From Halorubrum distributum JCM 10118 (GTDB taxonomy: Archaea > Halobacteriota > Halobacteria > Halobacteriales > Haloferacaceae), in assembly GCF_000337335.1 (NCBI RefSeq), contig NZ_AOJN01000062.1, forward strand, positions 1-64,000: a stretch of DNA of 64,000 nt, read 5' to 3'. The notes under the pieces are model-generated. The model made no database searches. It was not told where the DNA came from and saw only the letters and a program-made list of their open reading frames with translations. This document shows, piece by piece, positions 1 to 64,000 of this stretch. A program made the translations under genes and the position numbers. Each line of letters starts with the position of its first letter. Positions within the stretch are counted from its first letter, which is position 1.

Positions 1-80
1 CTCCCTCGCGCGGTGCTGTCTCGCGGCCGCCGATGGCGGCCGCTCGCAGGCACGCGCCGCCGCGGTTCATTTATAAATAG
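1..80 (-). repeat. Dispersed structured repeat, partial copy 0
   Basis: The window opens inside a copy of the repeat described for copies A-D, in minus orientation. It carries the first hairpin with perfect 9-bp arms (GCGGCCGCC at 23-31, GGCGGCCGC at 35-43, loop GAT), the conserved GGCACGCGCC flank, and the terminal TTTATAAAT at 70-78. The rest of the copy lies before the window. Confidence 0.7.
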
Positions 81-154
81 CAGGTGGCGGCTTGCCTGCG
101 CAAGCCTCGCGACCGACACCGGGCATTATTGTCCCCGCCGCCGACGTGGCCGAC

Positions 155-1573
155 ATGGATCAGATCTCCTTCGGCACGGACGGCTGGCGGGCGACGCTCG
201 ACACTTTCACCGACGAGCGCGTGCGGATCGTGGGGCAGGCGGTCGCGGACCACCTCGACGCGGCGGGCCGCGACGAGCCGGTCGCCGTGGGGTACGACGC
301 CCGCGAGACCTCGGAGGGGTTCGCCGAGAGCCTCGCCGAGGTGCTCGCCGGCAACGGCTTCGACGTGCTGCTCCCCGAGCGCGACGCGCCGACGCCCGTC
401 ATCGCGTACGCCATCGTCAACCGCGGGCTCGCCGGCGCGTGTATGGTCACGGCCTCCCACAACCCGCCCGAGTACAACGGCGTGAAGTTCATTCCCCACG
501 ACGGCGCGCCCGCGCTTCCCGACGTGACCGAGGACGTCGTCGACCGCCTCGCGGAGCCGGACCTCCTGCCCGAGGCGGAGCGCGGCGAGGTCGAACGCGT
601 CGACCTCGTGAGCGACCACGCCGACGCGGCCCGCGAGGTCGTCGGGCGCGTCGCCGGGAGCGGGACCGGGGGCGACGGCGGTGCGGTCGACCTCTCCGGG
701 CTCACGGTCGCGTACGACGCGATGCACGGGAGCGGACGCGGCGTCACCGACGCGCTCCTCGAATCCGCCGGCGCCGAGGTCGTCCGCCTGCGCTGCGAGC
801 GCGATGTGACATTCGGCGGCGACTCCCCGGAGCCCTCGGCGGAACACCTCGAAGGACTGGCCGAGCGCGTCACCGACCCCGAAAGCGACGTGGACCTAGG
901 AATCGCCAACGACGGCGACGCCGACCGGATCGCGGTCGTCACGCCCGAGCGCGGCGTCCTCGACGCGAACCTCTTCTACGCGGCCTGCTACGACCGCCTC
1001 TTGGAGACCGACTCCGGCCCCGCGGTCCGGACGGTCTCGACGACGTTCCTCGTCGACCGCATCGCCGAGGCGCACGGCGAAGCGGTGTACGAGACCCCGG
1101 TCGGCTTCAAGTGGGTCGCCGAGGCGATGGGCGAGCACGACGCGCTGTTCGGCGGCGAGGAGTCGGGCGGGTTCACCCTCCGCGGCCACGTCCGCGAGAA
1201 GGACGGCGTCCTGATGGCGCTGCTCGCGGCCGCGACGCACGGCGCCGAACCGTTCGACGCGCGCGTCGACCGCCTGCTGGACGAACACGGACACATCGCG
1301 GCCGGGAAGGTGTCGCTCGACTGCCCCGACGACCGGAAGGCGGGGGTCCTCGACGAGCTCGAGGACCACATTCCGGAGTCCGTCCGCGGCTCTCCCGTCG
1401 CGAAAGTCGTCACCCTCGACGGGTTTAAACTGCTCTTGGAGAACGGCTCGTGGCTGCTCGTCCGGCCCTCGGGCACCGAGCCGAAGCTGCGGGTGTACGC
1501 GGAGGCCGACAGCGACGAGGCGGTCACCGAACTACTCGCCGAGGGACGCGACCTCGTCGAACCGCTGATGTAA
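155..1573 (+). CDS. Phosphomannomutase/phosphoglucomutase family protein
   Basis: Alpha-D-phosphohexomutase of about 472 residues, the usual size, moving phosphate between C1 and C6 of a hexose or hexosamine phosphate in the cytoplasm for sugar-nucleotide synthesis. All four family landmarks are present: the catalytic serine loop TASHNPPEYNG (Ser about 101), the metal loop NDGDADRIAV, the sugar-binding loop GGEESGGF, and the C-terminal phosphate-binding RPSGTEPKLRVY. The ATG at 155 (MDQISFGTDGW) is chosen because the family motif FGTDGWR begins at once; an upstream TTG at 92 would add an unconserved tail. A TATA-like CATTATTG about 27 nt upstream suits a leaderless transcript. The stop codon abuts the right end of the tnpB element. 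Whether it acts on mannose, glucose or glucosamine phosphate cannot be read from sequence. Confidence 0.93.
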   Translation: MDQISFGTDGWRATLDTFTDERVRIVGQAVADHLDAAGRDEPVAVGYDARETSEGFAESLAEVLAGNGFDVLLPERDAPTPVIAYAIVNRGLAGACMVTASHNPPEYNGVKFIPHDGAPALPDVTEDVVDRLAEPDLLPEAERGEVERVDLVSDHADAAREVVGRVAGSGTGGDGGAVDLSGLTVAYDAMHGSGRGVTDALLESAGAEVVRLRCERDVTFGGDSPEPSAEHLEGLAERVTDPESDVDLGIANDGDADRIAVVTPERGVLDANLFYAACYDRLLETDSGPAVRTVSTTFLVDRIAEAHGEAVYETPVGFKWVAEAMGEHDALFGGEESGGFTLRGHVREKDGVLMALLAAATHGAEPFDARVDRLLDEHGHIAAGKVSLDCPDDRKAGVLDELEDHIPESVRGSPVAKVVTLDGFKLLLENGSWLLVRPSGTEPKLRVYAEADSDEAVTELLAEGRDLVEPLM

Positions 1574-1630
1574 ACTACCCCGCCCTACTCGCTCACGGCT
1601 TCACCGTTCGCTTCGTTGAGGGCGGGACTT
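1574..1630 (-). ncRNA. Candidate right-end RNA (omega RNA/sotRNA type) of tnpB 1
   Basis: The 3' end of tnpB overlaps the right-end hairpin (outer stem 8 bp, small inner ACGG/CCGT hairpin). In TnpB systems, and in the Halobacterium transcripts called sotRNAs, a guide RNA arises from this place and reads into the flank. Here the flank, and so the guide, would be the 3' end of the mutase gene. Location and folding are seen; transcription is inferred. Confidence 0.4.
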
Positions 1631-2859
1631 TCGCGTGGACTCCCGTTCTGGCCATCGCTGGCAGGCTCGTAATCACCGTTCACGTTCAACGTCCCGCGAT
1701 TCAAGCGCACGTTTACGGGTGCGCCTCCGCCCGACGACGTTTGCGCCGAGCGGAGATGCTTCACACCGATATTCTTCGCCGCGTTGTAGTCGGCATTCAC
1801 TTCGTAACCGCATTTCTGGCAACAGAACCGTGCTTGCGTCTCGCGGTTCTCTCGGAGTGTCGTCCCGCACTTGGAACATCGCTGGGAGGTGTAGGCAGGA
1901 CTCACCTGTTCAACCGAGACGCCGACTATCTCGGCTTTGTACTCGACGTACTCGAACAGGCGTCGGAACGCCCACGCGTGGAACTTCTTGGCGTTCGGCA
2001 TCCGCTCACGAATTCCCGTCAGGTTCTCGAACGCGATCACGTCGCAGTCGTGTTCGACTGCTTCTGCGACGAGTTCCTTCGAGACGGTGTGTAAAAAGTG
2101 GTCGTAGCGTCCCGTCTCCGTGCGTCCGACCGACTGGATGGTTTCGTGAGCGGCTCGCGTCCCGCGCTGGTGGAGCGATCCGCGTCGCTTCTCGAACTCG
2201 CGGCGCCAATGGTTCAACTCCGACCCGTTCCAGAACGTACCCGTTGAAGTGACGGCGACGTTTTCGATGCCGAGGTCAACGCCGAGGACTGTGCTGTGCT
2301 CGTCGTTGCCGTCGTCGGCAGTCTCGAACTCCACGTCCGCCTTTGTGCGGACGTGAAGGTAGAACTCGCCGTCACGGTAGTGGAGCTCTGCGCCCGTTAC
2401 GTCGTAGTCGTCGTTGAACAGATACTTCGAGTGGGGCGTCTCGCGGCTCTCGTCGGGAAGGACGTACTCGGCCGTGATGCGACCTTCAACGGTTGAAAGC
2501 GTCACGTGGTCGTCGTTGAACGTCGCACAGCGCTTATCATAGACGAGTGTGGGGGCGGAAAAGGACGGTTTCCCTGCGTAGTCGCCTTGTTTCCAGCGGG
2601 CGACGACGCTTTGGACGGCGTCGGCGGCCTTGTTGCGAGCGTTCTGAACGAGATTCGCTTGTAAACGTGTCTCTGCCCGCACGTCGTCGTAGGTTTCACG
2701 TTGGAGTTGGGCTTTGCTCGTCGTTTTATATTCACCTTGCCAAGCGTGGTCGACGACGTAGTTGGCAGCCCACAGGAACTCGGAGATAGTTTCATGGAGG
2801 AGATCGGCGTCACTGTCGGCCACATTGAGCTTGACAGGGACAGTGCGGCGGACCTCCAT
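1585..2859 (-). CDS. tnpB: TnpB, RNA-guided nuclease of IS200/IS605 type
   Basis: A 424-residue TnpB (OrfB). An N-terminal helix-turn-helix-like and beta region is followed by a RuvC-like fold with all three acidic residues in place: Asp about 195 (GVDLGIEN), Glu about 278 (IAFENL), Asp about 357 (NADYNAAKN). A zinc finger lies between the last two (CSKC at 328-331, second pair CQKC at 347-350). Such proteins cut DNA next to a short TAM under guidance of a right-end RNA and help keep the element in place. TATA-like TATAAAAA at about 2884-2893 lies about 27 nt before the ATG, giving a leaderless mRNA. No tnpA partner is present, so movement would need one in trans. The reading frame is intact and probably active. 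Confidence 0.93.
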
Positions 2860-3161
2860 CCGTGCTTCAGATGTATTCTCTTGTTTTTATATTAGTAACG
2901 GTTCTGTGAGGAGTCGACCGACGATCGAACGTAGCTGGTGTAGTGCTTGGTCGGTTTCCTCTCCGACCTACTCGCTCGCTTCGCTCGCTTCTTGAGGTCG
3001 GAGGCTCCACCTTGTAATATGCTGAGCCGGGAGCGACCGCGCGGCGAACGCGACCCCTCCTCGCGGCGTCGACGAGTTTCAGTTTCGCCTTGCGTTCGGC
3101 TCGTTTATTTATAAATTAACCCCGTATCGTCGCGTACGGCCACCCCCGGCCGAGAGCCAAC
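2860..3161. other. Intergenic: tnpB promoter, element left end, promoter of next gene
   Basis: This stretch holds the tnpB 1 promoter (about 2884-2893), the left-end hairpin (2961-3003) and then, at 3105-3117, TTTATTTATAAAT, a TATA-like box that probably serves the small gene starting at 3162. No further coding signal is seen. Confidence 0.6.
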
Positions 3162-3539
3162 ATGATCGACGAGCCACTGCCGGCCCCCGACGGCACCGAC
3201 GCGGAACCGAAGCCGACCGAGCGCGGCGAAACCGCTCGGGGCGAGCCGCCGAGCCGCGATCACTCCGACCGCGACCCCTCCGACCGCGACCCCTCCGACC
3301 CGTCCCGCGAGCCGGCGGCGCCCGGCCGGGACCCGCGGGAAGAACCGGACCGCGCCACCCGCCCGCCGCCCGACCGGTCCGACGGCGACGCGGCCTGCGA
3401 ACGCGACCGCGAACCGGACGGCGAGAGCGACGAGTCGGACGAATCCGAGGCCCGCGAATACCGGCTCGAACGGCTCCGACTGTGGCGGACCGTCGTCACG
3501 CTCGCGGTCGTCGTCGCCCGCCTCGTCCGGTCGCTGTGA
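3162..3539 (+). CDS. Small charged protein with C-terminal hydrophobic helix
   Basis: Not recognised. A 125-residue protein whose first 95 residues are low-complexity and hydrophilic, including a five-residue SDRDP repeat from two exact 15-bp units at 3264-3293 plus a partial third. The last 30 residues form a basic then hydrophobic segment (LERLRLWRTVVTLAVVVARLV) that could lie on or in the membrane. A TATA-like box lies at 3105-3117. It sits directly upstream of the PCNA gene on the same strand, but PCNA has its own promoter, so a functional link is not shown. Confidence 0.55.
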   Translation: MIDEPLPAPDGTDAEPKPTERGETARGEPPSRDHSDRDPSDRDPSDPSREPAAPGRDPREEPDRATRPPPDRSDGDAACERDREPDGESDESDESEAREYRLERLRLWRTVVTLAVVVARLVRSL

Positions 3540-3600
3540 GCGGTCGGTCGCCGCTCCGATCGGGTGCCTTTTTAGGTGATACCGCCCAAGCTGAACGTAT

Positions 3601-4344
3601 ATGTTCAAGGCCATCGTGGGCGCGTCGACGTTTCAGGACGCGCTCGATTCGGTGAGCGTGTTGGTCGACGAGTGTAAGATCCGCCTGAACGAGGAGGAGC
3701 TCTCCATCCGCGCCGTCGACCCCGCCAACGTCGGCATGGTCGACCTCACGCTGGAGGCGGCCGCGTTCGAGTCCTACGACGCCGACGGCGGCGTCATCGG
3801 CGTCAACCTCGCCCGGCTGGAGGACATCGCCGGCATGGCCAACTCCGGCGACCTGATCCACCTCGAACTCGACGAGGAGACCCGCAAGCTCCACATCGAG
3901 ATCGACGGCCTCTCGTATACCCTCGCGCTCATCGACCCCGACTCGATCCGCCAGGAGCCGGACATCCCGGACCTCGATCTCGCCTCCGAGATCGTCGTCG
4001 AGGGCGCGCAGCTCGACCGCGGGATCAAGGCCGCCGACATGGTCTCCGACCACATCCGCCTCCGCGTCGACGAGACCGACGAGGCGTTCTTCATCGAGGC
4101 CGAGGGCGACACCGACGACGTGAACCTCAAGCTCGACCGCGAGGACCTCATCGCGCTCACCGCCGGCCCCGCCGACTCGCTGTTCAGCCTCGACTACCTG
4201 AAGGACATGAACAAGGCGATCCCCTCCGACGCCGAGGTCACCGTCGAGCTCGGCGAGGAGTTCCCGGTCAAGCTCCACTACGGCTTCGCAGAGGGACTTG
4301 GAAATGTGACATTCATGTTAGCCCCGCGGATTCAGAGCGACTGA
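3601..4344 (+). CDS. pcn: DNA polymerase sliding clamp PCNA
   Basis: A 247-residue archaeal PCNA, full length for the family. It forms a trimeric ring around DNA and tethers polymerases, FEN1, ligase and other PIP-box proteins. Family landmarks include the N-terminal [19 protein letters not shown], the [25 protein letters not shown] region, and the C-terminal [19 protein letters not shown]. The surface is very acidic, as in haloarchaeal clamps. TTTTTAGG at about 3568-3575 sits about 27 nt before the ATG, giving a leaderless transcript. T-rich sequence at 4358-4365 may end transcription. Confidence 0.98.
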
Positions 4345-4396
4345 AGAACGCAGATTCGGCATTTTTGAAATTGTAAGTAATCTAACTTCTCTCAGT

Positions 4397-6199
4397 TTAC
4401 TCCGCCGCGACCACCGGAACCGACACCGTCACCCGCGTCCCTCGCGGTTCCCGGTCCGCGTACTCCACGTCGGCGCCGACGGCGGCGGCGCCCCACGCGA
4501 CGACCCAGAGCCCCAGCCCCGAGCCGTGTTCGAGGGCGGTCTCGCGTCCGGACTCGACGGCGTCGACCTCGTGGTCCGGGATGCCGGGGCCGTCGTCCTC
4601 GACGGTGAGGACGAAGCGGGCGTCGCCGTCAGCCTCCCGCTCAGCGTTGCCGCCCTCCCTGCGGAGCGCGACCCGTACCCACGCCCCGCCGTCCTCGCGC
4701 TCGACGCCCTCGCCGTCGTGGTGGTCGACGGCGTTCTCCACGGTGTTCTCGACGACCGCGCGGAGCGCGTCGGGCCTGACGCGCGTGGTCCAGTCGGAGT
4801 CACCGTCCGCACCCCCCTCGACGACGAGTTCGACCGTCGTCGCGCCGTCTCGGGCGTCCGCGACGACCGATTTCAGGAGGTCGCGGACGTCCGTCTCCGC
4901 TGGATCGCTCTCGGCGAGCAGCCGCTCGACGGTGCCGGCCTTCTCGCCGAGCGCGGCCAGCGCGCCCGCCCGGCGCTCGACGGCGTCGGCCATCCGGACC
5001 AGCTCCGGGTCCTCGAGGCGGTCGCGAAGGATCTCGCCGTAGCCGTGGACGACGCCGGCGTCGTTGCGGAGGTTGTGGCGCAGGATTCGGTTGAGCACCT
5101 CCAGCTGCTGGCGGCGGCGCTCGCGCTCGGTGACGTCGGAGAGGACGACCGTGTACCCCACGTGCGTTTCGTTGGGGTCGGTCAGCCGGGAGACGGACAC
5201 CGCGTACGTGCGGCGGCCGGCGGCGTCGGCCGCGTCGATCCGGACCGTCTCGCGGGAGGCGCCGTCGTCGGGGTCGGCGTCGCCGTCCGACGCCCCCGTC
5301 TCCGCCTCGTCGACTCCGACCGGCAGGTCGAGGAAGTCGGCGAGCGGCCGGTCGCGAGCGGTCTCTGCGCCGACGCCCAACACCGCCTCGGCCGCGGGGT
5401 TGAGCCGGACGACGCGGTGGTCCAGCCCGAGCGCGACGATGGGGTCCCGCAGGTCGTCGATGGCGGTGCGCTCGGCGGCGCGGCTGGTCGTCGGGTTCCG
5501 TTCGAACATCTCCGCGCGGTCGAACGCGTACGCGTCGAGCAGGACGTGCGGGACGAACATGATCGGCGCGAGCTGGAGCTGCGGGACCGGACCGAGCGAC
5601 AGCGCCCACGCGACCAGGGCGAACCCCGGCGGAATGGGGCTCAGCGCGACCGCGGCGCTCTCCCGGCGGTAGAGGGGCCCGTAGCTCAGGAGGGTGTCGA
5701 CGAGGAGGAACACCGCGCTGGCCACGAGGACGGTCTCCGCGGCGACGGTGAGGTACGCCCACGGCCCGAGCGCGTAAGAGACGGTCTCGACGCCGAAGGC
5801 CGGGTCGGGTCCGAAGTCGGTCCAGAAGGCGCCGTGGAGGGAGTTCGTGACCAGCAGAGTCGTCGAGAGGAGGCCGAACCCGACGATCGTCGCGAACAGG
5901 CGACTCCGAACGACGTCGCTCCGGCCGGTGTACTCCAAGGCGAAGCCGAGGAAGGTCACGCCGGTCCAGATGATGCCGAGCCACGTCGCCGTTTCGAGCA
6001 GGGCACGGAGGGCCGGGTCGGCCACGAGCAGCCCGGTCCCGTAGGCGAAACACCACGTCGCCTGCGCGGCGAACACCGCGAGGAACCAGTCGACCCCGGG
6101 GCGACCGCGGCGTTCGCGGATCGCCCACGCGAGCAGGACCGCGCCCGCGCCGCCCGCGAACGAACCGGCGACCGGCCACGCGGGGACGGCGTCGAACAT
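4397..6199 (-). CDS. Histidine kinase with N-terminal 7TM sensor and PAS domain
   Basis: A 600-residue membrane sensor kinase. The first 225 or so residues form seven hydrophobic helices of the histidine-kinase N-terminal 7TM type; a PAS domain follows (about 240-370), then a HisKA region with the phospho-acceptor in ILRHNLRND, and a HATPase domain with NTVENAVDHHDG, DDGPGIP and GSGLGLWVV boxes. The ATG at 6199 is chosen because the TM region starts there and a TATA-like box (GTTTTACC on the minus strand, 6227-6236) lies 27 nt upstream. The open frame continues far upstream but only as antisense-like arginine-rich sequence through the MFS gene. No response regulator adjoins it. The signal is unknown. 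Confidence 0.9.
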   Translation of the reverse strand: MFDAVPAWPVAGSFAGGAGAVLLAWAIRERRGRPGVDWFLAVFAAQATWCFAYGTGLLVADPALRALLETATWLGIIWTGVTFLGFALEYTGRSDVVRSRLFATIVGFGLLSTTLLVTNSLHGAFWTDFGPDPAFGVETVSYALGPWAYLTVAAETVLVASAVFLLVDTLLSYGPLYRRESAAVALSPIPPGFALVAWALSLGPVPQLQLAPIMFVPHVLLDAYAFDRAEMFERNPTTSRAAERTAIDDLRDPIVALGLDHRVVRLNPAAEAVLGVGAETARDRPLADFLDLPVGVDEAETGASDGDADPDDGASRETVRIDAADAAGRRTYAVSVSRLTDPNETHVGYTVVLSDVTERERRRQQLEVLNRILRHNLRNDAGVVHGYGEILRDRLEDPELVRMADAVERRAGALAALGEKAGTVERLLAESDPAETDVRDLLKSVVADARDGATTVELVVEGGADGDSDWTTRVRPDALRAVVENTVENAVDHHDGEGVEREDGGAWVRVALRREGGNAEREADGDARFVLTVEDDGPGIPDHEVDAVESGRETALEHGSGLGLWVVAWGAAAVGADVEYADREPRGTRVTVSVPVVAAE

Positions 6200-6261
6200 G
6201 TGTCGGTCCCGAGGGCGAGCCGCGAGGTAAAACTGTCGCGGGCGGCGGCGTCCGCCCGCGC

Positions 6262-7647
6262 TCAGTCGGCGGACCGGGCGAACGCGATCGCCACGGGCGC
6301 GAGCAGCAGCGCGCCGATCAGGAACGGCGACGCGACGGCGACCGTGTACAGCACCGCCATCAGCGGCGGCCCGACGGTCCGGCCGAGGCTGGACGCGCCC
6401 TGGGTCACGCCGAACGCGGCCCCCTGGTCGGCGTCGTCGGCCGAGGCGGAGACGAGCGTCGCCAGCGAGACGTTGACGAGGGCGTTGCCGAGCGAGAGCG
6501 CCGCGAGCGCGGCGAGCAGCGCGACCAGCGGGAGCGTGAGCCACCCCGGGCCGCCGAGGGCGACGCCGCCCGCGACCCGGTCGACGAGGCCGGTCGCGGG
6601 GATCGCCGCGAGCGCGACGCCGAGGACGACCGATCCGACGGCGACGAGCGTCCGCGAGGGGACGACCCGCGAGAGCCGCCCGACGAGGACGCCCTGATTG
6701 ATCGCGCCGAGGACGCCGACGTAGGTGAGGAGGAACGCCGCGGCCGTCGCGTCGTAGCCGAACGCGTCCGCGACGTACGGGATGAACATCACCTGAACGC
6801 CCGCGAACGCGACGGCGACGACGAAGTACGCGACCGTCAGCGGCCGGAGCGACGCGGAGGCGAGGGCGTCGCGGAACTGGCCGATCGCGGTCGTCCGGCG
6901 GCCGCGGGACCCCTCCGCGTCGCCCGCCGGACGCGTCCGGGTCGGCTCTTCGAGGAAGGCGAACCCGACGAGGACCGCGAGGAGGCTCATCCCCGCCGCC
7001 GCGAAGCTCGGGATGGAGTAGGCGGTGGCCGGGACGAACGCCGGGAGGAGGGCGTCGGCGCGGGCGACGACGGCGTCGGCGGCGAGGAGGCCGCCGATCG
7101 CCGGGCCGAAGACGAACCCGAGCGCGAACGAGGCGCCGACGAGGCCGAGCGCGCCCGCCCGCCGGTCGCGGGGCGTGATGTCGGCGACGTACGCCTGCGC
7201 GGCGGCGATGTTGCCGCCCATCGCGCCCGCGAGCGTCCGGGAGGCGAAAAGCACCGCGAGCGCGGCGACGGGGCCGAAGCGCGCCCCCGCGGCCCCGGCG
7301 TAGCCGAACGTCACCCACGCGACCCCCGCGGTCGCGAGCGACGCGAGGAGGACCGGCCGGCGCCCGATCCGGTCGGAGAGCCGGCCGAGCGTGGGCGCCG
7401 CGAGGAACTGCGCGAGCGAGTACGAGGCCGCGAGCAGCCCGATGAACGCGTCGCTGACGCCGAAGGACCTGACGTAGAAGGGGAGGATCGGGATCACGAT
7501 CCCGAAGCCGACCAGGTCGATGAACACGACGCCGATCACGACCGCGAGCGCGCGGCGCGGGTTGGCGACGGCCGGGGATCGGTCGGGGCCTCCATCGGCC
7601 TCGGGATCGTCCCCGGTCGACACGGCCCCGGACTCCGGATGCGTCAC
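6262..7647 (-). CDS. MFS transporter, drug/tetracycline-type (DHA1-like)
   Basis: A 461-residue major facilitator with about 12 hydrophobic helices. After a 30-residue acidic cytoplasmic tail come VVFIDLVGFGIVIPILPFY in the first helix and the family loop LGRLSDRIGRRPVLL between helices 2 and 3. These resemble TetA/DHA1 proton-driven exporters. The substrate is not predictable. The start is GTG at 7647, with TATA-like GTTTAAG (about 7670-7677) 27 nt upstream, inside the intergenic edge of the preceding gene. The histidine kinase follows 62 bp downstream on the same strand but has its own promoter. Confidence 0.9.
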   Translation of the reverse strand: MTHPESGAVSTGDDPEADGGPDRSPAVANPRRALAVVIGVVFIDLVGFGIVIPILPFYVRSFGVSDAFIGLLAASYSLAQFLAAPTLGRLSDRIGRRPVLLASLATAGVAWVTFGYAGAAGARFGPVAALAVLFASRTLAGAMGGNIAAAQAYVADITPRDRRAGALGLVGASFALGFVFGPAIGGLLAADAVVARADALLPAFVPATAYSIPSFAAAGMSLLAVLVGFAFLEEPTRTRPAGDAEGSRGRRTTAIGQFRDALASASLRPLTVAYFVVAVAFAGVQVMFIPYVADAFGYDATAAAFLLTYVGVLGAINQGVLVGRLSRVVPSRTLVAVGSVVLGVALAAIPATGLVDRVAGGVALGGPGWLTLPLVALLAALAALSLGNALVNVSLATLVSASADDADQGAAFGVTQGASSLGRTVGPPLMAVLYTVAVASPFLIGALLLAPVAIAFARSAD

Positions 7648-7682
7648 GGTGGCGAGACGTCGCGCGGAGACTTAAACGGGCG

Positions 7683-8276
7683 CTACAGGTGCCGCTCGAT
7701 GACGCGTTTCGCGGCCTGTCCCTTCTCCTTCCAGCCGTATCCCTCCTCGTACACGTGGCGCTTGGCGTCGACGAGCTCTTCGGGGGTCGACTCCTCGAAG
7801 CCGCCGCGGTCCCACGCGCCGGATTCGCGGAGCCACTCGATCACGTTCTCCCGGGTCTCGGGCCACGAGAGCCCGACCATCTCGTACCACGCCACCATCG
7901 CGAAGACGGCGTTGTCGTGGCAGCCGGGGACGGAGCCGTGCTCGTAGACGGTGCGCATCGGCTCGCGGGTCGGCTCGGAGACGCGCTCCTTGAACTCCGC
8001 GGCGGTGAGCAGGCGGAGGCGGTCGCCGTCCTCGACGACGCGCTGGTCGCGTCGGAGCGTCCCGAGCGCGGCCTTGTGGAGCCCGCCCCAGTCCGCCGGA
8101 ATCGCGTCCCGCAGCGCCGCCTCCGAGAGCCCGTCGGGCTCCGCGGACAGCACCGACAGGAGGTCCGTGTACGCCTTCTCGACGGTCGGCCAGCTCACGC
8201 CCTCGAACTCGCAGTCGGCGTCGTGAAGGCTGTTCGTCGTCCGACAGCCGGGACACGGGTAGCGGAACGTCGGCAC
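7683..8276 (-). CDS. Conserved haloarchaeal protein with N-terminal zinc ribbon
   Basis: Not assigned to a function. About 197 residues. The N-terminus [21 protein letters not shown] looks like a zinc ribbon (CPGC with a later Cys), followed by a helical region that could be a winged helix ([24 protein letters not shown]) and a C-terminal domain rich in Trp and Tyr ([19 protein letters not shown]). The GTG at 8276 is chosen because the cysteine motif begins there and a TATA-like AAAACCCT at about 8301-8312 lies 27 nt upstream. Upstream codons in frame give unconserved sequence. It is divergent from malate dehydrogenase, with 133 bp between them. Confidence 0.75.
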
Positions 8277-8409
8277 TGGATGGGTGTGTGCGGCCGCCGG
8301 AGTTAGGGTTTTCGCGACGGTTCGCCGGGAGCGACGCGCCGGGATCGGCACGGACGTTCGTGGGGGTTCCGAAACGTTTACTCGCCGCCCGACCGCGACT
8401 TCACACGGT

Positions 8410-9324
8410 ATGACAAAAGTGAGTGTCATCGGTGCGGCGGGGACCGTCGGAGCCGCGGCCGGCTACAACCTCGCGTTACGCGACGTGGTCGACGAGCTCG
8501 TCTTCGTCGACATCCCGGACCAGCGCGAGACGACGATCGGCCAGGCCGCCGACGCGAACCACGGCGTCGCCTACGACTCGAACACGACCGTCCGGCAGGG
8601 CGAGTACGCGGACACCGCCGGCTCGGACGTCGTCGTCATCACGGCCGGCATCCCGCGCAAGGAGGGCCAGACCCGCATCGATCTGGCCGGCGACAACGCG
8701 CCGATCATGGAGGACATCGGCGCCTCTATCGCCGAGCACAACGACGACTTCGTCACGGTCACCACGTCGAACCCGGTGGACCTGCTCAACCGCCACCTGT
8801 ACGAGGCGGGCGACCGCGACCGCCACAAGGTGATCGGCTTCGGCGGCCGGCTCGACTCCGCGCGCTTCCGCTACGTCCTCTCCGAGCGCTTCGACGCGCC
8901 CGTCAAGAACGTCGAGGCGACGATCCTCGGCGAGCACGGCGACGCGCAGGCGCCCGTCTTCTCGAAGGTCCGCGTCGACGGCCGCGACCCGTCGTTCGAC
9001 GCCGACGAGAAGGAGGAGATCCTCGCGGACCTCCAGGAGTCCGCGATGGACGTGATCAGCCGGAAGGGCGCCACGCAGTGGGGGCCCGCGACCGGCGTCG
9101 CGCACACCGTCGAGGCGATCCTCAACGACACCGGCGAGGTGCTCCCCTGCTCCGTCGTGCTCGACGGCGAGTACGGGTACGAGGACACCGCGCTCGGCGT
9201 GCCCGCGAAGCTGGGCTCGAACGGCGTCGAGGAGGTCGTCGAGTGGGACCTCGACGAGTACGAGTCGGAGCTGCTCGACGAGGCCGCAGAGAAGCTCTCC
9301 GAGCAGTACGAGAAGATCGCGTAG
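8410..9324 (+). CDS. mdh: Malate dehydrogenase (LDH-like type)
   Basis: A 304-residue NAD-dependent malate dehydrogenase, the exact size of haloarchaeal enzymes, interconverting malate and oxaloacetate in the TCA cycle. It shows the Rossmann loop [14 protein letters not shown], the cofactor-selecting VDIPD, the mobile substrate loop IPRKEGQTR, the conserved TSNPVDLLN, and the catalytic His in [14 protein letters not shown]. The ATG at 8410 starts directly with the Rossmann strand MTKVSVIG, and TATA-like GTTTACT at 8373-8380 is suitably placed. The surface is strongly acidic, consistent with a salt-adapted tetramer. Confidence 0.97.
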
Positions 9325-9390
9325 GGCGCCTCTCGGAATCGATCGCCGCCAGCCACCGGATTTTTACCGCTGCCGCGCGCTCCTCGGAGC

Positions 9391-9579
9391 ATGAACCGCG
9401 CCGAGATCGACACCGACGACCTCCTGAAGGTCGTGCTGCTGCTCGTCGTCGTGTGGCTTCTCCTGGAGATCGTCGGGGCCGTCCTCGATATCGCCTTCTG
9501 GCTGCTCGACGCCATCCCGACGCTGATCGGGGTCGCGCTCGTCGTCCTGATCGCCTTGCACCTCACCGATCGGATCTGA
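9391..9579 (+). CDS. Small two-helix membrane protein
   Basis: A 62-residue protein of unknown function. A short acidic N-terminus (NRAEIDTDDLLK) is followed by two hydrophobic segments (about 13-35 and 38-58) and ends LTDRI, so it is probably a two-pass membrane hairpin. TTTTTACC at 9361-9368 lies about 27 nt before the ATG. Only 13 bp separate it from the 2H phosphoesterase gene, so the two may share a transcript. It looks like one of the many small conserved haloarchaeal membrane proteins. Confidence 0.75.
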   Translation: MNRAEIDTDDLLKVVLLLVVVWLLLEIVGAVLDIAFWLLDAIPTLIGVALVVLIALHLTDRI

Positions 9580-9592
9580 GGCGGGCGGCGAC

Positions 9593-10147
9593 GTGTTCAG
9601 CCTCAACGTCCCGCTGCCGCCCGCGGTGGACCGGCTCGCGACCGATCTCCACCCGAAACGAACGGGGTTCGACAGGGTGCGCGAGCGGCGCACGCTCGTC
9701 TGTAAGCGGTTCGGGGTCGGAGACGTGCGAGACGGAGACGAAGAGACCGGCGAGCGAGGCCCTCCCCCCCGACAGGAGGCCGTCGACCGCCTGCGCGAGC
9801 GACTTCGCCGCCCCCTCGCCGCGGTCGAGCCCTTCGAGGTCGCCGTGACCGGCGTCGACGTCTTCGACGCGCCGCGGTCGGGGTCGCGGCCGGTGGTGTA
9901 CTTGGCCGTCGAGAGCGACGAGCTGGTTCGGGTTCACCGGCGGCTCTGTGACGCGTTCGGCGCGGTCGAGGGCATCGAGGGCGACGAGTACATGCCGCAT
10001 ATCACACTGGCGAGAGGTGGGAATCCTGAGCCGGGGGTCGTCGCCGACCTCGTCGACGCCGAGTTCGAGCCGGTCCGGTGGCGGGTCCACGCGCTCGACG
10101 TGTGGGACCCGGAGTTCCGGGAGGTCGCGGCGAGCGTCGATTTATAA
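9593..10147 (+). CDS. 2'-5' RNA ligase-like 2H phosphoesterase, first His motif lost
   Basis: A 184-residue member of the 2H phosphoesterase superfamily (LigT/ThpR-like), which act on 2'-5' or cyclic phosphodiesters of RNA or nucleotides. The second HxT motif is present (PHITLARGG, about residue 139). At the expected place of the first motif the sequence is RRTLVCKRFG, with Arg instead of His; a single CGC-to-CAC change would restore it. The protein may therefore be catalytically dead or have changed chemistry. It ends D-L-stop with TTA TAA inside the TTTATAA edge of repeat copy A, so the repeat supplies the stop codon. An ORB-like sequence with one extra base lies in the gene at 9648-9670. 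Confidence 0.75.
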   Translation: MFSLNVPLPPAVDRLATDLHPKRTGFDRVRERRTLVCKRFGVGDVRDGDEETGERGPPPRQEAVDRLRERLRRPLAAVEPFEVAVTGVDVFDAPRSGSRPVVYLAVESDELVRVHRRLCDAFGAVEGIEGDEYMPHITLARGGNPEPGVVADLVDAEFEPVRWRVHALDVWDPEFREVAASVDL

Positions 10148-10510
10148 GTGATCGATTTCGGGGTGTCGGCGACTACCTCCAAAGCCCCAGCCGATCGGTT
10201 ATAAATAACTGATAGCGGATCAGCCGCGACCATCTTCAAAGCCCCAGCCGCGAGAACTCGCGCACCTCGCTGCGCGCTTCAGTCGCTCGCTTTGCTCGCT
10301 CCTTCCAGTGCTTACGTCGGTGTGCTTCGTCCTCGCGGCTGCCCCTTTGAGTCCCACTCCACCCCACACCGCAACCGCGCCTCACACCTCCCCAGCCTCG
10401 TCAGCCGGCCTCCGCTTCGCTCCGGCCGGCTGACTCCCTCGCGCGTGCTCCTCGCGTCCTTCGGACGCTCGGAGGCACGCGCCGACCGGACAAGGGTACT
10501 GTATATAAAT
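10137..10510 (-). repeat. Dispersed structured repeat, copy A
   Basis: Full copy in minus orientation. Hairpin 1 has GCGTCC (10454-10459) with GGACGC (10463-10468) inside GCGCGTGC/GCACGCGC. Hairpin 2 has perfect 11-bp arms (10400-10410 with 10424-10434). Hairpin 3 has 10-bp arms (10245-10254 with 10332-10341). Two copies of the GGCTGGGGCTTTGGAGG unit follow, exactly 57 bp apart (unit starts at 10249 and 10192 on the minus strand), each ending in TTTATAA-like sequence. It fills the whole gap between the phosphoesterase and zinc-ribbon genes; no coding signal is seen in it. Confidence 0.85.
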
Positions 10511-10529
10511 GAGCGACGGCCGCGACCGA

Positions 10530-10715
10530 CTACGCGTCGTCGACCCCGTTAGGCTCCTCGACCGCGTGATGCGGCCCCACCGGCCCGTGGGTCGGGCAGA
10601 CGCCCGCGATGGGGGTCGCGTTGAGACAGCAGGCGCGCTGTTCGCTCGCGACGAGGCCCCGCGAGAGGGGCTCGCCGCAGCGGGCGCAGTACGACTCCGC
10701 CTCGGCGCCGGTCAT
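10530..10715 (-). CDS. Small zinc-ribbon protein
   Basis: A 61-residue protein of unknown role with a probable zinc site: CARCGEPL near the N-terminus and a second, less regular Cys group (ACCLN, then GVCPTHG). It begins 3 nt after the cytochrome P450 stop codon on the same strand and so is probably translated from the P450 mRNA. Its end lies next to repeat copy A. Confidence 0.7.
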   Translation of the reverse strand: MTGAEAESYCARCGEPLSRGLVASEQRACCLNATPIAGVCPTHGPVGPHHAVEEPNGVDDA

Positions 10716-10718
10716 CCC

Positions 10719-12113
10719 TCAGCGCTCGCGGATCCGCATCGGCACCGGGTGGTTCGGGTGCATCGTCAGCGAGCCGCGCAGGGCGAGGCTCGGCCCCTCG
10801 TAGTCGAGTTCGAACCGCGAGCAGACGGTCGCGAGGATGATCTTCGCCTCGAGCAGCGAGAACGCCTTCCCGATACAGTGGCGCGGGCCGCCGCCGAACG
10901 GGAAGTAGGCGAACCGGGGCCGTTGGATCCGGCGCTCGGGCGTCCAGCGGTCGGGGTCGAACGCCTCGGGGTCGTCGTACCAGCGCTCGGACCGGTGGAT
11001 CACCCACTGGGAGACCATCAACGCCGACCCCTCGGGGATCCGGTAGCCCCCCAGTTTCACGTCGAGCTTCGGCTCGCGGAACAGGGTGTAGACGGGCGGG
11101 TAGAGCCGCATCGACTCGTTGAGGACGCGCTCGGTGTAGTCCATGTCGCGGACGGCGCCCGCGGTCAGGGACCCGCCGCTCACGGCTTCCTCGGCCTCGC
11201 CCTCGACCCGCTCGCGGGCCTCGGGATGGTTCGAGAGGAGGTAGAAGGCGTAGGTGAGCGCGAGCGCGGTGGTGTCGTGGCCGGCGAGCAGCATCGTCAC
11301 CAGCTCGTCGCGGAGGTTCTCGTCGGTCTGCTCGCCGCGGTCGCGGGCGCGGAGCAGGACGGAGAGCAGGTCCATCGGGAGGTCGGCGTCGGGGTCGCCG
11401 GGCGGGCCGCGGACGCCGGTCCCGTCCGGGCCGGCGGGGTCGACGCTCGGGTCGCGCTCCGTGCCGCGGCGGCGCTCGACGATGCCGTCGATCACCGATT
11501 CGAGCGTGTCGATGGCGGCGTCGAACTCGCGGTTCTCGCGGGTCGGCAGCCAGTCCGGGATCAGGTACCGGCGGGGGTCGGGCTCGAACCGGGCGCCGAG
11601 CGGTTCGAGGTTCTCCTGGACCGTCTTCACCTCCTCGTCGTCGATGTCGGCGCCGAACATCGCCGTGACGATGATCTTCACGGTGAGCCGCGCCAGCTCC
11701 AGCTGGAGATCGACGACGTCGCCGTCCTCCCAGTCGGCGACGTGCGACTCGGCGTGGTCGGCCATCACGCCGGCGAGCGCGCCGATGCGGCGGTTGTGGA
11801 ACGCGGGGTTCGCCAGCTTCCGCTGGCGCTGCCACGTCTCGCCCTCGCTCATGAGGAGGCCGTCGCCGAGCAGCGTGTCCATCGCGTCGTCGCCGAACTG
11901 GGGCTTCCGGTAGCGCTCGGCGTCGGCGACGAGCACGCGCTCGACGTCGGCGGGGTTCGTGAGCAGGTACGTCTCTCTCGGGCCGAGGTCGAGCCGCACC
12001 ACGTCGCCGTAGCTGTCGGCGCAGGCGCGCAGGAAGCCGAACGGGTCGTCAGCGAACTGGCGACCGTTGCCGAACAGGGGGTCGCCCAGCGGTCCGGGCG
12101 GGGTAACGGACAT
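10719..12113 (-). CDS. Cytochrome P450
   Basis: A 464-residue haem-thiolate monooxygenase. It shows the I-helix oxygen-activation motif AGHDTTALAL, the K-helix ESMRLYP (ExxR), and the haem-binding FPFGGGPRHCIGKAFS with the axial Cys about residue 412. Its size and these motifs resemble the class of P450s common in haloarchaea and bacteria (CYP102/CYP174-like); no reductase partner is adjacent. There is no N-terminal membrane anchor, so it is probably soluble. The substrate is unknown. An acidic low-complexity insert (about 232-265) lies before the I-helix. A small zinc-ribbon gene follows in the same operon. Confidence 0.95.
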   Translation of the reverse strand: MSVTPPGPLGDPLFGNGRQFADDPFGFLRACADSYGDVVRLDLGPRETYLLTNPADVERVLVADAERYRKPQFGDDAMDTLLGDGLLMSEGETWQRQRKLANPAFHNRRIGALAGVMADHAESHVADWEDGDVVDLQLELARLTVKIIVTAMFGADIDDEEVKTVQENLEPLGARFEPDPRRYLIPDWLPTRENREFDAAIDTLESVIDGIVERRRGTERDPSVDPAGPDGTGVRGPPGDPDADLPMDLLSVLLRARDRGEQTDENLRDELVTMLLAGHDTTALALTYAFYLLSNHPEARERVEGEAEEAVSGGSLTAGAVRDMDYTERVLNESMRLYPPVYTLFREPKLDVKLGGYRIPEGSALMVSQWVIHRSERWYDDPEAFDPDRWTPERRIQRPRFAYFPFGGGPRHCIGKAFSLLEAKIILATVCSRFELDYEGPSLALRGSLTMHPNHPVPMRIRER

Positions 12114-12239
12114 ACGATTTCTGGGGGTTGAGCGGGGTTAAACGTTCGGCAGGGGGAGAACGAAGCGCGAGAAAGGAAGGCGAGGAAAACCGACGGGATC
12201 GGGGGCGTCGGAGCGCGGCAAGCGCGGAGCGTCGGAGCG

Positions 12240-13862
12240 TTACCGCGCGTCGAGCTGCTCGACCCGGGCGATCAGTTCGTCGACGGCCGCCTCCTGGTCG
12301 TCGGTGGCGTCGACGATGCGCTCGGTCGCGTCCTCGGTGCGGTCGGAGCGCTCGCGCACCGCCTCCAGCGACGAGGTGAGCTCCTCGACGGTCGCGGCCT
12401 GGTCGTCGGTGGTGCGCGCGACCTCGGCGACGCCCGCGGCCGCCTCGTCGACGGCGTCGGCGATCTCCTCCAGCGAGTCGAGGACCGTCTCGATCTCGGT
12501 GCCCGCGTCCTCGATGCGGTCGTGGGAGCGCTCGACGGCGGTCGTGGTCTCCGCGGACTGTGCCTGCAGCTTGTCGAGGCTCTCAGTGATCTCCTCGGTG
12601 TAGCCGCGGGTCTCGTCGGCGAGCTTCTTTACCTCCTCGGCGACGACCGCGAAGCCGTCGCCGCCCTCGCCGGCGCGGGCGGCCTCGATGTTGGCGTTGA
12701 GGGCGAGCAGGTTCGTCTGCTCGGCCACGTCGGAGATGACCTCGATGACCTCCTCGATGTCGTCCATGCGCTCGGAGAGCGCGCCGACGCTCTCGACGAG
12801 CTCGTCGCCGATCTCGACGACGTCCTCGGTCGCCTCGCGGGCGTCCTCGCTCGCGTCGAGCCCCTCGTCGGCGGCGTCGGCCGCCGCGACCGCGGCGGAG
12901 TCGACCTCGTCGGCCGTCGCGGCGACCTCCTCCATCCCCGCGGAGAAGGACTGCATCTCGGAGACGCTCTCTTCGAGGAGCTCGTTCTGCTCGTCGACGT
13001 TCTCGGCGATGTCGGCGGCCGCGGCGCTCGCCTCCTCGACGGTCTCGTCGAGGTCGCGCGCCTTCTCGTGGACCCCCGAGGAGAGCTGGTCGAGGTTCTC
13101 GGCCATCTGATTGACGACGTCGATGACGCGGACCAGGTCGGCGCTGAGGTGCTCGAAGGAGTCGCGGCGGCTCGCGCGGGCGTCGAGGTTCCCCTCGCCG
13201 ATCGCCTCCGCGGTCTCCCGGACCTCGGCGACCAGCTCGCCCGTGGCGTCACGCTGGTTCACGTTCTCCGTCCGGTCGACGACGACCTCGGTCACGCCGA
13301 CGAGCTCTCCGGTCTCCTCGTCGTACATCGCTGTCGCGGTGAACTCGATGTGCCGCTCGTCGCCGTGGCGGTCGACCATCGTGCTGGTGTCGCGGTAGCG
13401 GTTGCGGCCGGCCTCGCGACGCTCGACGCCGTGGACCTCGTCGGCGGTGTCCGGCACGTCGAGCACCTTGTCGGCGAGCGTGTCGGCTCGGCGGCCGTCG
13501 GGGTAAAAGAGCTCCGAGACGTGGTCGTGACCGACCGCCTCCTCGCGCTCGACGCCGGTGAGCGACGCGATCGCCTCGTTCCACTCCGCGACGTTCCCCT
13601 CGCAGTCGAGGATGAACGTCGGGACGCTGGTGGCGTTGAACACCTGCTGGAAGCCGGCGCCCGCGAGCGTCGCCGCGCGGTTCACGCCGTCGGCGTCGGT
13701 GAACGTGTGGTCGCCGGTCTGGTCGGCGGCGTCAGTCGGTGTCCCGCCGGCCGATCCGGCGGAGTCGGGTCCGTTCTCGACGACGACGCCCCCGTCGGGG
13801 ACAGACCGAGAGTCGGTCCCCCGTCCGAGTAGCCGCCGCAGACGCTCGCGAAGTCCCGTCAT
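12240..13862 (-). CDS. Soluble methyl-accepting transducer with PAS domain
   Basis: About 540 residues. No transmembrane helix is seen, so this is a cytoplasmic transducer. A PAS domain (about 65-195: [21 protein letters not shown] through VVVDRTE) is followed by a HAMP-like helix pair and a long coiled-coil signalling domain whose hairpin tip reads [20 protein letters not shown], the conserved contact site for CheA and CheW. The start at 13862 ([10 protein letters not shown]) is preferred over an ATG seven codons upstream because TATA-like GTTTATGAT at 13886-13896 fits a leaderless mRNA from there. It is divergent from uvrC. It probably senses redox, oxygen or a small ligand through PAS. Confidence 0.92.
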
Positions 13863-14044
13863 GTCTACGTCACCGTCTCCCAACCGTCATCATAAACCGC
13901 ACGTCCCGGTATTCGAGTTTGATAATCAGAGGGGCCGGGCGGCGGCGGGGACGGCCCGCAGCGGGGACGGCCCGCGGCGGCGAGTCGAGAGCGCCGGGCC
14001 CGCAGCGTTCAATGGCGTCGGGCGGCTACGGCGATCCGAGACCG

Positions 14045-15811
14045 ATGGACGCCGACGCGGTGCGCGAGCGGGCCCGAGACCTCCCGACGGAGCCGGGGGT
14101 CTACCAGTTCCGGGCGGGCGAGACGACGCTGTACGTCGGGAAGGCGCTCGACCTCCGCGACCGGGTGCGGTCGTACGCGGACCCACGCTCGGGGCGCATC
14201 CGCGGGATGGTCGAGCGCGCCGACCGGATCGAGTTCGCGGTCACCGACACGGAGACGCAGGCGCTGCTGCTGGAGGCGAACCTCATCAAGCGGTTGCGGC
14301 CGCGGTACAACGTCCGGCTGAAAGACGACAAGTCGTACCCCCTGGTCGCCTTCTCGGACCACGAGGTACCCAGAATCGAAGTGACCCGCGACCCCGAGGC
14401 GGGCGCGGTCGCGTACGGCCCGTTCACCGACGTTGGCCGCGTCGAGACCGTGGTGAAGGCGGTGCGGGATGTGTACGGCCTCCGCGGCTGCTCGGACCAC
14501 AAGTACGAGGGGCGCGACCGCCCCTGCCTCGACTACGAGATGGGGATCTGCTCGGCGCCGTGCACCGGCGAGATCTCCCCCGAAGAATACGCCGAAGACG
14601 TCGCCGCCGCACGGCGCTTCTTCGAGGGAGAGACCGGCGTCCTCGCGGACCCCCTGCGCCGCCGGATGGAGGCCGCGGCGGAGGCGAACGAGTTCGAGCG
14701 CGCTGCGAACCTCCGCGACCGCCTCGAGGCCGTCGAGGCGTTCCACGGCGAGGGCGGCGAGGCTGTCAGCGACCGGACCGACGACCGCACCGTCGACGTG
14801 CTGGCGGCCGCGGTCGAGGGCGACACGGCCCGCGTGGCCCGGCTCCACAGCGAGCGCGGCCAGCTCGTCGACCGGAGCCGGCACCGACTCGACGCCGCGG
14901 CGGTGGAGGACGTGGACGGCGGCTCCTCGTCCGCCGACGCCAACACCCCCGCGGCCGTCCTCGCGGCGTTCCTCGCGCAGTACTACGCCGAGCGAGAGTT
15001 CCCGGACGCGGTCCTCCTCGCGGAGCGCCCCGCGGACTCGGACGTGGTCGACTGGCTGGAGGGCGAGGGGGTCGCGGTCCGGGTCCCGGGCGCCGGCCGC
15101 GAGGCGAAGCTCGTCGAGCTGGCGCTGAAGAACGCCCGGAAGCGCGGCGGGCGCGACGACCCCGTGGGCGCGCTCGGCGAGCGCCTCGGGATCGACCGCC
15201 CCGAGCGGATCGAGGGGTTCGACGTGAGCCACGCGCAGGGGACCGCCGTCGTCGGCTCCGACGTGTGCTTCGTCGACGGGTCGGCCGAGACGGCCGACTA
15301 CCGCCGGAAGAAGCTCACCGAGCGCAACGACGACTACGCGAACATGCGCGAGCTGATCCGGTGGCGCGCCGAGCGCGCGGTCGAGGGGCGGGACGACCGC
15401 CCCGACCCCGGCCTCCTCCTGATCGACGGCGGCGACGGACAGCTGGGCGCCGCCCGCGACGCGCTCGCGGAGACGGGCTGGGACGTGCCCGTCGTCGCCC
15501 TCGCGAAGGCCGAGGAGCTGGTCGTCACCCCGACCGGCACCCGGCGGTGGGACGACGACGCCCCCGAGCTCCACCTGCTCCAGCGCGTGCGTGACGAGGC
15601 GCACCGCTTCGCCGTCTCCTACCACCAGACCGTCCGCGACGAGGTGAAGACGGTCCTCGACGACGTGCCCGGCGTCGGTCCCGAGACCCGACGACGACTG
15701 CTCCGGCGGTTCGGCTCGGTCGAGAACGTCCGGGACGCCTCCCGCGACGACCTCACCGACGTCGACGGCGTCGGGGACGCGACCGCCGACACGCTCCGCG
15801 AGCGTTTATAA
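14045..15811 (+). CDS. uvrC: UvrABC excinuclease subunit C
   Basis: A 588-residue UvrC, which makes the two incisions in bacterial-type nucleotide excision repair; haloarchaea carry the whole uvrABC set. In order: the GIY-YIG nuclease ([18 protein letters not shown], residues about 16-95), a Cys-containing linker ([22 protein letters not shown]), the UVR helix pair for UvrB (about 205-240), the RNase H-like nuclease ([14 protein letters not shown] and LLIDGGDGQ), and C-terminal helix-hairpin-helix motifs ([27 protein letters not shown]). The ATG at 14045 is favoured because the family starts with [13 protein letters not shown]; an ATG at 14012 is possible. The last codons CGT TTA TAA fall in the edge of repeat copy B. 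Confidence 0.95.
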
Positions 15812-16163
15812 ATAGGTCCGCGGTGGCGCGTGCCGGCGAGCGGCCGGAGCGAAGCGGAGGCCGCGAGTCGCACGCGCGAGGGAGTCGCGAGCGAAGCGAG
15901 CGACGAGGCTGGGGAGGTGTGAGGCGCGGTCGCTGTGCCGGGCGGGACTCAAAGGGGCAGCCGGGAGGCGGGCGCAGGCGACGTAAGGACCGCAGGAAGG
16001 GAGCGAACGAAGTGAGCGACCGACCGAGGACCGCAGCGAGCGTGCGCCCGCCTCCCGGCTGGGGCTTTGGCGGTGTTCGCGATCGATCCACAGTCAGCTA
16101 TTTATAAGTGAGCGGCTGGGCCGGAGGCATTCACCCTCGATCCGCCATCGATTATTTATAAAT
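15803..16163 (+). repeat. Dispersed structured repeat, copy B
   Basis: Full copy in plus orientation between uvrC and thpR. It starts at TTTATAAAT (15805-15813) and ends at TTTATAAAT (16155-16163). Hairpin 2 has 5-bp arms (GTCGC 15884-15888, GCGAC 15900-15904). Hairpin 3 has perfect 19-bp arms (15958-15976 with 16043-16061). The 57-bp units start at 16057 and 16114; the second is degenerate. The first TTTATAA supplies the uvrC stop codon and the last serves as the thpR TATA box. Confidence 0.88.
16155..16163 (+). promoter_or_regulatory. TATA box of thpR formed by the repeat edge
   Basis: TTTATAAAT centred about 30 nt before the ATG at 16189, the right distance for a leaderless haloarchaeal promoter. 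It is also the last element of repeat copy B. Confidence 0.65.
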
Positions 16164-16188
16164 CACCACTCCCAATCTTATCCTCGTC

Positions 16189-16800
16189 ATGCGCGCGTTT
16201 TTCGCCGTCGACCTCCCGGACTCCCTCGCGCCGGCCGTCGCGGACGCGCAGGCCCCCTTCGCGGACGCGCCCGGCGTCAACCCGGTCGACCCCGAACAGG
16301 CGCACGTGACGCTGAAGTTCCTCGGCGATGTCGGCGGACGCGACGACGGAACCGAACCGACGGTCGACGACGTGATCGCGGCCGGCGAGCGCGCCGTCGA
16401 CCGCGCCGGCGTCGCCCCATTTAAATGCGCCGTCGACCGCGCCGGCGTCGCCCCATTTAAATGCGCCGTCGCCGGCCTCGGCGTCTTCCCGAACCGCGAG
16501 TACGTCTCGGTCGTCTGGACCGGCGTCGACAGCGGGGCCGAGGCGCTCACCGCGCTCCACGAGGCCCTCGAAGCGGAGACGACCGCGCTCGGCGTCGACC
16601 CCGCCGACCACGAGTTCACGCCGCACGTCACGCTGGCCAGAGTGGAGACCGCGGCCGGGGCCGAGGCGGTCCGCGACGCGCTCGACGCCGAACGGCCCCA
16701 GGCCGGGTCGTTCTCGGTCGGCGAGATCCGACTGGTGAAATCGACGCTGACCGAGTCGGGACCCGAGTACGACGTCGTCCGGGAGTTCGACCTCGGGTGA
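16189..16800 (+). CDS. thpR: RNA 2',3'-cyclic phosphodiesterase ThpR with a 13-residue duplication
   Basis: A 203-residue 2H phosphoesterase (2'-5' RNA ligase family). Both catalytic motifs are intact: HVTLKFLGDV (about 39) and HVTLARVE (about 145). Between them the sequence VDRAGVAPFKCA occurs twice: an exact 39-bp (13-codon) tandem duplication at about 16397-16474 that keeps the frame. Relatives have this segment once, so the protein is longer than usual by 13 residues in the strand before AGLGVFPN. The repeat units are identical at synonymous sites, so the event is recent. It starts leaderless from the TATA box at the edge of repeat copy B. Confidence 0.9.
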   Translation: MRAFFAVDLPDSLAPAVADAQAPFADAPGVNPVDPEQAHVTLKFLGDVGGRDDGTEPTVDDVIAAGERAVDRAGVAPFKCAVDRAGVAPFKCAVAGLGVFPNREYVSVVWTGVDSGAEALTALHEALEAETTALGVDPADHEFTPHVTLARVETAAGAEAVRDALDAERPQAGSFSVGEIRLVKSTLTESGPEYDVVREFDLG

Positions 16801-16889
16801 GGCGATCCGACACGCGCCTCCGGTGAGATTCTCACCGCTGATAGCCGCGGCCGTACGTTTAACGTACCGGATCGGTGAGGGGTTCACAG

Positions 16890-18350
16890 ATGGACGACGG
16901 GCCGCGAACGGTGGGAAGCGCGGGGTCGACGGAGAGCGGCCGTGCCGGGCGCGACGGCAGTGCCGGGCGCGACGGCGACGGCCCTCCCGACCGCGGGCGC
17001 ACGGACGGGGGTCGCTCCCCGGCGGTGGCGCGGCTCGGCCGCCGGTTCGACGCGTCGACGCGACGCGAGGCGGCCGAAGCGCTCGGCAACCCCTCCAGTT
17101 CGATGAGCGCCGACGCGAGCCGGATCGTCGAGGCGCTGTTCTCGACCGCGCTCGACGACCCCGACGAGGCCGTCCGCGCGGCGGCGATCGAGTCGCTGTA
17201 CTTCCACGGCGACGACCACGTCGATCGGCTGGCGCGCCGGATCACAGAGCGGCGGGGCGGCGGCGCAGGCGGGGCGAACGGCGCGGGCAGCGGGTCTCGG
17301 GCGGCGGGACCCGGCGTCGCCGAGACGTTCTCGCGCTGGCTGGAACACGACCGGGCCGCGTATCGGATGCTCGGCGCGACCGGGCTGTCGGCCGTCGGCG
17401 GCGAGGGGGCCGCGCCCCGGCTCCGCGAGGCGTTCGACGACGACGACGCTCGGGTCCGCGCTCGGGCCGTCAGGGGGTACGCGCGAGTCGGCGGCGAGGC
17501 GGTCGAGGCGATCCGACCGCTGGTGAACGCACCGAACGACCTCGTGCGCGGCGCCGCGGTCGACGCGCTCGTCGCGATGGACAGCGACGACGCGGTCGAA
17601 CTGCTCGCGCTCGCGGCGCGTCGCGGCAGCGAGCGGCTCCGGCTCGCCGTCGTCGACCGACTTGATGCGCTCGACCGGCGGGACGCGACCGGGGTGTTGA
17701 TCGGGTCGCTGCGCGACCCCTCGGAGACCGTCAGCCGGGCGGCCGCGAGGTCCGTCGCCGCGGTGACCGCCGAGGCGGAGGCGGTCCCCGCTGGCGACGT
17801 TCGCGACCGCCTCCTCGCCGAGCGACCGTTCGAGACCGACGGCCTGCTCGCGGTGTTCCGGGCGGTCGCCGCGGAGCGGACCGCGTCCTGCCGGACCGGG
17901 AAGAGCGGAGGAGCGCCCGACCGGCCGCGAGAGGCCGTCGATGCCGAGACGAGGCGGTACGCGGCGTGGCTGTACTGCGAGCTCCTCGAAGCGGCCGACC
18001 CGGACGCGGCCGACCGGTCGGCGGCCGTCGAGTGGCTGATCGACACGCTCGACCACCGCGACCGGCTGGTGGCGGACCTCGCCGCGGCCTACCTGCCGCG
18101 GATCGTCTCGGCGGCCGCGACCGAGGAGGCCCCCTCAGAGGGCGCGACCGAGTCCCCGCTCGGCGTCGACGTCGAGCGGCGGCTGCGCGCGCTCGCGAGC
18201 GACGAGACCGCCTCGGAGAGCGCCCGCGAGCGCGCCAGGGCGGTGTTGCGGCGGTTCAAGCGGGCCGTCGTCGAGGCGGCCGCTGACCGCCACGTGGAGT
18301 ACGTCTACGTCCGCTGGCCCGCGGACTACACCGAGAGCTACGGCGAGTGA
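16890..18350 (+). CDS. HEAT-repeat protein
   Basis: A protein of about 486 residues made mainly of alpha-helical HEAT-type repeats, for example DPDEAVRAAAIESLYFHGDD, DDARVRARAVRGYARVGGEA, ALVRGA-like and DPSETVSRAAARSVAAV units from about residue 80 to 310, with a C-terminal conserved tail ending VRWPADYTESYGE. Such repeats form a scaffold for protein contacts; phycobilin-lyase-like HEAT proteins are a related family, but no enzymatic motif is seen. The N-terminal 50 residues are low complexity. The ATG at 16890 fits TATA-like GTTTAAC at 16855-16862; a GTG at 16875 is an alternative. Confidence 0.8.
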   Translation: MDDGPRTVGSAGSTESGRAGRDGSAGRDGDGPPDRGRTDGGRSPAVARLGRRFDASTRREAAEALGNPSSSMSADASRIVEALFSTALDDPDEAVRAAAIESLYFHGDDHVDRLARRITERRGGGAGGANGAGSGSRAAGPGVAETFSRWLEHDRAAYRMLGATGLSAVGGEGAAPRLREAFDDDDARVRARAVRGYARVGGEAVEAIRPLVNAPNDLVRGAAVDALVAMDSDDAVELLALAARRGSERLRLAVVDRLDALDRRDATGVLIGSLRDPSETVSRAAARSVAAVTAEAEAVPAGDVRDRLLAERPFETDGLLAVFRAVAAERTASCRTGKSGGAPDRPREAVDAETRRYAAWLYCELLEAADPDAADRSAAVEWLIDTLDHRDRLVADLAAAYLPRIVSAAATEEAPSEGATESPLGVDVERRLRALASDETASESARERARAVLRRFKRAVVEAAADRHVEYVYVRWPADYTESYGE

Positions 18351-18443
18351 CCGAACGACGAGACGGCGGGGGACCGGGCGTCCGCAGACGCGGACGCGCC
18401 GGCGGAGCCCGCACCGGCCGCCGCGGCGGCGCGAAGCCGGGAG

Positions 18444-19274
18444 TTACGGCCGGCGGACGAATCGACCGTCGTCGACCGCGACCCGCAGGTCGATCGTCTC
18501 GTCGAGGAAGTTCAGGACGGTGGCGACGTTGGGGTCCGCGTCGGCGTCGACGTACAGCTGTAACGCGCCGCCCGCGTCGTCGAGGCGCGCGGCGAGCATG
18601 CGGACGAACGCCACCGCCCGTTCGACGTCGAAGGAGGCGACGATCTGGTGGAAGACGCTCACTTCCAGCGAGATGCGCTCGCCGGGCTCGTGGTTGGCGT
18701 CGAGGATCCGCGAGACCGTCTCGCCGACCTCGTCCGGGGAGAGGCGCGGGTCGAGCTCGACGATCTCGGCGTTGCGTCCCTCGAAGTCGACGTCGGGCGT
18801 CGCCTCGAAGTCGTACTCGCCGGTCGAGACGATAACCGTCCGCCGGGGCCACGCGTCGAGGGCCCCGTCGAGCGCGCGCACCAGCCGCTCCGGGGTGGGA
18901 GTCACGGCCACCGCCAGCCCCGCGGCGCCGTGGAAATGCGCCCGGAGCGGGTCGGCCTCGTCGCCGGCGGCCGGCCCGTCGACGCGGACGACGCCGTCCC
19001 AGCCCACCAGGTCCGCCACGTGAGCCCCGCCGGCGATCCGGTCGGCCACGTGCTCGTGGAGGTGCGTCTTGAACTCGGCGACGGCCCCGTCAGTGTCGTA
19101 GGCGGTCTTGGCCGTGGCGCAGTACGGACAGTCCCAACTCACGCGGAAGTCCGACTTCGAGAGGGCGTCGGAGTGGTGCGCGAGCAGGTGCGAGCCCGTC
19201 ACCTCGGCCATCTCCGACCGGTCCCGCGTCCACGCGACGAACCCGCACCGGTCACACGCCCAGCGGCTCACCAT
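18444..19274 (-). CDS. Zinc-finger protein with degenerate RecA/RAD55-like domain
   Basis: A 276-residue protein of unknown function. Two zinc-finger motifs lie at the N-terminus: CDRCGF with later HLLAHH (about 7-34), and CPYCATA with HLHEH (about 49-75). The remaining 190 residues have the alternating pattern of a KaiC/RAD55-like core (VAVTPTPERLVRALDGAL, TVIVSTGEYDF, EVSVFHQIVASFDVERAVAFVRML) but no Walker A motif, so ATP binding is unlikely. Similar haloarchaeal proteins are thought to have regulatory roles; this is inference. Its last codons lie 90 bp from the HEAT-protein stop (convergent). Confidence 0.75.
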   Translation of the reverse strand: MVSRWACDRCGFVAWTRDRSEMAEVTGSHLLAHHSDALSKSDFRVSWDCPYCATAKTAYDTDGAVAEFKTHLHEHVADRIAGGAHVADLVGWDGVVRVDGPAAGDEADPLRAHFHGAAGLAVAVTPTPERLVRALDGALDAWPRRTVIVSTGEYDFEATPDVDFEGRNAEIVELDPRLSPDEVGETVSRILDANHEPGERISLEVSVFHQIVASFDVERAVAFVRMLAARLDDAGGALQLYVDADADPNVATVLNFLDETIDLRVAVDDGRFVRRP

Positions 19275-19386
19275 GGTCGAGAACGTACCTCACGAGACCC
19301 GTCGGAAGTACATGTATGTTGTGTTACGTGTGGCCGGCCGCCGCGCGCGGCGGGCTCGGCGGGCGCGACGGGCGCGACGACGGCGG

Positions 19387-20688
19387 TCACGCGGAATCGA
19401 CCGACCCGTCGCCGTCGACCGCCCCCGACGCGAACCCGTTCTCGTCGGCGTGTTCCACGCGGACCCGAGTGACCCGCGTCGCGGTCGCACCGGTGACGGC
19501 GAGCGTGACGTCGCCGACCGCGACGCGGTCGCCCTCGGACGGCAGCCGGCCGAGCTGTCGGGTTATCAGGCCCGCGACGGTCTCGGCGCCCGCGTCCGCG
19601 GGCAGCGCGAGCCCGAGCGTCTCGTTGAGGTGGGCCACCGTCGTCCACCCGCGGACCACGGCGGCGTCGGGCGCGACCACGTCGACGGCGTCCGTCTCCC
19701 ACCGCCCGACCAGCTCGCCGACCACCTCCTCGAAGAGGTCCTCCAGCGTCGCGATCCCGACGACCGCGCCGTGTTCGTCGACGACGATCACCATCCGCGC
19801 CTCGCTCGCGCGCATCTCCGCGAACAGCTCGTCGAGCGGCTTCGTCTCGGGGACGAACGTCGGCTCGCTGAGGACGCTCGCGAGGTCGGCGCCCGTCTCC
19901 TCGGCGCGGATCGCGTCGCGGACGTCGAGGACGCCGATCACGTCGTCGCGGTTCTCGCCGTACACCGGCATCCGGGTGACGCCCTCGCTCGCGGCCCGCG
20001 AGAGCGCGTCCGCCGGCGTCGCCGTCCGCGGGAGCGCGACCACGTCGGTCCGGGGGACCATCACCGCGTCGACGGTCGTGGTCTCCAGATCGAGGACGCC
20101 GCGGATCATCGCGCCCTCGTCGGGGTCGAGCGCGCCCGCGGCCTCGCCCGACCGAACGAGCGTCGCGATCTCCTCGCGGGTGAGGTACGACTCGATCGCG
20201 GACTCGCCCCCCGTGAAGCGGTTGACGACCCCGGAGAGTGCCTCGAACACGTACAGGACGGGGCGGAGGACGCGCTGGATCGCGACGACGATCCGCGAGA
20301 CGCGGAGCGCGTGCTTCTCGGCGTTGGCGACCGCGTACGACTTCGGCGCGATCTCGCCGAAGACGATGACGAAGAGCGAGGTGACGAGCGTCGACCCCGT
20401 GGCCGCCTCGCCGCCGGAGAAGCCGAACCGGACGAACACCGCGGTCGCGACCGACGCCGCGGCGATGTTGGCGACGTTGTTGCTCACGAGGGCCGTGACG
20501 AGGAAGCGGTGCGAGTCGTCGCGCAGCGCCGACAGCGCCCGGGCGCCGGGGACGTCGGTCGCGACGAGCGAGTCGATCCGGTGGGTCGGCACGGAGAACA
20601 CCGCGAGTTCCGAACTGGAGAAGAAGGCGCTCACCGCGGTCAGCGCGAGGATGGCGCCGACGCCGACGAACGCGATCGTGAGGTCCAT
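19387..20688 (-). CDS. CNNM/CorC-type membrane protein with CBS pair
   Basis: A 433-residue hemolysin C/CorC-like protein. An N-terminal CNNM (DUF21) transmembrane domain (about 1-190; SAFFSSSELAVFSV, then VSNNVANIAAASVATAV and FGEIAPKSYAVANAE) is followed by two CBS domains (about 205-330; VMVPRTDVVALPR, RMPVYGENRDDVIGVLDVRD, EARMVIVVDEHGAVVGIATLEDLFEEVVGEL) and a C-terminal CorC_HlyC domain. Relatives act in Mg or other divalent-cation balance. The ATG at 20688 fits TTTTATA at 20706-20714, 26 nt upstream (leaderless). An ORB-like site lies in the 170-bp gap to serA. Confidence 0.92.
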   Translation of the reverse strand: MDLTIAFVGVGAILALTAVSAFFSSSELAVFSVPTHRIDSLVATDVPGARALSALRDDSHRFLVTALVSNNVANIAAASVATAVFVRFGFSGGEAATGSTLVTSLFVIVFGEIAPKSYAVANAEKHALRVSRIVVAIQRVLRPVLYVFEALSGVVNRFTGGESAIESYLTREEIATLVRSGEAAGALDPDEGAMIRGVLDLETTTVDAVMVPRTDVVALPRTATPADALSRAASEGVTRMPVYGENRDDVIGVLDVRDAIRAEETGADLASVLSEPTFVPETKPLDELFAEMRASEARMVIVVDEHGAVVGIATLEDLFEEVVGELVGRWETDAVDVVAPDAAVVRGWTTVAHLNETLGLALPADAGAETVAGLITRQLGRLPSEGDRVAVGDVTLAVTGATATRVTRVRVEHADENGFASGAVDGDGSVDSA

Positions 20689-20752
20689 ACCGCCACATGC
20701 GGCCGGGTATAAAAGGGAGTACCGACGCCGCAGATACCCACGAACGCGCATT

Positions 20753-20774
20753 CTCCACCGGAAACGGAGGGGTC
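20753..20774 (+). promoter_or_regulatory. ORB-like motif 1
   Basis: The sequence matches TCCA-N3-GAAACG-N2-GGGGTC and resembles the archaeal origin-recognition box bound by Orc1/Cdc6. It lies between the CorC-like gene and serA. Two more sites with the same spacing and strand occur at 42955 and 49064. Confidence 0.45.
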
Positions 20775-20858
20775 GATACACACGAGCGCGGATCCGTTCG
20801 GGCGGCAAAACGGCGCGATTCGGAAAGCGTTAACCCCGCGCCGCGGGTGCGTTTCGAC

Positions 20859-22463
20859 ATGAAGGTACTCGTGACCGACCCCATCGCGGACGCGGGGTTG
20901 GACCGACTCAGAGACGCCGGCCACGAGGTCGTCACCGACTACGAGAGCGAGGGGGAGGCGTTGCTCGACGCCGTCGCCGACGCGAACGCGCTGATCGTGC
21001 GGTCCGGGACCGACGTGAACGAGGCCGTCTTCGAGGCCGCGACCGAGCTGGTCATCGTCGGCCGCGCCGGCATCGGCGTCGACAACATCGACATCGAGGC
21101 CGCCACCGACCACGGCGTCATCGTCGCGAACGCGCCCGAGGGGAACGTCCGCGCCGCCGCCGAGCACACCGTCGCGATGACGTTCGCCGTCGCGCGCTCG
21201 ATCCCGCAGGCCCACGGCCGCCTCGTCGGCGGCGAGTGGGCGAAAGGCGAGTTCCTCGGCACCGAGGTGAACAACAAGACGCTCACCATCGTCGGGCTCG
21301 GCCGCGTCGGCCAGGAGGTCGCCAAGCGCCTCGACTCGCTCGGGATGGACCTCGTCGTCTACGACCCGTACATCTCCGAGGAGCGCGCCGACCGGATGGG
21401 CGCCGAGCTCGTCGAGGACCTCCACGACGCGCTCGCGGCCGGCGACTTCGCGACGATCCACACCCCGCTCCTCCCCGAGACGGAGGGGATGATCGGCGAG
21501 GCCGAGCTGGCACAGCTGGAGGGCGGCTACCTCATCAACTGCGCCCGCGGCGGCATCGTCGACGAGGGCGCGCTCGCCGAGGCGGTCGACGACGGCGTCC
21601 TCGCGGGCGCCGCGCTCGACTCCTTCGCGGAGGAGCCGCTCCCGCAGGACTCGCCGCTGCTCGACGTCGAGGAGATCGTCGTGACCCCCCACCTCGGCGC
21701 CTCGACGGAGGCGGCCCAGGAGAACGTCGCGGTCGACACCGCGGAGGCCGTCCTCGCGGCGTTCGACGACGAGCCCGTCCTGACCGCGCTCAACGCGCCC
21801 TCCGTCGACGAGAGCGCGTTCCCGCGGATCGAGCCGTACATCGACGTGGCCGAGACCGCCGGAAAGGTGGCCGCACAGCTGCTCGACGGCCGTATCACCG
21901 AGGTGGAGGCCACCTACGAGGGCGACATCGCCGCGGAGGAGGTCGACCTCGTCACCGCGAGCGCGCTGAAGGGCGTCTTCGAGCCGCTGGAGTGGCAGGT
22001 GAACGCGGTGAACGCGCCGCGGCTCGCGGAGGAGCGCGGCATCGAGGTGACGGAGTCGAAGACGCGACAGACAGACGACTTCCAGAGCCTCGTCCGCGTC
22101 ACCGTCCGCAACGGCGACGACGAGATCGCGGTCGAGGGGACGCTGTTCGCGGGCGAGGACGCCCGCATCGTCCGGATCGACGGGTTCCGTGTCGACGCGG
22201 TCCCGTACGGCCACATGCTCGTCGCGCGCAACACCGACGAGCCCGGCGTCATCGGCCTCATCGGCACCGTCCTCGGCGACCACGACGTGAACATCGCCGG
22301 GATGTTCAACGGCCGCGAGACGCAGGGCGGGGAGGCGCTCACCGTCTACAACCTCGACTCGGCCGTCCCGGACGCGGCGGTCGAGGAGCTGCTCGCGGAC
22401 GACCGGGTCGTCGAGATCACCGAGATCACGCTGGACGGCGCAGACGGGCGCGCCGACGAGTAG
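20859..22463 (+). CDS. serA: D-3-phosphoglycerate dehydrogenase
   Basis: A 534-residue type-1 (long) enzyme for the first step of serine synthesis, 3-phosphoglycerate to phosphohydroxypyruvate with NAD. Residues about 1-310 form the catalytic and Rossmann parts: GRAGIGVDNIDIEAAT, GLGRVGQEVAKRL, the Arg of NCARGGIVDE, and the catalytic His of TPHLGASTEAAQ. An allosteric substrate-binding domain (about 315-450) and a C-terminal ACT domain (DEPGVIGLIGTVLGDHDVNIAGM) follow, the latter normally sensing serine. The ATG at 20859 begins MKVLVTDPIADAG, as in relatives; the upstream extension is not coding-like. It converges on a histidine kinase with only 13 bp between, where a T5 run sits. Confidence 0.97.
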   Translation: MKVLVTDPIADAGLDRLRDAGHEVVTDYESEGEALLDAVADANALIVRSGTDVNEAVFEAATELVIVGRAGIGVDNIDIEAATDHGVIVANAPEGNVRAAAEHTVAMTFAVARSIPQAHGRLVGGEWAKGEFLGTEVNNKTLTIVGLGRVGQEVAKRLDSLGMDLVVYDPYISEERADRMGAELVEDLHDALAAGDFATIHTPLLPETEGMIGEAELAQLEGGYLINCARGGIVDEGALAEAVDDGVLAGAALDSFAEEPLPQDSPLLDVEEIVVTPHLGASTEAAQENVAVDTAEAVLAAFDDEPVLTALNAPSVDESAFPRIEPYIDVAETAGKVAAQLLDGRITEVEATYEGDIAAEEVDLVTASALKGVFEPLEWQVNAVNAPRLAEERGIEVTESKTRQTDDFQSLVRVTVRNGDDEIAVEGTLFAGEDARIVRIDGFRVDAVPYGHMLVARNTDEPGVIGLIGTVLGDHDVNIAGMFNGRETQGGEALTVYNLDSAVPDAAVEELLADDRVVEITEITLDGADGRADE

Positions 22464-22476
22464 CGCGCCCGGTCGG

Positions 22477-24243
22477 CTATTTTTCCGTCGCGAGCGGCTC
22501 CGAGGGCGTTGCGAGCGCGTCCGGGTCGGCGACGACGGGCGCCGCGACCTCAGCGACCGGTCGGTCGCCGAAGCCGACGACGAACGCCGCGCCGTCGCCG
22601 ACGGCCATCGCCCCCGCGTCGGGGACCGCGTCCGTCTCCCCGCGACCCCGCCCGGCGGCGACAGTCCACCCGTGCGACGCGGCGAGCGTCGCGACGGACG
22701 CGAGGCCGATCCCCGTGCCGTCGTCGGCGGTCGTGTAGCCGCGGTCGAAGGCCCGGTCGCGCTCCGCCGGCGGGATCCCGGGGCCGTCGTCGACGACCGC
22801 GAAGCCCCCGTCGAGCGCGACGGCGGTCACGGCCGGGTCGGGACCGGCGTGAACTGCCGCGTTCCGGAAGAGGTTCTCAAGGACGCTGCGCACCGCCGCC
22901 CTGTCCGCGACGTACGACTCGTCGCCCGCGACCGTCAGCGTCGCGGCCGCCGTCTCCGCGGTCCGCCACGCGTCCTCGGCCAGCGTCGCGAACCGGAACG
23001 ACTCGGCGTCGGTGTCGGGGTCCGGGTGGTCGACGGCCGCGAGCGTCTCGTCGACGATCTCGAATATCCGGTCGTGAGCCCCCTCGACGCGCTCGATCGC
23101 CGCCTCGTCGCCCCCGGTCGCGAGGTCCGTGAACCCGTCCGCGACCGCCAGCGGGTTCTTGATGTCGTGCGCCAGCGCGTGCGTCAGCGTCTGGAGCCGG
23201 TCGTTCGCCACCTCCAGATCCCGCCGGTTGCGCTCCGAGTCGGTCACGTCCCGCAGCAGCAGCACCGTGCCCTGCGAGCGGCTACCGAGCGTCGGGAGCG
23301 GGACGGCCGAAAGCGAGACGAAGCGGGTCTCCCCGTCGACCTCGACGCGCAGCGGCTCGTCTGGGGCCTCCCCGCGCCGGTACGCGGCGCGGACCTCTGG
23401 GGCGCTCGACAGCGCGTCGGCGACCGTCGCGCCGACCGCGACGTCGTCGCCGAGCCACGCGCGCGCCGCCGGGTTCGTGTCCGCGATCCGACCGCTCCGG
23501 TCGACGACGACGATGGGGTCCGGGATCGCCTTCAGGGTCACCTGCCGGGCGACGGGCGTCACGCCGAGCGTCGGCCCGCGCCGGAGCGCGGCCGTGAAGG
23601 CGACGCCCGTGAGCACGAACAGGAGTTCGGGCCGGAACGCGGGCCCGCCCCCGAGGACGACGAACTGCGCGGCCCACGGCGCCCCGGAGCCGACGAGCAG
23701 CAGCCCCGCGGAGGTGCGGAACGCGGGCGCCGAGTCGTATACGCCGTACGCGAGCGTCGCGAACGTCGCGACGAGCAGGAGCTGCGAGTAGAGCCAGCCG
23801 GCCCACCACGCCGGGCCGAGCTCCCGGACCAGCACCGTTCCGGAGCCGAACGCGACGACGTCGGTGCCGGCCCGGACCAGCCCGTGGTAGTCGTTCGTCC
23901 AGCTCAGCAGCGTCAGCGCGGCGAGCGGGGCAGCCAGGACGAGCAGCCGACGCCGCGAGATCCACGCGTCGTAGCCGAGGTACGACGCGACGAACGCGAC
24001 CGCCGCGACCGGGACGACGGCGGTCGCGGGGTACTGGACGTTGAGCCAGAACACCTTGCCGGCCTCGGTCGCCGCGACCGCCTCGCCGAACAGCCCGGCG
24101 GACCACCAGAAGATCGCGCCCATGAACGCGGCCGCGGCGAGCCCGCCCGGCTCGTCGCGGTACTCGAACGCGGCCGCGGTGGCGCCGGCGGCCACGGTCG
24201 CGGCGAGCGCGGCGAGCGGCGCCGTCAGCGAGACCTCTATCAA
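22477..24243 (-). CDS. Histidine kinase with N-terminal 7TM sensor and PAS domain
   Basis: A 588-residue sensor kinase. Seven N-terminal hydrophobic helices (about 1-225) of the 7TM sensor type, then PAS (IPDPIVVVDRSGRIADTNPAARAWLG), a HisKA domain with the phospho-His in THALAHDIKNPLAV, and a HATPase domain (ENLFRNAAVHAG, VDDGPGIP, GTGIGLASV). The last 40 residues are an extension not needed for catalysis. TATA-like TATTATATAG at about 24263-24273, 27 nt upstream, gives a leaderless start at 24243. It is divergent from the lactamase-fold hydrolase gene at 24418, with 174 bp between. Its architecture matches the kinase at 4397-6199, but the two differ in the H-box. Confidence 0.9.
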   Translation of the reverse strand: MIEVSLTAPLAALAATVAAGATAAAFEYRDEPGGLAAAAFMGAIFWWSAGLFGEAVAATEAGKVFWLNVQYPATAVVPVAAVAFVASYLGYDAWISRRRLLVLAAPLAALTLLSWTNDYHGLVRAGTDVVAFGSGTVLVRELGPAWWAGWLYSQLLLVATFATLAYGVYDSAPAFRTSAGLLLVGSGAPWAAQFVVLGGGPAFRPELLFVLTGVAFTAALRRGPTLGVTPVARQVTLKAIPDPIVVVDRSGRIADTNPAARAWLGDDVAVGATVADALSSAPEVRAAYRRGEAPDEPLRVEVDGETRFVSLSAVPLPTLGSRSQGTVLLLRDVTDSERNRRDLEVANDRLQTLTHALAHDIKNPLAVADGFTDLATGGDEAAIERVEGAHDRIFEIVDETLAAVDHPDPDTDAESFRFATLAEDAWRTAETAAATLTVAGDESYVADRAAVRSVLENLFRNAAVHAGPDPAVTAVALDGGFAVVDDGPGIPPAERDRAFDRGYTTADDGTGIGLASVATLAASHGWTVAAGRGRGETDAVPDAGAMAVGDGAAFVVGFGDRPVAEVAAPVVADPDALATPSEPLATEK

Positions 24244-24417
24244 CTTGTTTGTTGTTCAATACGCTACTATATAATACAAACCGTCGGCGTATCGCGCCTG
24301 AATATCGGCGGCGCGGCCCGCGCGCGACGCGTCGACCCCGGGCGAGCGGCGGGGCCAGAGGTCGGCGACCCGTCAAAGAGGTATGTTTATGAACTATCAT
24401 TAAGAACGCTGAACTGT

Positions 24418-25224
24418 ATGGTGGAAGCTGAGGTCCACGTCATCGACCGCGGCGGGTTGTACTGCGATATGAACTACATGATGGAGGCGAACACTATCGG
24501 GAGCCACGACGAACCCAACCCCGACACCGAGTACGGGGAGATCCCAGTGTGGAACCTCGTCATCGATCACCCGGAGGCGACGATCCTCTGGGACACCGGA
24601 TCGCACCACGACGCCGCCGACGGCCACTGGCCGGAGGGGCTCGTTCAGGCGTTCTATCCGCACGACGCGAGCGAGCACCGCCTCGACGACGACTTGGAGG
24701 ACGCGGGCTACTCGCTCGACGACATCGACGCGGTGTTCCAGAGCCACCTCCACCTCGACCACGCCGGTGGCCTGGAGTTCTTCGCGGGCACCGACACGCC
24801 AGTGTACGTCCACGAGGAGGAGCTGAAGTTCGCCTACTACAGCGCGAAGACCGACGAGGGGAGCAGCGCGTACGTCCTCGACGACTTCGACCACGACCTG
24901 AACTGGCGGGTCCTCCACCGCGACCGCGAGGAGCGCTTCGCCGACCTGGAGTTCGTCCGCTTCCCCGGCCACACGCCCGGGCTCACCGGCTCGGTGATCC
25001 ACCTCGACGACGAGGGGACGCTGGTGTTCACCGGCGATCAGGTGTACATGGACGAGAACTACGAGGCGGGCACGCCGCTCGGCGGGCCCCTCGTCTGGGG
25101 GAAGACGGAGTGGGCAGAGAGCCTGAACCGGATCCGCGAGCTGGAGCGGCGTCACGACGCCGAGATCGTGTTCGGCCACGACCCCGAGCAGTTCGAGGCG
25201 ATCCAGCCGGGGTGGGGAGTGTGA
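24418..25224 (+). CDS. Metallo-beta-lactamase-fold hydrolase, N-acyl-homoserine-lactonase-like
   Basis: A 268-residue protein with the binuclear-zinc signature HLHLDHAGG (about 118-126), further His/Asp ligands in FPGHTPGLTGS and FTGDQVY, and His of FGHDPEQF near the C-terminus. The layout and length match the AHL-lactonase (AiiA/AttM-like) branch, but many such enzymes open other lactones or esters, so the substrate is not certain. It overlaps by 4 nt (GTGA) with the iron alcohol dehydrogenase gene, so the two are translationally coupled and may act on one substrate, perhaps lactone opening followed by alcohol oxidation (inference). TATA-like TTTATGAA about 27 nt before the ATG. Confidence 0.88.
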   Translation: MVEAEVHVIDRGGLYCDMNYMMEANTIGSHDEPNPDTEYGEIPVWNLVIDHPEATILWDTGSHHDAADGHWPEGLVQAFYPHDASEHRLDDDLEDAGYSLDDIDAVFQSHLHLDHAGGLEFFAGTDTPVYVHEEELKFAYYSAKTDEGSSAYVLDDFDHDLNWRVLHRDREERFADLEFVRFPGHTPGLTGSVIHLDDEGTLVFTGDQVYMDENYEAGTPLGGPLVWGKTEWAESLNRIRELERRHDAEIVFGHDPEQFEAIQPGWGV

Positions 25225-26534
25225 GCTACGAGCGCTCCGTCTCCGCCGACCCGCACGAGCTCTCGCCGGAGACGGTCTGGGAGGTCCAGATGCCGGCGGT
25301 CCGCGTGGGGGCTGGCGCGGCCGACGAGCTCGGCTACCAGCTCGGTCAGCTCGGGCTCGACGGCGACGAGCGCGGGCTGATCGTCACCGACTCGGACCTC
25401 GTCTCGCTGGGCCACGTCGACCGCGTCGCGGACGAGCTGGCGGCCGACGGCCTCGACGTCGACGTGTACGACGGGGTCGAGCGCGAGCCCAGCATCGAGG
25501 CGGTCGGGGAGTGTATCGCGTTCGTCCGCGAAGAGATGGGCGAGGACGGGTACGACTTCTACCTCGGGTTGGGCGGCGGGAGCTGTATGGACACCGCGAA
25601 GGCGACCCGGGCCGTCATCGCGAACGGCGGCGACGTGCTCGACTACGTGGCCGCGCCGACGGGCGCGGGCGAGGACCTCACCGAGTCGGGCCCGCCGCTG
25701 ATCCTGTTGCCGACGACGGCGGGGACGGGCTCCGAGATCTCCCCCGTCGCGATCCTCTCGGTGCCCGAGAAGGACATCAAGGAGGGGATCTCCAGCCCGC
25801 ACGTCCGCGCCGACGCCGCGGTGCTCGACCCGACGCTCACCACGACGCTGCCGCCGGACCTCACGGCGAAGACCGCGATGGACGCGCTCGGCCACGCGAT
25901 CGAGGGGTACACCACCCACCGCTACGACGACCTGCTCCGGCCGGAGGACCCGGCCGACCGCCCCGTGTACGCCGGCCGCACCGGCTTCACGGAGATGTTC
26001 AGCGAGAAGGCGATCGACCTGCTCTCCTCGAACGTGCGCCGCGTCGTCAACAACGGCGACGACGTCGAGGCGCGCGGCGCGATGCTGAAGGGCGCGCTGT
26101 TCGGCGCGATCGCCGGGCTCACCGCCGGCGCGAGCCTCGCGCACGCGATGGCGTACCCCGTCGGCAACAACTACCACACCTATCACGGGGAGACCATCGC
26201 GGCGCTCACGCCCGCGAGCACCCTCGGCTACAACGTCGCCAGCGACCCGCCGCGGTTCGCGAAGGTGGCGGAGATGCTCGGCGCCGACACCTCGGGGATG
26301 AGCACCCGGGAGGCCGCCGACGAGGCCCGAGAGGAGTTCGTGCGGCTCCAGCGCGACCTCAACGTGCTCCCGAGCGGACTCAACGAACTGGCCGGAATCA
26401 CCGACGACGACATCGGCGTACTCGCCGAGAGCACCGTGGAGAGCCAGCAGCGGCTGCTCCGGTGTAACCCGCGGCCCGTGACGGCGGAGGACGTCGAAGA
26501 GGTGTTCCGGGACGCGCTGTACAACTGGGAGTAG
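25221..26534 (+). CDS. Iron-containing alcohol dehydrogenase
   Basis: A 437-residue group III (Fe-dependent) alcohol dehydrogenase, NAD(P)-dependent. It has the cofactor loop LGGGSCMDTAKA, the PTTAGTGSEISPVAIL segment and the metal-binding Asp/His cluster AMDALGHAIEGYTTH, AGASLAHAMAYPVGNNYHTYHGE. It starts at GTG within the overlap GTGA with the upstream hydrolase gene, a typical coupling arrangement. Relatives include hydroxyacid-oxoacid transhydrogenases and 4-hydroxybutyrate dehydrogenases; the exact substrate is open. It is the second and last gene of a two-gene operon. Confidence 0.92.
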   Translation: MSYERSVSADPHELSPETVWEVQMPAVRVGAGAADELGYQLGQLGLDGDERGLIVTDSDLVSLGHVDRVADELAADGLDVDVYDGVEREPSIEAVGECIAFVREEMGEDGYDFYLGLGGGSCMDTAKATRAVIANGGDVLDYVAAPTGAGEDLTESGPPLILLPTTAGTGSEISPVAILSVPEKDIKEGISSPHVRADAAVLDPTLTTTLPPDLTAKTAMDALGHAIEGYTTHRYDDLLRPEDPADRPVYAGRTGFTEMFSEKAIDLLSSNVRRVVNNGDDVEARGAMLKGALFGAIAGLTAGASLAHAMAYPVGNNYHTYHGETIAALTPASTLGYNVASDPPRFAKVAEMLGADTSGMSTREAADEAREEFVRLQRDLNVLPSGLNELAGITDDDIGVLAESTVESQQRLLRCNPRPVTAEDVEEVFRDALYNWE

Positions 26535-26552
26535 CGCGCGCGGCCGACCCGA

Positions 26553-27836
26553 TCAGTCGTGTAAGAGGTCGAGGATCGAGTCGACGTCGTTCGGGACCGG
26601 CTCCGGGTCGCCGCCGGCCTCGTAGGCCGCGTCGGGATCTTTTAAGAGATGGCCGGTCGTCAGGCAGACGACCCGCTCGTCGTCGTCGACGACGCCCGAA
26701 CGCCGGAGCTTCTTGAGGCCCGCGAGGCTCGCCGCGGAGGCGGGCTCGACGCCGACGCCCTCGCTGGCGAGGTGGCGCTGCGCGGCGGTGATCTCCGCGT
26801 CGCTCACGGCGACCGCGGTGCCGCCGGTGTTGCGGATCCCGGGGATCGCTTTCGGCGCGTTGACCGGGTTGCCGATGCGGATCGCGGTCGCGCGCGTCTC
26901 GACCTCCTCCCAGCGACGGACCTCGTCGTTCCCTTCCTCGATCGCCTCGACCATCGGCGCCGCGCCCTCGGCCTGAACGCCGGTGAGCTTGGGGACCTCG
27001 TCGACGTCGAGCGCGCCCGACTGGACGAGCTCGCGGAAGCCCTTGTACAGCGCGGAGGTGTTCCCCGCGTTGCCGACGGGGAGGACGATGCGGTCGGGGA
27101 AGACGCCGTAGTCGGCGTAGAACTCCTCGAGGATCTCGAAGCCGATCGTCTTCTGGCCCTCCAGCCGGAACGGGTTCAGCGAGTTGAGCAGGTACGCCTC
27201 GCCGCGGGCGGCCAGCTCCTGGACGATGTCGAGGCAGGCGTCGAAGTTGCCGTCGACCTCCAGGATTCGCGCGCCGTGGAGGCTGGCCTGCGCGATCTTC
27301 CCCGCGGCGACCTTCCCCGCCGGCAGGAGGACGAGCGTCTGCATCCCGCCGCGGCCGCCGTACGCCGCGAGCGCGGCCGAGGTGTTGCCCGTCGAGGCGC
27401 ACGCGAGCGCGCCGACGCCCAGCTCCTTCGCCACGCGGACGCCGACGGTCATCCCGCGGTCCTTGAACGAGCCGGTGGGGTTCATCCCCTCGTGTTTGAT
27501 CCGGAGCGCGTCGACGCCCACCGACTCCTCGATGCGCGGGACGCGGTGGAGCGGCGTGTCGCCCTCGGGGAGCGTGACGCCGAGGTCGAAGGGGAGCGCC
27601 TCGCGGTAGCGCCAGACGCCGCGCTCGGGCCCGTCGGAGGGCGCGCCCGCGCCGAACTCGTCGAACGTCGGCGGGTCGTCGTACCGGACTTCGAGCAGGC
27701 CGTCGCACTCGTCGCAGGTGTACCGGACGGCCTCGAAGGGGGCGAACGTCTCGTCGCACTCGATACACGCGAGCCACGTCCCGTCGGCGGCGCAGTCGGG
27801 CGCCGCCGGGGCCGGGGCGTCGATGGCGAGATCCAT
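26553..27836 (-). CDS. thrC: Threonine synthase
   Basis: A 427-residue PLP enzyme turning O-phosphohomoserine into threonine. An N-terminal zinc-ribbon-like extension (CIECDETFAPFEAVRYTCDEC, about 24-44), common in archaeal threonine synthases, precedes the fold-type II core. PLP lysine in NPTGSFKDRGMT (Lys about 126), phosphate loop PVGNAGNTSALYKG, substrate-binding ASTGNTSAALAAYGG. TATA-like CTTAAGCC at 27863-27868 gives a leaderless start. Aspartate kinase, an earlier enzyme of the same pathway, lies at 52-53 kb in this window; serA is nearby. Confidence 0.96.
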   Translation of the reverse strand: MDLAIDAPAPAAPDCAADGTWLACIECDETFAPFEAVRYTCDECDGLLEVRYDDPPTFDEFGAGAPSDGPERGVWRYREALPFDLGVTLPEGDTPLHRVPRIEESVGVDALRIKHEGMNPTGSFKDRGMTVGVRVAKELGVGALACASTGNTSAALAAYGGRGGMQTLVLLPAGKVAAGKIAQASLHGARILEVDGNFDACLDIVQELAARGEAYLLNSLNPFRLEGQKTIGFEILEEFYADYGVFPDRIVLPVGNAGNTSALYKGFRELVQSGALDVDEVPKLTGVQAEGAAPMVEAIEEGNDEVRRWEEVETRATAIRIGNPVNAPKAIPGIRNTGGTAVAVSDAEITAAQRHLASEGVGVEPASAASLAGLKKLRRSGVVDDDERVVCLTTGHLLKDPDAAYEAGGDPEPVPNDVDSILDLLHD

Positions 27837-27944
27837 TACGACGAGGTCCGTTCCGCCGCGGCTTAAGACGGGCGGTCGGAACGGACGTTGCCGGCCGGAA
27901 CGAAGGTGTTCGGTCGTCGCTGGCCGGAACGAAGCTGTCCGGTC

Positions 27945-28160
27945 TCAGTCGACGATGATCTCGGAGGTGTCGTCGCCCTCGTCCCCGCCGGAGCCGAGGC
28001 GGTCCTGGTAGCGCTGGATCCAGTCGGCGAAGCAGTCGGGGCAGAGCCGCTGGGTGTCGATGTTCGCCCGGTCGACGCTCAGCCGGACGGTGCGCGAGAG
28101 CGCGTCCGTCGTGGGCTCGCCGCAGGCGTCGCAGGGCTCGGTCGTCGGCGCGTCGCTCAT
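27945..28160 (-). CDS. Small zinc-finger protein
   Basis: A 71-residue protein with two CxxC pairs (CDACGEP at about 10, CPDC at about 40) forming a single zinc site, an acidic C-terminal tail and no other domain. TATA-like CTTTTAAG at 28183-28190 lies about 27 nt upstream. Function unknown; such small zinc-finger proteins are abundant in haloarchaea and several are regulators. Upstream of thrC and downstream of upp on the same strand but with its own promoter. The 85-bp gap after it contains two imperfect GGCCGGAACGAAG direct repeats. Confidence 0.78.
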   Translation of the reverse strand: MSDAPTTEPCDACGEPTTDALSRTVRLSVDRANIDTQRLCPDCFADWIQRYQDRLGSGGDEGDDTSEIIVD

Positions 28161-28234
28161 GTCGTATCGGTCGCGGCGCCGGCTCTTAAAAGTACGTCGA
28201 CGGAACCGAGGCGTCTCGGCGGCGACACGACCGC

Positions 28235-28912
28235 TCAGACGGTCCGGAACGCGCGGTCGCCGGCGTCGCCGAGGCCGGGGACGATGAACCCGTCGTCGTC
28301 GAGGTGATCGTCGATGGCGACCGTCAGCAGGTCCGCCTCGGGGACCGCCTCGCTCACGCGGACGAGGCCGGCGGGCGCGGAGACCGCCGAGAGCACGAAC
28401 AGGTCCTCGAAGTCGGCGGCCTCGTCGAGGACGTGGTCGAGGACGGCGACCATCGTCGACCCCGTCGCGAGCATCGGGTCGGCGACGATGACGGTGTCCT
28501 CCGGCCGGATCTCGGGGAGCTTCACGTAGTCGATGGTGATCGGGAACTCGCCGTCCGCGGTCATCCCGGCCTCCTCGTCGCGGCCGGCAGAGATGACGCC
28601 CTGTTTCGCGCGCGGGAACGCCTTCAACAGCCCTTCGACGAACGGCGTCGCGGCGCGGAGGACGTTGATTATCACCACGTCGTCGAGCCCCTTCACCCGC
28701 TCGCCGGTGGTCTCCGCGAGGGGGGTCTCGACGGGGACGTACTCCGTCTCCATCGCGCCGTCGATGATCTCGTAGCCGCAGATGCGGCCGAGCTTCACGA
28801 GCCCCTTCCGGAACGCCACCTGCTCCGTCTCGACGTCGCGCAGCCGCGAGAGGGTGTCCGTCGCCAGCGCGTGCGTGATGAGGTAGGCGTCGTCGCGGTC
28901 TTCGATCGTCAT
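28235..28912 (-). CDS. upp: Uracil phosphoribosyltransferase
   Basis: A 225-residue enzyme that salvages uracil with PRPP to give UMP. It has the PRPP loop [15 protein letters not shown] (about 140-155), the uracil-binding C-terminal region [18 protein letters not shown], and the [21 protein letters not shown] and [15 protein letters not shown] segments of the family. TATA-like TTTTAAGCC at 28937-28945, 27 nt before the ATG. Length matches the family. Confidence 0.96.
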
Positions 28913-29026
28913 TGTCGGGAGACGGGCCGCGTTCGGCTTAAAAGATGGCGAAAATCGCCGGTTCGAGGGAGCGCGTCCGAACGCGGAGGCGGGCGACGCG
29001 TGAGGGCGGAGGGAACGCCGCCGCGG

Positions 29027-29263
29027 TCACCGCAGCACGACGACGTACGTCAGCGCGAAGATGACGAGCGCGAGGGAGGCGACGTTCGTCGCGGTGACCT
29101 CGGCGACGTCGAGCAGCTGGAGCCCCCAGAACGCGGTCCACGCGAACAGCCCAGAGAGGACGGCGTTCAGGAGCAACACCACCCGCGGGTCACCCTCCGA
29201 CCCCTCGACGCCCTCGCGAATTCCCTCGGGTCCCTCTCCCGCTCCCCGCTGATCGTCGCTCAT
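29027..29263 (-). CDS. Small two-helix membrane protein
   Basis: A 78-residue protein of unknown function. An acidic, glycine-rich N-terminal 27 residues precede two hydrophobic helices (about 28-48 and 56-77), ending TYVVVLR. It is divergent from another small membrane-protein gene at 29356, with 92 bp between. No conserved catalytic residue is seen. Confidence 0.7.
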   Translation of the reverse strand: MSDDQRGAGEGPEGIREGVEGSEGDPRVVLLLNAVLSGLFAWTAFWGLQLLDVAEVTATNVASLALVIFALTYVVVLR

Positions 29264-29355
29264 ACGCCTACGCCGGGCGGAGCGTCACTTAGCTCTTCGC
29301 CACGACACCCGCGACGTTTTGTCCGCGCGGACCGTAGCGGCTCTCGCCGATCGAG

Positions 29356-29670
29356 ATGCGCGTTCACAACAAGCACGGAGACCGGATCGACCCCGTCCCC
29401 TTCCTCGTCACCGTCGGGCTCGCGTTCATGGTCGCGTTTTCCTTCGGTCCGATATACGGGCTCGCGTACGGGTTCGCGCTGCGGGCCGCGCTGGCGCTGT
29501 CGGGGGCGGCGTTCGCCGGTGCGACGGCGCTCGCGTACCGGCAGTTGGTCCGGAGCGCGCCCGCTATCGACGCCGGTCCCCTCCCGCCGGGACCGCGCGT
29601 CGAGCGGCTGTTCTACGCGGCGGTCGGGCTGGGCGTCGGGCTGGTCGCGCTCACGCTCCCGCTGCTCTGA
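29356..29670 (+). CDS. Small membrane protein
   Basis: A 104-residue protein with three hydrophobic segments (about 15-35, 36-60, 84-104). A short conserved-looking N-terminus (MRVHNKHGDRIDPVPF) precedes them. Unknown function. It lies divergent from the two-helix protein at 29027-29263. Confidence 0.68.
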   Translation: MRVHNKHGDRIDPVPFLVTVGLAFMVAFSFGPIYGLAYGFALRAALALSGAAFAGATALAYRQLVRSAPAIDAGPLPPGPRVERLFYAAVGLGVGLVALTLPLL

Positions 29671-29769
29671 CGCCGAGCGTTCGGTCCCGCCACGCCGCCG
29701 ATCCACGGTAATGTGTCACAATCGCACAGCGGCGGGAGCGTAATGGAGCGGGACGACGTACGCGGGCGT

Positions 29770-30009
29770 ATGAGCGTTTTCGACAGGCTGTCGCGCGCGT
29801 TGCGGGGACCGACCCGGAGCGCGCCGGAGACCGCCGGCGACGACGGCTCCGAGGGGTCGTACTGGTGCGACGACTGCGGCGTGCGGGTCCGCGACGTCGC
29901 CGTCGACGAGGCGGGGCTCGACCGCGACGACGAGGGGGTGCCGGCGTGTCCGGACTGCGGCGACGCGATGCGCTTCGAGCGCGCGAGCGGCCACGGCTGC
30001 GCCTGCTGA
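29770..30009 (+). CDS. Small zinc-ribbon protein
   Basis: About 79 residues with two CxxC pairs, CDDCGVRV and CPDCGDAM, separated by about 27 residues, giving one zinc ribbon; it ends GHGCAC. The N-terminus MSVFDRLSRALRGP is amphipathic and helical. Upstream in-frame ATGs at 29713 and 29743 are possible starts but give unconserved sequence. Function unknown. A TTTATAA sequence lies just after the stop (30024-30030). Confidence 0.65.
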   Translation: MSVFDRLSRALRGPTRSAPETAGDDGSEGSYWCDDCGVRVRDVAVDEAGLDRDDEGVPACPDCGDAMRFERASGHGCAC

Positions 30010-30036
30010 GCGCGAACGTCTCGGTTTATAAACGGG

Positions 30037-30151
30037 TCAGGGCTCGCGGAGCACCGTCGCCTCGCCCTCCCGATCGATCAGGGCTCGCGGAGCACCGTCG
30101 CCTCGCCCTCCCGATCGATCAGGGCTCGCGGAGCACCGTCGCCTCGCCCTG
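30037..30151 (+). repeat. Three tandem 41-bp units at the 3' end of the CobW gene
   Basis: The unit starting TCAGGGCTCGCGGAGCACCG begins at 30037, 30078 and 30119, an exact 41-bp period; the third unit is the coding end of the cobW-like gene (its stop is TCA at 30119 on this strand) and diverges after about 33 bp. The first two units lie beyond the stop codon. Confidence 0.9.
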
Positions 30152-31432
30152 ATCGGTCGGGAACGGCGCGGGATCGGCGTCGGCGGGGTCGTCGCCGACG
30201 CCCGGGTCGCCGAGCGCCGCGAGCTCCTCGTCCGTCAGGAGCGCGTCGTCGAGCCGGTCGACGAGCGCGGCCTCGTCGACCCCGGTGCCGATGACGACGA
30301 ACTCGGTCCGGCGGTCGCCGTGGTCGTCATCCCACTCCAAGTCCGGGCGGTTCGAGCGCAGCATGTCGCGCTCGACCGACGGGAGGCTCGCGATCCACGG
30401 GCCGAGCGCCTCGACGCGGACCGACCGCCCGGCCTGCCCGACCTGCTGGCGCTGGTCGGTGCCGGCCACCCACAACGTCCCCTTCGAGCGGACCACGTCG
30501 GCCGGGAGGTCCCGCAGGAGCGCGGCGATCCGCTCCGGGTGAAAGGGTCGCCGGCGGCGGTAGGTGAAGGAGGTGACGCCGTACACCTCGTCGGGGTGGC
30601 GGTGGACGTGACTCCCCTCCGAATCGCCGCTGTGGTCGTGGTCGTCCGCGAGCGCGCGCTTCCAGCCGGGGAGGTCACCGACCTCGCCCTCGTCGAACAG
30701 CCCGACGTCGAGGATCCGGTCCGGGTCGACCGCCGAGAACTCCGTGACGACCGTCTCCGCGTCGGGCTGGAGCGCCCCCACGAGGCCGACCGCCTCGTCG
30801 ACCTCCGCGTCGGTACAGAGGTCCGCCTTGTTACACACCACGAGGTTCGACACCTCGACCTGCTCGACGAGGAGGTCCGAGAGCGGGCGGTCGGCGTCGC
30901 CGTCGCCCGCGCCGCCGTTCCCGCGGCCGTCGCCCGCGCCGCCGTTCCCGCGGCCGTCATCGGTCGCTGCGCCCGCGTCCGGATCGACGCGCCGCTCCGG
31001 CGTCTCGTCGCCCGCGAACGCGTCGAGGAACTGCCGCGTGTCGATCACGGTCACCAGCGCGTCGACGCGGTAGCGGGCCGCCGCGCGAGACTCGGTCGTG
31101 AACAGCCGCGCGACCGGCGCGGGTTCCGAGATACCAGAGGACTCGACGACCAGAGCGTCGAAGGAGCGCTCGTTCGCGAGCCGCACCACGGCGCTTTCGA
31201 GGTCGTCCTGCAGCTCACAGCAGATACAGCCGTTCGACAGCTCGGTGACGCCCTCGACGTCGACCTCGGACTCCTCCGCGATCAGGTCCGCGTCGACGTT
31301 CACGTCGCCCATGTCGTTGACGAGGACCGCGACGTCGCGGTCGCCGGCGTTCCGGAGCAGGTGGTTGAGGAGCGTCGTCTTGCCCGCGCCGAGTCCCCCC
31401 GAGAGCACGGTCACCGGGATGCGGTCGTCCAT
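30119..31432 (-). CDS. CobW/COG0523-family GTPase, metallochaperone-like
   Basis: A 437-residue G3E GTPase. Walker A GGLGAGKTTLL (about 12-22), the metal-binding GCICCEL (CxCC, about 68), the base-recognition CNKAD, and a His-rich linker (DDHDHSGDSEGSHVHRHP, about 268-285) before the C-terminal CobW domain (RRRPFHPERIAALL, GTLWVAG). The family inserts metals such as zinc or cobalt into client proteins. An exact 27-bp tandem duplication (30900-30926, 30927-30953) encodes GRGNGGAGD twice in the surface loop after residue 155. The 3' end is part of a 41-bp tandem array. The metal and client are not known. Confidence 0.92.
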   Translation of the reverse strand: MDDRIPVTVLSGGLGAGKTTLLNHLLRNAGDRDVAVLVNDMGDVNVDADLIAEESEVDVEGVTELSNGCICCELQDDLESAVVRLANERSFDALVVESSGISEPAPVARLFTTESRAAARYRVDALVTVIDTRQFLDAFAGDETPERRVDPDAGAATDDGRGNGGAGDGRGNGGAGDGDADRPLSDLLVEQVEVSNLVVCNKADLCTDAEVDEAVGLVGALQPDAETVVTEFSAVDPDRILDVGLFDEGEVGDLPGWKRALADDHDHSGDSEGSHVHRHPDEVYGVTSFTYRRRRPFHPERIAALLRDLPADVVRSKGTLWVAGTDQRQQVGQAGRSVRVEALGPWIASLPSVERDMLRSNRPDLEWDDDHGDRRTEFVVIGTGVDEAALVDRLDDALLTDEELAALGDPGVGDDPADADPAPFPTDQGEATVLREP

Positions 31433-31557
31433 ACGGTCGGATCGGCCACGACGCTCTTGAACCCCCGGGCGGCGCGGGGGAGCGACCGGGCGCCGGGGGC
31501 CGCCACGGGGCGATCCGAGCCGATACGTTGATAGGCGGGGGTCGTCGAACTCGCGGT

Positions 31558-31764
31558 ATGGTTCTGTCCGCCTCCGCCGTGTCGCTCGTCAGCGTCGCGG
31601 TGACCGTGCTGATGGTCGCCGCGATGCTGTATCTCGTCTGGGGAGCGCTCGGCGACGACATCCACACGCCGAGCCCTGGCAACGAGGACCGACCGGATTT
31701 GGACGACGACGACGCCGAATCCGACGAGGCGTCGAGCGAGCTCACGGACGGGAACACCGCCTGA
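31558..31764 (+). CDS. Small single-pass membrane protein
   Basis: A 68-residue protein with one N-terminal hydrophobic helix (about 3-30) and a long acidic tail (DDDDAESDEASSE). TATA-like GATACGTTG about 27 nt upstream of the ATG at 31558 supports this start over an upstream frame extension. Divergent from the CobW gene. Function unknown. Confidence 0.7.
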   Translation: MVLSASAVSLVSVAVTVLMVAAMLYLVWGALGDDIHTPSPGNEDRPDLDDDDAESDEASSELTDGNTA

Positions 31765-31857
31765 CGACCCGCGCTCCGCGGGCGACTCCGTTCCGCGGGC
31801 CGTGACTGCGCCGCCCCGGCCGCGACAGGTTTTAACGCGGGAGGAGTGTCATGAGAA

Positions 31858-32157
31858 ATGATGACAGTAGCCGACCGGATCGAAACGTTTCGGGCCACGC
31901 TGGAGGAGTGGCTCCGGGGCCTGTACCACGGGATGATCACGCATCCGGCCTACGAGAAGATCGAGAAGGAGGCCGAGGACACCGAAGACGAGTTCATGCT
32001 CGCGTGTTTCCCGGACGCGTTCGGGATCCCGTCGCCGGTGTCGTACTACACCGCCGAGCTGCTCCCGTACCTCGAAGACGAGTTCGAGGCGTGGGAGCGG
32101 CGGCTGTGGGACCGCGAGACGCTGATCGAGCGGAAGGGTCAGCAGTACCACTTCTGA
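31858..32157 (+). CDS. Conserved small protein upstream of arsA/get3
   Basis: A 99-residue acidic protein rich in aromatic residues (EEWLRGLYHGMITHPAYEKI, GIPSPVSYYTAELLPYLED, FEAWERRLWDRE), mostly helical and without transmembrane segments or cysteine motif. TATA-like GGTTTTAACG at 31828-31837, 27 nt before the tandem ATGs at 31858/31861. It lies 28 bp before the arsA/get3 gene on the same strand, so the two probably share a transcript and perhaps a role; no family name is recognised. Confidence 0.78.
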   Translation: MMTVADRIETFRATLEEWLRGLYHGMITHPAYEKIEKEAEDTEDEFMLACFPDAFGIPSPVSYYTAELLPYLEDEFEAWERRLWDRETLIERKGQQYHF

Positions 32158-32185
32158 TGACGGACCGGCGCACACTCCGCGACTG

Positions 32186-33154
32186 ATGGAGCAGTTCGTC
32201 TTCTTCGGCGGCAAGGGCGGGGTCGGAAAGACCACCGTCTCGTGCGCGTACGCCCACCGCTGCGCCCGCGACGGGGTGCGAACGCTCGTCGTCTCCACCG
32301 ACCCGGCCCACTCCGTGTCGGACGTGTTCGACCAGCAGTTCGGCGACGAGCCGGAGTCGGTCGCCGGCGTCGAGGGGCTGGACGCATTGGAGCTCGACCC
32401 CGAAGACGAGATGCAGCGGCATCTGGACGAGATCCGCGAGGCGCTCTCGGAGCAGGTGTCGGCCGCGATGGTCTCGGAGATCAACCGCCAGCTGGAGATG
32501 TCCCACGGGACGCCCGGCGCGTACGAGTCGGCGCTGTTCGACGCGTTCGTCGACGTGATGCGCACGGAGAGCGAGCCGTACGACCGCGTCGTCTTCGACA
32601 CCGCGCCCACGGGGTCGACGCTCCGGCTGCTCGGGCTCCCGGAGTTCCTCGGGGACTGGATCGACCGGCTGCTGTACAAGCGCAAGCAGTCGATCGACCT
32701 GTTCGAGAAGGCCGCGGTCGGGGATATGGAGCCTCGGCGCCTGCTGGAGGGCGACCCCGTGATCGAGCGGCTCCAGCGGCGCAAGGAGTTCTTCGAGTAC
32801 GCCGGCGAGACGATGCGGAACGAGGCCGCCTTCTTCCTCGTGTTCAACCCCGACCAGCTCTCGGTCAACGAGACGGCCCGGGCGATCGAGGGGTTCACCG
32901 AGCGCGACCTGCGGGTCCGCGGGCTGGTGGCGAACAAGCTCACGCCGTCGCCCGACGAGGACGAGGAGGGACGCGGCGCGCGCTACCTCCGCGAGAAGGT
33001 CGAGACCGAGCGCGAGCGACTCGCGCAGGTCCGCGAGGGGTTCGAGCCGCCGCTCGTCGCCGAGATCGAGTCGCGCACCACCGAGGTCCGCGGAGACGTG
33101 CTCGCCGACGTCGCCGCCTCCCTCGACGTGGAGCCGTCAGTGACCCACGACTGA
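32186..33154 (+). CDS. arsA: ArsA/Get3-family ATPase, C-terminus altered by tnpB insertion
   Basis: A 322-residue single-domain ArsA/GET3 (TRC40) ATPase. Deviant Walker A GKGGVGKTTVS (about 9-19), VSTDPAHSVSDVF, switch DTAPTGSTLRLLGLPEFL and FNPDQLSVNETARAIEGF. Archaeal homologues resemble the tail-anchored protein targeting factor more than an arsenite pump; no arsenic gene adjoins it. The last residues VTHD and the stop TGA (33152-33154) are read from the terminal hairpin of the tnpB 2 element, and the gene overlaps tnpB by 18 nt. So the natural C-terminus was cut or changed by a few residues when the element arrived. Confidence 0.92.
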   Translation: MEQFVFFGGKGGVGKTTVSCAYAHRCARDGVRTLVVSTDPAHSVSDVFDQQFGDEPESVAGVEGLDALELDPEDEMQRHLDEIREALSEQVSAAMVSEINRQLEMSHGTPGAYESALFDAFVDVMRTESEPYDRVVFDTAPTGSTLRLLGLPEFLGDWIDRLLYKRKQSIDLFEKAAVGDMEPRRLLEGDPVIERLQRRKEFFEYAGETMRNEAAFFLVFNPDQLSVNETARAIEGFTERDLRVRGLVANKLTPSPDEDEEGRGARYLREKVETERERLAQVREGFEPPLVAEIESRTTEVRGDVLADVAASLDVEPSVTHD

Positions 33155-33180
33155 AGTCGTGGGCTTGTCAGTGGACTCCC
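33137..33180 (-). ncRNA. Candidate right-end RNA of tnpB 2
   Basis: The tnpB stop overlaps the right-end hairpin (33144-33163), as for TnpB-associated guide RNAs and Halobacterium sotRNAs. A guide read through this end would be antisense to the 3' part of arsA. Folding is seen; the RNA is inferred. Confidence 0.4.
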
Positions 33181-34438
33181 CTTCTGTCGTCGAATCGACG
33201 CTGGCGGTGAATCCGCCGTTCAGGTTCAGCGTCCCTGACGTCAGCGCACACTGACAGGGTGCGCCTCCATCCGAAGACTTCTGCCCCGAATGGAGTCGTT
33301 TCAACAGTTTCCGAGCGATGTTCTTGCTCGCGTTGTAGTCCGCGTTCAGCTCGTAGTCGCACTTCTGACACGCGAACTGGTGTTTCGACCCCCGATTTCT
33401 CTCGTGTGTGAAGCCGCACTTCGAACACCGCTGAGACGTATATGCGGGACTCACCTGCTCGACTTCAATCTCGAGCATCTCTGCTTTGTACTCGACGTAC
33501 TCGTATAAGCGTCGGAACGCCCACGCGTGGAATCGCTTCGCACCAGCCATCCGGTCGCGGATGTCTGTCAGATCCTCGAACGCGATGTGCGTACACCCGT
33601 GGTTGCGAGCTTCGTCGAGAATCTGGTTCGAGGCGCGGTGGAGTTCGTCCTGTATCCAGCGGTGTTCTCGGTCGTCCATCGACTGGATCGACAGGTGCGC
33701 CGACCGCGTACCCGTCTGTTGCATCGACCCGCGGGTCTTTTCGAACTCGCGGCGTCGATGGTTCATCTCGTCGGCGTTCCCGATGAACGCGCCCGTAGAA
33801 GTCACGGCGAGCGAGCCGTCCACGTTCAGGTCGACGCCAAGGACTGTTCTGTGCTCGGCGTCAGAAGAAGCAGCCGCGGACTGCTCGTGGTCGTCTGTGG
33901 TGCGGCGCATTCGCGCGTGGAGATAGAACGCCTCAGTCGAGCGGTCGTACTGGAGCGTGGACATCCGGAACTCGTACTCCTCGTTCAGCAGGTGCTCGCC
34001 GATCGGTGTCTCCTCAGGATCGTCAGGAATCACGTACTCACACTCGACACGCCCGTTCACCGTGGAAAGGGAGACGTGGTCGCGGTGGAACGTCGCGGAA
34101 CGCTTGTCGTAGACGACGCTCCACGCGTCGAACTGCGGCTGACTAGTGGTTTCGCCCTTTTTGAGTCGGGCAACACCGCTTTTTGTGGCCTCGATAGCGC
34201 GTCGAATCCCCTTCTGAACGAGGTTCGCAGTCAGCTCCGTTTCATTGCGAAGTCGGTCGTAAAGCGCGGTTTCGGCTTGTTGTTTTGAGGTGACGCAGTG
34301 CTCGTCCGGGTGTCGCCACGCCCATGCTGCGGTCGTGTTCGCACAGTGGAGGAACTGCTCTTTCGTCTGATGGAGGTCGTCGCACCGCCCCTCGGGCACG
34401 TCAAGTTTGACTTTGACGGTGCGAATCACATCCTCCAT
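33137..34438 (-). CDS. tnpB: TnpB, RNA-guided nuclease of IS200/IS605 type
   Basis: A 433-residue TnpB with an intact RuvC-like site: Asp about 203 (GVDLNVDGS), Glu about 288 (IAFEDL), Asp about 367 (NADYNASKN), and the zinc finger CSKC (338-341) with CQKC (357-360). Only moderately similar to the TnpB at 1585-2859. TATA-like sequence in AATAAATAG at about 34456-34464 fits a leaderless mRNA from the ATG at 34438. Its last codons lie in the end hairpin and overlap the convergent arsA gene. No tnpA in the element. Confidence 0.93.
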   Translation of the reverse strand: MEDVIRTVKVKLDVPEGRCDDLHQTKEQFLHCANTTAAWAWRHPDEHCVTSKQQAETALYDRLRNETELTANLVQKGIRRAIEATKSGVARLKKGETTSQPQFDAWSVVYDKRSATFHRDHVSLSTVNGRVECEYVIPDDPEETPIGEHLLNEEYEFRMSTLQYDRSTEAFYLHARMRRTTDDHEQSAAASSDAEHRTVLGVDLNVDGSLAVTSTGAFIGNADEMNHRRREFEKTRGSMQQTGTRSAHLSIQSMDDREHRWIQDELHRASNQILDEARNHGCTHIAFEDLTDIRDRMAGAKRFHAWAFRRLYEYVEYKAEMLEIEVEQVSPAYTSQRCSKCGFTHERNRGSKHQFACQKCDYELNADYNASKNIARKLLKRLHSGQKSSDGGAPCQCALTSGTLNLNGGFTASVDSTTEGESTDKPTTSVVGH

Positions 34439-34570
34439 CTGTATTTCACATGTTAATCTATTTATTCATAAGTTCTGCGGCTGGTAGTGGGGAGTCAAGT
34501 TGCTATCGCTCGTGGTATGTTGCGGGGAGTCGGATTCCTCCCACGGCTGAAGCCGTGGGCTTCCTCCTCG

Positions 34571-34838
34571 TTCCTCTGTGACGCGCGGAACGCGGGCGGC
34601 GGGTCGGCCTCACTCTCCCGCGGCGGAGCGGTTCCACCGGACCGAACCGGGAGACCCGGGGCGCGCGCGCGAGGTCGATCGGAACGCCGATAGTGCGAAT
34701 TTTACCGGAGAGTCAGAGAAAAGAACCGGGTTTCGGCGACGGCCCCGACGTGACCGGAAGATATTGACGTTATCCATCATGAACGAAAGTAACGTTTAAG
34801 TTGAACATAGTGAACCGATACCACGAGGGAGGGAACCT
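34571..34838. other. Intergenic: cstA upstream region
   Basis: GC-rich sequence without coding signal up to about 34690, then AT-richer DNA. TGAAC occurs three times (34789-34816) around TATA-like GTTTAAGT (34794-34801), which may be a regulator site. A Shine-Dalgarno-like GAGGGAGGGA lies just before the cstA ATG, so this mRNA has a leader, unlike most genes here. Confidence 0.45.
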
Positions 34839-36695
34839 ATGACAAGTGTAATTTGGATCGTCGTTGCCGTGCTGGGCACGTTCACCGTGGGGTACATGGG
34901 GTACTCGCGGTATCTTTCGCAGTTCGTCGAACTCGACGACGAGCGGGAGACGCCGGCACACAAGTACGAAGACGGACAGGAGTACGTACCGTCGAAGAAG
35001 CCGGTACTACTGGGGCACCACTTCTCAAGCATCGCGGGCGGCGCACCGATCGTCGGCCCGATCACGGCGGGAGCGATCTGGGGATGGGTCCCCGCGCTGC
35101 TGTGGGTCGCGATCGGGAACCCGCTGATGGGCGCGGTCCACGACTTCATCTCGCTGTCGAGCTCGATCCGCCACGAGGGGCGCTCGATCGGCTACATCGT
35201 CGGGCAGTACGTCGGGGAACGGGGCAAGAACCTGCTGCTGTGGTTCGCGTTCCTCACGATCATCCTCGTCGTCGCCGTGTTCGCGCTGGTCGTCGGGATC
35301 GTGTTGAACGCGTTCCCGTCGGCGGCGACAGCGAGCTTCGTGTACATCGGGCTCGCGGTCGTGTTCGGCGTGTACCTCTACCAGCTCGACGGACCGTTCA
35401 TTCCCGGGACCGTCGTGTTCGTCGCCGGCGTGTTCGCCGGCGTCTGGGTCGGCATCCAGTACCCGTTCGCGTTCTTCGAGCTGGCGGGCGACGCCTCTCA
35501 CGCCGCGGGCACGTTCGTCCTCTTCGAGGGGAGCACGGGGTCGTGGGTCCCCGGCGCGGGCGCGCTCGGCGGCAACACGGCCGCGTGGGTGCCCGTCATC
35601 CTGATATACGCGGTGATCGCCAGCGCCCTCCCGGTCTGGACGCTGCTCCAACCGCGCGACTACCTGTCGTCGTTCCTGCTGTACGCGGGCGTCGGCGGCG
35701 CGCTGGTGGCGATCATCGTCGGCACGGTGCTCGGAACGTCCTCGCAGCCGCTCGTCGTCGACAGCAGCATCCAGCCGTTCCAGGGGTTCATGGGGGTCGA
35801 CAGCCGTGCGCCGTACCCGCTGTTCCCCATGCTGTTCGTGACGATCGCCTGCGGGACGATCAGCGGCTTCCACTCGCTCGTCTCCTCGGGGACGACGGCC
35901 AAGCAGCTGAACAAGGAGAGCGACGCGCGGCTCATCGGTTACGGCGGCATGCTCGGTGAGGGGTTACTCGCCGCGACGGCGCTGTCCGCGCTCGCCATCG
36001 CCGGGTTCGCGTCCGACGCCGCGGCCGGCGGCATCGGCGGCGCGCTGCCGAACTTCGCGACCGGCGGCGGGATCATCCTCACGAGCCTGAACATCCCCAC
36101 CGCGTACGGCGCTCCCTTCATGGCGCTGGTGCTCGTGAGCTTCCTGCTCACCTCCACGGACACGGCCGCGCGGCTCGGCCGCTACATGATGGAGGAGATC
36201 GTCGGGACGAAAGGGACCCAGAGCGAGAGCGGCTTCGCCGGCGGCGTCGGTTCGTTCGCCCGCGGTCGGTACACGAACCCGGTCATTCAGGGGCTCATCG
36301 CGTACGCGCTGGTCATCTCCGGCGAGTGGGCGACCCTGTGGGCGCTGTTCGGGAGCGCGAATCAGCTGCTCGCCGCGCTCGCGCTGCTCACCGGAACGGT
36401 CTGGCTCGCCAACTGGGACGAGACGAAACAGCTCGTCAGCACGGGCGTGCCGATGGCGATCATGGTCGCGATCACCGTGATCGCCCTGGCGTTCCTGGCT
36501 GGGTACCAGTGGCTCTTCGTCAATCTGATCCAGGGCGGCGTCACCGGCATCGGCGGCCAGATCTCGATGGTCGTCCGCATCCTGCTCGCGGCCGTCCTCG
36601 TCTACCTCGCGCTGTCGCTCGTGCGCATCGGCTACAGCAACATCACGAGCGTCCGCGGCGGCGACCGTCCCGCGGCGGAACCGAGCGACGACTGA
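34839..36695 (+). CDS. cstA: CstA family peptide/pyruvate transporter
   Basis: A 618-residue integral membrane protein with about 16 hydrophobic helices. Family motifs include YSRYLSQFVELDDERETPAH, GHHFSSIAGGAPIVGPITA, WVAIGNPLMGAVHDFISL, GTISGFHSLVSSGTTAKQL and FLLTSTDTAARLGRYMMEE. Carbon-starvation protein A members import peptides or pyruvate when carbon is scarce. The length is like the shorter CstA proteins. A leader with a Shine-Dalgarno sequence and TGAAC repeats upstream suggests regulated expression. No sensor kinase pair adjoins it. Confidence 0.94.
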   Translation: MTSVIWIVVAVLGTFTVGYMGYSRYLSQFVELDDERETPAHKYEDGQEYVPSKKPVLLGHHFSSIAGGAPIVGPITAGAIWGWVPALLWVAIGNPLMGAVHDFISLSSSIRHEGRSIGYIVGQYVGERGKNLLLWFAFLTIILVVAVFALVVGIVLNAFPSAATASFVYIGLAVVFGVYLYQLDGPFIPGTVVFVAGVFAGVWVGIQYPFAFFELAGDASHAAGTFVLFEGSTGSWVPGAGALGGNTAAWVPVILIYAVIASALPVWTLLQPRDYLSSFLLYAGVGGALVAIIVGTVLGTSSQPLVVDSSIQPFQGFMGVDSRAPYPLFPMLFVTIACGTISGFHSLVSSGTTAKQLNKESDARLIGYGGMLGEGLLAATALSALAIAGFASDAAAGGIGGALPNFATGGGIILTSLNIPTAYGAPFMALVLVSFLLTSTDTAARLGRYMMEEIVGTKGTQSESGFAGGVGSFARGRYTNPVIQGLIAYALVISGEWATLWALFGSANQLLAALALLTGTVWLANWDETKQLVSTGVPMAIMVAITVIALAFLAGYQWLFVNLIQGGVTGIGGQISMVVRILLAAVLVYLALSLVRIGYSNITSVRGGDRPAAEPSDD

Positions 36696-36755
36696 CGCCG
36701 ACGGTCGTCCCCGCCCCCGCGTTCCCTCCGATCATTCTTCAGTGCGCCCCGACCG

Positions 36756-37430
36756 TCACCGCCAGAACCGCTTCGCGAGCCGCGAGAAGAGCCCCTCGTC
36801 CGGCTCCGCGACCGCCTCCCACAGGCGGAACGCGCCGGCGACGTCCGCGACCTCGCTCGCGACGAGGTCCTCGTCGTCGGGCGCGACGACGATCAGGTTC
36901 ACCTCGTAGTGGCCGTAGTAGCCGAACTTCAGGAGCGTCCTGTCGCGGAACCCGTCGACGAAGTCGGCGACGTCGTCGGGGATCCGGTCCGCGACGAGCG
37001 CGACGGTGACGTCCGTCCCGTAGTGTTCCTCGTCGCCCTCGACGCGGTCGTCGGCCACCGCGTGGGCGAACGCCACGAGGCGTTCGAGCTCGGCGACCGA
37101 CGGGGTCGAGACGCGCCGAGCGAACAGGAACTCCATCATGTCGTGGTCCGCGTAGCTCAGCGCCGGGTGGAGGAACTGCTTCTGGTTGCGCACCCGCATC
37201 TCCGCGGTCAGATCGAAGCGCTCGCCGTCGACGACGACGTCGCGGTCGAGGTCGTAGCTGTACATCAGCCGGTCGGAGACCCGGTCGAGGTACTCGTCGT
37301 CGTAGTCGGGGACGGCCTCGCGGATCTCGGCCGGCAGCTCCTCCGGCTCGCGGCGGTCGTCGCCTCCCGCCGAGGTGGTCCCGTCGCCGCCGGTCGCGTC
37401 GCCGCCCTCCGGCGCGGCGCGCTCACTCAT
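36756..37430 (-). CDS. Conserved haloarchaeal protein, unknown function
   Basis: A 224-residue acidic protein. The first 35 residues are low complexity; then a globular domain with YLDRVSDRLMYSYDLDRDVVVDG, MRVRNQKQFLHPALSYADHDMMEFLFARRV, VTVALVADRIPDDVADFVDGF and YGHYEVNLIVVAPDDE. No transmembrane segment or catalytic motif is recognised. The ATG at 37430 overlaps the end of the cupin gene (stop at 37423) by 8 nt, so the two are coupled; the frame is open further upstream but only as arginine-rich antisense sequence. Confidence 0.78.
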   Translation of the reverse strand: MSERAAPEGGDATGGDGTTSAGGDDRREPEELPAEIREAVPDYDDEYLDRVSDRLMYSYDLDRDVVVDGERFDLTAEMRVRNQKQFLHPALSYADHDMMEFLFARRVSTPSVAELERLVAFAHAVADDRVEGDEEHYGTDVTVALVADRIPDDVADFVDGFRDRTLLKFGYYGHYEVNLIVVAPDDEDLVASEVADVAGAFRLWEAVAEPDEGLFSRLAKRFWR

Positions 37431-37803
37431 CGTTCGGGTCGTAGGCGACCGCGTCGCCGTCGGCCGGCGGCGCGCCGATCGCGAGCACGGTGACGGGGCC
37501 GTCGGCGTCGGCCGGGTTGTACGCGCGCTGCGGGCTCTCGGGGTCGACGACGAACAGGTCGTCCGCGGGCACCTCGTAGGTCTCCTCGGGCGTCTCCACC
37601 GAGAGCGTCCCGTCGAGCACGTAGAACGCCTCCTGTTGCGTCTCGTGGTAGTGGTACGCGAGCGGGAGCTGCTCGCCCGGCTCGGCCCTGAATCGGTTGA
37701 TCGCCGCGGCGTCGAGGCCGCCCGGCTCGGAGAGCTTCCGGCACTCACACGGTCGGTCCGGCTCCGGGTCGACCGAGTCGACGTCGACGACGCGATATCC
37801 CAT
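37423..37803 (-). CDS. Cupin-domain protein
   Basis: A 126-residue single cupin. Metal-ligand motif 1 reads LAYHYHETQQEAFYVLDGTL (His, His, Glu), followed by a less typical motif 2 around DDLFVVDPESPQRAYN, where the expected His is replaced, so metal binding may be incomplete. The ATG at 37803 (MGYRVVDVDS) fits TATA-like CTTTTTAGCG at 37825-37835. It is the first gene of a two-gene operon with the protein ending at 36756. Possible roles are sugar isomerase-like or storage-type ligand binding; the sequence does not decide. Confidence 0.82.
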   Translation of the reverse strand: MGYRVVDVDSVDPEPDRPCECRKLSEPGGLDAAAINRFRAEPGEQLPLAYHYHETQQEAFYVLDGTLSVETPEETYEVPADDLFVVDPESPQRAYNPADADGPVTVLAIGAPPADGDAVAYDPNDE

Positions 37804-37976
37804 GCCAACGAATTCCACGGAGCGCTAAAAAGCGCGTCGGGAGCGGTGTGCCGGGGTCGGAGCGGGGCACCGGGGCAGAAGCCCGCAGCGGGCGAGACCG
37901 ATCGCCCGGAACGGTCGCGATCGGGGCCGAGGCACGCTTTTAAGAAGATAGACGGCGTAGCGTGGGGTGAGAAACC

Positions 37977-38237
37977 ATGACAGACGAGCGAGACCGGTCC
38001 GACGGGGGCGACGGCGCGGTCGAGGTGGAGGCGTGCGGACGGTGCTCGATGTCGACCGTCGTGGGCGCCGTGAGCGGAGACCAGGACTCGGAGGAGCGCG
38101 CCGAGCGCGACCCGTTCGCCGGCGAGCGAATCGAGGTCGACGAGTCGTCGTTCCGGCAGATCTCGCCGGGCGGGTTCCTCAGCGACCTCAAGGACCGGGT
38201 GGACGAGCTCGGCCGCCGGCTCTCCTACGGCGAGTAG
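37977..38237 (+). CDS. Small acidic protein, unknown
   Basis: An 86-residue acidic protein. A single CGRC pair (about 20-23) lies in the first third; the C-terminus FSDLKDRVDELGRRLSYGE-like segment is predicted helical. TATA-like CTTTTAAG at 37936-37943 and GGTGAG before the ATG suggest a short leader. Divergent from the cupin gene. No function is recognised. Confidence 0.68.
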   Translation: MTDERDRSDGGDGAVEVEACGRCSMSTVVGAVSGDQDSEERAERDPFAGERIEVDESSFRQISPGGFLSDLKDRVDELGRRLSYGE

Positions 38238-38341
38238 CGCACGCAGGCTCACGGACGTCCCGGCCCCGTTCGCTCGACCGACGCTCGCTCGCGCGCAGTC
38301 GGGGAAACTTATACGCGTTCGTGTCGTAACGGGGACAAGCG

Positions 38342-39028
38342 ATGGAAGAGAGCATCTCCGGCTTCAAGGTGCGCGGCGACTGGGGGGACGTCGTCGAACA
38401 CGGCGAGCGGGTCGCCCTCGCGCTCCGGGAGGTCGGCGTCGACGGCGACGCCTACTACGAGTTCGACGAGTGGCGTCCCAAGACCCACGAGCGCATCGAC
38501 GAGGACGTCTCGGAGAAGACCGCGGCGCAGGCCTCCGTCGACGAGGGGGAAGGCGAGCGCGCGGGGCAGTCGCCCGGCGACGACCTCCAGACGGCCGGCG
38601 AGAAGCTCACGGAGTCCTACGAGAAGGTCGAGGAGAACGACACCGAGAGCGCCCGCGAGAGCTGGGGGGAGTCGATCGGCCACGTCGCCCGCGCGGCCGA
38701 CTCGGCCAGCCGGAAGGCGCTCCGGAAGGTGGAGGACGCCGTCTACCGCAACGTGATGACCCAGATGGCGCCGTACTACTTCGACAACGAGCTCGTCAGC
38801 GCCAACATCCAGGAGGTCGCCCGCGCCGAGGACGGCGAGACGTTCGTCTTCGAGGTGAACGTCAACGACGACGAGCTGAAAGACGAGGTGTCGGATGTCC
38901 TCGACGAGTACGAGTCCGAGATCGACCGCTGGCACGTCGAGACCGAGAAACGGACCGACGACGTCGCGGCGGCCGAGGGCATCGAACCGCCGGCCGAGGA
39001 GGGCGGGCCGGACTCGACGACGACGTGA
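38342..39028 (+). CDS. Conserved haloarchaeal protein (DUF5828-like)
   Basis: A 228-residue soluble acidic protein. N-terminal module GFKVRGDWGDVVEHGERVALAL with a following DEWRPKTHERIDEDVSEKTA, a central helical linker, and a C-terminal conserved part (DAVYRNVMTQMAPYYFDNELV, FEVNVNDDELKDEVSDVLDEY). Resembles the uncharacterised family DUF5828; that name is recalled, not checked. TATA-like ACTTATACG at 38307-38315 gives a leaderless start. Confidence 0.75.
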   Translation: MEESISGFKVRGDWGDVVEHGERVALALREVGVDGDAYYEFDEWRPKTHERIDEDVSEKTAAQASVDEGEGERAGQSPGDDLQTAGEKLTESYEKVEENDTESARESWGESIGHVARAADSASRKALRKVEDAVYRNVMTQMAPYYFDNELVSANIQEVARAEDGETFVFEVNVNDDELKDEVSDVLDEYESEIDRWHVETEKRTDDVAAAEGIEPPAEEGGPDSTTT

Positions 39029-39143
39029 GGACGGGAGCGGTCCCGCCGACCGCGCCGGCGCATCGCCCGCGCCGACGGCGCGGCCGCCGCGAACGCCGAG
39101 ACACATCGGTCGCTTTTAACTCGCCCACCGTCGAATCAAACGC

Positions 39144-39383
39144 ATGAGCGAGGTACTCCGAGTCGAGGCGGGCGAGCTGTCCGTTGACGAACTCATCGAC
39201 GCGCTCAACGACGGCCGGCGGATCCTCGTCGACGTCGAGGTCGCCGGCGCCAGCCACGAGGTCGCCCTCCGCTACGACGGGGAGACGTACCACTGCGACA
39301 CGCCGACGAATCTCCATCGACACGCGGACGAGTCGGGAATGCGAGGCTGTATCGACCAGATGGGGTACGCGGCGGAGGAGTGA
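39144..39383 (+). CDS. Small conserved protein
   Basis: A 79-residue acidic protein with an N-terminal SVDELIDALNDGRRILVDVEV and a C-terminal RYDGETYHCDTPTNLHRHADESGM segment containing Cys/His residues that could bind metal. TATA-like CTTTTAAC at 39113-39120, about 27 nt upstream. Followed 70 bp downstream by an HTH regulator on the same strand with its own promoter. Function unknown. Confidence 0.72.
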   Translation: MSEVLRVEAGELSVDELIDALNDGRRILVDVEVAGASHEVALRYDGETYHCDTPTNLHRHADESGMRGCIDQMGYAAEE

Positions 39384-39452
39384 GGCTAACGCCGGCCCCC
39401 GGCCGAGCGGCGGAGACCGACATTTAACCTCGCCGCGCGCGAACCGGTTCCC

Positions 39453-39827
39453 ATGAGCGACCCCGAGATCGAGGACCTCGTCGGCGACGCCTCCCCTTCC
39501 TTCGAACACGTCCTCTCCTGCGTCTTCGGCGTGCGCGATCACGAGAGCCGGGCGTACCTCGAACTGCTCGAGTACCCGGGCAGCACCGTCTCGGAGCTCG
39601 CCGACGCGCTCGATCGCGACCGGTCGAACGTGAATCGGTCGCTGTCGACGCTCCGCGAGAAGGGGCTCGTCGAGCGCCGGCGGCGGCTCCTCGACTCCGG
39701 CGGCTACGTCTACCAGTACACCGCGATCCCGGTTCCGGAGGCCAAGCGACGACTTCACGACGCCCTCGACGAGTGGGTCACGGACGTCCACGACGCCATC
39801 GACTCGTTCGACCCCGACGAGACCTGA
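39453..39827 (+). CDS. Winged-helix transcriptional regulator (TrmB/MarR-like)
   Basis: A 124-residue DNA-binding protein. The helix-turn-helix reads GSTVSELADALDRDRSNVNRSLSTLREKGLVERRR with a wing and a C-terminal helix for dimer contact. No ligand domain is present, so it is a minimal regulator. Converges on the S9 peptidase gene with 22 bp between. TATA-like ATTTAACC at 39422-39429. Target unknown. Confidence 0.85.
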   Translation: MSDPEIEDLVGDASPSFEHVLSCVFGVRDHESRAYLELLEYPGSTVSELADALDRDRSNVNRSLSTLREKGLVERRRRLLDSGGYVYQYTAIPVPEAKRRLHDALDEWVTDVHDAIDSFDPDET

Positions 39828-39849
39828 GCCCGGTTCGCGGGGCGAGGGC

Positions 39850-41958
39850 CTACTCCTCCGCCTCGTCCGACTCCTCGCCCGCGGTCAGCCCGTCGTCCTC
39901 GGGGCGGTCGAGCGCGCGCTCGGCGTCGTGGTACTCGGAGTAGCCGTCGAACCAGCGAGCGATGCGCTCGATGCGGTCGACGATATGCGCGGGCTCGCCG
40001 GACCGCGAGAGCTCGTGCCCCTCGCGGGGATACCTGACGAACCGGGTGTCGACGCCGTTCTTCCGGAGGATCCGGTGGTACAGCTCCGCCGTACAGATCG
40101 GCGTCCGCGTGTCGTCCTCGGAGTGGATCAGGAGGGTCGGCGTGTCGACCGCGTCGGCGTGGCCGGTCGGCGACTGCTCCCAGAGCCACTCGGGCTCCTC
40201 GGACGGCACCGCGTCGAAGTCGCCCTCGACGAGCTTGTAGGCGGCGTCCGTCGAGCCGTAGAAGCCGGTGAGGTCGTAGACGCCGCGCTGCGAGACGGCC
40301 GCGCGGAAGTAGTCCGTCTGGCCGACCGCCCACGCGGTCATGAAGCCGCCGAAGGAGCCGCCGGTGACGAACGCGTTCGAGTCGTCGATCTCCGGGCGGT
40401 CGGCGACCGTCTCGACGCCCGCCATCACGTCGCGGAGGGTGACCGCGCCCCAGTCGCGTTCGATGGCTTGCATGAACTCCTCGCCGTAGCCGGTCGAGCC
40501 GCGCGGGTTCGACCAGAAGACGGCGTAGCCGCGGGCCGCGAGGGTCTGGAACTCGTGCCACATCGTCCCCGCGGTCGACCACATCGCGTGCGGCCCGCCG
40601 TGGATCTCGACCGCGAGCGGGTACGGTTCGTCGGTATCGGTAGCGGATTCCGGCGGCGTCAGCAGCCACCCCTGGATCTCGACGCCGTCGTCCGACTCGA
40701 AGCGGAGCTCCTCGGGCTCGCCGACGGCCCGCTCGGCGAGGTAGTCGGCGTTCAGCTCGGTCAGGCGGGTCGTCTCGTCGGCCGCGGCGTCGTACGCGAA
40801 CGCGTCGCCCGGGTGGTCCCACTCGCTGGCGGCATAGGCGACGGTGACCGACTCGGGGTCCCCGCCGGCCTCGCCGCCGACGGTCGCGGCCGAGACGGTT
40901 CCCGGTCGGAGCAGGCGCTCGGGCTCGGCGCTCCCGTCGGCGGGGACGTGCCACAGCGCCGTCTTCCCCTCGTCGGGCGTCGCGAAGTAGATCGTCTCGT
41001 CGTCCGGGCCCCACTGCGGGGTCGTCCCCCGGCCGAGGCCGCGGTCGAGGTCGCCGGTGAGGTCGGTGACGGCGCCCGATTCCGCGTCGAGGACGCGGAG
41101 GTCCGTCGGCTGCATCGACACCCGGTCCGGCTCCGCGTGCGTGAAGGCGACGCGGCCGTCGGCCGTCGCGGCGAGGTCGGCGCCCCAGCCGGTCGTGGTG
41201 TGGACGCGCTCCGCCTCGCCGGACGCGAGGTCGTGAGCGCGGATCGCGATCTCCACGGAGTCGTCGGGGTCGTCGCCGACCGCCTCGGTGTAGTACAGCG
41301 TGTCGGCGTCGCCCCACGACGGGGCGGCGAAGTCGGCGTCGCGGTCGGTGACCCGCGTGACCGCCCCGGACTCGGCCGGGTCGGGGTCCGTGACGCCCCC
41401 GACCGTCGCGTCCGCGTCGACGACGTACACGCCGGGACGGCGGCCGTCGAAGTAGCGCTCGGCGGCCCGGTAGACGGTCCGGTCGATGACGCGCGGGTCG
41501 GGGTGCTCCTCGGGCTCGTACTCGTCCGGTACCGCGAGGTCGCGGTCGGCCTCGCGGTCGTCCGCGGTCACCGACTGGACGAACGCGATCCGCTCGCCGT
41601 CGGGCGACCACGCGATCGAGGAGACGCCGCCGACGACGTCGGTGACGCGGCGGGCCTCGCCGCCGTCGAGCGGGAGGACCCACAGCTGCTGGCGGTCGTC
41701 GTCCGCGCCGCGGGTGGAGGTGAAGGCGATCCGGTCGCCGGAGGGGCTCCAGCGCGGTTCGGCGTCCGAGCCCTCGGGGAGGGTGAGCCGGCGCGGGTCG
41801 CCGTCGCCCGCGGCGTCGACGAGGTACACCGTCGTCTCGTAGCTGTCGTCGTCGTTCGGCTGTCGGCGCACGAAGGCGACGCGGTCGCCGTCCGGCGAGA
41901 TCCGGGGGTCGGCCGGGACCGCGAGGTCGTGGTAGTCGGCGGCGGTGACGCGCTCCAT
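39850..41958 (-). CDS. S9 family serine peptidase (acylaminoacyl/dipeptidyl-peptidase type)
   Basis: A 702-residue prolyl-oligopeptidase-family protein. A WD40-like beta-propeller with TolB-type motifs fills residues about 1-420 (for example DPRISPDGDRVAFVRRQ, EPRWSPSGDRIAFTS, SIAWSPDGERIAFVQ). The alpha/beta hydrolase follows with oxyanion segment EIHGGPHAMW, nucleophile GGSFGGFMTAW, acid in IHSEDDTRTP and His in YPREGHELSRSG. It trims acylated or short peptides in the cytoplasm. No signal peptide is seen. The start at 41958 (MERVTAADYHDLAVPADPR) has the usual N-terminus. Confidence 0.95.
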   Translation of the reverse strand: MERVTAADYHDLAVPADPRISPDGDRVAFVRRQPNDDDSYETTVYLVDAAGDGDPRRLTLPEGSDAEPRWSPSGDRIAFTSTRGADDDRQQLWVLPLDGGEARRVTDVVGGVSSIAWSPDGERIAFVQSVTADDREADRDLAVPDEYEPEEHPDPRVIDRTVYRAAERYFDGRRPGVYVVDADATVGGVTDPDPAESGAVTRVTDRDADFAAPSWGDADTLYYTEAVGDDPDDSVEIAIRAHDLASGEAERVHTTTGWGADLAATADGRVAFTHAEPDRVSMQPTDLRVLDAESGAVTDLTGDLDRGLGRGTTPQWGPDDETIYFATPDEGKTALWHVPADGSAEPERLLRPGTVSAATVGGEAGGDPESVTVAYAASEWDHPGDAFAYDAAADETTRLTELNADYLAERAVGEPEELRFESDDGVEIQGWLLTPPESATDTDEPYPLAVEIHGGPHAMWSTAGTMWHEFQTLAARGYAVFWSNPRGSTGYGEEFMQAIERDWGAVTLRDVMAGVETVADRPEIDDSNAFVTGGSFGGFMTAWAVGQTDYFRAAVSQRGVYDLTGFYGSTDAAYKLVEGDFDAVPSEEPEWLWEQSPTGHADAVDTPTLLIHSEDDTRTPICTAELYHRILRKNGVDTRFVRYPREGHELSRSGEPAHIVDRIERIARWFDGYSEYHDAERALDRPEDDGLTAGEESDEAEE

Positions 41959-42048
41959 GCGCGTCAGTCGGACGGGGGAGGCAAAAGGCGTCGGGAGCCG
42001 GAAAGGCGGGCGGCCGCTTCCGGTGGTCCCCCGTGAGACCGCGCCCGC

Positions 42049-42642
42049 TCAGTCGCCGCCGTTGTCGAACGCGAGCGAGACCCCGTCGGCGTCGACGGTC
42101 GCGCCCGCGGCGCAGACCGGGTGTTCGAGGTCGGCCTCGAGGAGTTCGGTCGCGGCGCCGCCGGCGTCCGTCGCGGTCAGGTCGTACGGCTCGGGGGAGT
42201 CCGTCTCGTAGGTCGCGACGACTGTCGGCTCGTCGACGGCCTCGACGAGCAGCGCGTCGCGTCGGACGGTGCCGATCACCGCCGCGTCCGCGCCGACGAC
42301 CCCGGCGACGCGGGGCGTGTCGTAGTCGTCCTTCTCGAAGTCGAGCGCGAGCAGCGTCGACGCGAGCGCGTCGCGGGCCGGGTAGCCGCGCTCCAGTTTC
42401 TCTGCGATCGGGTCGACGTGCGATCCGTTGCCGAGGGCCGCGAGGGGCTCGCCGGTCGGGCTCTCGACCCCCCGCGCGCAGTTGTACGAGACGTACGGGT
42501 TGTCGGTCTCGGGCGCGTCCGGGGTCGGACCGACGGTGAGGGTCCCGTCTCGGCGGCTGACGCGACGGTTCGGGAACGAGCGCGAGGAGACTCGGTAGCC
42601 GCCGATCCCGGGCGCGACGACGACGAATCGTCCGACGTACAT
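42049..42642 (-). CDS. purO: Archaeal IMP cyclohydrolase
   Basis: A 197-residue PurO, which closes FAICAR to IMP, the last step of purine synthesis in archaea that lack the PurH cyclohydrolase domain. Family features are [26 protein letters not shown], the conserved [10 protein letters not shown], and [19 protein letters not shown]-like TTTTACACG at 42664-42672 on the minus strand. Length matches the family. Divergent from the tRNA-Gln gene. Confidence 0.93.
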
Positions 42643-42827
42643 ACAGCTTCGTGCGGATTAGGTCGTGTAAAACGCGTCGATATGTCCACGAACGCGATCC
42701 GGCAGCGGAGCGAGGCGACCGGCGACCCCGCGACGGGGAGACCGTCGGACGCGGGAGCGTCAACCGATGGCACGGCGGCCGCAACGCGCAACGCTTACAA
42801 AGACGTGCGGGCTATCGGAGAGTGCGC

Positions 42828-42900
42828 AGTCCATTGGGGTAGTGGCCAATCCTGTTGCCTTCTGGGGGCAACGACCCTGGTTCGAATCCAGGATGGACTA
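42828..42900 (+). tRNA. tRNA-Gln (CUG)
   Basis: A 73-nt tRNA. Acceptor AGTCCAT (42828-42834) pairs with ATGGACT (42893-42899), with discriminator A. Anticodon stem TTGCC/GGCAA encloses the loop TTCTGGG, so the anticodon is CTG and reads CAG. T arm CCTGG-TTCGAAT-CCAGG. CCA is not encoded. TATA-like GCTTACAAAG at 42792-42801. Confidence 0.97.
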
Positions 42901-42998
42901 CTTCTCTCGCGTCTCGCTTCGACTGGAACGGAGAGACGTCCCCGTCTCGGGGTTTCCACTTGAAACGAAGGGGTCCCGGTCAGCGGTCCTACCCCCGC
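42901..42998. other. Short gap after tRNA-Gln, with ORB-like motif
   Basis: Between the tRNA and the cgi121 stop. The only clear signal is the ORB-like motif at 42955-42975 listed separately; a CGTCCCCGTCTCGGGG stretch just before it could be a weak hairpin. Confidence 0.5.
42955..42975 (+). promoter_or_regulatory. ORB-like motif 2
   Basis: TTTCCACTTGAAACGAAGGG followed by GTC: matches TCCA-N3-GAAACG-N2-GGGGTC exactly and is the closest of the three to archaeal Orc1/Cdc6 binding boxes. Located just downstream of tRNA-Gln. Confidence 0.5.
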
Positions 42999-43616
42999 TT
43001 ACTTCTCGACGTCCAGCAGCGCGACGCGCTCGCGGACGACGTCGGCGAGGTCGCCGTTCGTGGCGGCGAGCTCGCGGTCGGTGACGGCGTAGAACTCTCG
43101 GACGCGGCCCTCGTCGAACGCGGCGTCGAGCGCGTCGCCGTCTGGGGTCTCGGTCGAGCTGACGGCGAGTTCCCGGACTGCCTCGACCGCTCCGTCGAGG
43201 TCCGCCGTGGGTCGGTCGGCGCCGGAGACGCCGCCGAAGTCCGCGACGAGGACGACGGCGCGCCGCTCACCCTCGGAGACGCCGAGTTCGAGGGCGCGGT
43301 CGATCTGCCTGCGACCGGCCGCGTACAGCAGGACCTCGACGCCGGGGTCGCGCGCGACCGCCTCGCCGCGGGCGATCGACCGCGCGGCGAGCCGCGCCGC
43401 CTCGCGGAGCTGGGTCGCGGAGACGACGAGGTCGGCGTCGAACGCCTGGACGACCGCGCCGGTTTCTTCGGCGACCCCGTCGAGGTCGGCGAGGAACGCG
43501 TCGAGGTCGTCGATCGCGAAGGTGCCGCGGACGAGGCGGACCGCGGGCTCGGGCGCCGGCTCATCGTCGACGTCTGGCGCCGGTTCACCGTCGGCGTCGA
43601 CAGCGGGATCAGTCAC
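42999..43616 (-). CDS. cgi121: KEOPS complex subunit Cgi121
   Basis: A 205-residue Cgi121 homologue. KEOPS makes the t6A modification of tRNA; Cgi121 binds the tRNA 3' end and contacts Bud32. The diagnostic stretch is [39 protein letters not shown] (about 75-113). A 25-residue acidic N-terminus is added. It starts at GTG in a GTGA overlap with the hel308 stop codon, so it is coupled to hel308. That pairing is known in haloarchaea. Confidence 0.9.
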
Positions 43617-46069
43617 CCGAAATCACCCAGGCTCGCCTGTCCGTCGCCGTCGCCGTCGGCGTCCGCGCCCGCGGTGGCCGCCGCGCTCGCCGATCGGTCC
43701 GGGTCGACGCCGTCGAGCGAGGGGTCCTCGCGGCCGGCGTTCTCCAGAACCCGCTCCGCGGTGCGCTCGCGGCCGCGGAGCGCGCCCAGCACGACCGCCT
43801 TGTCCGCTTCACGGAGGTCGGCACGGCTCTCGATGCCGGCCTCGTAGAGGCGGCGGGCGCGCTTGCGCCCGACGTTCCGGACGCCGGCGAGGTCGAGCAG
43901 CTCCTCGCGGACGCCGTACTCCAGCCGCTTGCGGGCCTCCCGCACCTGGACGACCACGTCGCCGTCGATCCCCTCCACGTCGCGCGCGAGGGTCTCGGCC
44001 GCCCGGAGGAGCCACTCCGCGGTGTCGACCTTCCCGCGGATGTCGCCCGGGCCGACGCCATACCGCTCCGCGATCCGGTCTTCGTCCACCTCGTTCGCCC
44101 AGTCTTCCAGCAGGCGCGCCGTCTTCAGTGCGGCGAGCCAGTCCTCGAAGCGCACGTCCTCGTACTCGGAGGGCACGTCGCCGAGGAACTCCGCCTCGCG
44201 CTCGTAGCAGACCTCGGTGTACTCCTCGCGGTCGCCGGACTTGAGGTACAGCTCGTAGGTGTCCGGGGTCCGGCTGACGAGGTGATAGAGACCGAGCGGG
44301 GTGACCGCGGGGGAATCGCCTTCCGACTCCGCCGCCTCGACGCCGGAGTCGCTCCCCTCGTCGCCCTCCCTGGTGTACGTCGTGAATCCCGGCTCGTCCG
44401 CGTCGGGGTCGGCGCCCGCGTCGGCGCCGTCCGCCGGAACGAACTCGCCGCTCTCGGCGCCCTCGTCGTCCGCGCCGCCCGCCACGGTCCGGAGGCCGTC
44501 GAGTATCTCGGCCGCGCTCATCGGGTCGAGGTAGAGCCGAGAGACGGTGTGGCCGATGCCGGTCGCGGCGAGGCCCTCGCTCCCGCCGTCGCGGTCGCGG
44601 TCGACGAAGCCGTTGACTTCGAGGTAGTCGAGGACGGTGTCGGTCACCGCGGCGAGGCGCCCCTCGTCGTCGGTCTGGGTCGCGTAGAGGGTGTTATCGA
44701 GGAAGGAGAGCAGCCCGTCTCGGGTGGCGGCGAAGCCGGACGCGACCGTCGCGAGGACGTGTGTCCGGAGGGCGGGCTCGGCCGCCAGCTTCGAGCGGAC
44801 CGGCTCGGCCTCGGCCCAGACGTACCGGTCGAACAGCTCCTCGCGGGTGTCGGCGCTGTTCGCGAGCAGCACCGCCTCGCCGTAGGGATCGAGGCCGGGC
44901 CGACCCGCGCGGCCGCACATCTGGTGGATCTCGAGGACGTCGAGGGGTTGCATCCCGCCGAACTCCCCGTCGTAGCGGCGCCAGTCGCGGACGATCACCC
45001 GACGGGCGGGGGTGTTGACGCCGGCCGCGAGCGTCGGCGTCGCGGAGACGCACTTGATCAGCCGGTCGCGGAACGCGTCCTCGATCAGGCTTCGGTGCTC
45101 GCTCGCGAGGCCGGCGTGGTGGAACGCCGACCCCTGCTCGACCGCGTCCGCGAGGTCCTCGGAGGTGTCGGTGTCGGAGACGCCGCGGATCTCCTCGGCG
45201 AGCTCGCGGAGGCGGTCGCGCTCGTCGCCGGTGAGCCGGGGCGCCGTGACCTCGCCCAGCTTCCGGGCCGACGACTCGGCGTTGCGCCGGGAGTTGACGA
45301 AGACGAGCGAGGAGCCGCCCTGGCCGTCCTCCTCCGTGTCTAAGGCGTCCGCGACGAGCTTCGCGGTCTGGTCCTCGCCGCGCTCGACGGGGACCTCGCG
45401 CTGGCTCCCGTCGTCGAAGTTGATCGCGTTGCCGAAGTGGACGCCCGTCCGCAGCTCGATGGGGCGCCAGTCGGACTCGACGAGCTCGGCGTCGAGCCAG
45501 TCGGCGATGACGTCCGCGTTGCCGACGGTCGCGGAGAGCGCGACCGTCTGGAGGCCGGGGTTCACCTTGCGGAGCTTCGCGAGGGTCACTTCGAGGGTTG
45601 GCCCGCGGTGGGAGTCGTCGACGAGGTGGACCTCGTCGCTGACGACGCAGGTGAGGTCGTCGATCCACGGCGCGCCGTTGCGGATGAGCGAGTCGACTTT
45701 CTCCGAGGTGGCGACGATGATGTCCCGGCTCGCGAGCCACTCGCCGTCGGAGTCGTAGTTGCCCGTGGAGACGCCGACCGTGACGCCGAACTCCTCCCAG
45801 CGCTCGAACTCGGCCTTCTTCTCGCTGGCGAGCGCGCGCAGCGGGACGATATATAACGCCTTCCCGCCGCGCTCGATCGAGGAGAGCATCGCCAGCTCGG
45901 CGATAAGGGTCTTGCCGGACGCGGTCGGCACGGCCGCGACGAGGCTCTCGCCGTCGACGACGCCCGCCTCGACGGCCGCCTGCTGGGGCGGGTACAGCTC
46001 CGCGACGCCCTCCGCTTCGAGCGCCTCGCCGACGCCCGCGGGGAGCCCGGAGAGCGAACTCGGTTCCAT
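43613..46069 (-). CDS. hel308: ATP-dependent DNA helicase Hel308
   Basis: An 818-residue superfamily 2 helicase that unwinds lagging strands at stalled forks. Motifs: Q-motif region [11 protein letters not shown], Walker [16 protein letters not shown], Walker [12 protein letters not shown] motif [27 protein letters not shown], motif [19 protein letters not shown]. The C-terminus has winged-helix, ratchet and HhH parts ([17 protein letters not shown]). A low-complexity acidic stretch (about 535-615) is inserted before the ratchet, a haloarchaeal feature. Start ATG at 46069 is clear. Confidence 0.96.
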
Positions 46070-46163
46070 TACCGGAGTCTGGGCCCCGACCCGATTTAAA
46101 CCGTCGGAACAGGGCGGTGCGAGAGTGAGCGAGCGCGGACGCGACCGCCGCCGACGACGCTTA

Positions 46164-46586
46164 TTTATAAATCGATCCGCGGTGGCGCGTGCCTGCGAGC
46201 GGCCGGAGCGAAGCGGAGGCCGCGAGGAGCACGCGCGAGGGAGTCAGTCGCCGGAGCGAAGCGGAGGCGACTGACGAGGCTGGGGAGGCGTGAGGCGCTG
46301 TGCGGTGCTGTGCGGGGCGGGACTCAAAGGGGCAGTCGCGAGGGCAGCGCAGGCGAAGCAAGGACCACAGGGAGCGAGCAGCGCGAGCGACCGAGGACCG
46401 CAGCGAGCGTGCGCCGCCCTCGCGGCTGGGGCTTTGGAGGTCGCCTCTGCCGACCCGCGATCAGCGATTTATAAGTAATCGGCTGGGGCTTTGGAGGTGA
46501 TCGCCGCCGATCTGCGATCAGCCATTTATAAACGGATTACGCAGTCTCTGGAAGCATTCACCGCGCCGCCGACGTCTATTTATAAG
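46164..46586 (+). repeat. Dispersed structured repeat, copy C
   Basis: Full plus-oriented copy in the gap between hel308 and a methyltransferase gene. Starts at TTTATAAAT (46164-46172). Hairpin 2 has perfect 10-bp arms (46243-46252 with 46266-46275). Hairpin 3 pairs CAGTCGCGAGGGC (from 46330) with GCCCTCGCGGCTG with a few wobble or mismatch positions. Three 57-bp units follow, starting at 46422, 46479 and about 46536 (the last degenerate), ending with TTTATAA at 46579-46585 close to the methyltransferase stop. Confidence 0.87.
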
Positions 46587-46592
46587 CCCAGA

Positions 46593-47270
46593 TCAGGGAG
46601 CGACGCCGACCGTCAGCAGCGTCCCCCACGTCCGGTAGCGGTCGACCATCGCCTCGCGCGTCTCGTAGCCGTCGACGGGGAACTCGGAGGCGTCGGGAAT
46701 CTCGGTCTCGCGGTCGGGAATCGCGTCCTGCTCGGCGACGTACAGGCCGGCCTCGCGGAACGCCGCGCGGTACTCCTCGCGCGACCACAGCGTCATCTCG
46801 ACCGAGATGTTCTCCTGCCACGCGTGGGTCGTCTCGCTCTCCGCGAAGTAGTTCACCGCGCAGTAGAAGGTGCCGCCCGGCTTCAGCACGCGGCGGACCT
46901 CTTCGAGCGTGTGGACGGGGTCGGCCGCGTAGTAGAACGCCTCCATCGAGAAGACGTGGTCGAGCGAGTCGTCGGCGAAGGGGAGTTCGTCGAAGTCGCC
47001 GACCAAGAACCCGACCGCGTCGTCGTCGGTGTACCCGCGGGCGTTGGTCGCCATCTCCGGGGCGCCGTCGAGCCCGTACCCGCGCCCGATCCCCCGCTCG
47101 CGGAGCGCGCGGAGCGCGTAGCCGGAGCCGGTGCCGAGATCGAGGACGGCGTCGCCCGCCTCGACCGGCATCCGCGCCAGGACGTGTTTCGCGGTGTGCC
47201 AGTGGCGGTCCTCCATCCCGCGGTCCTTCCCGCTCGCCGCCCACTCGTCGAACTCCTCGCGGACGCTCAT
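46593..47270 (-). CDS. SAM-dependent methyltransferase (class I)
   Basis: A 225-residue class I methyltransferase. SAM motif I DAVLDLGTGSGYALRALRERG, acidic loop II, motif GFLVGDFDELPFADDSLDHVFSM, and EVRRVLKPGGTFYCAVNYF. It resembles the UbiE/Coq5-like group that methylates small molecules, but the substrate is not set. TATA-like sequence about 27 nt upstream. Followed by repeat copy C and divergent from the DUF2391-like membrane gene. Confidence 0.88.
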   Translation of the reverse strand: MSVREEFDEWAASGKDRGMEDRHWHTAKHVLARMPVEAGDAVLDLGTGSGYALRALRERGIGRGYGLDGAPEMATNARGYTDDDAVGFLVGDFDELPFADDSLDHVFSMEAFYYAADPVHTLEEVRRVLKPGGTFYCAVNYFAESETTHAWQENISVEMTLWSREEYRAAFREAGLYVAEQDAIPDRETEIPDASEFPVDGYETREAMVDRYRTWGTLLTVGVAP

Positions 47271-47336
47271 ACCGGCCGAAGGAGGAGAGCGGTGAAAAAC
47301 GGCGGTGTTTTACCGGCTCCGCTCCCGCTCGTGGGT

Positions 47337-47780
47337 ATGAAGCGACCGCGAGCGCTCCGCCGCCCGCACTTCCGGGTGGCCGACATCGCCCAGCAGTCGG
47401 TCGGGGGGTTCCTGCTCGCGGGCCCGTTCGTCGTCACCGAGGAGGTGTGGGTGCTCGCCGCGGGGATGAACTGGATTCAGGCCGGCGTGACGGCCGCGCT
47501 CGTCGGGCTGATCGGGTACGCCGCCCTGTACCGGGCGGACACCGGCCGCGACGTCGACGAGGAGCCGGAGCTGGTCGGGATCCCGACCCGCTTCGTCTCG
47601 CTGATGACGGTCGCGTTCGGCTCCGTCCTCCTGCTGGCGTTGCTTTTCGACGCCCCGCACACGTTCCTCGTCGAGGGGGGCATCGGCGACGGCGCGGTGG
47701 TGGCGACGTCCGCGAAGGCCGTCTCGCTCGGCGCGGTGTTCAGCGTCGTCGGCGCCGCGACCGCCGACAGCGTGTTCTGA
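47337..47780 (+). CDS. Integral membrane protein, DUF2391-like
   Basis: A 147-residue protein with four hydrophobic segments (about 25-45, 48-63, 88-105, 122-145). Conserved-looking parts are FRVADIAQQSVGGFLLAGPF and TEEVWVLAAGMNW. Resembles the uncharacterised membrane family DUF2391; this is recalled, not verified. TATA-like GTTTTACC at 47307-47314, leaderless. Function unknown. Confidence 0.75.
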   Translation: MKRPRALRRPHFRVADIAQQSVGGFLLAGPFVVTEEVWVLAAGMNWIQAGVTAALVGLIGYAALYRADTGRDVDEEPELVGIPTRFVSLMTVAFGSVLLLALLFDAPHTFLVEGGIGDGAVVATSAKAVSLGAVFSVVGAATADSVF

Positions 47781-47801
47781 TCCGGGCCCGCGCGGTCCGA
47801 G

Positions 47802-48377
47802 TCAGAGGACGACCGAGACGACCGCGAAGAGGATCAGCACGCCGGCGATGTCACAGAGGTTCGTCACCACGGGGATCGTCGTGTCGTCGGGGTTGAGCCC
47901 GATCCGGTAGGACGCCTCGACGGCGGCGACGCTGGCGACGACGACGAGGACGGCGAGACACAGCCCGGAGACCAGCGAGATCAGCAGCACCCGGCCGAGC
48001 GCGAGCGACCCGCCGAGCGCGAGTCCGATCGCCCACGCCGCGACGCCGACGGCGCCGAAGACGGTCGCCGCGAGCGCGAACACCGCGCCCGCGTTCGCCC
48101 GGAGCGCGGGGTTCGAGGGACTGAGCTCGTAGGTCCCAAGATACAGCTGGGTCGTGAGCCGCGAGCAGGTGATCGACGCGAGGTTGCCGGCCGTCCCGAT
48201 CTGGACCGGCACCAGGACGAGCAGCGCCGGGTACCGCAGGAGCACCGCCTCGTAGGTCTCCAAGACGGTCCCGGAGACGAGCTGAAGCACCGACAGCGCG
48301 GCGAGCAGCGGGATCATCGTCCGAACGATCCGCCGGACCGACCACTCGTCGACCGCCGTCGACCGGGGCTCGGTCAC
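47802..48377 (-). CDS. MgtE/SLC41-type half transporter, second of a pair
   Basis: A 191-residue membrane protein with about five helices and the MgtE integral-domain signatures VLVPVQIGTAGNLASITCSRL and IGLNPDDTTIPVVTNLCDIAGV, which line the cation pore. It lacks the N and CBS regulatory domains of bacterial MgtE. It starts at GTG in a GTGA overlap with the upstream half-transporter gene (stop 48374), so the two probably form a heterodimer that moves Mg or another divalent cation. Confidence 0.88.
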   Translation of the reverse strand: MTEPRSTAVDEWSVRRIVRTMIPLLAALSVLQLVSGTVLETYEAVLLRYPALLVLVPVQIGTAGNLASITCSRLTTQLYLGTYELSPSNPALRANAGAVFALAATVFGAVGVAAWAIGLALGGSLALGRVLLISLVSGLCLAVLVVVASVAAVEASYRIGLNPDDTTIPVVTNLCDIAGVLILFAVVSVVL

Positions 48378-48946
48378 GAGACGGCCCCCACGGCGGCGAC
48401 CCCGACGAGGAGGAAGAACACGCCGAACACGTCGCCGAGGGTCGTGACGACCGGCCCGATGACGTTGTCGGGGTCGAGCCCGCGGCGGTAGCCGACGAAG
48501 ATGACCGAGATGAGCACGGTGATCATCAGCACCGCCGAGAGGAACCCGGCGACGACCATCACGCCGACCAGCTGGAAGAGGCTCCCGCCGTCGCCGAACA
48601 GGACGAGCGTGAGATAGGTGACGACCGCGATGAACACGGAGACGGTCATCCCGTTGAGGAAGGAGGCGACGACCGCGTTCGTGAGCCGGCGGTCCAGCCG
48701 GAACCGCGGCTCGATGAGCCCCTGATGGAGCCCGGTCGAGAGCCGGGCGCCGAGCGAGCCGTACACCCCGCCCCGGGTGGCGAGGAACGCCGGCAGGAGG
48801 AGGAGGAGTCCGGGAACCTCCGCGATGTTCGCGCGCATGGTGTCGGAGGCGAGTATCGTCCCCGCGAACAGCCCGGCGATCAGGCTGACGGAGATAACCG
48901 GGAGCGCCTGCCGATAGATGTCGCGCGCGGAGTCGTGCCCGGGCAT
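48374..48946 (-). CDS. MgtE/SLC41-type half transporter, first of a pair
   Basis: A 190-residue partner of the gene at 47802. Signatures LLLLLPAFLATRGGVYGSLGARL and [23 protein letters not shown] align with the pore motifs of its neighbour; P-A-F-L-A-T-R-G and N-V-I-G-P-V-V-T are typical. About five helices, no cytoplasmic regulatory domain. TATA-like sequence before the ATG at 48946 gives a leaderless start. The operon thus makes two similar half channels. Confidence 0.88.
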   Translation of the reverse strand: MPGHDSARDIYRQALPVISVSLIAGLFAGTILASDTMRANIAEVPGLLLLLPAFLATRGGVYGSLGARLSTGLHQGLIEPRFRLDRRLTNAVVASFLNGMTVSVFIAVVTYLTLVLFGDGGSLFQLVGVMVVAGFLSAVLMITVLISVIFVGYRRGLDPDNVIGPVVTTLGDVFGVFFLLVGVAAVGAVS

Positions 48947-49063
48947 CGAACGCACCGACGGCGGGCGGGGCAAAAAAACCGACCGCCGCGAGCGGCGACC
49001 GCCGTCGGTCCGCGAGCGCCCGTGAGCGGTTCGGGGAGCGATCGCCGAATAAGTGTCTGTACC

Positions 49064-49084
49064 TCCAAACGAAACGGTGGGGTC
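49064..49084 (+). promoter_or_regulatory. ORB-like motif 3
   Basis: TCCAAACGAAACGGTGGGGT followed by C: the same TCCA-N3-GAAACG-N2-GGGGTC pattern as at 20754 and 42955, in the divergent gap between the half-transporter pair and the gene at 49199. Confidence 0.45.
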
Positions 49085-49198
49085 GGTGGCGCACGGACAC
49101 GACGCCGACCGAGCGCGACGGGAGCGACCCGGCCGCGTCCGACGGTCTCGGACGGCTCCGGCCCGCACCGTTAAGTCCGTCGGGCGAGTTCCGATCCC

Positions 49199-49777
49199 AT
49201 GGACTACTCCCTCGCCGTCGAGAACGGGCCGGAGACGATACCGGGCGGGACCGGACTCCTCCTCGTCCACCCGAGCATCGGCGAGACGGACCGGATCGAC
49301 ACGGACTTCTTAAAGACCGACACCGACGCGTTCCTCGTCGTCTCGACGCGGACCACCGCCCGCGAGGTCGAACAGAAGCTGGAGTACTACGACGTCGATG
49401 AGACGAAGGCGACCATCCTCGACACGCTCTCCGTCGAGCGCGGGTACTCGCGGCGCACCGCCGACGACGTCTACTACGTCTCCGCGCCGGACGACCTCGA
49501 CGGCGTCGTCGACCGCGTGGAGCGGTTCCTCACCGAGAACGAGGGGAAGCGGCGCGTCTCGGTCGACTCGCTCACCGAGATGGCCTACTACGCCGACGAC
49601 GACGCGGTGTACGAGGCCGCCGCCGAGATCCTCGAACTCCTCGACGAGCACGACGCGGTCGGCATCTTCCACCTCTCGGAGGAGGTCCACGAGGTCGCGA
49701 CGCTCGACCGGTTCCGCGAGCTGTTCGACGGCGTCATCGACCTCGACGGCGAGGGCAACGTCGTCGTCGACGTCTGA
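49199..49777 (+). CDS. Degenerate RAD55/RecA-like protein
   Basis: A 192-residue soluble acidic protein. The alternating strand-helix pattern (PGGTGLLLVHPSIGETDRID, DAFLVVSTRTTAREVEQKL, DAVGIFHLSEEVHEVATL) is that of a KaiC/RAD55-like domain without Walker A; the N-terminus FSLAVENGPETIPGGT-like start and lack of a P-loop suggest a regulatory or structural role. It has family resemblance to the zinc-finger protein at 18444-19274. Function unknown. Confidence 0.75.
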   Translation: MDYSLAVENGPETIPGGTGLLLVHPSIGETDRIDTDFLKTDTDAFLVVSTRTTAREVEQKLEYYDVDETKATILDTLSVERGYSRRTADDVYYVSAPDDLDGVVDRVERFLTENEGKRRVSVDSLTEMAYYADDDAVYEAAAEILELLDEHDAVGIFHLSEEVHEVATLDRFRELFDGVIDLDGEGNVVVDV

Positions 49778-49808
49778 GCGGCCGCTTCGCCGCGGGACGC
49801 GCGACTCC

Positions 49809-50723
49809 TCACTCCTCGTCGACGAGCGCCGCGAACGTCTTCTCCGCCCACGCCACCGCGTAGTCGGCCCCGCGCTCTCGGTACGCGGTCGTGTCGAGCG
49901 CGCCGTACGGCGCCGGGAGGTCGAGGTCGTGTTTCACCGCCGAGCAGGCGTACTCCGTCGCGCTCGGGAACTCGGTCTCGCCGCGGGCGACCTCGCCGGA
50001 GAGGCCGCCGAGCCGGCCGGAGAGCCGCTCGCCGGCGTCGACCCACGCGTCGAACAGCCGGGGGTGTTCGCCCTCCCACGAGGCGAACTCGTCGCGGGCG
50101 TGGAGGCCGACCCACGCGTCGAACAGCGCGTTCGCGACCTGGAAGACGTCGGTCGGGCCGAACCCGGTCGTGGATTCGCCCGTCTCGGGGTCGGGACGGC
50201 GGATCGCGGCGTCGAGGTCGCGATAGCGCTCGCCGAAGAACGGGAGGAACGACTCGGGAAGACCGGACGAATCGCCGCCGTTCGCGGCGTCACCGTTCGA
50301 CGAGGCGTCGCCGTTCGACGAGGCGTCGCCGCCGACTGCGCCCGGCGCCGGCTCGCACCCGATCTGGACCAGCCGCTCGGCGATGAGGAACGCGAGGAAG
50401 TCCTCCGGGGTCCCCTCAGCGCGCCGCTTGACGAGGACGGTCGGCGGGTCGGTCTGCGCCGTCCGGACGACCGTCCCGTCCCCGGGGAGCCCGACGGTGA
50501 ACGCCGGGCCGGCGTGCTTCCGGAGCAGGTCGGGTACCGCTTCGGGAAGCCAGTCGGCGGGGTACGACGCGGGGCCGAGCCCGTCGACGAAGAGGCCGAG
50601 GTCCTCCGCGGCGGCCGGCGGGAGCGTCTCGAAGTCGGAGTCGACGTCGAGGACGGGCGACCCCGGCGCGTACCGGTCGCGGACCGCCGCGAGGTCGTCG
50701 TCGAGCGACCGGGGCGAGAACAT
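49809..50723 (-). CDS. Conserved haloarchaeal protein, unknown function
   Basis: A 304-residue acidic protein. Globular N-terminal part (DDDLAAVRDRYAPGSPVLDVDS, FTVGLPGDGTVVRTAQTDPP) and a helical C-terminal part (VFQVANALFDAWVGLHARDEF, ATEYACSAVKHDLDLPAPYG). A low-complexity loop at about 140-160 includes two exact 18-bp units (50293-50328) encoding SSNGDA twice. The ATG at 50723 is chosen because it shares its A with the stop codon (TGATG) of a 29-codon gene upstream. Confidence 0.78.
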   Translation of the reverse strand: MFSPRSLDDDLAAVRDRYAPGSPVLDVDSDFETLPPAAAEDLGLFVDGLGPASYPADWLPEAVPDLLRKHAGPAFTVGLPGDGTVVRTAQTDPPTVLVKRRAEGTPEDFLAFLIAERLVQIGCEPAPGAVGGDASSNGDASSNGDAANGGDSSGLPESFLPFFGERYRDLDAAIRRPDPETGESTTGFGPTDVFQVANALFDAWVGLHARDEFASWEGEHPRLFDAWVDAGERLSGRLGGLSGEVARGETEFPSATEYACSAVKHDLDLPAPYGALDTTAYRERGADYAVAWAEKTFAALVDEE

Positions 50724-50812
50724 CAGGCGAAGACGTACGAGAGGATGATTAGCACCGAGAGGACGGCCGAGACGCCGACCGTACCAACCACGATCTGAGT
50801 CGATTTCTTCAT
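50723..50812 (-). CDS. 29-residue membrane microprotein, too short for usual calls
   Basis: An ORF of 29 codons plus stop, MKKSTQIVVGTVG then a hydrophobic stretch and end SYVFA. One transmembrane helix (about 6-27) after a basic Lys-Lys N-terminus. TATA-like ATTTTAACG at 50833-50841 lies 27 nt before the ATG, as for normal leaderless genes here. Its stop overlaps the start of the downstream gene (TGATG), so the two are coupled. No promoter closer to the downstream gene is seen. Function unknown. Confidence 0.7.
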   Translation of the reverse strand: MKKSTQIVVGTVGVSAVLSVLIILSYVFA

Positions 50813-50901
50813 GCGCGTTCGTGCGTCCGCCGGTCGTTAAAATCATCCGGTCCGCGGCAAGCGTGCGGCGATTTTATGTCGCCAGACGAGAGTACGGAGG
50901 T

Positions 50902-51369
50902 ATGCGAGTTCGTGACGCGGTCGAGGCCGACGCCGCGGCCCTGGGGTCGATGACGGGCCGGCCCGAAGGCGTCGTCCGAAACATGATCCACGACCGGTCG
51001 GTACGCGTCGGGGTGACGGACGAGGCGACCGGGCGCGACGCCGCGAGCGACGGGGCGGACCCGGCGGGTCGGAGCGCCGACGACGACACCCCGGTCGACG
51101 CGGTCGCGGCGTTCGTCGCGTTCGACGTGCGCGACGGCGTCGTCCACGTGACGAACGTCGAGGGCGACCCCGAGGCAGTCCGGCGGCTGTTCGAGGAGCC
51201 GGTGCGGTTCGCGACCCGGGAGGGAATGACGGTCGAGGCCGTCCTCCCGACCGACGGAACCGCGGTCGACGCGGCCGAGGCCGTCGGGTTCGCGGCGGTC
51301 GGCTCGGGACCGCGGATCGACGGCGCGTCGACGGCGCGGTACCGGTTCGATCCGGAGGAGGGCGGGTGA
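50902..51369 (+). CDS. GNAT-like acetyltransferase domain protein
   Basis: A 155-residue protein with GNAT-like features: the N-terminus MRVRDAVEADAAALGSMTG as in GNAT strand 1 and helix 1, and the C-terminal AAEAVGFAAVGSGPRIDG. The central acetyl-CoA loop R-x-x-G-x-G/A is not clear, so enzymatic activity is doubtful. A low-complexity acidic segment (about 43-65) is inserted. TATA-like GATTTTATG at 50871-50879, leaderless. Substrate unknown. Confidence 0.6.
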   Translation: MRVRDAVEADAAALGSMTGRPEGVVRNMIHDRSVRVGVTDEATGRDAASDGADPAGRSADDDTPVDAVAAFVAFDVRDGVVHVTNVEGDPEAVRRLFEEPVRFATREGMTVEAVLPTDGTAVDAAEAVGFAAVGSGPRIDGASTARYRFDPEEGG

Positions 51370-51490
51370 AGGTCGGAGACGGTGACCGCCGAATCCGAGG
51401 CCCGGTCGAAACCCGCCGGTGCCGACGCGCGGGGGCGGTGCCTCGGGACACGGCGCCCGTGTCGGCCGATCGGGCCGGATCCGTCACCCG

Positions 51491-51871
51491 TCAGCGATCG
51501 GTGCTGTCCGGGCGTGCCAGCAGCTCCTGTTCGTATTCGGCGACCGCCTGTACGACTGCCTCCGCGTCCCGTTCGGGGACGTCGAACTCCGCGAGGCTCT
51601 CGTCTAACAGCTCGAGCGCTCTCTGGATGTGATCGGGCGTGAAGGGGACGTGAAGGTGCGCTTCGCGGACTGGCGCGGCGTCGTAAGTCTCCGGGCCACC
51701 CGCTTTTTCGCAGAGGAAGTCGGTTTGCGTCCGTCGGAGCGTCTCCATGTCCGCGTCGGCGAAGAACGGTCCCAGCACGTCGTCGTCGAGAAGCCTGTCG
51801 TAGAAGTCGTCCACCACGCTCCGAATCCCCTCGTGGCCACCGAGACGTTCGTACAGGGTCTCCTCGGTCAT
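51491..51871 (-). CDS. Truncated haemoglobin (group I-like)
   Basis: A 126-residue 2/2 globin. Haem-pocket features are seen: B-helix VVDDFYDRLL with Tyr, CD region LGPFFADADM, E-helix QTDFLCEKAGG with Gln at E7, and the proximal His in EAHLHVPFTPDH. Such globins bind oxygen or nitric oxide and can detoxify NO. TATA-like ATTTTAGCG at 51890-51898 gives a leaderless start. Length is typical. Confidence 0.93.
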   Translation of the reverse strand: MTEETLYERLGGHEGIRSVVDDFYDRLLDDDVLGPFFADADMETLRRTQTDFLCEKAGGPETYDAAPVREAHLHVPFTPDHIQRALELLDESLAEFDVPERDAEAVVQAVAEYEQELLARPDSTDR

Positions 51872-52043
51872 ACTCGGCGTATCACGCTAAAATGCGAAAT
51901 AGCTCACGGAGTCGCGTTACGCGTCGGCCGAGCGGTCGATCGCGTGTCAACCCCCGTGGTGTCTCCCGTGGCGTGTTGAACGCGGTCGCTGTGGTCAGGG
52001 GCGACGTTTCGCCGGACCGAACCGTCTCCCGCGGGCGGGTCGC

Positions 52044-53225
52044 TCAGTCGAAGCGGTCTTGGACGATTTCGAGCGCCTCCTCGCGGTCGTCCCAGTCGAC
52101 GAACACCGCGACGGAGGTCGCGCTCGTGATCAGGTCGATGATGTTGATGCCGGCCTCGGCGATGGGCGCGATGATCTCCTGGATGACGCCGGACTGGTTG
52201 GGAAGCTCGCCGCCCGTGACGCGGATCACGGCGATGGGGTCGGCGACGGTGACCGAGGAGAGCGCCTCGTCGGTGACGACCGCCTCGTGGAGCAGCGCCT
52301 CGGCGGTCTCGGCGACGTCGACGTCGACGTAGAAGGTGACAGAGTCCATCCCCGAGGCGACCGCGTCGATGTTGATCTCCTCGGCGCGGAGCGCGTTCGC
52401 CAGCTCCGAGAGGATCCCCGGTCGGTTGCGGATCGCCCGGCCCGCGATGGTGAGGCACGCGAGCGGCTCCTCGCGCATGTCGATCAGGCTCTCGAACTCG
52501 CCCTCGATCCGGGTGCCGCCCCGGAGCAGGTCGCCGTGCTGGTAGTGGACGACCCGAACGTCGAGCCCCTCGTCCTTGTACGAGAGCGCGGAGGGCGCGA
52601 CCACCTCGGCGCCGCGGAAAGAGAGGTTGCGAAGCTCGTCGACGGTGATCTGGCCGACGTTGCGCGCGCCCTCGACGACCCGCGGGTCGCCCGTCATCAC
52701 GCCCTCGACGTCGGTGACGATGACGACCTCGTCGGCGTCCATGTAGTTGCCGAGCATGACCGCGGTCGTGTCCGACCCGCCGCGGCCGAGCGTGGTGACG
52801 TTGCCGTCGTGGTCCTCGGCGAGGAACCCAGTGATGATCGGGACGACGCCGTCCATGTCGGCGGCGATCTCCTCGGCCCGACGCTTGGTCTCCGCGACGT
52901 CGACCTCGCCGCGCTCGTCCGTGATCACCGGCCAGTCCGGGTGTCCGGGTTCGAGGAAGACGGCGTCGACGTCGCGGACGGAGAGCGCGGCCTTCAGCAT
53001 GCGGACGCTGGTGCGCTCGCCCATCGAGACGATCTCCGCGCGGTCGGCGTCGTCCGTCTCGAAGGTGATGTCGTCGAGGAGGTCGTCCGTGGTCGACCCC
53101 ATCGCGCTCGCGACGACCGCGATCTCGTGGCCGGCCGCGACGGCGCTCGCCACCGAGTCGGCGGCGCGTTCGATCCGGTCGCCGCTCCCGAGGCTCGTGC
53201 CGCCGAACTTGGCGATTACGCGCAT
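52044..53225 (-). CDS. lysC: Aspartate kinase
   Basis: A 393-residue enzyme phosphorylating aspartate, the entry to threonine, methionine and lysine synthesis. Kinase domain with AKFGGTSLGSGDRIERAA, GERTSVRMLKAAL, TLGRGGSDTTAVML; two C-terminal ACT repeats (about 255-393; MREEPLACLTIAGRAIRNRPGI and IAVIRVTGGELPNQSGV), probably for feedback by threonine or lysine. The ATG at 53225 begins with the kinase strand MRVIAKFGGTS. A leader of about 130 nt is possible, as the nearest TATA-like box is near 53380. Confidence 0.96.
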   Translation of the reverse strand: MRVIAKFGGTSLGSGDRIERAADSVASAVAAGHEIAVVASAMGSTTDDLLDDITFETDDADRAEIVSMGERTSVRMLKAALSVRDVDAVFLEPGHPDWPVITDERGEVDVAETKRRAEEIAADMDGVVPIITGFLAEDHDGNVTTLGRGGSDTTAVMLGNYMDADEVVIVTDVEGVMTGDPRVVEGARNVGQITVDELRNLSFRGAEVVAPSALSYKDEGLDVRVVHYQHGDLLRGGTRIEGEFESLIDMREEPLACLTIAGRAIRNRPGILSELANALRAEEINIDAVASGMDSVTFYVDVDVAETAEALLHEAVVTDEALSSVTVADPIAVIRVTGGELPNQSGVIQEIIAPIAEAGINIIDLITSATSVAVFVDWDDREEALEIVQDRFD

Positions 53226-53574
53226 GCGGCTACTCCGTTCCGCGTCCGTGCGGGTCGGTCTCCGAGAGACGGTCGAGGCGGTTCGAGGGCGACGGCGCGG
53301 TCCGGACCGAGGCCGGAGTCCCGGCCCGGTCGGCGGAAGCGATCGGTAAACATGCGACTCCGTAGCGGAGGAAGCCGGATAACAGTATCTTCTTCGACAA
53401 GGGTCGCCCGAATCGCAGAACCGCACGAATCGGCGGCCGCGAGCGGGTGAAAACGAAACGAACGATCAGCGCATTTCGGAATCGGAGGTCGGGGTGTGTG
53501 AGGGACGCGCGCAGAGGACGGAGGGACGCGCGCAGGGGACGGAGGGACGCGCGCAGGGAAGACGGATAGAGGCG
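53226..53574. other. Intergenic: long upstream region of aspartate kinase with 21-bp repeats
   Basis: No coding signal. A TATA-like box for aspartate kinase may lie near 53377-53387 on the minus strand, giving a leader of about 130 nt. Three 21-bp tandem units follow at 53500-53562 (period 21; unit begins GAGGGACGCGCGCAG). Confidence 0.55.
53500..53562. repeat. Three 21-bp tandem units
   Basis: Units at 53500, 53521 and 53542 sharing GAGGGACGCGCGCAG with one or two base changes in the second half. Directly downstream of the oapC stop codon. Confidence 0.85.
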
Positions 53575-54231
53575 CTACTCGTCCTGAATGCCCCACGCGT
53601 CGGGCATCTCGATGACGTAGCGGCCGTCCTCCTGGAGAGAGATGATGTACTCCTGTCTGTCGTACAGCTCCATCAGGTTGAGCTCGTACTGCCCGGGGCT
53701 GACGATGCGGATGCTCTCGAACTGGTCGTTGAGCTCGTCGCGGAGCGCGTCGATGCCGGGCTGCGGCTCCTCTTCGGCCGGCGGCGCGTCGGCGGGCTCG
53801 ACGTCGCGGCTCGCGCGGTCGAGCTCGTCCGGCGACACCACCTCGGAGCGCGCGCTCGCCTGCGCGGTGTCCTCGTCGCTCCGGTCCGCGATCTGTTCCG
53901 TGCCGTCGGCTTCGCTCGCGGAGTCGGCGCTCGCAGCGGCTTCGTTCGGCGTCTCGTCCGCGGACTCGCTCGGACGACGGTCGGCCGCGCTCTCGTCGGG
54001 CGCCGGCTCGTCGGCTGGGGCCGGCGGCGTCCTGTCGGACGGGTCGACGGCGGAGCCGGACGGTCCGGCGGGGGAGCCGGACGCCTGATCGGCCTCGTCG
54101 GCACTCGGGTCCTCCGTCGCGCCGGCGGGCTTGAACTGGAACTTGTTCCCGCCGCAGTCGGGACAGCCCGACAGCATCTCCTTGGAGCCGTCGGGGAACG
54201 TCCGCCCGCAGGTGGTACACTGATGGGGCAT
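53575..54231 (-). CDS. oapC: Zn-ribbon protein OapC
   Basis: A 218-residue protein. The N-terminal zinc ribbon CTTCGRTFPDGSKEMLSGCPDC (about 5-26) is followed by NKFQFKP, then a 110-residue acidic, Ser/Ala-rich linker, and a C-terminal domain (FESIRIVSPGQYELNLMELYDRQEYIISLQEDGRYVIEMPD). This matches OapC (DUF2072-like), the third of the origin-associated protein genes first named beside an origin in Haloferax. It is the last gene of the three-gene operon, 0 nt after oapB. No orc1 gene is seen in the window. Confidence 0.9.
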   Translation of the reverse strand: MPHQCTTCGRTFPDGSKEMLSGCPDCGGNKFQFKPAGATEDPSADEADQASGSPAGPSGSAVDPSDRTPPAPADEPAPDESAADRRPSESADETPNEAAASADSASEADGTEQIADRSDEDTAQASARSEVVSPDELDRASRDVEPADAPPAEEEPQPGIDALRDELNDQFESIRIVSPGQYELNLMELYDRQEYIISLQEDGRYVIEMPDAWGIQDE

Positions 54232-54645
54232 CTACTTGCGGGAGACGAGCGTGCTGATGAGGTTCTCGTCTTTGTGGAGGGTCTCGATGCGGTTCGCCGG
54301 GCCGATCACCGTGAGCTTCTGGGTGGACTCGCGGCCCATCAGCTTGTCGAGGAAGCTCTGGTCGCCCGCCTCGGCCTTGGGGTACGTCTCGATCTCGATG
54401 CCGGTGAAGTCGTCGGGACTGATCTCGGTCATCGTCACCTCGATGAGCTTCGACTCCTCGTCCGGGGAGAGCCCCTCTTCGAGGATGACGATGTTGCCCT
54501 CGCGGACGCCGTCGAGGATGAGCCGGATCTTCTCCATGCTCGTGAGTCCCTCCATCCGCGCGCCGCTTATCATGTCGATCCGGACGCCGTCGTCGCCGTC
54601 GTCGGGGTCGTCCGCCGCGTCGACGTTGGCTTTCGGGCCGGGCAT
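54232..54645 (-). CDS. oapB: OapB (DUF2073) protein
   Basis: A 137-residue DUF2073 protein. Conserved RIDMISGARMEGLTSMEKIRLILDGVREGNIVILEEGLSPDEESKLIEVTM and the C-terminal KLTVIGPANRIETLHKDENLISTLV. The function is unknown; the gene is always linked to oapA and oapC in haloarchaea. It overlaps oapA by one nucleotide (TGATG type) and is followed immediately by oapC, so the three are one operon. Confidence 0.9.
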   Translation of the reverse strand: MPGPKANVDAADDPDDGDDGVRIDMISGARMEGLTSMEKIRLILDGVREGNIVILEEGLSPDEESKLIEVTMTEISPDDFTGIEIETYPKAEAGDQSFLDKLMGRESTQKLTVIGPANRIETLHKDENLISTLVSRK

Positions 54646-55286
54646 CAGCCGAAGTACTCCGCTATCTTGGTGTACACTTCGTCCATGTTGTCGCCCTCCA
54701 GCGCGGACAGCGGAATCGTCTCGTGTTGCGGGAAGGCGTTCGCGATCTGCTGGACGTCCGACCCCGGCAGGTCCGTCTTGTTCGCGAGGATGAGCGCGGG
54801 CAGGTCCTGCGACTCGATGATCCCGATCAGCATCGTGTTCACCTGCGTGAACGGGTCCGTCGTGGAGTCGAGCACGTAGATGACGCCGTCGACGTCCTCG
54901 CGGAGCCAGTGCATCGCCTCCGCGACGCCCTCGGTCGCCTCGCGCGACCGGCGGACGGCGTCGTCCTTCTCCATGTCGTGGTCGAGGAACTCCTTGTAGT
55001 CGACCTTCGTCGTCACCCCGGGGGTGTCGACGATGTCGATGGTGACCGTCCGCCCGTTGCGTTCGATCTCCACGTTCTCCTTCCGGCGGGCCCGGCGAGT
55101 CTCGTGGGGGATGTGGCTCTCTGGGCCGACGGCGTCACCCGTCCAGTCGCGTGCGATCCGGTTTGCGAGGGTCGTTTTACCGGCGTTCGGCGGTCCGTAG
55201 ATCCCGATCCGCTTGGGCTCGTCGGCCGCGAACAGGCCGTCCGTGACCCGCGATATGCTGTCTCTGAGATTCGTGAGCAGTCCCAT
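54645..55286 (-). CDS. oapA: OapA, Era-like GTPase
   Basis: A 213-residue small GTPase. G1 GIYGPPNAGKTTLANRI, G3 DIVDTPGV, G4 NKTD, G5 SAL; a GTPase of the Ras-like/Era-type fold. First gene of the oapABC operon. Unlike most genes here it has a Shine-Dalgarno sequence (GGAGGT) 6 nt before the ATG and a leader of about 90 nt from TATA-like CTTAAGTG near 55401-55407. Family role in replication-associated regulation is suggested by its origin linkage in Haloferax. Confidence 0.92.
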   Translation of the reverse strand: MGLLTNLRDSISRVTDGLFAADEPKRIGIYGPPNAGKTTLANRIARDWTGDAVGPESHIPHETRRARRKENVEIERNGRTVTIDIVDTPGVTTKVDYKEFLDHDMEKDDAVRRSREATEGVAEAMHWLREDVDGVIYVLDSTTDPFTQVNTMLIGIIESQDLPALILANKTDLPGSDVQQIANAFPQHETIPLSALEGDNMDEVYTKIAEYFG

Positions 55287-55471
55287 CCTGACCTCCAGTC
55301 CGTGTGGTTTTCCCGAACACCGCGTTCGTTTCCGCGACGCCGTTCGATCCGACGCTCGACGCCCGTTCGGGGGATTACGGTAGCATCCACGCCGCGGTCA
55401 CTTAAGAACTGCGTCAGACATCGCCGATCCGGAGCGTCGGCGCCGGACGAACGCGAAATCGGGAGACAGAA

Positions 55472-55927
55472 CTACGGTTCGTCGCTCTCGCTCGCGGCGT
55501 CGCCCTCTCCGTCGCCCCCGCTCGCGGCGTCGAGGAAGACGAGGGCCCCGCCGAGCAGCGCGAGGTTCTTCACGAAGTTGATCTTGTTGCCGTGGCGCTC
55601 CTTCCCCTCCATCGTCCAGAAGTCGTGGATGGCGGGCGTCGTCCCGAGGAAGAAGACGACGACCGCGCCCGCGGCCGCCCGCGGGAGCCGCCAGAGGACG
55701 ATCCCGAGGTTCGCGACCAGCAGCATTCCGGTGACGAACGGAACGAGGACGTCGGGCATCGGGACGCCCTTCTCCTCGGCGACGGCGACGCGCTTGTCGT
55801 TGTTCTTGAACCCGTCGACGGCCATGTACGCGAGGACGCCGCCGTACAGCGAGCGGCCGAGCAGCGACGGCGCGTCGCGACCCCGGTCCGCGTCCGACCC
55901 GTCGGGAGAATCAGTGTCGGCGGCCAT
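55472..55927 (-). CDS. DoxX-family membrane protein
   Basis: A 151-residue protein with four hydrophobic helices. DoxX features: RSLYGGVLAYMAVDGFKNND, VPMPDVLVPFVTGMLLVANL and the FFLGTTPAIHDFW then INFVKNLALLGGALVFL. The ATG follows the stop codon of the BNR protein gene directly (TGA then ATG), so the two are one operon under the promoter at 57.01 kb. DoxX proteins are often linked to redox or thiol stress. Confidence 0.87.
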   Translation of the reverse strand: MAADTDSPDGSDADRGRDAPSLLGRSLYGGVLAYMAVDGFKNNDKRVAVAEEKGVPMPDVLVPFVTGMLLVANLGIVLWRLPRAAAGAVVVFFLGTTPAIHDFWTMEGKERHGNKINFVKNLALLGGALVFLDAASGGDGEGDAASESDEP

Positions 55928-56989
55928 TCAGACCACCTCGATCCGGCTGACGTTCGCGTCGACGCGCCCCACCGTCTCGTAGGTCGGACCCTCGTCCTCC
56001 TCGCCGGGGAGGCGGCGCATGATCCGGCCCTCCACGTCGTCGCGCTCGTCGGGCACGTCGAAGAGGCCGGAGCCGCAGAGGGCGTCGCCGTCGTAGACCG
56101 CCCACGTCTCGATGACCTCGTGGGGCTCGCCGGGGAAGTCGACGCGCTCGAAGTCGCGGCCGAAGTTGGTGGACTCGAAGAGGGCGACTCCGTGGTCGTC
56201 GTTCACCCACGCCGGGGGCGCCTCCTCGCCGCCGCAGAAGATAACCCGCCCGTCGTGGACGAACACGCGGCGGATGTACGAGAAGTCGTTCCCGGTGTCG
56301 ATCCGCTCGAACGACTCGCCGGCGTCCGTCGTCCGCCACAGGCCGCCCTCGCCCACCGCGTGGCCGAGGCCGAGGTTCTCCAGGTCGTGGTCGAGGTACC
56401 CGGTCGCGACCAGCCACACGTCCTCCGAAACGGGGAGGATCTGGTGAACGTCGTCGACGATGGCGTCCCGGTGGTCGGACCACGTGCGGCCGCCGTCGCG
56501 GCTGACGTGGATCCCGCCGGCCTCGACGCCCGCGATCAGGTGGTCGGGGCGGCCGGGGACCGTCTCCAGCGCGCGGAGGCGTGCGTAGTGGGGATCGATC
56601 GGCGACTCCCAGTGGCCCCGCGAGGGGAGCTCGCGGAACCCCTTCTGTTCGGTCCACGTCTCCCCGCCGTCGACCGACCGGAAGATGTACGGGTCGTTGG
56701 TGCCGGCGTACAGCGCGCCGTCCGCGGTCGCGAGGATCGACCAGACCTCGCTCTGCCCGGCGTGCCAGAAGCGGTCGCCGACGGGTACTTCGAGGTCGGT
56801 CCACGTCTCCCCGCCGTCGACCGAGCGGTACGCGCCCGTCGAGGAGGCGACGAAGACGCCCTCGGTGTGGTCCCACGACTTCACGGCGGTGACGACCCCG
56901 CAGTCGAGGACGTGGTCGAGCTCGTCGCGCTCGAAGGGGACGTCGTCGGCTCGGTACAGCCCGGAGTCTGTCCCGATTAACAGTGTCAT
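55928..56989 (-). CDS. BNR/Ycf48-like beta-propeller protein
   Basis: A 353-residue beta-propeller of sialidase/BNR type. Repeated Asp-box sequences appear: SVDGGETW (twice), SRDGGRTW and TTDAGESF, spread from about 60 to 230, a pattern like the plant/cyanobacterial assembly factor Ycf48 and bacterial exo-sialidases. No catalytic Arg triad is clear. No signal peptide. The ATG at 56989 is chosen because TATA-like CTTTATTG at about 57012-57019 lies 27 nt upstream and an inverted repeat operator lies just beyond it. Operon with DoxX. Role unknown. Confidence 0.82.
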   Translation of the reverse strand: MTLLIGTDSGLYRADDVPFERDELDHVLDCGVVTAVKSWDHTEGVFVASSTGAYRSVDGGETWTDLEVPVGDRFWHAGQSEVWSILATADGALYAGTNDPYIFRSVDGGETWTEQKGFRELPSRGHWESPIDPHYARLRALETVPGRPDHLIAGVEAGGIHVSRDGGRTWSDHRDAIVDDVHQILPVSEDVWLVATGYLDHDLENLGLGHAVGEGGLWRTTDAGESFERIDTGNDFSYIRRVFVHDGRVIFCGGEEAPPAWVNDDHGVALFESTNFGRDFERVDFPGEPHEVIETWAVYDGDALCGSGLFDVPDERDDVEGRIMRRLPGEEDEGPTYETVGRVDANVSRIEVV

Positions 56990-57018
56990 ATTCGGGCGTC
57001 GGTCGGCGGGGCAATAAA

Positions 57019-57038
57019 GTTTTACCAACCTGTAAAAC
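57019..57038. promoter_or_regulatory. Operator palindrome between divergent promoters
   Basis: GTTTTACCAACCTGTAAAAC: perfect 7-bp arms. Core TTTACC-N4-TGTAAA (57021-57036) matches the core TTTACC-N4-GGTAAA at 62747-62762 near the TetR gene. It lies between the TATA boxes of the BNR gene and the TatD-like gene. Confidence 0.7.
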
Positions 57039-57068
57039 GCTAAGTGTCCGGGGGGCGATGGGGAATCC

Positions 57069-58076
57069 ATGCCCGCACCTCACGCCACCGTTCGCCCAAC
57101 TGACGCCGACCACCTGAACGAGTCGGCCGCCGACCTCCCGACCGAGCTGCTGAACCTGCCGTGGATCGACCCGCACAACCACGCGCACACGCTCTCGTGG
57201 GAGGACCGCGAGCGGTACGCCCTCTCCGGCTGCCGGTCGATGGTGATGGTGTCGTCGGGGTACCACTGGACACCCTACAAGCCCGTCGAGGCGGGCGACA
57301 TCCGCTTCCTGTGGGACGACGCGGTCAACCGTCGCCGAGCGATCGAGCGCAACCACTTCTTCGAGGCGAAGCTGAGCCTCGGCGTCCACTCCGGCGTCCG
57401 GATCGAGGACCCCGACGAGCTGCTGGCCGCGATGGACGACTACTGCGCGCTCGACGAGGTGGTCGCCGTCGGCGAGACGGGCGTGACGCCGACTCAGCAC
57501 GTCGAGCGCTGGGACGTCGACGCACAGCAGGCGGTCGTTCAGGCGCAGATGGAGCTCGCAGACGACCACGGCCTCCCGGTCCTGCTCCACACGCCGAACA
57601 CCACGCCCGACGCGAAACGGGAGTACCGCGACGACCTCGGCGTCACCCCCGGCTACGAGAAGAACGCCGGGCTCGGCACCGAGCCCGTCCTGGACGGCGA
57701 GAACCCGGCGCTGGAGGCGGTGAAACGCGATGTGGAGGCCGCGAGCGACGCGGGCCTCGACGAGGAGCGCGTCGTCGCCTCGCACGCGGACGCGAACAAC
57801 ACCGCGTACCTGATGGCGGAGACGGACTGCTATCTGAGCTACACCATCGGCCACTCGTGGCTCGTGGGCGTCGACGCCGCCGACGTGGCGAACGCCATCG
57901 ACGAGTACGGCCCCGAGCGGATCATGATCGACACCGACACCGCGAACGTGCTGCGCACGGACCCCTACGCGGTGAAGCGCGCGATATTCGAGCTGTACCG
58001 CTACGGCATCGACGTCGATGACATCCGGACCGTCGTGTACGAGAACCCGCGGGACGTGTTCGGGCTGGCGGAGTAG
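57069..58076 (+). CDS. TatD-family metal-dependent hydrolase
   Basis: A 335-residue amidohydrolase-superfamily protein. Metal ligands: IDPHNHAHT (His-x-His), VGETGVTP (Glu), VLLHTPN (His), SHADANN (His), IDTDTANVL (Asp), as in TatD. It hydrolyses phosphoester or amide-type bonds; the substrate of this branch is unknown. Divergent from the BNR gene with the shared operator between them, so probably in the same regulon. TATA-like sequence about 27 nt before the ATG at 57069. Confidence 0.88.
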   Translation: MPAPHATVRPTDADHLNESAADLPTELLNLPWIDPHNHAHTLSWEDRERYALSGCRSMVMVSSGYHWTPYKPVEAGDIRFLWDDAVNRRRAIERNHFFEAKLSLGVHSGVRIEDPDELLAAMDDYCALDEVVAVGETGVTPTQHVERWDVDAQQAVVQAQMELADDHGLPVLLHTPNTTPDAKREYRDDLGVTPGYEKNAGLGTEPVLDGENPALEAVKRDVEAASDAGLDEERVVASHADANNTAYLMAETDCYLSYTIGHSWLVGVDAADVANAIDEYGPERIMIDTDTANVLRTDPYAVKRAIFELYRYGIDVDDIRTVVYENPRDVFGLAE

Positions 58077-58245
58077 GATATTCAAATCGGTCCGCGGGGT
58101 CGCGGTGGCGTTGCCGGTGGCTCTGCCGCAGCCTCCGAGAGACGTACTGCGATTCCGTGCGTGGCTGACAGCGACCGTGAGACGACGGTGTGCGAGGGAG
58201 AGTCGCGAACGAGGCGAGCGACGGGGACCGCGGTTTGGGGGAGCT

Positions 58246-58734
58246 TTACCTCCGACAGAGACACTCGTGTGACACTCGGGTTACATCGATAAGGTGGCGG
58301 TGGATGTCGTCGGCCAAGGAGTACATCGCCTTCGCCTGTTCCTTCGTTGCGATGCCGAGCCTGTAGTAGGTCTCCGTTCGGTTCCGGTTCCACAGCTCAG
58401 CGAGGTCATCCCCGAAGGCATCGTCGTAGAGACCGATCTCGGCGCCCCGTTGGTAGAGCCGCCGGTGGCTACTGATGACCTCCGAGGGTGACATCGCTCC
58501 GTCGTGGATCAACCGGAACTGGATCGTGCGCTCGATGGCGACGAACGCCGACTCGATCACGACCGTGTAGTATCCTCGGTCGAGGAGGTTCGATCCGACC
58601 TCCAACAGCCGGCAGGCACGGCGAAGTTGGACCAGCTCCGCGTCGTCAACGTCCAAACCCTCCTCGATCGTTCCGGGGCTGCCCTCGAAGCTCCGCTCGG
58701 CCTCCGCCAATCGATCTCGGATATCGTCATTCAT
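58246..58734 (-). CDS. HEPN-domain protein (toxin-like)
   Basis: A 162-residue helical HEPN protein. The pair of helices ending RNRTETYYRLG (about 122-132) corresponds to the RX4-6H-type RNase motif; here the final His is Tyr, as in some variant members. It overlaps by 8 nt with the upstream MNT-type gene, so the two form a classic HEPN/MNT pair. In known systems the nucleotidyltransferase blocks the HEPN RNase, for example by AMP addition at the motif Tyr. Confidence 0.85.
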   Translation of the reverse strand: MNDDIRDRLAEAERSFEGSPGTIEEGLDVDDAELVQLRRACRLLEVGSNLLDRGYYTVVIESAFVAIERTIQFRLIHDGAMSPSEVISSHRRLYQRGAEIGLYDDAFGDDLAELWNRNRTETYYRLGIATKEQAKAMYSLADDIHRHLIDVTRVSHECLCRR

Positions 58735-59392
58735 CGGCGTACACCTCGGTCCGGAGCTCTGAGAAGAGGTCGGAATCGACCAACGTGATGGCATCATCGA
58801 ACTGGGGACGAAGCTGGTCGCCGATTCGTCGGACGCTGTCCGTCGATTCGACGAGCGGCTGGTAGGTGTACCGGTTCCCCTCGAACCGTCGGTCTTCGAG
58901 GTCGCTGACGATCGACTGGACGGTCCGACGAGCAGCGGTCCGATCTTCGTCAACGATCACCAGTAGGTCGATGTCGCTGGTCCGATCCGCTTTCCCCCGA
59001 GCGACGCTGCCGAATAGGACGACACCGACTAAATCGTCCAGTTCCTCACGGGCTCGTCGGAGGAAGGCCCGGACCGGGTGGTGGAACTCGCTTTGCGGGA
59101 TCGAGAGAATCGGGTCCGGTTTCGTGAGCCGCTCACGGTTGATCCGGACCTGCCGGGTCCGACCGTCCTGTGCCGTTTCGACGACGTCAAGCTCCGAAAG
59201 CAGCTTCACTGCCTTCGAGATCGTCCCCTGGTTCGCCCCCGTGAGACTCGCGAGTTCGCTCATCGAGTACGTCGCGTATGGCTGATCTACGAGAACCGCA
59301 AGAACGTCCTCCATTGCTTGGTATCGAAACACCCGATCCTCCGGAAACGGATATCGCAGTTCGATCGAGATCGACTCTTTCTCATTAGGCAT
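58727..59392 (-). CDS. MNT-type nucleotidyltransferase with N-terminal HTH (antitoxin-like)
   Basis: A 221-residue protein. Residues about 20-90 form a helix-turn-helix (SMSELASLTGANQGTISKAVKLL); residues about 115-200 form the minimal nucleotidyltransferase with GSVARGKADRTSDIDLLVI. It is first in the pair. A palindrome at 59397-59409 just before the start is a likely autoregulatory operator. TATA-like TTTTTACAC near 59411-59420. AT-richer than its surroundings, so probably transferred. Confidence 0.9.
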   Translation of the reverse strand: MPNEKESISIELRYPFPEDRVFRYQAMEDVLAVLVDQPYATYSMSELASLTGANQGTISKAVKLLSELDVVETAQDGRTRQVRINRERLTKPDPILSIPQSEFHHPVRAFLRRAREELDDLVGVVLFGSVARGKADRTSDIDLLVIVDEDRTAARRTVQSIVSDLEDRRFEGNRYTYQPLVESTDSVRRIGDQLRPQFDDAITLVDSDLFSELRTEVYADE

Positions 59393-59396
59393 ACAA

Positions 59397-59409
59397 TTCC
59401 TATTAGGAA
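59397..59409. promoter_or_regulatory. Operator palindrome before the MNT gene
   Basis: TTCCTATTAGGAA, perfect 6-bp arms around one T, between the TATA-like box and the ATG at 59392. This is where an HTH-bearing antitoxin would repress its own promoter. Confidence 0.65.
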
Positions 59410-59622
59410 ACAGTGTAAAAACTCTGCCGATGAACTGGGTCGATTAGGACGGCTTGCCACGGTTAGAATTCGATGTTTCAGGCGTATTTCCCTCAAAAAG
59501 TGGCGTATTGTGAGTCGTTCCGGTGGATACGAACATAGCGACGAACGAGAGCGAGAGTGAGTATCGCAGATCGACGTTGCCGATTCTGGATTTAGATAGC
59601 CGTGAGCGACAGCGAGGAGCGC
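59410..59622. other. AT-rich gap before repeat copy D
   Basis: Contains the MNT promoter (about 59411-59420). The rest has lower G+C than the core genes and no coding signal is seen. Confidence 0.5.
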
Positions 59623-59995
59623 TTATAAAATGAGAGTACGGTGGCGCGCCTGCGAGCGGCCGGAGCGAAGCGGAGGCCGCGAGCCAGCCCGCGAGGGACG
59701 CGGTGAGCGAGGGGCGACTGCAGGGAGCCCTGAGCGAACCGCGAGGCTGGGGAGGTGTGAGGCTGCGGTGCTGTGCGGTACGGGGTGGGACTCAAAGAGG
59801 CAGTCGCGAGGGCGACGTAGGCGACGCAAGCACTGGAACGAGGGAGCGAACGCAGTGAGCGACCGAGTGAAGCGCGCAGCGATCGTACGTCGCCCTCGCG
59901 ACTGGGGCTTTGGAGGTACTCACCGCCGATCTGTAATCAGCTATTTATAACTGAACGGCCGGAGCTGTAGAGAAGTTCACTGTACGGGTTTCGTT
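59623..59995 (+). repeat. Dispersed structured repeat, copy D
   Basis: Full plus-oriented copy. Hairpin 2 arms CGCGGT (59699-59704) with ACCGCG (59738-59743). Hairpin 3 has perfect 19-bp arms (59801-59819 with 59886-59904). The 57-bp units start at 59900 and 59957 (second degenerate), with TTTATAA at 59944-59950. Located between the HEPN/MNT pair and a small membrane gene. Confidence 0.86.
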
Positions 59996-60043
59996 GAGAT
60001 TCTCGGCAGAGAAGCCGTTCCGATTTTGATCAGTCGAGCCCAC

Positions 60044-60316
60044 TTAAAAACCGCCCACCGCAGGGAGTACCGTTCCGAGAAGAGTCAGACAGGCGGCACC
60101 GACCAACGCCAGAAGGACGAGAGGAGGGGCAGTAAACTCCTCTGGGTCGGTTTGAAGCGATTCGTAGCCGGCAACGGCGAGCATTCCAGCCCCACCGATC
60201 GCCATGAGCAGTATCGGGATGCTGCGATCGCCGGCGACGAGCGACGCTACCGCTGGCCCTCCGATTGAGGTTCCGATAACGGCGAATGAGCCAGTGTAGA
60301 GGTACAGATCCTCCAT
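60044..60316 (-). CDS. Small membrane protein, unknown
   Basis: A 90-residue protein with three hydrophobic helices (about 8-28, 32-50, 64-86). GC-poorer than core genes. The TATA-like sequence upstream (about 60340) is weak. No function is recognised. Confidence 0.6.
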   Translation of the reverse strand: MEDLYLYTGSFAVIGTSIGGPAVASLVAGDRSIPILLMAIGGAGMLAVAGYESLQTDPEEFTAPPLVLLALVGAACLTLLGTVLPAVGGF

Positions 60317-60441
60317 TGGCGATGTAACAGCGCGAGGACACTTGTAGGTTGGTTAGCGATGTACGAGCGAGTCCGAAGAATGCGATTTCGACGAAGCCGC
60401 CACGTCGGTAATCTTTTATAAATCCCGAGGAGGCGAGGATC
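60317..60441. other. Short gap
   Basis: No gene seen. CTTTTATAAAT at about 60413-60422 is another TTTATAA-type element but without the rest of the repeat. Confidence 0.4.
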
Positions 60442-61326
60442 CTACTCCGTCTCGAACTGGTTCGTGAGTTCGCCGACGCCCTCGACGCCGATGGTAACCG
60501 AATCGCCGTCGCCGAGCAGCACCGGGGGATCGCGGTAGACGCCGACGCCGGGCGGCGTACCAGTAAAAATCAGATCGCCGGGTTCGAGCGTGAACGCCTG
60601 GCTACAGAAGGAGATCAGCTCGTCGACGCCGAATATCAGGTTCTCGGTCGAGGACTCCTGAAGCCGCTCGCCGTTGATCTCGGCGAAGATCTCGAGGTCG
60701 TGGGGGTCGCCCACCTCGTCGGTCGTGACGAGCTCAGGCCCGGTCGGGGCGAACGTGTCGAGGCTCTTCCCGCGGACCCACTGGCCGTCGCCGTGCTGGA
60801 GGTCGCGCGCGGAGACGTCGTTGCCGACCGTGAAGCCGGCCACGTGGTCCATCGCCTCGTCGGGCTCGACACGGCGGGCGCGCTCGCCGATCACGGCGAC
60901 GAGTTCGGCCTCGTAGTCGACCTTCTCGGTGTAGTCGGGGTCCCAGCGGACCGCGTCGTCGGGGCCGACGACCGAGGTCGGGAACTTCGAGAAGAGGACC
61001 GGCTCGTCCGGGATCTCGTTGTCGCCCTCCTCGGCGTGGTCGCGGTAGTTCAGCCCGACGCAGACGACCTTCTGCGGGTCGTCGACGGGGGCGGCGCGGT
61101 CGAGGTCCGCCGAGTCGCGGACGCCGACGCCGGTCTCGGCGGCGTGTTCGACCGCGAGGTCGACCTTGCGGCGCCACTCCCAGTCGGCGAGGAGGTCGCT
61201 GGTTCGGTCGGGAACGTGGATCCCGGCGGCGGCGCCGGCCTCGGCGAGGTCGACGACGCCGTCGTCGGTCGCGACGCCGGGCCACGGTGTCTGTTCGTCC
61301 GTCGTACGGTATTGTCCGATTCGCAT
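60442..61326 (-). CDS. Fumarylacetoacetate-hydrolase-family protein
   Basis: A 294-residue FAH-fold hydrolase or decarboxylase. Metal ligands in DYEAELVAVIG and GNDVSARDLQ, and the signature CVGLNYRDHAEEGDNEIPDEPVLFSKFPTSVVGP; the C-terminus GDLIFTGTPPGVG is typical. Family members cleave or decarboxylate dicarbonyl acids in aromatic or other catabolism. 30 bp downstream of the amidohydrolase gene, same operon under the operator at 62747. Confidence 0.92.
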   Translation of the reverse strand: MRIGQYRTTDEQTPWPGVATDDGVVDLAEAGAAAGIHVPDRTSDLLADWEWRRKVDLAVEHAAETGVGVRDSADLDRAAPVDDPQKVVCVGLNYRDHAEEGDNEIPDEPVLFSKFPTSVVGPDDAVRWDPDYTEKVDYEAELVAVIGERARRVEPDEAMDHVAGFTVGNDVSARDLQHGDGQWVRGKSLDTFAPTGPELVTTDEVGDPHDLEIFAEINGERLQESSTENLIFGVDELISFCSQAFTLEPGDLIFTGTPPGVGVYRDPPVLLGDGDSVTIGVEGVGELTNQFETE

Positions 61327-61356
61327 GTGAAATGTGGGTGTTGTCGGTCCGCGGCG

Positions 61357-62712
61357 TTACAGGTCGATCCCGGCCTCGTCGAGCAGGCGCTCGCCGGAGG
61401 CGACGAAGCGGTCGAACTCCTCGTCGACCTTCGGGTTCGTCAAGTCGCCGTCGCGCTTGACGACCTCGCCGTCGACGAGGACGGTGTCGATGTGCGAGGG
61501 GTCGGTCTGGAACACGACCGTCTGGACCGGGTCGTGGCAGGGCGCGGTCATGAAGTCGTCCGCGTCGAACAAGACGAGGTCGGCGCGCTTGCCGGGCGTG
61601 ATCGTCCCGATCTCGTCGTCGAGGCCGAGCGCCTTCGCGCCCTCGATGGTGGCCATCTCCAGGGTGTCGCGCGCGGAGATGCTCACCTCGGTGACCTCCT
61701 CGTCGCCCTCCAAGACCGCCTGGTTGTCGAACATGCGCTGGAGCTGCAAGCCGATCCGCATCTGGCTGCCCATGTCGCCGCTGACGTTCGAGCAGACGTC
61801 GACGCCCCACGCCGGGCGGCCGCCCGCCTCGAGCACCTTCCCGGTGACGGGGATGCCGTGGCCCATCTGCATCTCGACCTCGGGGGTCGACGAGAAGGAG
61901 ACGCCCTGCTCGACGGCGTGGTCGATGTCCTCCTGGGTGAAGTGGTTCCCGTGGGCGACGTTGACGTCGGGGCCGAGCATGTCCTCGATGGCGCCGAAGC
62001 CCTGGTAATCGTCGCCGTACTCGGAGGACGGCCACAGCGCGGCGCCCATGTGGATCGTCGAGAGCGCGCCGAGGTCCCGGGCCAGTTCGAGGTCCGCGCG
62101 GGCGGTCTCGGGGGTACAGAAGTCCGGGCCGCGGAGCCCGAGAGCGAGGCTGAGCAGGTCGTCGTCGCGGATCTTCTCCTCGTGGAGGCTACGGATCTTC
62201 TCCTCGGGGAGGCCGACGTCGCTCTCGTACCACCACTTCGCCGCGTCGTCGCCCGGCGGGCCGTACGTGTACACCGCGCGCAGGCCGGTGTCCTGCAGCG
62301 CGTCGACCGCGCGTTCGCCGTGCTCGAGCGTGTTCGGGTACGACCAGTCGAGGGCCGTCGTCGTCCCGGTGTTGAGCTTCTCGAAGGCGCCGTAGAGGCC
62401 GCCGAGGTACATGTCCTCGGGCTGATAGATCCCGGTGATGTTGCCGAGCATGTGGTCGAAGTACTCGCCCATGAGCGACCAGTCGCCGGCGATGCCGCGC
62501 ATCTGCGTCTGCGCGAGGTGAATGTGCGAGTCGACGAACCCCGGGACGACGATCTTCCCGGTAGCGTCGATCTCCTCCGCGTTCGACGCCGACAGTCCGG
62601 TACCGACCTCGATTATCTCCCCGTCCTCGATCAGGACGTCGGCCGCCTCGAACTCCCCAACGTCCGGGTCGAGCGAGACCACGGTCCCGTTTCGCACGAT
62701 CGTCTGTGTCAT
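61357..62712 (-). CDS. Amidohydrolase, AtzA/TrzN-like
   Basis: A 451-residue zinc-dependent amidohydrolase. Ligand motifs DSHIHLAQTQMRG (His-x-His), HMGAALW, VNVAHGNHFT (His), SSTPEVEMQMGHG and GVDVCSNVSG (Asp). The ATZ/TRZ-like subgroup removes amino, chloro or related groups from heterocycles. TATA-like GTTTTAACC at 62739-62746, 27 nt before the ATG at 62712; the operator lies directly beyond it. First gene of an operon with the FAH protein. Native substrate unknown. Confidence 0.93.
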   Translation of the reverse strand: MTQTIVRNGTVVSLDPDVGEFEAADVLIEDGEIIEVGTGLSASNAEEIDATGKIVVPGFVDSHIHLAQTQMRGIAGDWSLMGEYFDHMLGNITGIYQPEDMYLGGLYGAFEKLNTGTTTALDWSYPNTLEHGERAVDALQDTGLRAVYTYGPPGDDAAKWWYESDVGLPEEKIRSLHEEKIRDDDLLSLALGLRGPDFCTPETARADLELARDLGALSTIHMGAALWPSSEYGDDYQGFGAIEDMLGPDVNVAHGNHFTQEDIDHAVEQGVSFSSTPEVEMQMGHGIPVTGKVLEAGGRPAWGVDVCSNVSGDMGSQMRIGLQLQRMFDNQAVLEGDEEVTEVSISARDTLEMATIEGAKALGLDDEIGTITPGKRADLVLFDADDFMTAPCHDPVQTVVFQTDPSHIDTVLVDGEVVKRDGDLTNPKVDEEFDRFVASGERLLDEAGIDL

Positions 62713-62746
62713 GTTCGATAATAGGGTTTGACCAAGAGGTTAAAAC

Positions 62747-62762
62747 TTTACCGGGCGGTAAA
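62747..62762. promoter_or_regulatory. Operator palindrome before the amidohydrolase operon
   Basis: TTTACCGGGCGGTAAA, same core as at 57021-57036, here extended to CTTTACC/GGTAAAG. It sits immediately upstream of the TATA box of the amidohydrolase, the same relative place as for the BNR gene. The TetR gene starts 68 bp away. Confidence 0.7.
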
Positions 62763-62830
62763 GGTCGACGGCGGCGACCGTAGGCTCGGAGAGGCAACCG
62801 TATTATGTACCTCACACGTAGAGTACCCGT

Positions 62831-63565
62831 ATGAGCGAATCACGGGACGGATCGGCGAGCGAATCCGTCGAGTCCCCGACCGACGGCGCCGACGCTGGAA
62901 CGGGTGATTCCGAAGGGAACCCTCCAACGGAGACCTCCTCCGACGGGTCCGGCGAGTCCGGCGAGGAGACGGTCTCCTCCAAGGACACCAAGGAGGTGAT
63001 AATGGAGGCGACCTTCCGCGCGCTGAGCAAGCACGGCTACAAGGACCTCCGGATGCGCGACATCGGCGAGGAGATGGACCTCACGCGGCAGGTGATCCAC
63101 TACCACTTCGACGGGAAGTACGACCTCATGTCCTCGTTCCTCGAACACATCATCGACCAGTACGAGGGGAGCGTGGTCGTCGAGGGCGACGCGGACCCGC
63201 GGACCGAGCTTCGAGCCCGCGTCGACCAGTGCCTGTTCGGCCCCGAGTTCGAGGAGTTCAGCCACTGGGACCGGATGAAGGTGTACCACGAGCTGTACAC
63301 GCAGGCGCAGAACGACGGCGAGCACCGCGAGGTGTTCAACGAACACTACGACCGCCTCCGCGGCAGCATCGTCGAGGTCGTCGAGGAGGGGATCGAGGAG
63401 GGCGTCTTCCGCGACGTCGACGCCGAGCGGATGGGCCAGCTGGTGACCGACGTGATCCACGCCGCGCGCGGGCGCCGGATCTCGCTGGGTCACGAGGACG
63501 CGCCCGAAGAGGCCCGGAAGGCGATGGACGAGTTCATCTTCGAGTCGCTGGAGCGGACGGAGTAG
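62831..63565 (+). CDS. TetR/AcrR-family regulator
   Basis: A 244-residue regulator. A 45-residue Ser/Asp/Gly-rich N-terminal tail precedes the TetR HTH (EVIMEATFRALSKHGYKDLRMRDIGEEMDLTRQVIHYHFDGKYDLM, about 57-102) and a helical ligand domain. TATA-like TATTATG at about 62797-62806 gives a leaderless start. Divergent from the amidohydrolase operon, and it is the obvious candidate to bind the two matching operators. Ligand unknown. Confidence 0.92.
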   Translation: MSESRDGSASESVESPTDGADAGTGDSEGNPPTETSSDGSGESGEETVSSKDTKEVIMEATFRALSKHGYKDLRMRDIGEEMDLTRQVIHYHFDGKYDLMSSFLEHIIDQYEGSVVVEGDADPRTELRARVDQCLFGPEFEEFSHWDRMKVYHELYTQAQNDGEHREVFNEHYDRLRGSIVEVVEEGIEEGVFRDVDAERMGQLVTDVIHAARGRRISLGHEDAPEEARKAMDEFIFESLERTE

Positions 63566-63619
63566 GCCGGGATCACCGACGTCGACCGAACCGAACCCCC
63601 GACCGCGTTTCTGCGATCG

Positions 63620-64000
63620 CTACGACTCCTCGGCGGCGACGAGCCGCGGATCCGTCCGGTCGGGCCCGTCGCGAAGCCGGTGGGAGCCGTCGAATCGAAC
63701 GCGATCGCCGGGAGACAGGTCGGCGGCGGCGGCCTGCGCGATCAGTCGGACCTCGTCGAACCGTACCAGCGCGAGGTGGTTCGGCGCGCGGACGTCCGGC
63801 GGCGTGGTCTCGACCGTCGTCGTCGCGACGACCGCCCCCGTTTCGAGTCGAACCGACGCGGCGTCCGCCGCCGACCGGTCGCAGTCCGGGCAGCGGCGGC
63901 GGTCGTAGTACCAGCGTCGCCCGCAGTCAGCGCAGGCGAAGGCGCGGTCCGCGGGGAGGTCGCGGTCCGCGGCGGCGCCGTTTTCCGGGACTCCGCTGTT
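63620..64000 (-). CDS. DUF35 OB-fold/zinc-ribbon protein, partial
   Basis: At least 126 codons, running off the window edge (N-terminus missing). A zinc ribbon with ACADCGRRWYYDRRRCPDCD (two CxxC pairs) is followed by an OB-fold (VRLETGAVVATTTVE, APNHLALVRFDEVRLIAQA, DLSPGDRVRFDG). DUF35 proteins accompany thiolases and HMG-CoA synthase-like enzymes as acyl-CoA-binding partners. The stop codon is at 63620-63622. Converges on the TetR gene with 54 bp between. Confidence 0.85.
   Translation of the reverse strand, partial: NSGVPENGAAADRDLPADRAFACADCGRRWYYDRRRCPDCDRSAADAASVRLETGAVVATTTVETTPPDVRAPNHLALVRFDEVRLIAQAAAADLSPGDRVRFDGSHRLRDGPDRTDPRLVAAEES

Follow-up and report, generated by a model that had tools for sequence, protein, structure and literature searches.

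The window, a stretch of 64,000 nucleotides from the genome of Halorubrum distributum JCM 10118, was found to contain four copies of an element of ~400 bp, at ~10.1-10.5, 15.8-16.2, 46.2-46.6 and 59.6-60.0 kb. Element A (10142..10509) lies on the minus strand, and elements B (15805..16161), C (46164..46585) and D (59622..60005) lie on the plus strand. Element C begins with a 5' TTTATAA (46164-46170), followed by hairpins A and B, a G-rich linker, a long hairpin C (46320..46440; -70.4 kcal/mol, z -5.2) and three tail units. The first tail unit (46424..46480, 57 bp, with TTTATAA at 46468-46474) is the 3' arm of hairpin C; it is followed by a second unit of 57 bp (46481..46537, TTTATAA at 46525-46531) and by a degenerate third unit (46538..46585), whose TTTATAA (46579-46585) directly precedes the stop codon of a convergent methyltransferase gene. 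The three TTTATAA motifs, starting at 46468, 46525 and 46579, are thus separated by steps of 57 and then 54 bp. Long hairpins C were also present in element B (15944..16073; -79.7 kcal/mol, z -5.3) and element D (59787..59916; -69.6 kcal/mol, z -6.3), both on the plus strand. Element A carries two tail units, which run leftward from 10249 and 10192, and element D has one clear unit (59900-59956, TTTATAA at 59944-59950) and a decayed second one.

The sequence GGCTGGGGCTTTGGAGG, with three or fewer mismatches allowed, matched the window 6 times, compared with 0.14 matches expected by chance. An earlier note on this DNA had described the tail units and overlooked the element, of which they are merely the 3' end. 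The 57-bp distance that it gave for the pair at the 46.4-kb site was confirmed, but the true starts are 46424 and 46481, 2 bp from the positions proposed (46422 and 46479). Exact recurrence at 57 bp, claimed for all four copies, was found at 10.2 and 46.4 kb: both units were recognizable at three or fewer mismatches only in the pairs 46424/46481 and 10249/10192 (minus strand, 57 bp apart, with 2 mismatches in the unit at 10249), and the second units at 16.1 kb (16114, GGCTGGGCCGGAGG) and 59.9 kb (59957, GGCCGGAGCTGTAG) were strongly decayed. Similarly, TTTATAA, which was said to end every unit, formed the terminus of 7 of the 9 window units (unit 1 at 10.2 kb, units 1 and 2 at 16.1 kb, units 1-3 at 46.4 kb and unit 1 at 59.9 kb); unit 2 at 10.2 kb ended in CTTATAA instead, and unit 2 at 59.9 kb in neither motif.

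Anatomy of the element and pairing in the long hairpin

Alignment of 46 copies from the H. distributum JCM 10118 genome gave the order of the element as a TTTATAA/CTTATAA-like 5' edge, hairpin A (GCGCGTGC...GCACGCGC), hairpin B, a G-rich linker (GACGAGGCTGGGGAGGYGTGAGG...GGGACTCAAAGGGG), the long hairpin C and the tail units. The 3' arm of hairpin C reads CTG-GGG-CTTTG-GAG, and each tail unit consists of this arm again together with a spacer of ~40 nt; recognizable tail units numbered from 0 to 5 per element. All four hairpins C of the window were predicted to share a common shape and to fold far better than shuffled sequences (z -5.2 to -6.3). From the bottom up, this fold comprises an outer stem, a GGG/GGG internal loop, a long stem, and an upper part in which steps of two base pairs alternate with 2x2 internal loops. 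The base of the hairpin is fixed (CTSAAAG / CTTTSNAG, with a one-base bulge), and the upper stem is freely replaceable. Modules of the element were also found separately in other genera.

Two further observations were made on these hairpins. The heptamer GCGAAGC, which forms an unusually stable DNA mini-hairpin, occurred 32 times in the window (both strands), and 7 of these occurrences fell within the elements, which account for 2.5% of its length. In addition, several Halorubrum species, and another haloarchaeal family as well, carry a second repeat of ~60 bp with two small hairpins (GGTTCGAGA..TCTCGTCATCACGAAA..TTTCGAACGACAG; also GCGTTCACGAGAGC..GAGCCAATCAGAACGC..) inserted inside hairpin C, with the palindrome kept (L184, L194, L198 and L237, and G048 near the 59-kb site).

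Since MAFFT and RNAalifold misaligned the variable stems, pairing was tested arm against arm. For the covariation counts, arms were selected for inner pairing and the stem base was excluded from the selection. A pair at the stem base was C-G in 198 of 204 Halorubrum hairpins and G-C in 35 of 37 hairpins from other genera, and an A-U pair was replaced by G-C in 11 Halorubrum copies. The GGG/GGG internal loop was nearly invariant in Halorubrum and other genera alike. When 3' arms were picked by motif alone, without reference to pairing, 94% of inner-stem positions outside Halorubrum were paired, compared with a mean of 61% (maximum 67%) when arms were swapped between copies; these pairing statistics ignore the kinship of the sequences and recombination between copies. 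The predicted hairpin is thus supported by covariation. Template switching can also keep palindromes without selection for structure.

The hairpin base and the invariant 3x3 GGG/GGG loop could together constitute a recognition site for a host factor, on 3'-UTR RNA or on single-stranded DNA, with the tandem 3' arms as alternative partners for the 5' arm and with array length tuning the fold; we offer this as a tentative and somewhat doubtful proposal. The covariation and the invariant loop, together with the ability of each unit arm to pair with the single 5' arm, would also fit a family of trans-acting structured non-coding RNAs encoded at many loci, in which the hairpin base and GGG/GGG loop would be a protein-binding site and the tail units alternative 3' arms. 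However, no consistent promoter or terminator was found, and copy number ranged from 1 to 146, with some species having no copy, making such a family very improbable.

Spacing of the tail units and the TTTATAA motif

Spacing was determined from exact pairs at permitted distances of 41-71 only. Among the 149 Halorubrum pairs listed, spacings were 57 (85 pairs), 54 (44), 51 (9), 48 (3), 56 (3), 60 (3), 59 (1) and 63 (1) bp. In other families, tandem copies of the 3' arm recurred every 45-71 bp, had unrelated spacers and lacked TTTATAA, and each lineage in other genera had its own modal spacing among 45, 50, 54, 57 and 69. Arm repeats at 53-57 also recurred in non-Halorubrum families, again with unrelated spacers. 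Tail units made of the 3' arm were seen in G208, G183 and others; the repeats of G222, G226 and G212 were whole small hairpins in a row. Conservation of the 57-bp spacing across genomes, as had been suggested, therefore extends to its being the modal value in Halorubrum, but the spacing is not invariant: 54, 51, 48, 60 and 63 also occur there, and 45, 50 or 69 is modal in other genera.

Neighboring non-terminal units of the same array shared a mean spacer identity of 84% (median 96%), compared with 53% for units from different loci, and the last unit of an array diverged to about the degree seen between loci. The near identity of adjacent non-terminal units shows that local tandem duplication is the way in which arrays grow, and such duplication is enough to preserve spacing. 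Equal spacing thus requires no constraint on length of the kind proposed in the earlier view that the length itself matters.

Spacing was a multiple of 3 in 145 of 149 Halorubrum pairs and in 82 of 108 others. A coding tail, suggested by these multiples, was ruled out by the presence of stops in all frames (each frame held stops in 18-85% of the 57-bp units) and by the absence of a codon signature; no clear phase bias of substitution variability was detected in the tail units. Our guess is that the step-of-three lengths arise from triplet slippage of CGN runs.

The TATAA motif was conserved in the 57-bp unit class of Halorubrum; the 54-bp class has CACGTAT at this position, and TTTATAA was found in no relative outside Halorubrum. 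At the 16-kb site, the ATG is preceded at a distance of exactly 34 nt by TTTATAA or CTTATAA in four species; neither motif is present there in two species that lack the element. In the window, this motif is the final TTTATAA of element B (16155-16161), 34 nt upstream of the ATG of a LigT/ThpR-like gene (16189-16800). Judging from this placement, the tail at the 16-kb site is probably the promoter of the following gene, and an exception: of 34 downstream genes on the same strand, only 5 had a TATA-like motif 27-34 nt ahead of the start codon. TTTATAA, described earlier as a TATA-box look-alike, is confined to one unit class of Halorubrum, and among the window sites it resembles a promoter only at 16 kb.

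The conservation of TATAA within the 57-bp class and the 34-nt placement in four species would be consistent with a promoter array, in which every TTTATAA would act as a TATA box and promoters or factors would be spaced by the 57-bp period, as in halovirus HF2, whose intergenic repeats of 56-58 bp are proven promoters (PMC8707807). Against such an array, which we consider very unlikely, are the variable spacing of the units, the lack of TTTATAA in the 54-bp class and in all other genera, the lack of a sequence relation to the phage records searched (HF2 if among them), and the depletion of elements between divergent genes and their enrichment between convergent ones, described below.

The edges of the element also overlap gene ends. 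The final CTTATAA of element A holds the stop codon of a convergent LigT-like gene (9593-10147), and the 5' TTTATAA of element B holds the last Leu codon and the stop codon of uvrC. In G024, which is without these elements, CTG TAG (10.1 kb) and CTG TGA (15.8 kb) are found instead of the terminal TTATAA Leu-stop. TTTATAA can be regarded as a Halorubrum-specific edge of the element that is able to supply a stop codon (TTA TAA) and occasionally a TATA box.

Gene context, orthologous sites and distribution

Gene context was assigned with a simple codon-usage gene caller, and background gaps were taken from element-bearing loci. Convergent gene pairs hosted 51 of 113 elements (45%), compared with 77 of 395 background gaps (19%; Fisher p 1e-7), and divergent pairs hosted 14 of 113 elements, compared with 110 of 395 background gaps (depletion p 5e-4). 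The tail end was usually located 30-100 nt from the stop codon of the adjacent gene. In Haloferax, hairpins can contribute to termination (PMC7237163). The position of the element and its predicted fold suggest that it may separate or protect convergent transcripts.

Several features of the neighboring genes were also observed. Two different 2'-5' RNA ligase/LigT-family genes (9593-10147 and 16189-16800), 6 kb apart, each abut an element, and the second contains a 36-bp in-frame repeat at 16391-16485 (2.6 copies, ending CATTTAAAT). At the 3' end of a cobW-like gene, three 41-bp direct repeats (30037-30159) lie beside a TTTATAA at ~30025; these look like a tandem duplication of the gene end. 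In G024 and G028, uvrC and the LigT gene of the 16-kb site are separated by two genes, one a regulator-like and the other a hydrolase-like frame, and both are absent where the element is present (G021, G042 and G048).

Most of G021, G042, G028 and G048 carry the four window elements at orthologous sites, with orientation unchanged; G024 was without those window elements whose sites could be aligned. Among 30 orthologous loci of the 46-kb site, most species carried the element, and some showed loss, deletion or inversion of its upper hairpin. Neither a clean empty site nor a target-site duplication was found at the compared sites; TTTATAA-like motifs are present on both edges of the element, and element-less sites were too divergent in sequence for a target-duplication comparison. 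Upper stems at one site differed wholly between close species, yet matched stems located elsewhere, a pattern suggestive of exchange among copies. Repeated gene conversion, instead of function, could explain why elements persist at orthologous sites.

The H. distributum JCM 10118 genome contained 79 exact GACTCAAAGGGGCAG cores, and the unit core with one mismatch or less was found 207 times genome-wide, compared with 9 times for a reversed control. The exact core was detected in 48 of 52 Halorubrum species genomes (0-146 copies each, median 35), and the exact Halorubrum 15-mer was found in no other genus sampled. Through a plasmid search, copies were discovered in Halobaculum and Salinirubellus that carry GGGACTGAAAGGGGC instead, or a form of it differing by one base. 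This form was present in 153 of the 292 haloarchaeal genomes sampled and in 50 of the 77 genera, exact-motif counts that are lower bounds across the class; the reversed control of this search gave a single match, in one Halorubrum genome. Head-to-head hairpins (minus then plus), with motifs ~46 bp apart, recurred in several other genera (L237, L254, L258 and L259). A viral origin was rejected, as the exact 17-mer was absent from viral contigs and there was no credible phage match. No RNA family of Rfam 15 matched at the gathering or a relaxed threshold, and no description of the element was found in the open-access literature searched. The element thus spans a large part of an archaeal class, at up to ~150 copies per genome, and is absent from Rfam.

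The high and variable copy number, the nested second repeats, the hairpin with its invariant mismatch loop, the enrichment of GCGAAGC loops and a convergent-gene bias like that of pneumococcal repeats (PMC3049150) would all be expected of a purely selfish non-autonomous element of the MITE, PATE or REP type, whose hairpin is moved by a transposase acting in trans; the structure would then serve mobility only, and placement at gene 3' ends would reflect tolerance. However, mobilization by Y1/IS605 transposases was rejected, because copy number was uncorrelated with Y1 transposases (Spearman 0.10, p 0.48) and PF01797 was undetectable in six genomes with 35-77 copies. Further, positions are conserved throughout the genus, and neither terminal inverted repeats nor a target duplication were identified. 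A purely selfish element is therefore unlikely.

Proposed role and comparison with known repeats

Our preferred reading, to which we assign a probability of roughly 0.6, is that the element is an intergenic repeat of modular build, structured and non-coding, which sits at gene 3' ends and forms the Halorubrum branch of a family found widely among haloarchaea. Under this model, the element would originally have spread as a non-autonomous BOX/REP-like repeat, and its stems would have been exchanged by recombination between copies. The structure may act as a single-stranded fold, either as RNA in the 3' UTRs of convergent genes or as single-stranded DNA, and would most likely separate or protect the 3' ends of neighboring transcripts. 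As a marker of gene 3' ends, the element bears on the separation of convergent archaeal transcripts, and it is also relevant to genome rearrangement between its scattered copies and to the annotation of haloarchaeal intergenic DNA.

To our knowledge, small interspersed repeats with a structured fold have been studied thoroughly in bacteria and little described in archaea. The class I intergenic repeats of HF2 resemble the tail units in length (56-58 bp), AT motif and Halorubrum host (PMC8707807), but are viral and occur as single copies upstream of genes, and no related sequence was found. The PATEs and SMRs of Haloquadratum walsbyi are likewise non-coding haloarchaeal repeats without a transposase, and SMRs insert into other repeats (PMC3119063). 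In contrast to the present element, PATEs are derived from IS605-type elements, and a class-wide hairpin base is not described for them; this comparison with PATEs and SMRs is one of descriptions, not of sequences.

REP/BIME sequences with RAYT transposases are similar in having many intergenic copies and an imperfect hairpin whose mismatches are conserved, and in their occasional arrangement as inverted pairs (for the haloarchaeal hairpin, at a distance of 46 bp in several genera). However, the haloarchaeal hairpin is much longer, its upper stem is replaceable and its copy number is independent of RAYT-type Y1 transposases.

The BOX elements of Streptococcus pneumoniae (boxA-boxBn-boxC) differ in that the Halorubrum element is archaeal and GC-rich, has no terminal repeat found to match a known transposon, and carries as its repeated module the 3' arm of a hairpin, at the 3' end rather than between two end modules; no homology to boxA, boxB or boxC is claimed. 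Nevertheless, BOX elements are also composite intergenic repeats with a tandem short module and a predicted RNA fold, and are over-represented between convergent genes (PMC3049150). The Halorubrum element shares the BOX-like modularity, with a variable number of tandem modules (0 to 5 units).
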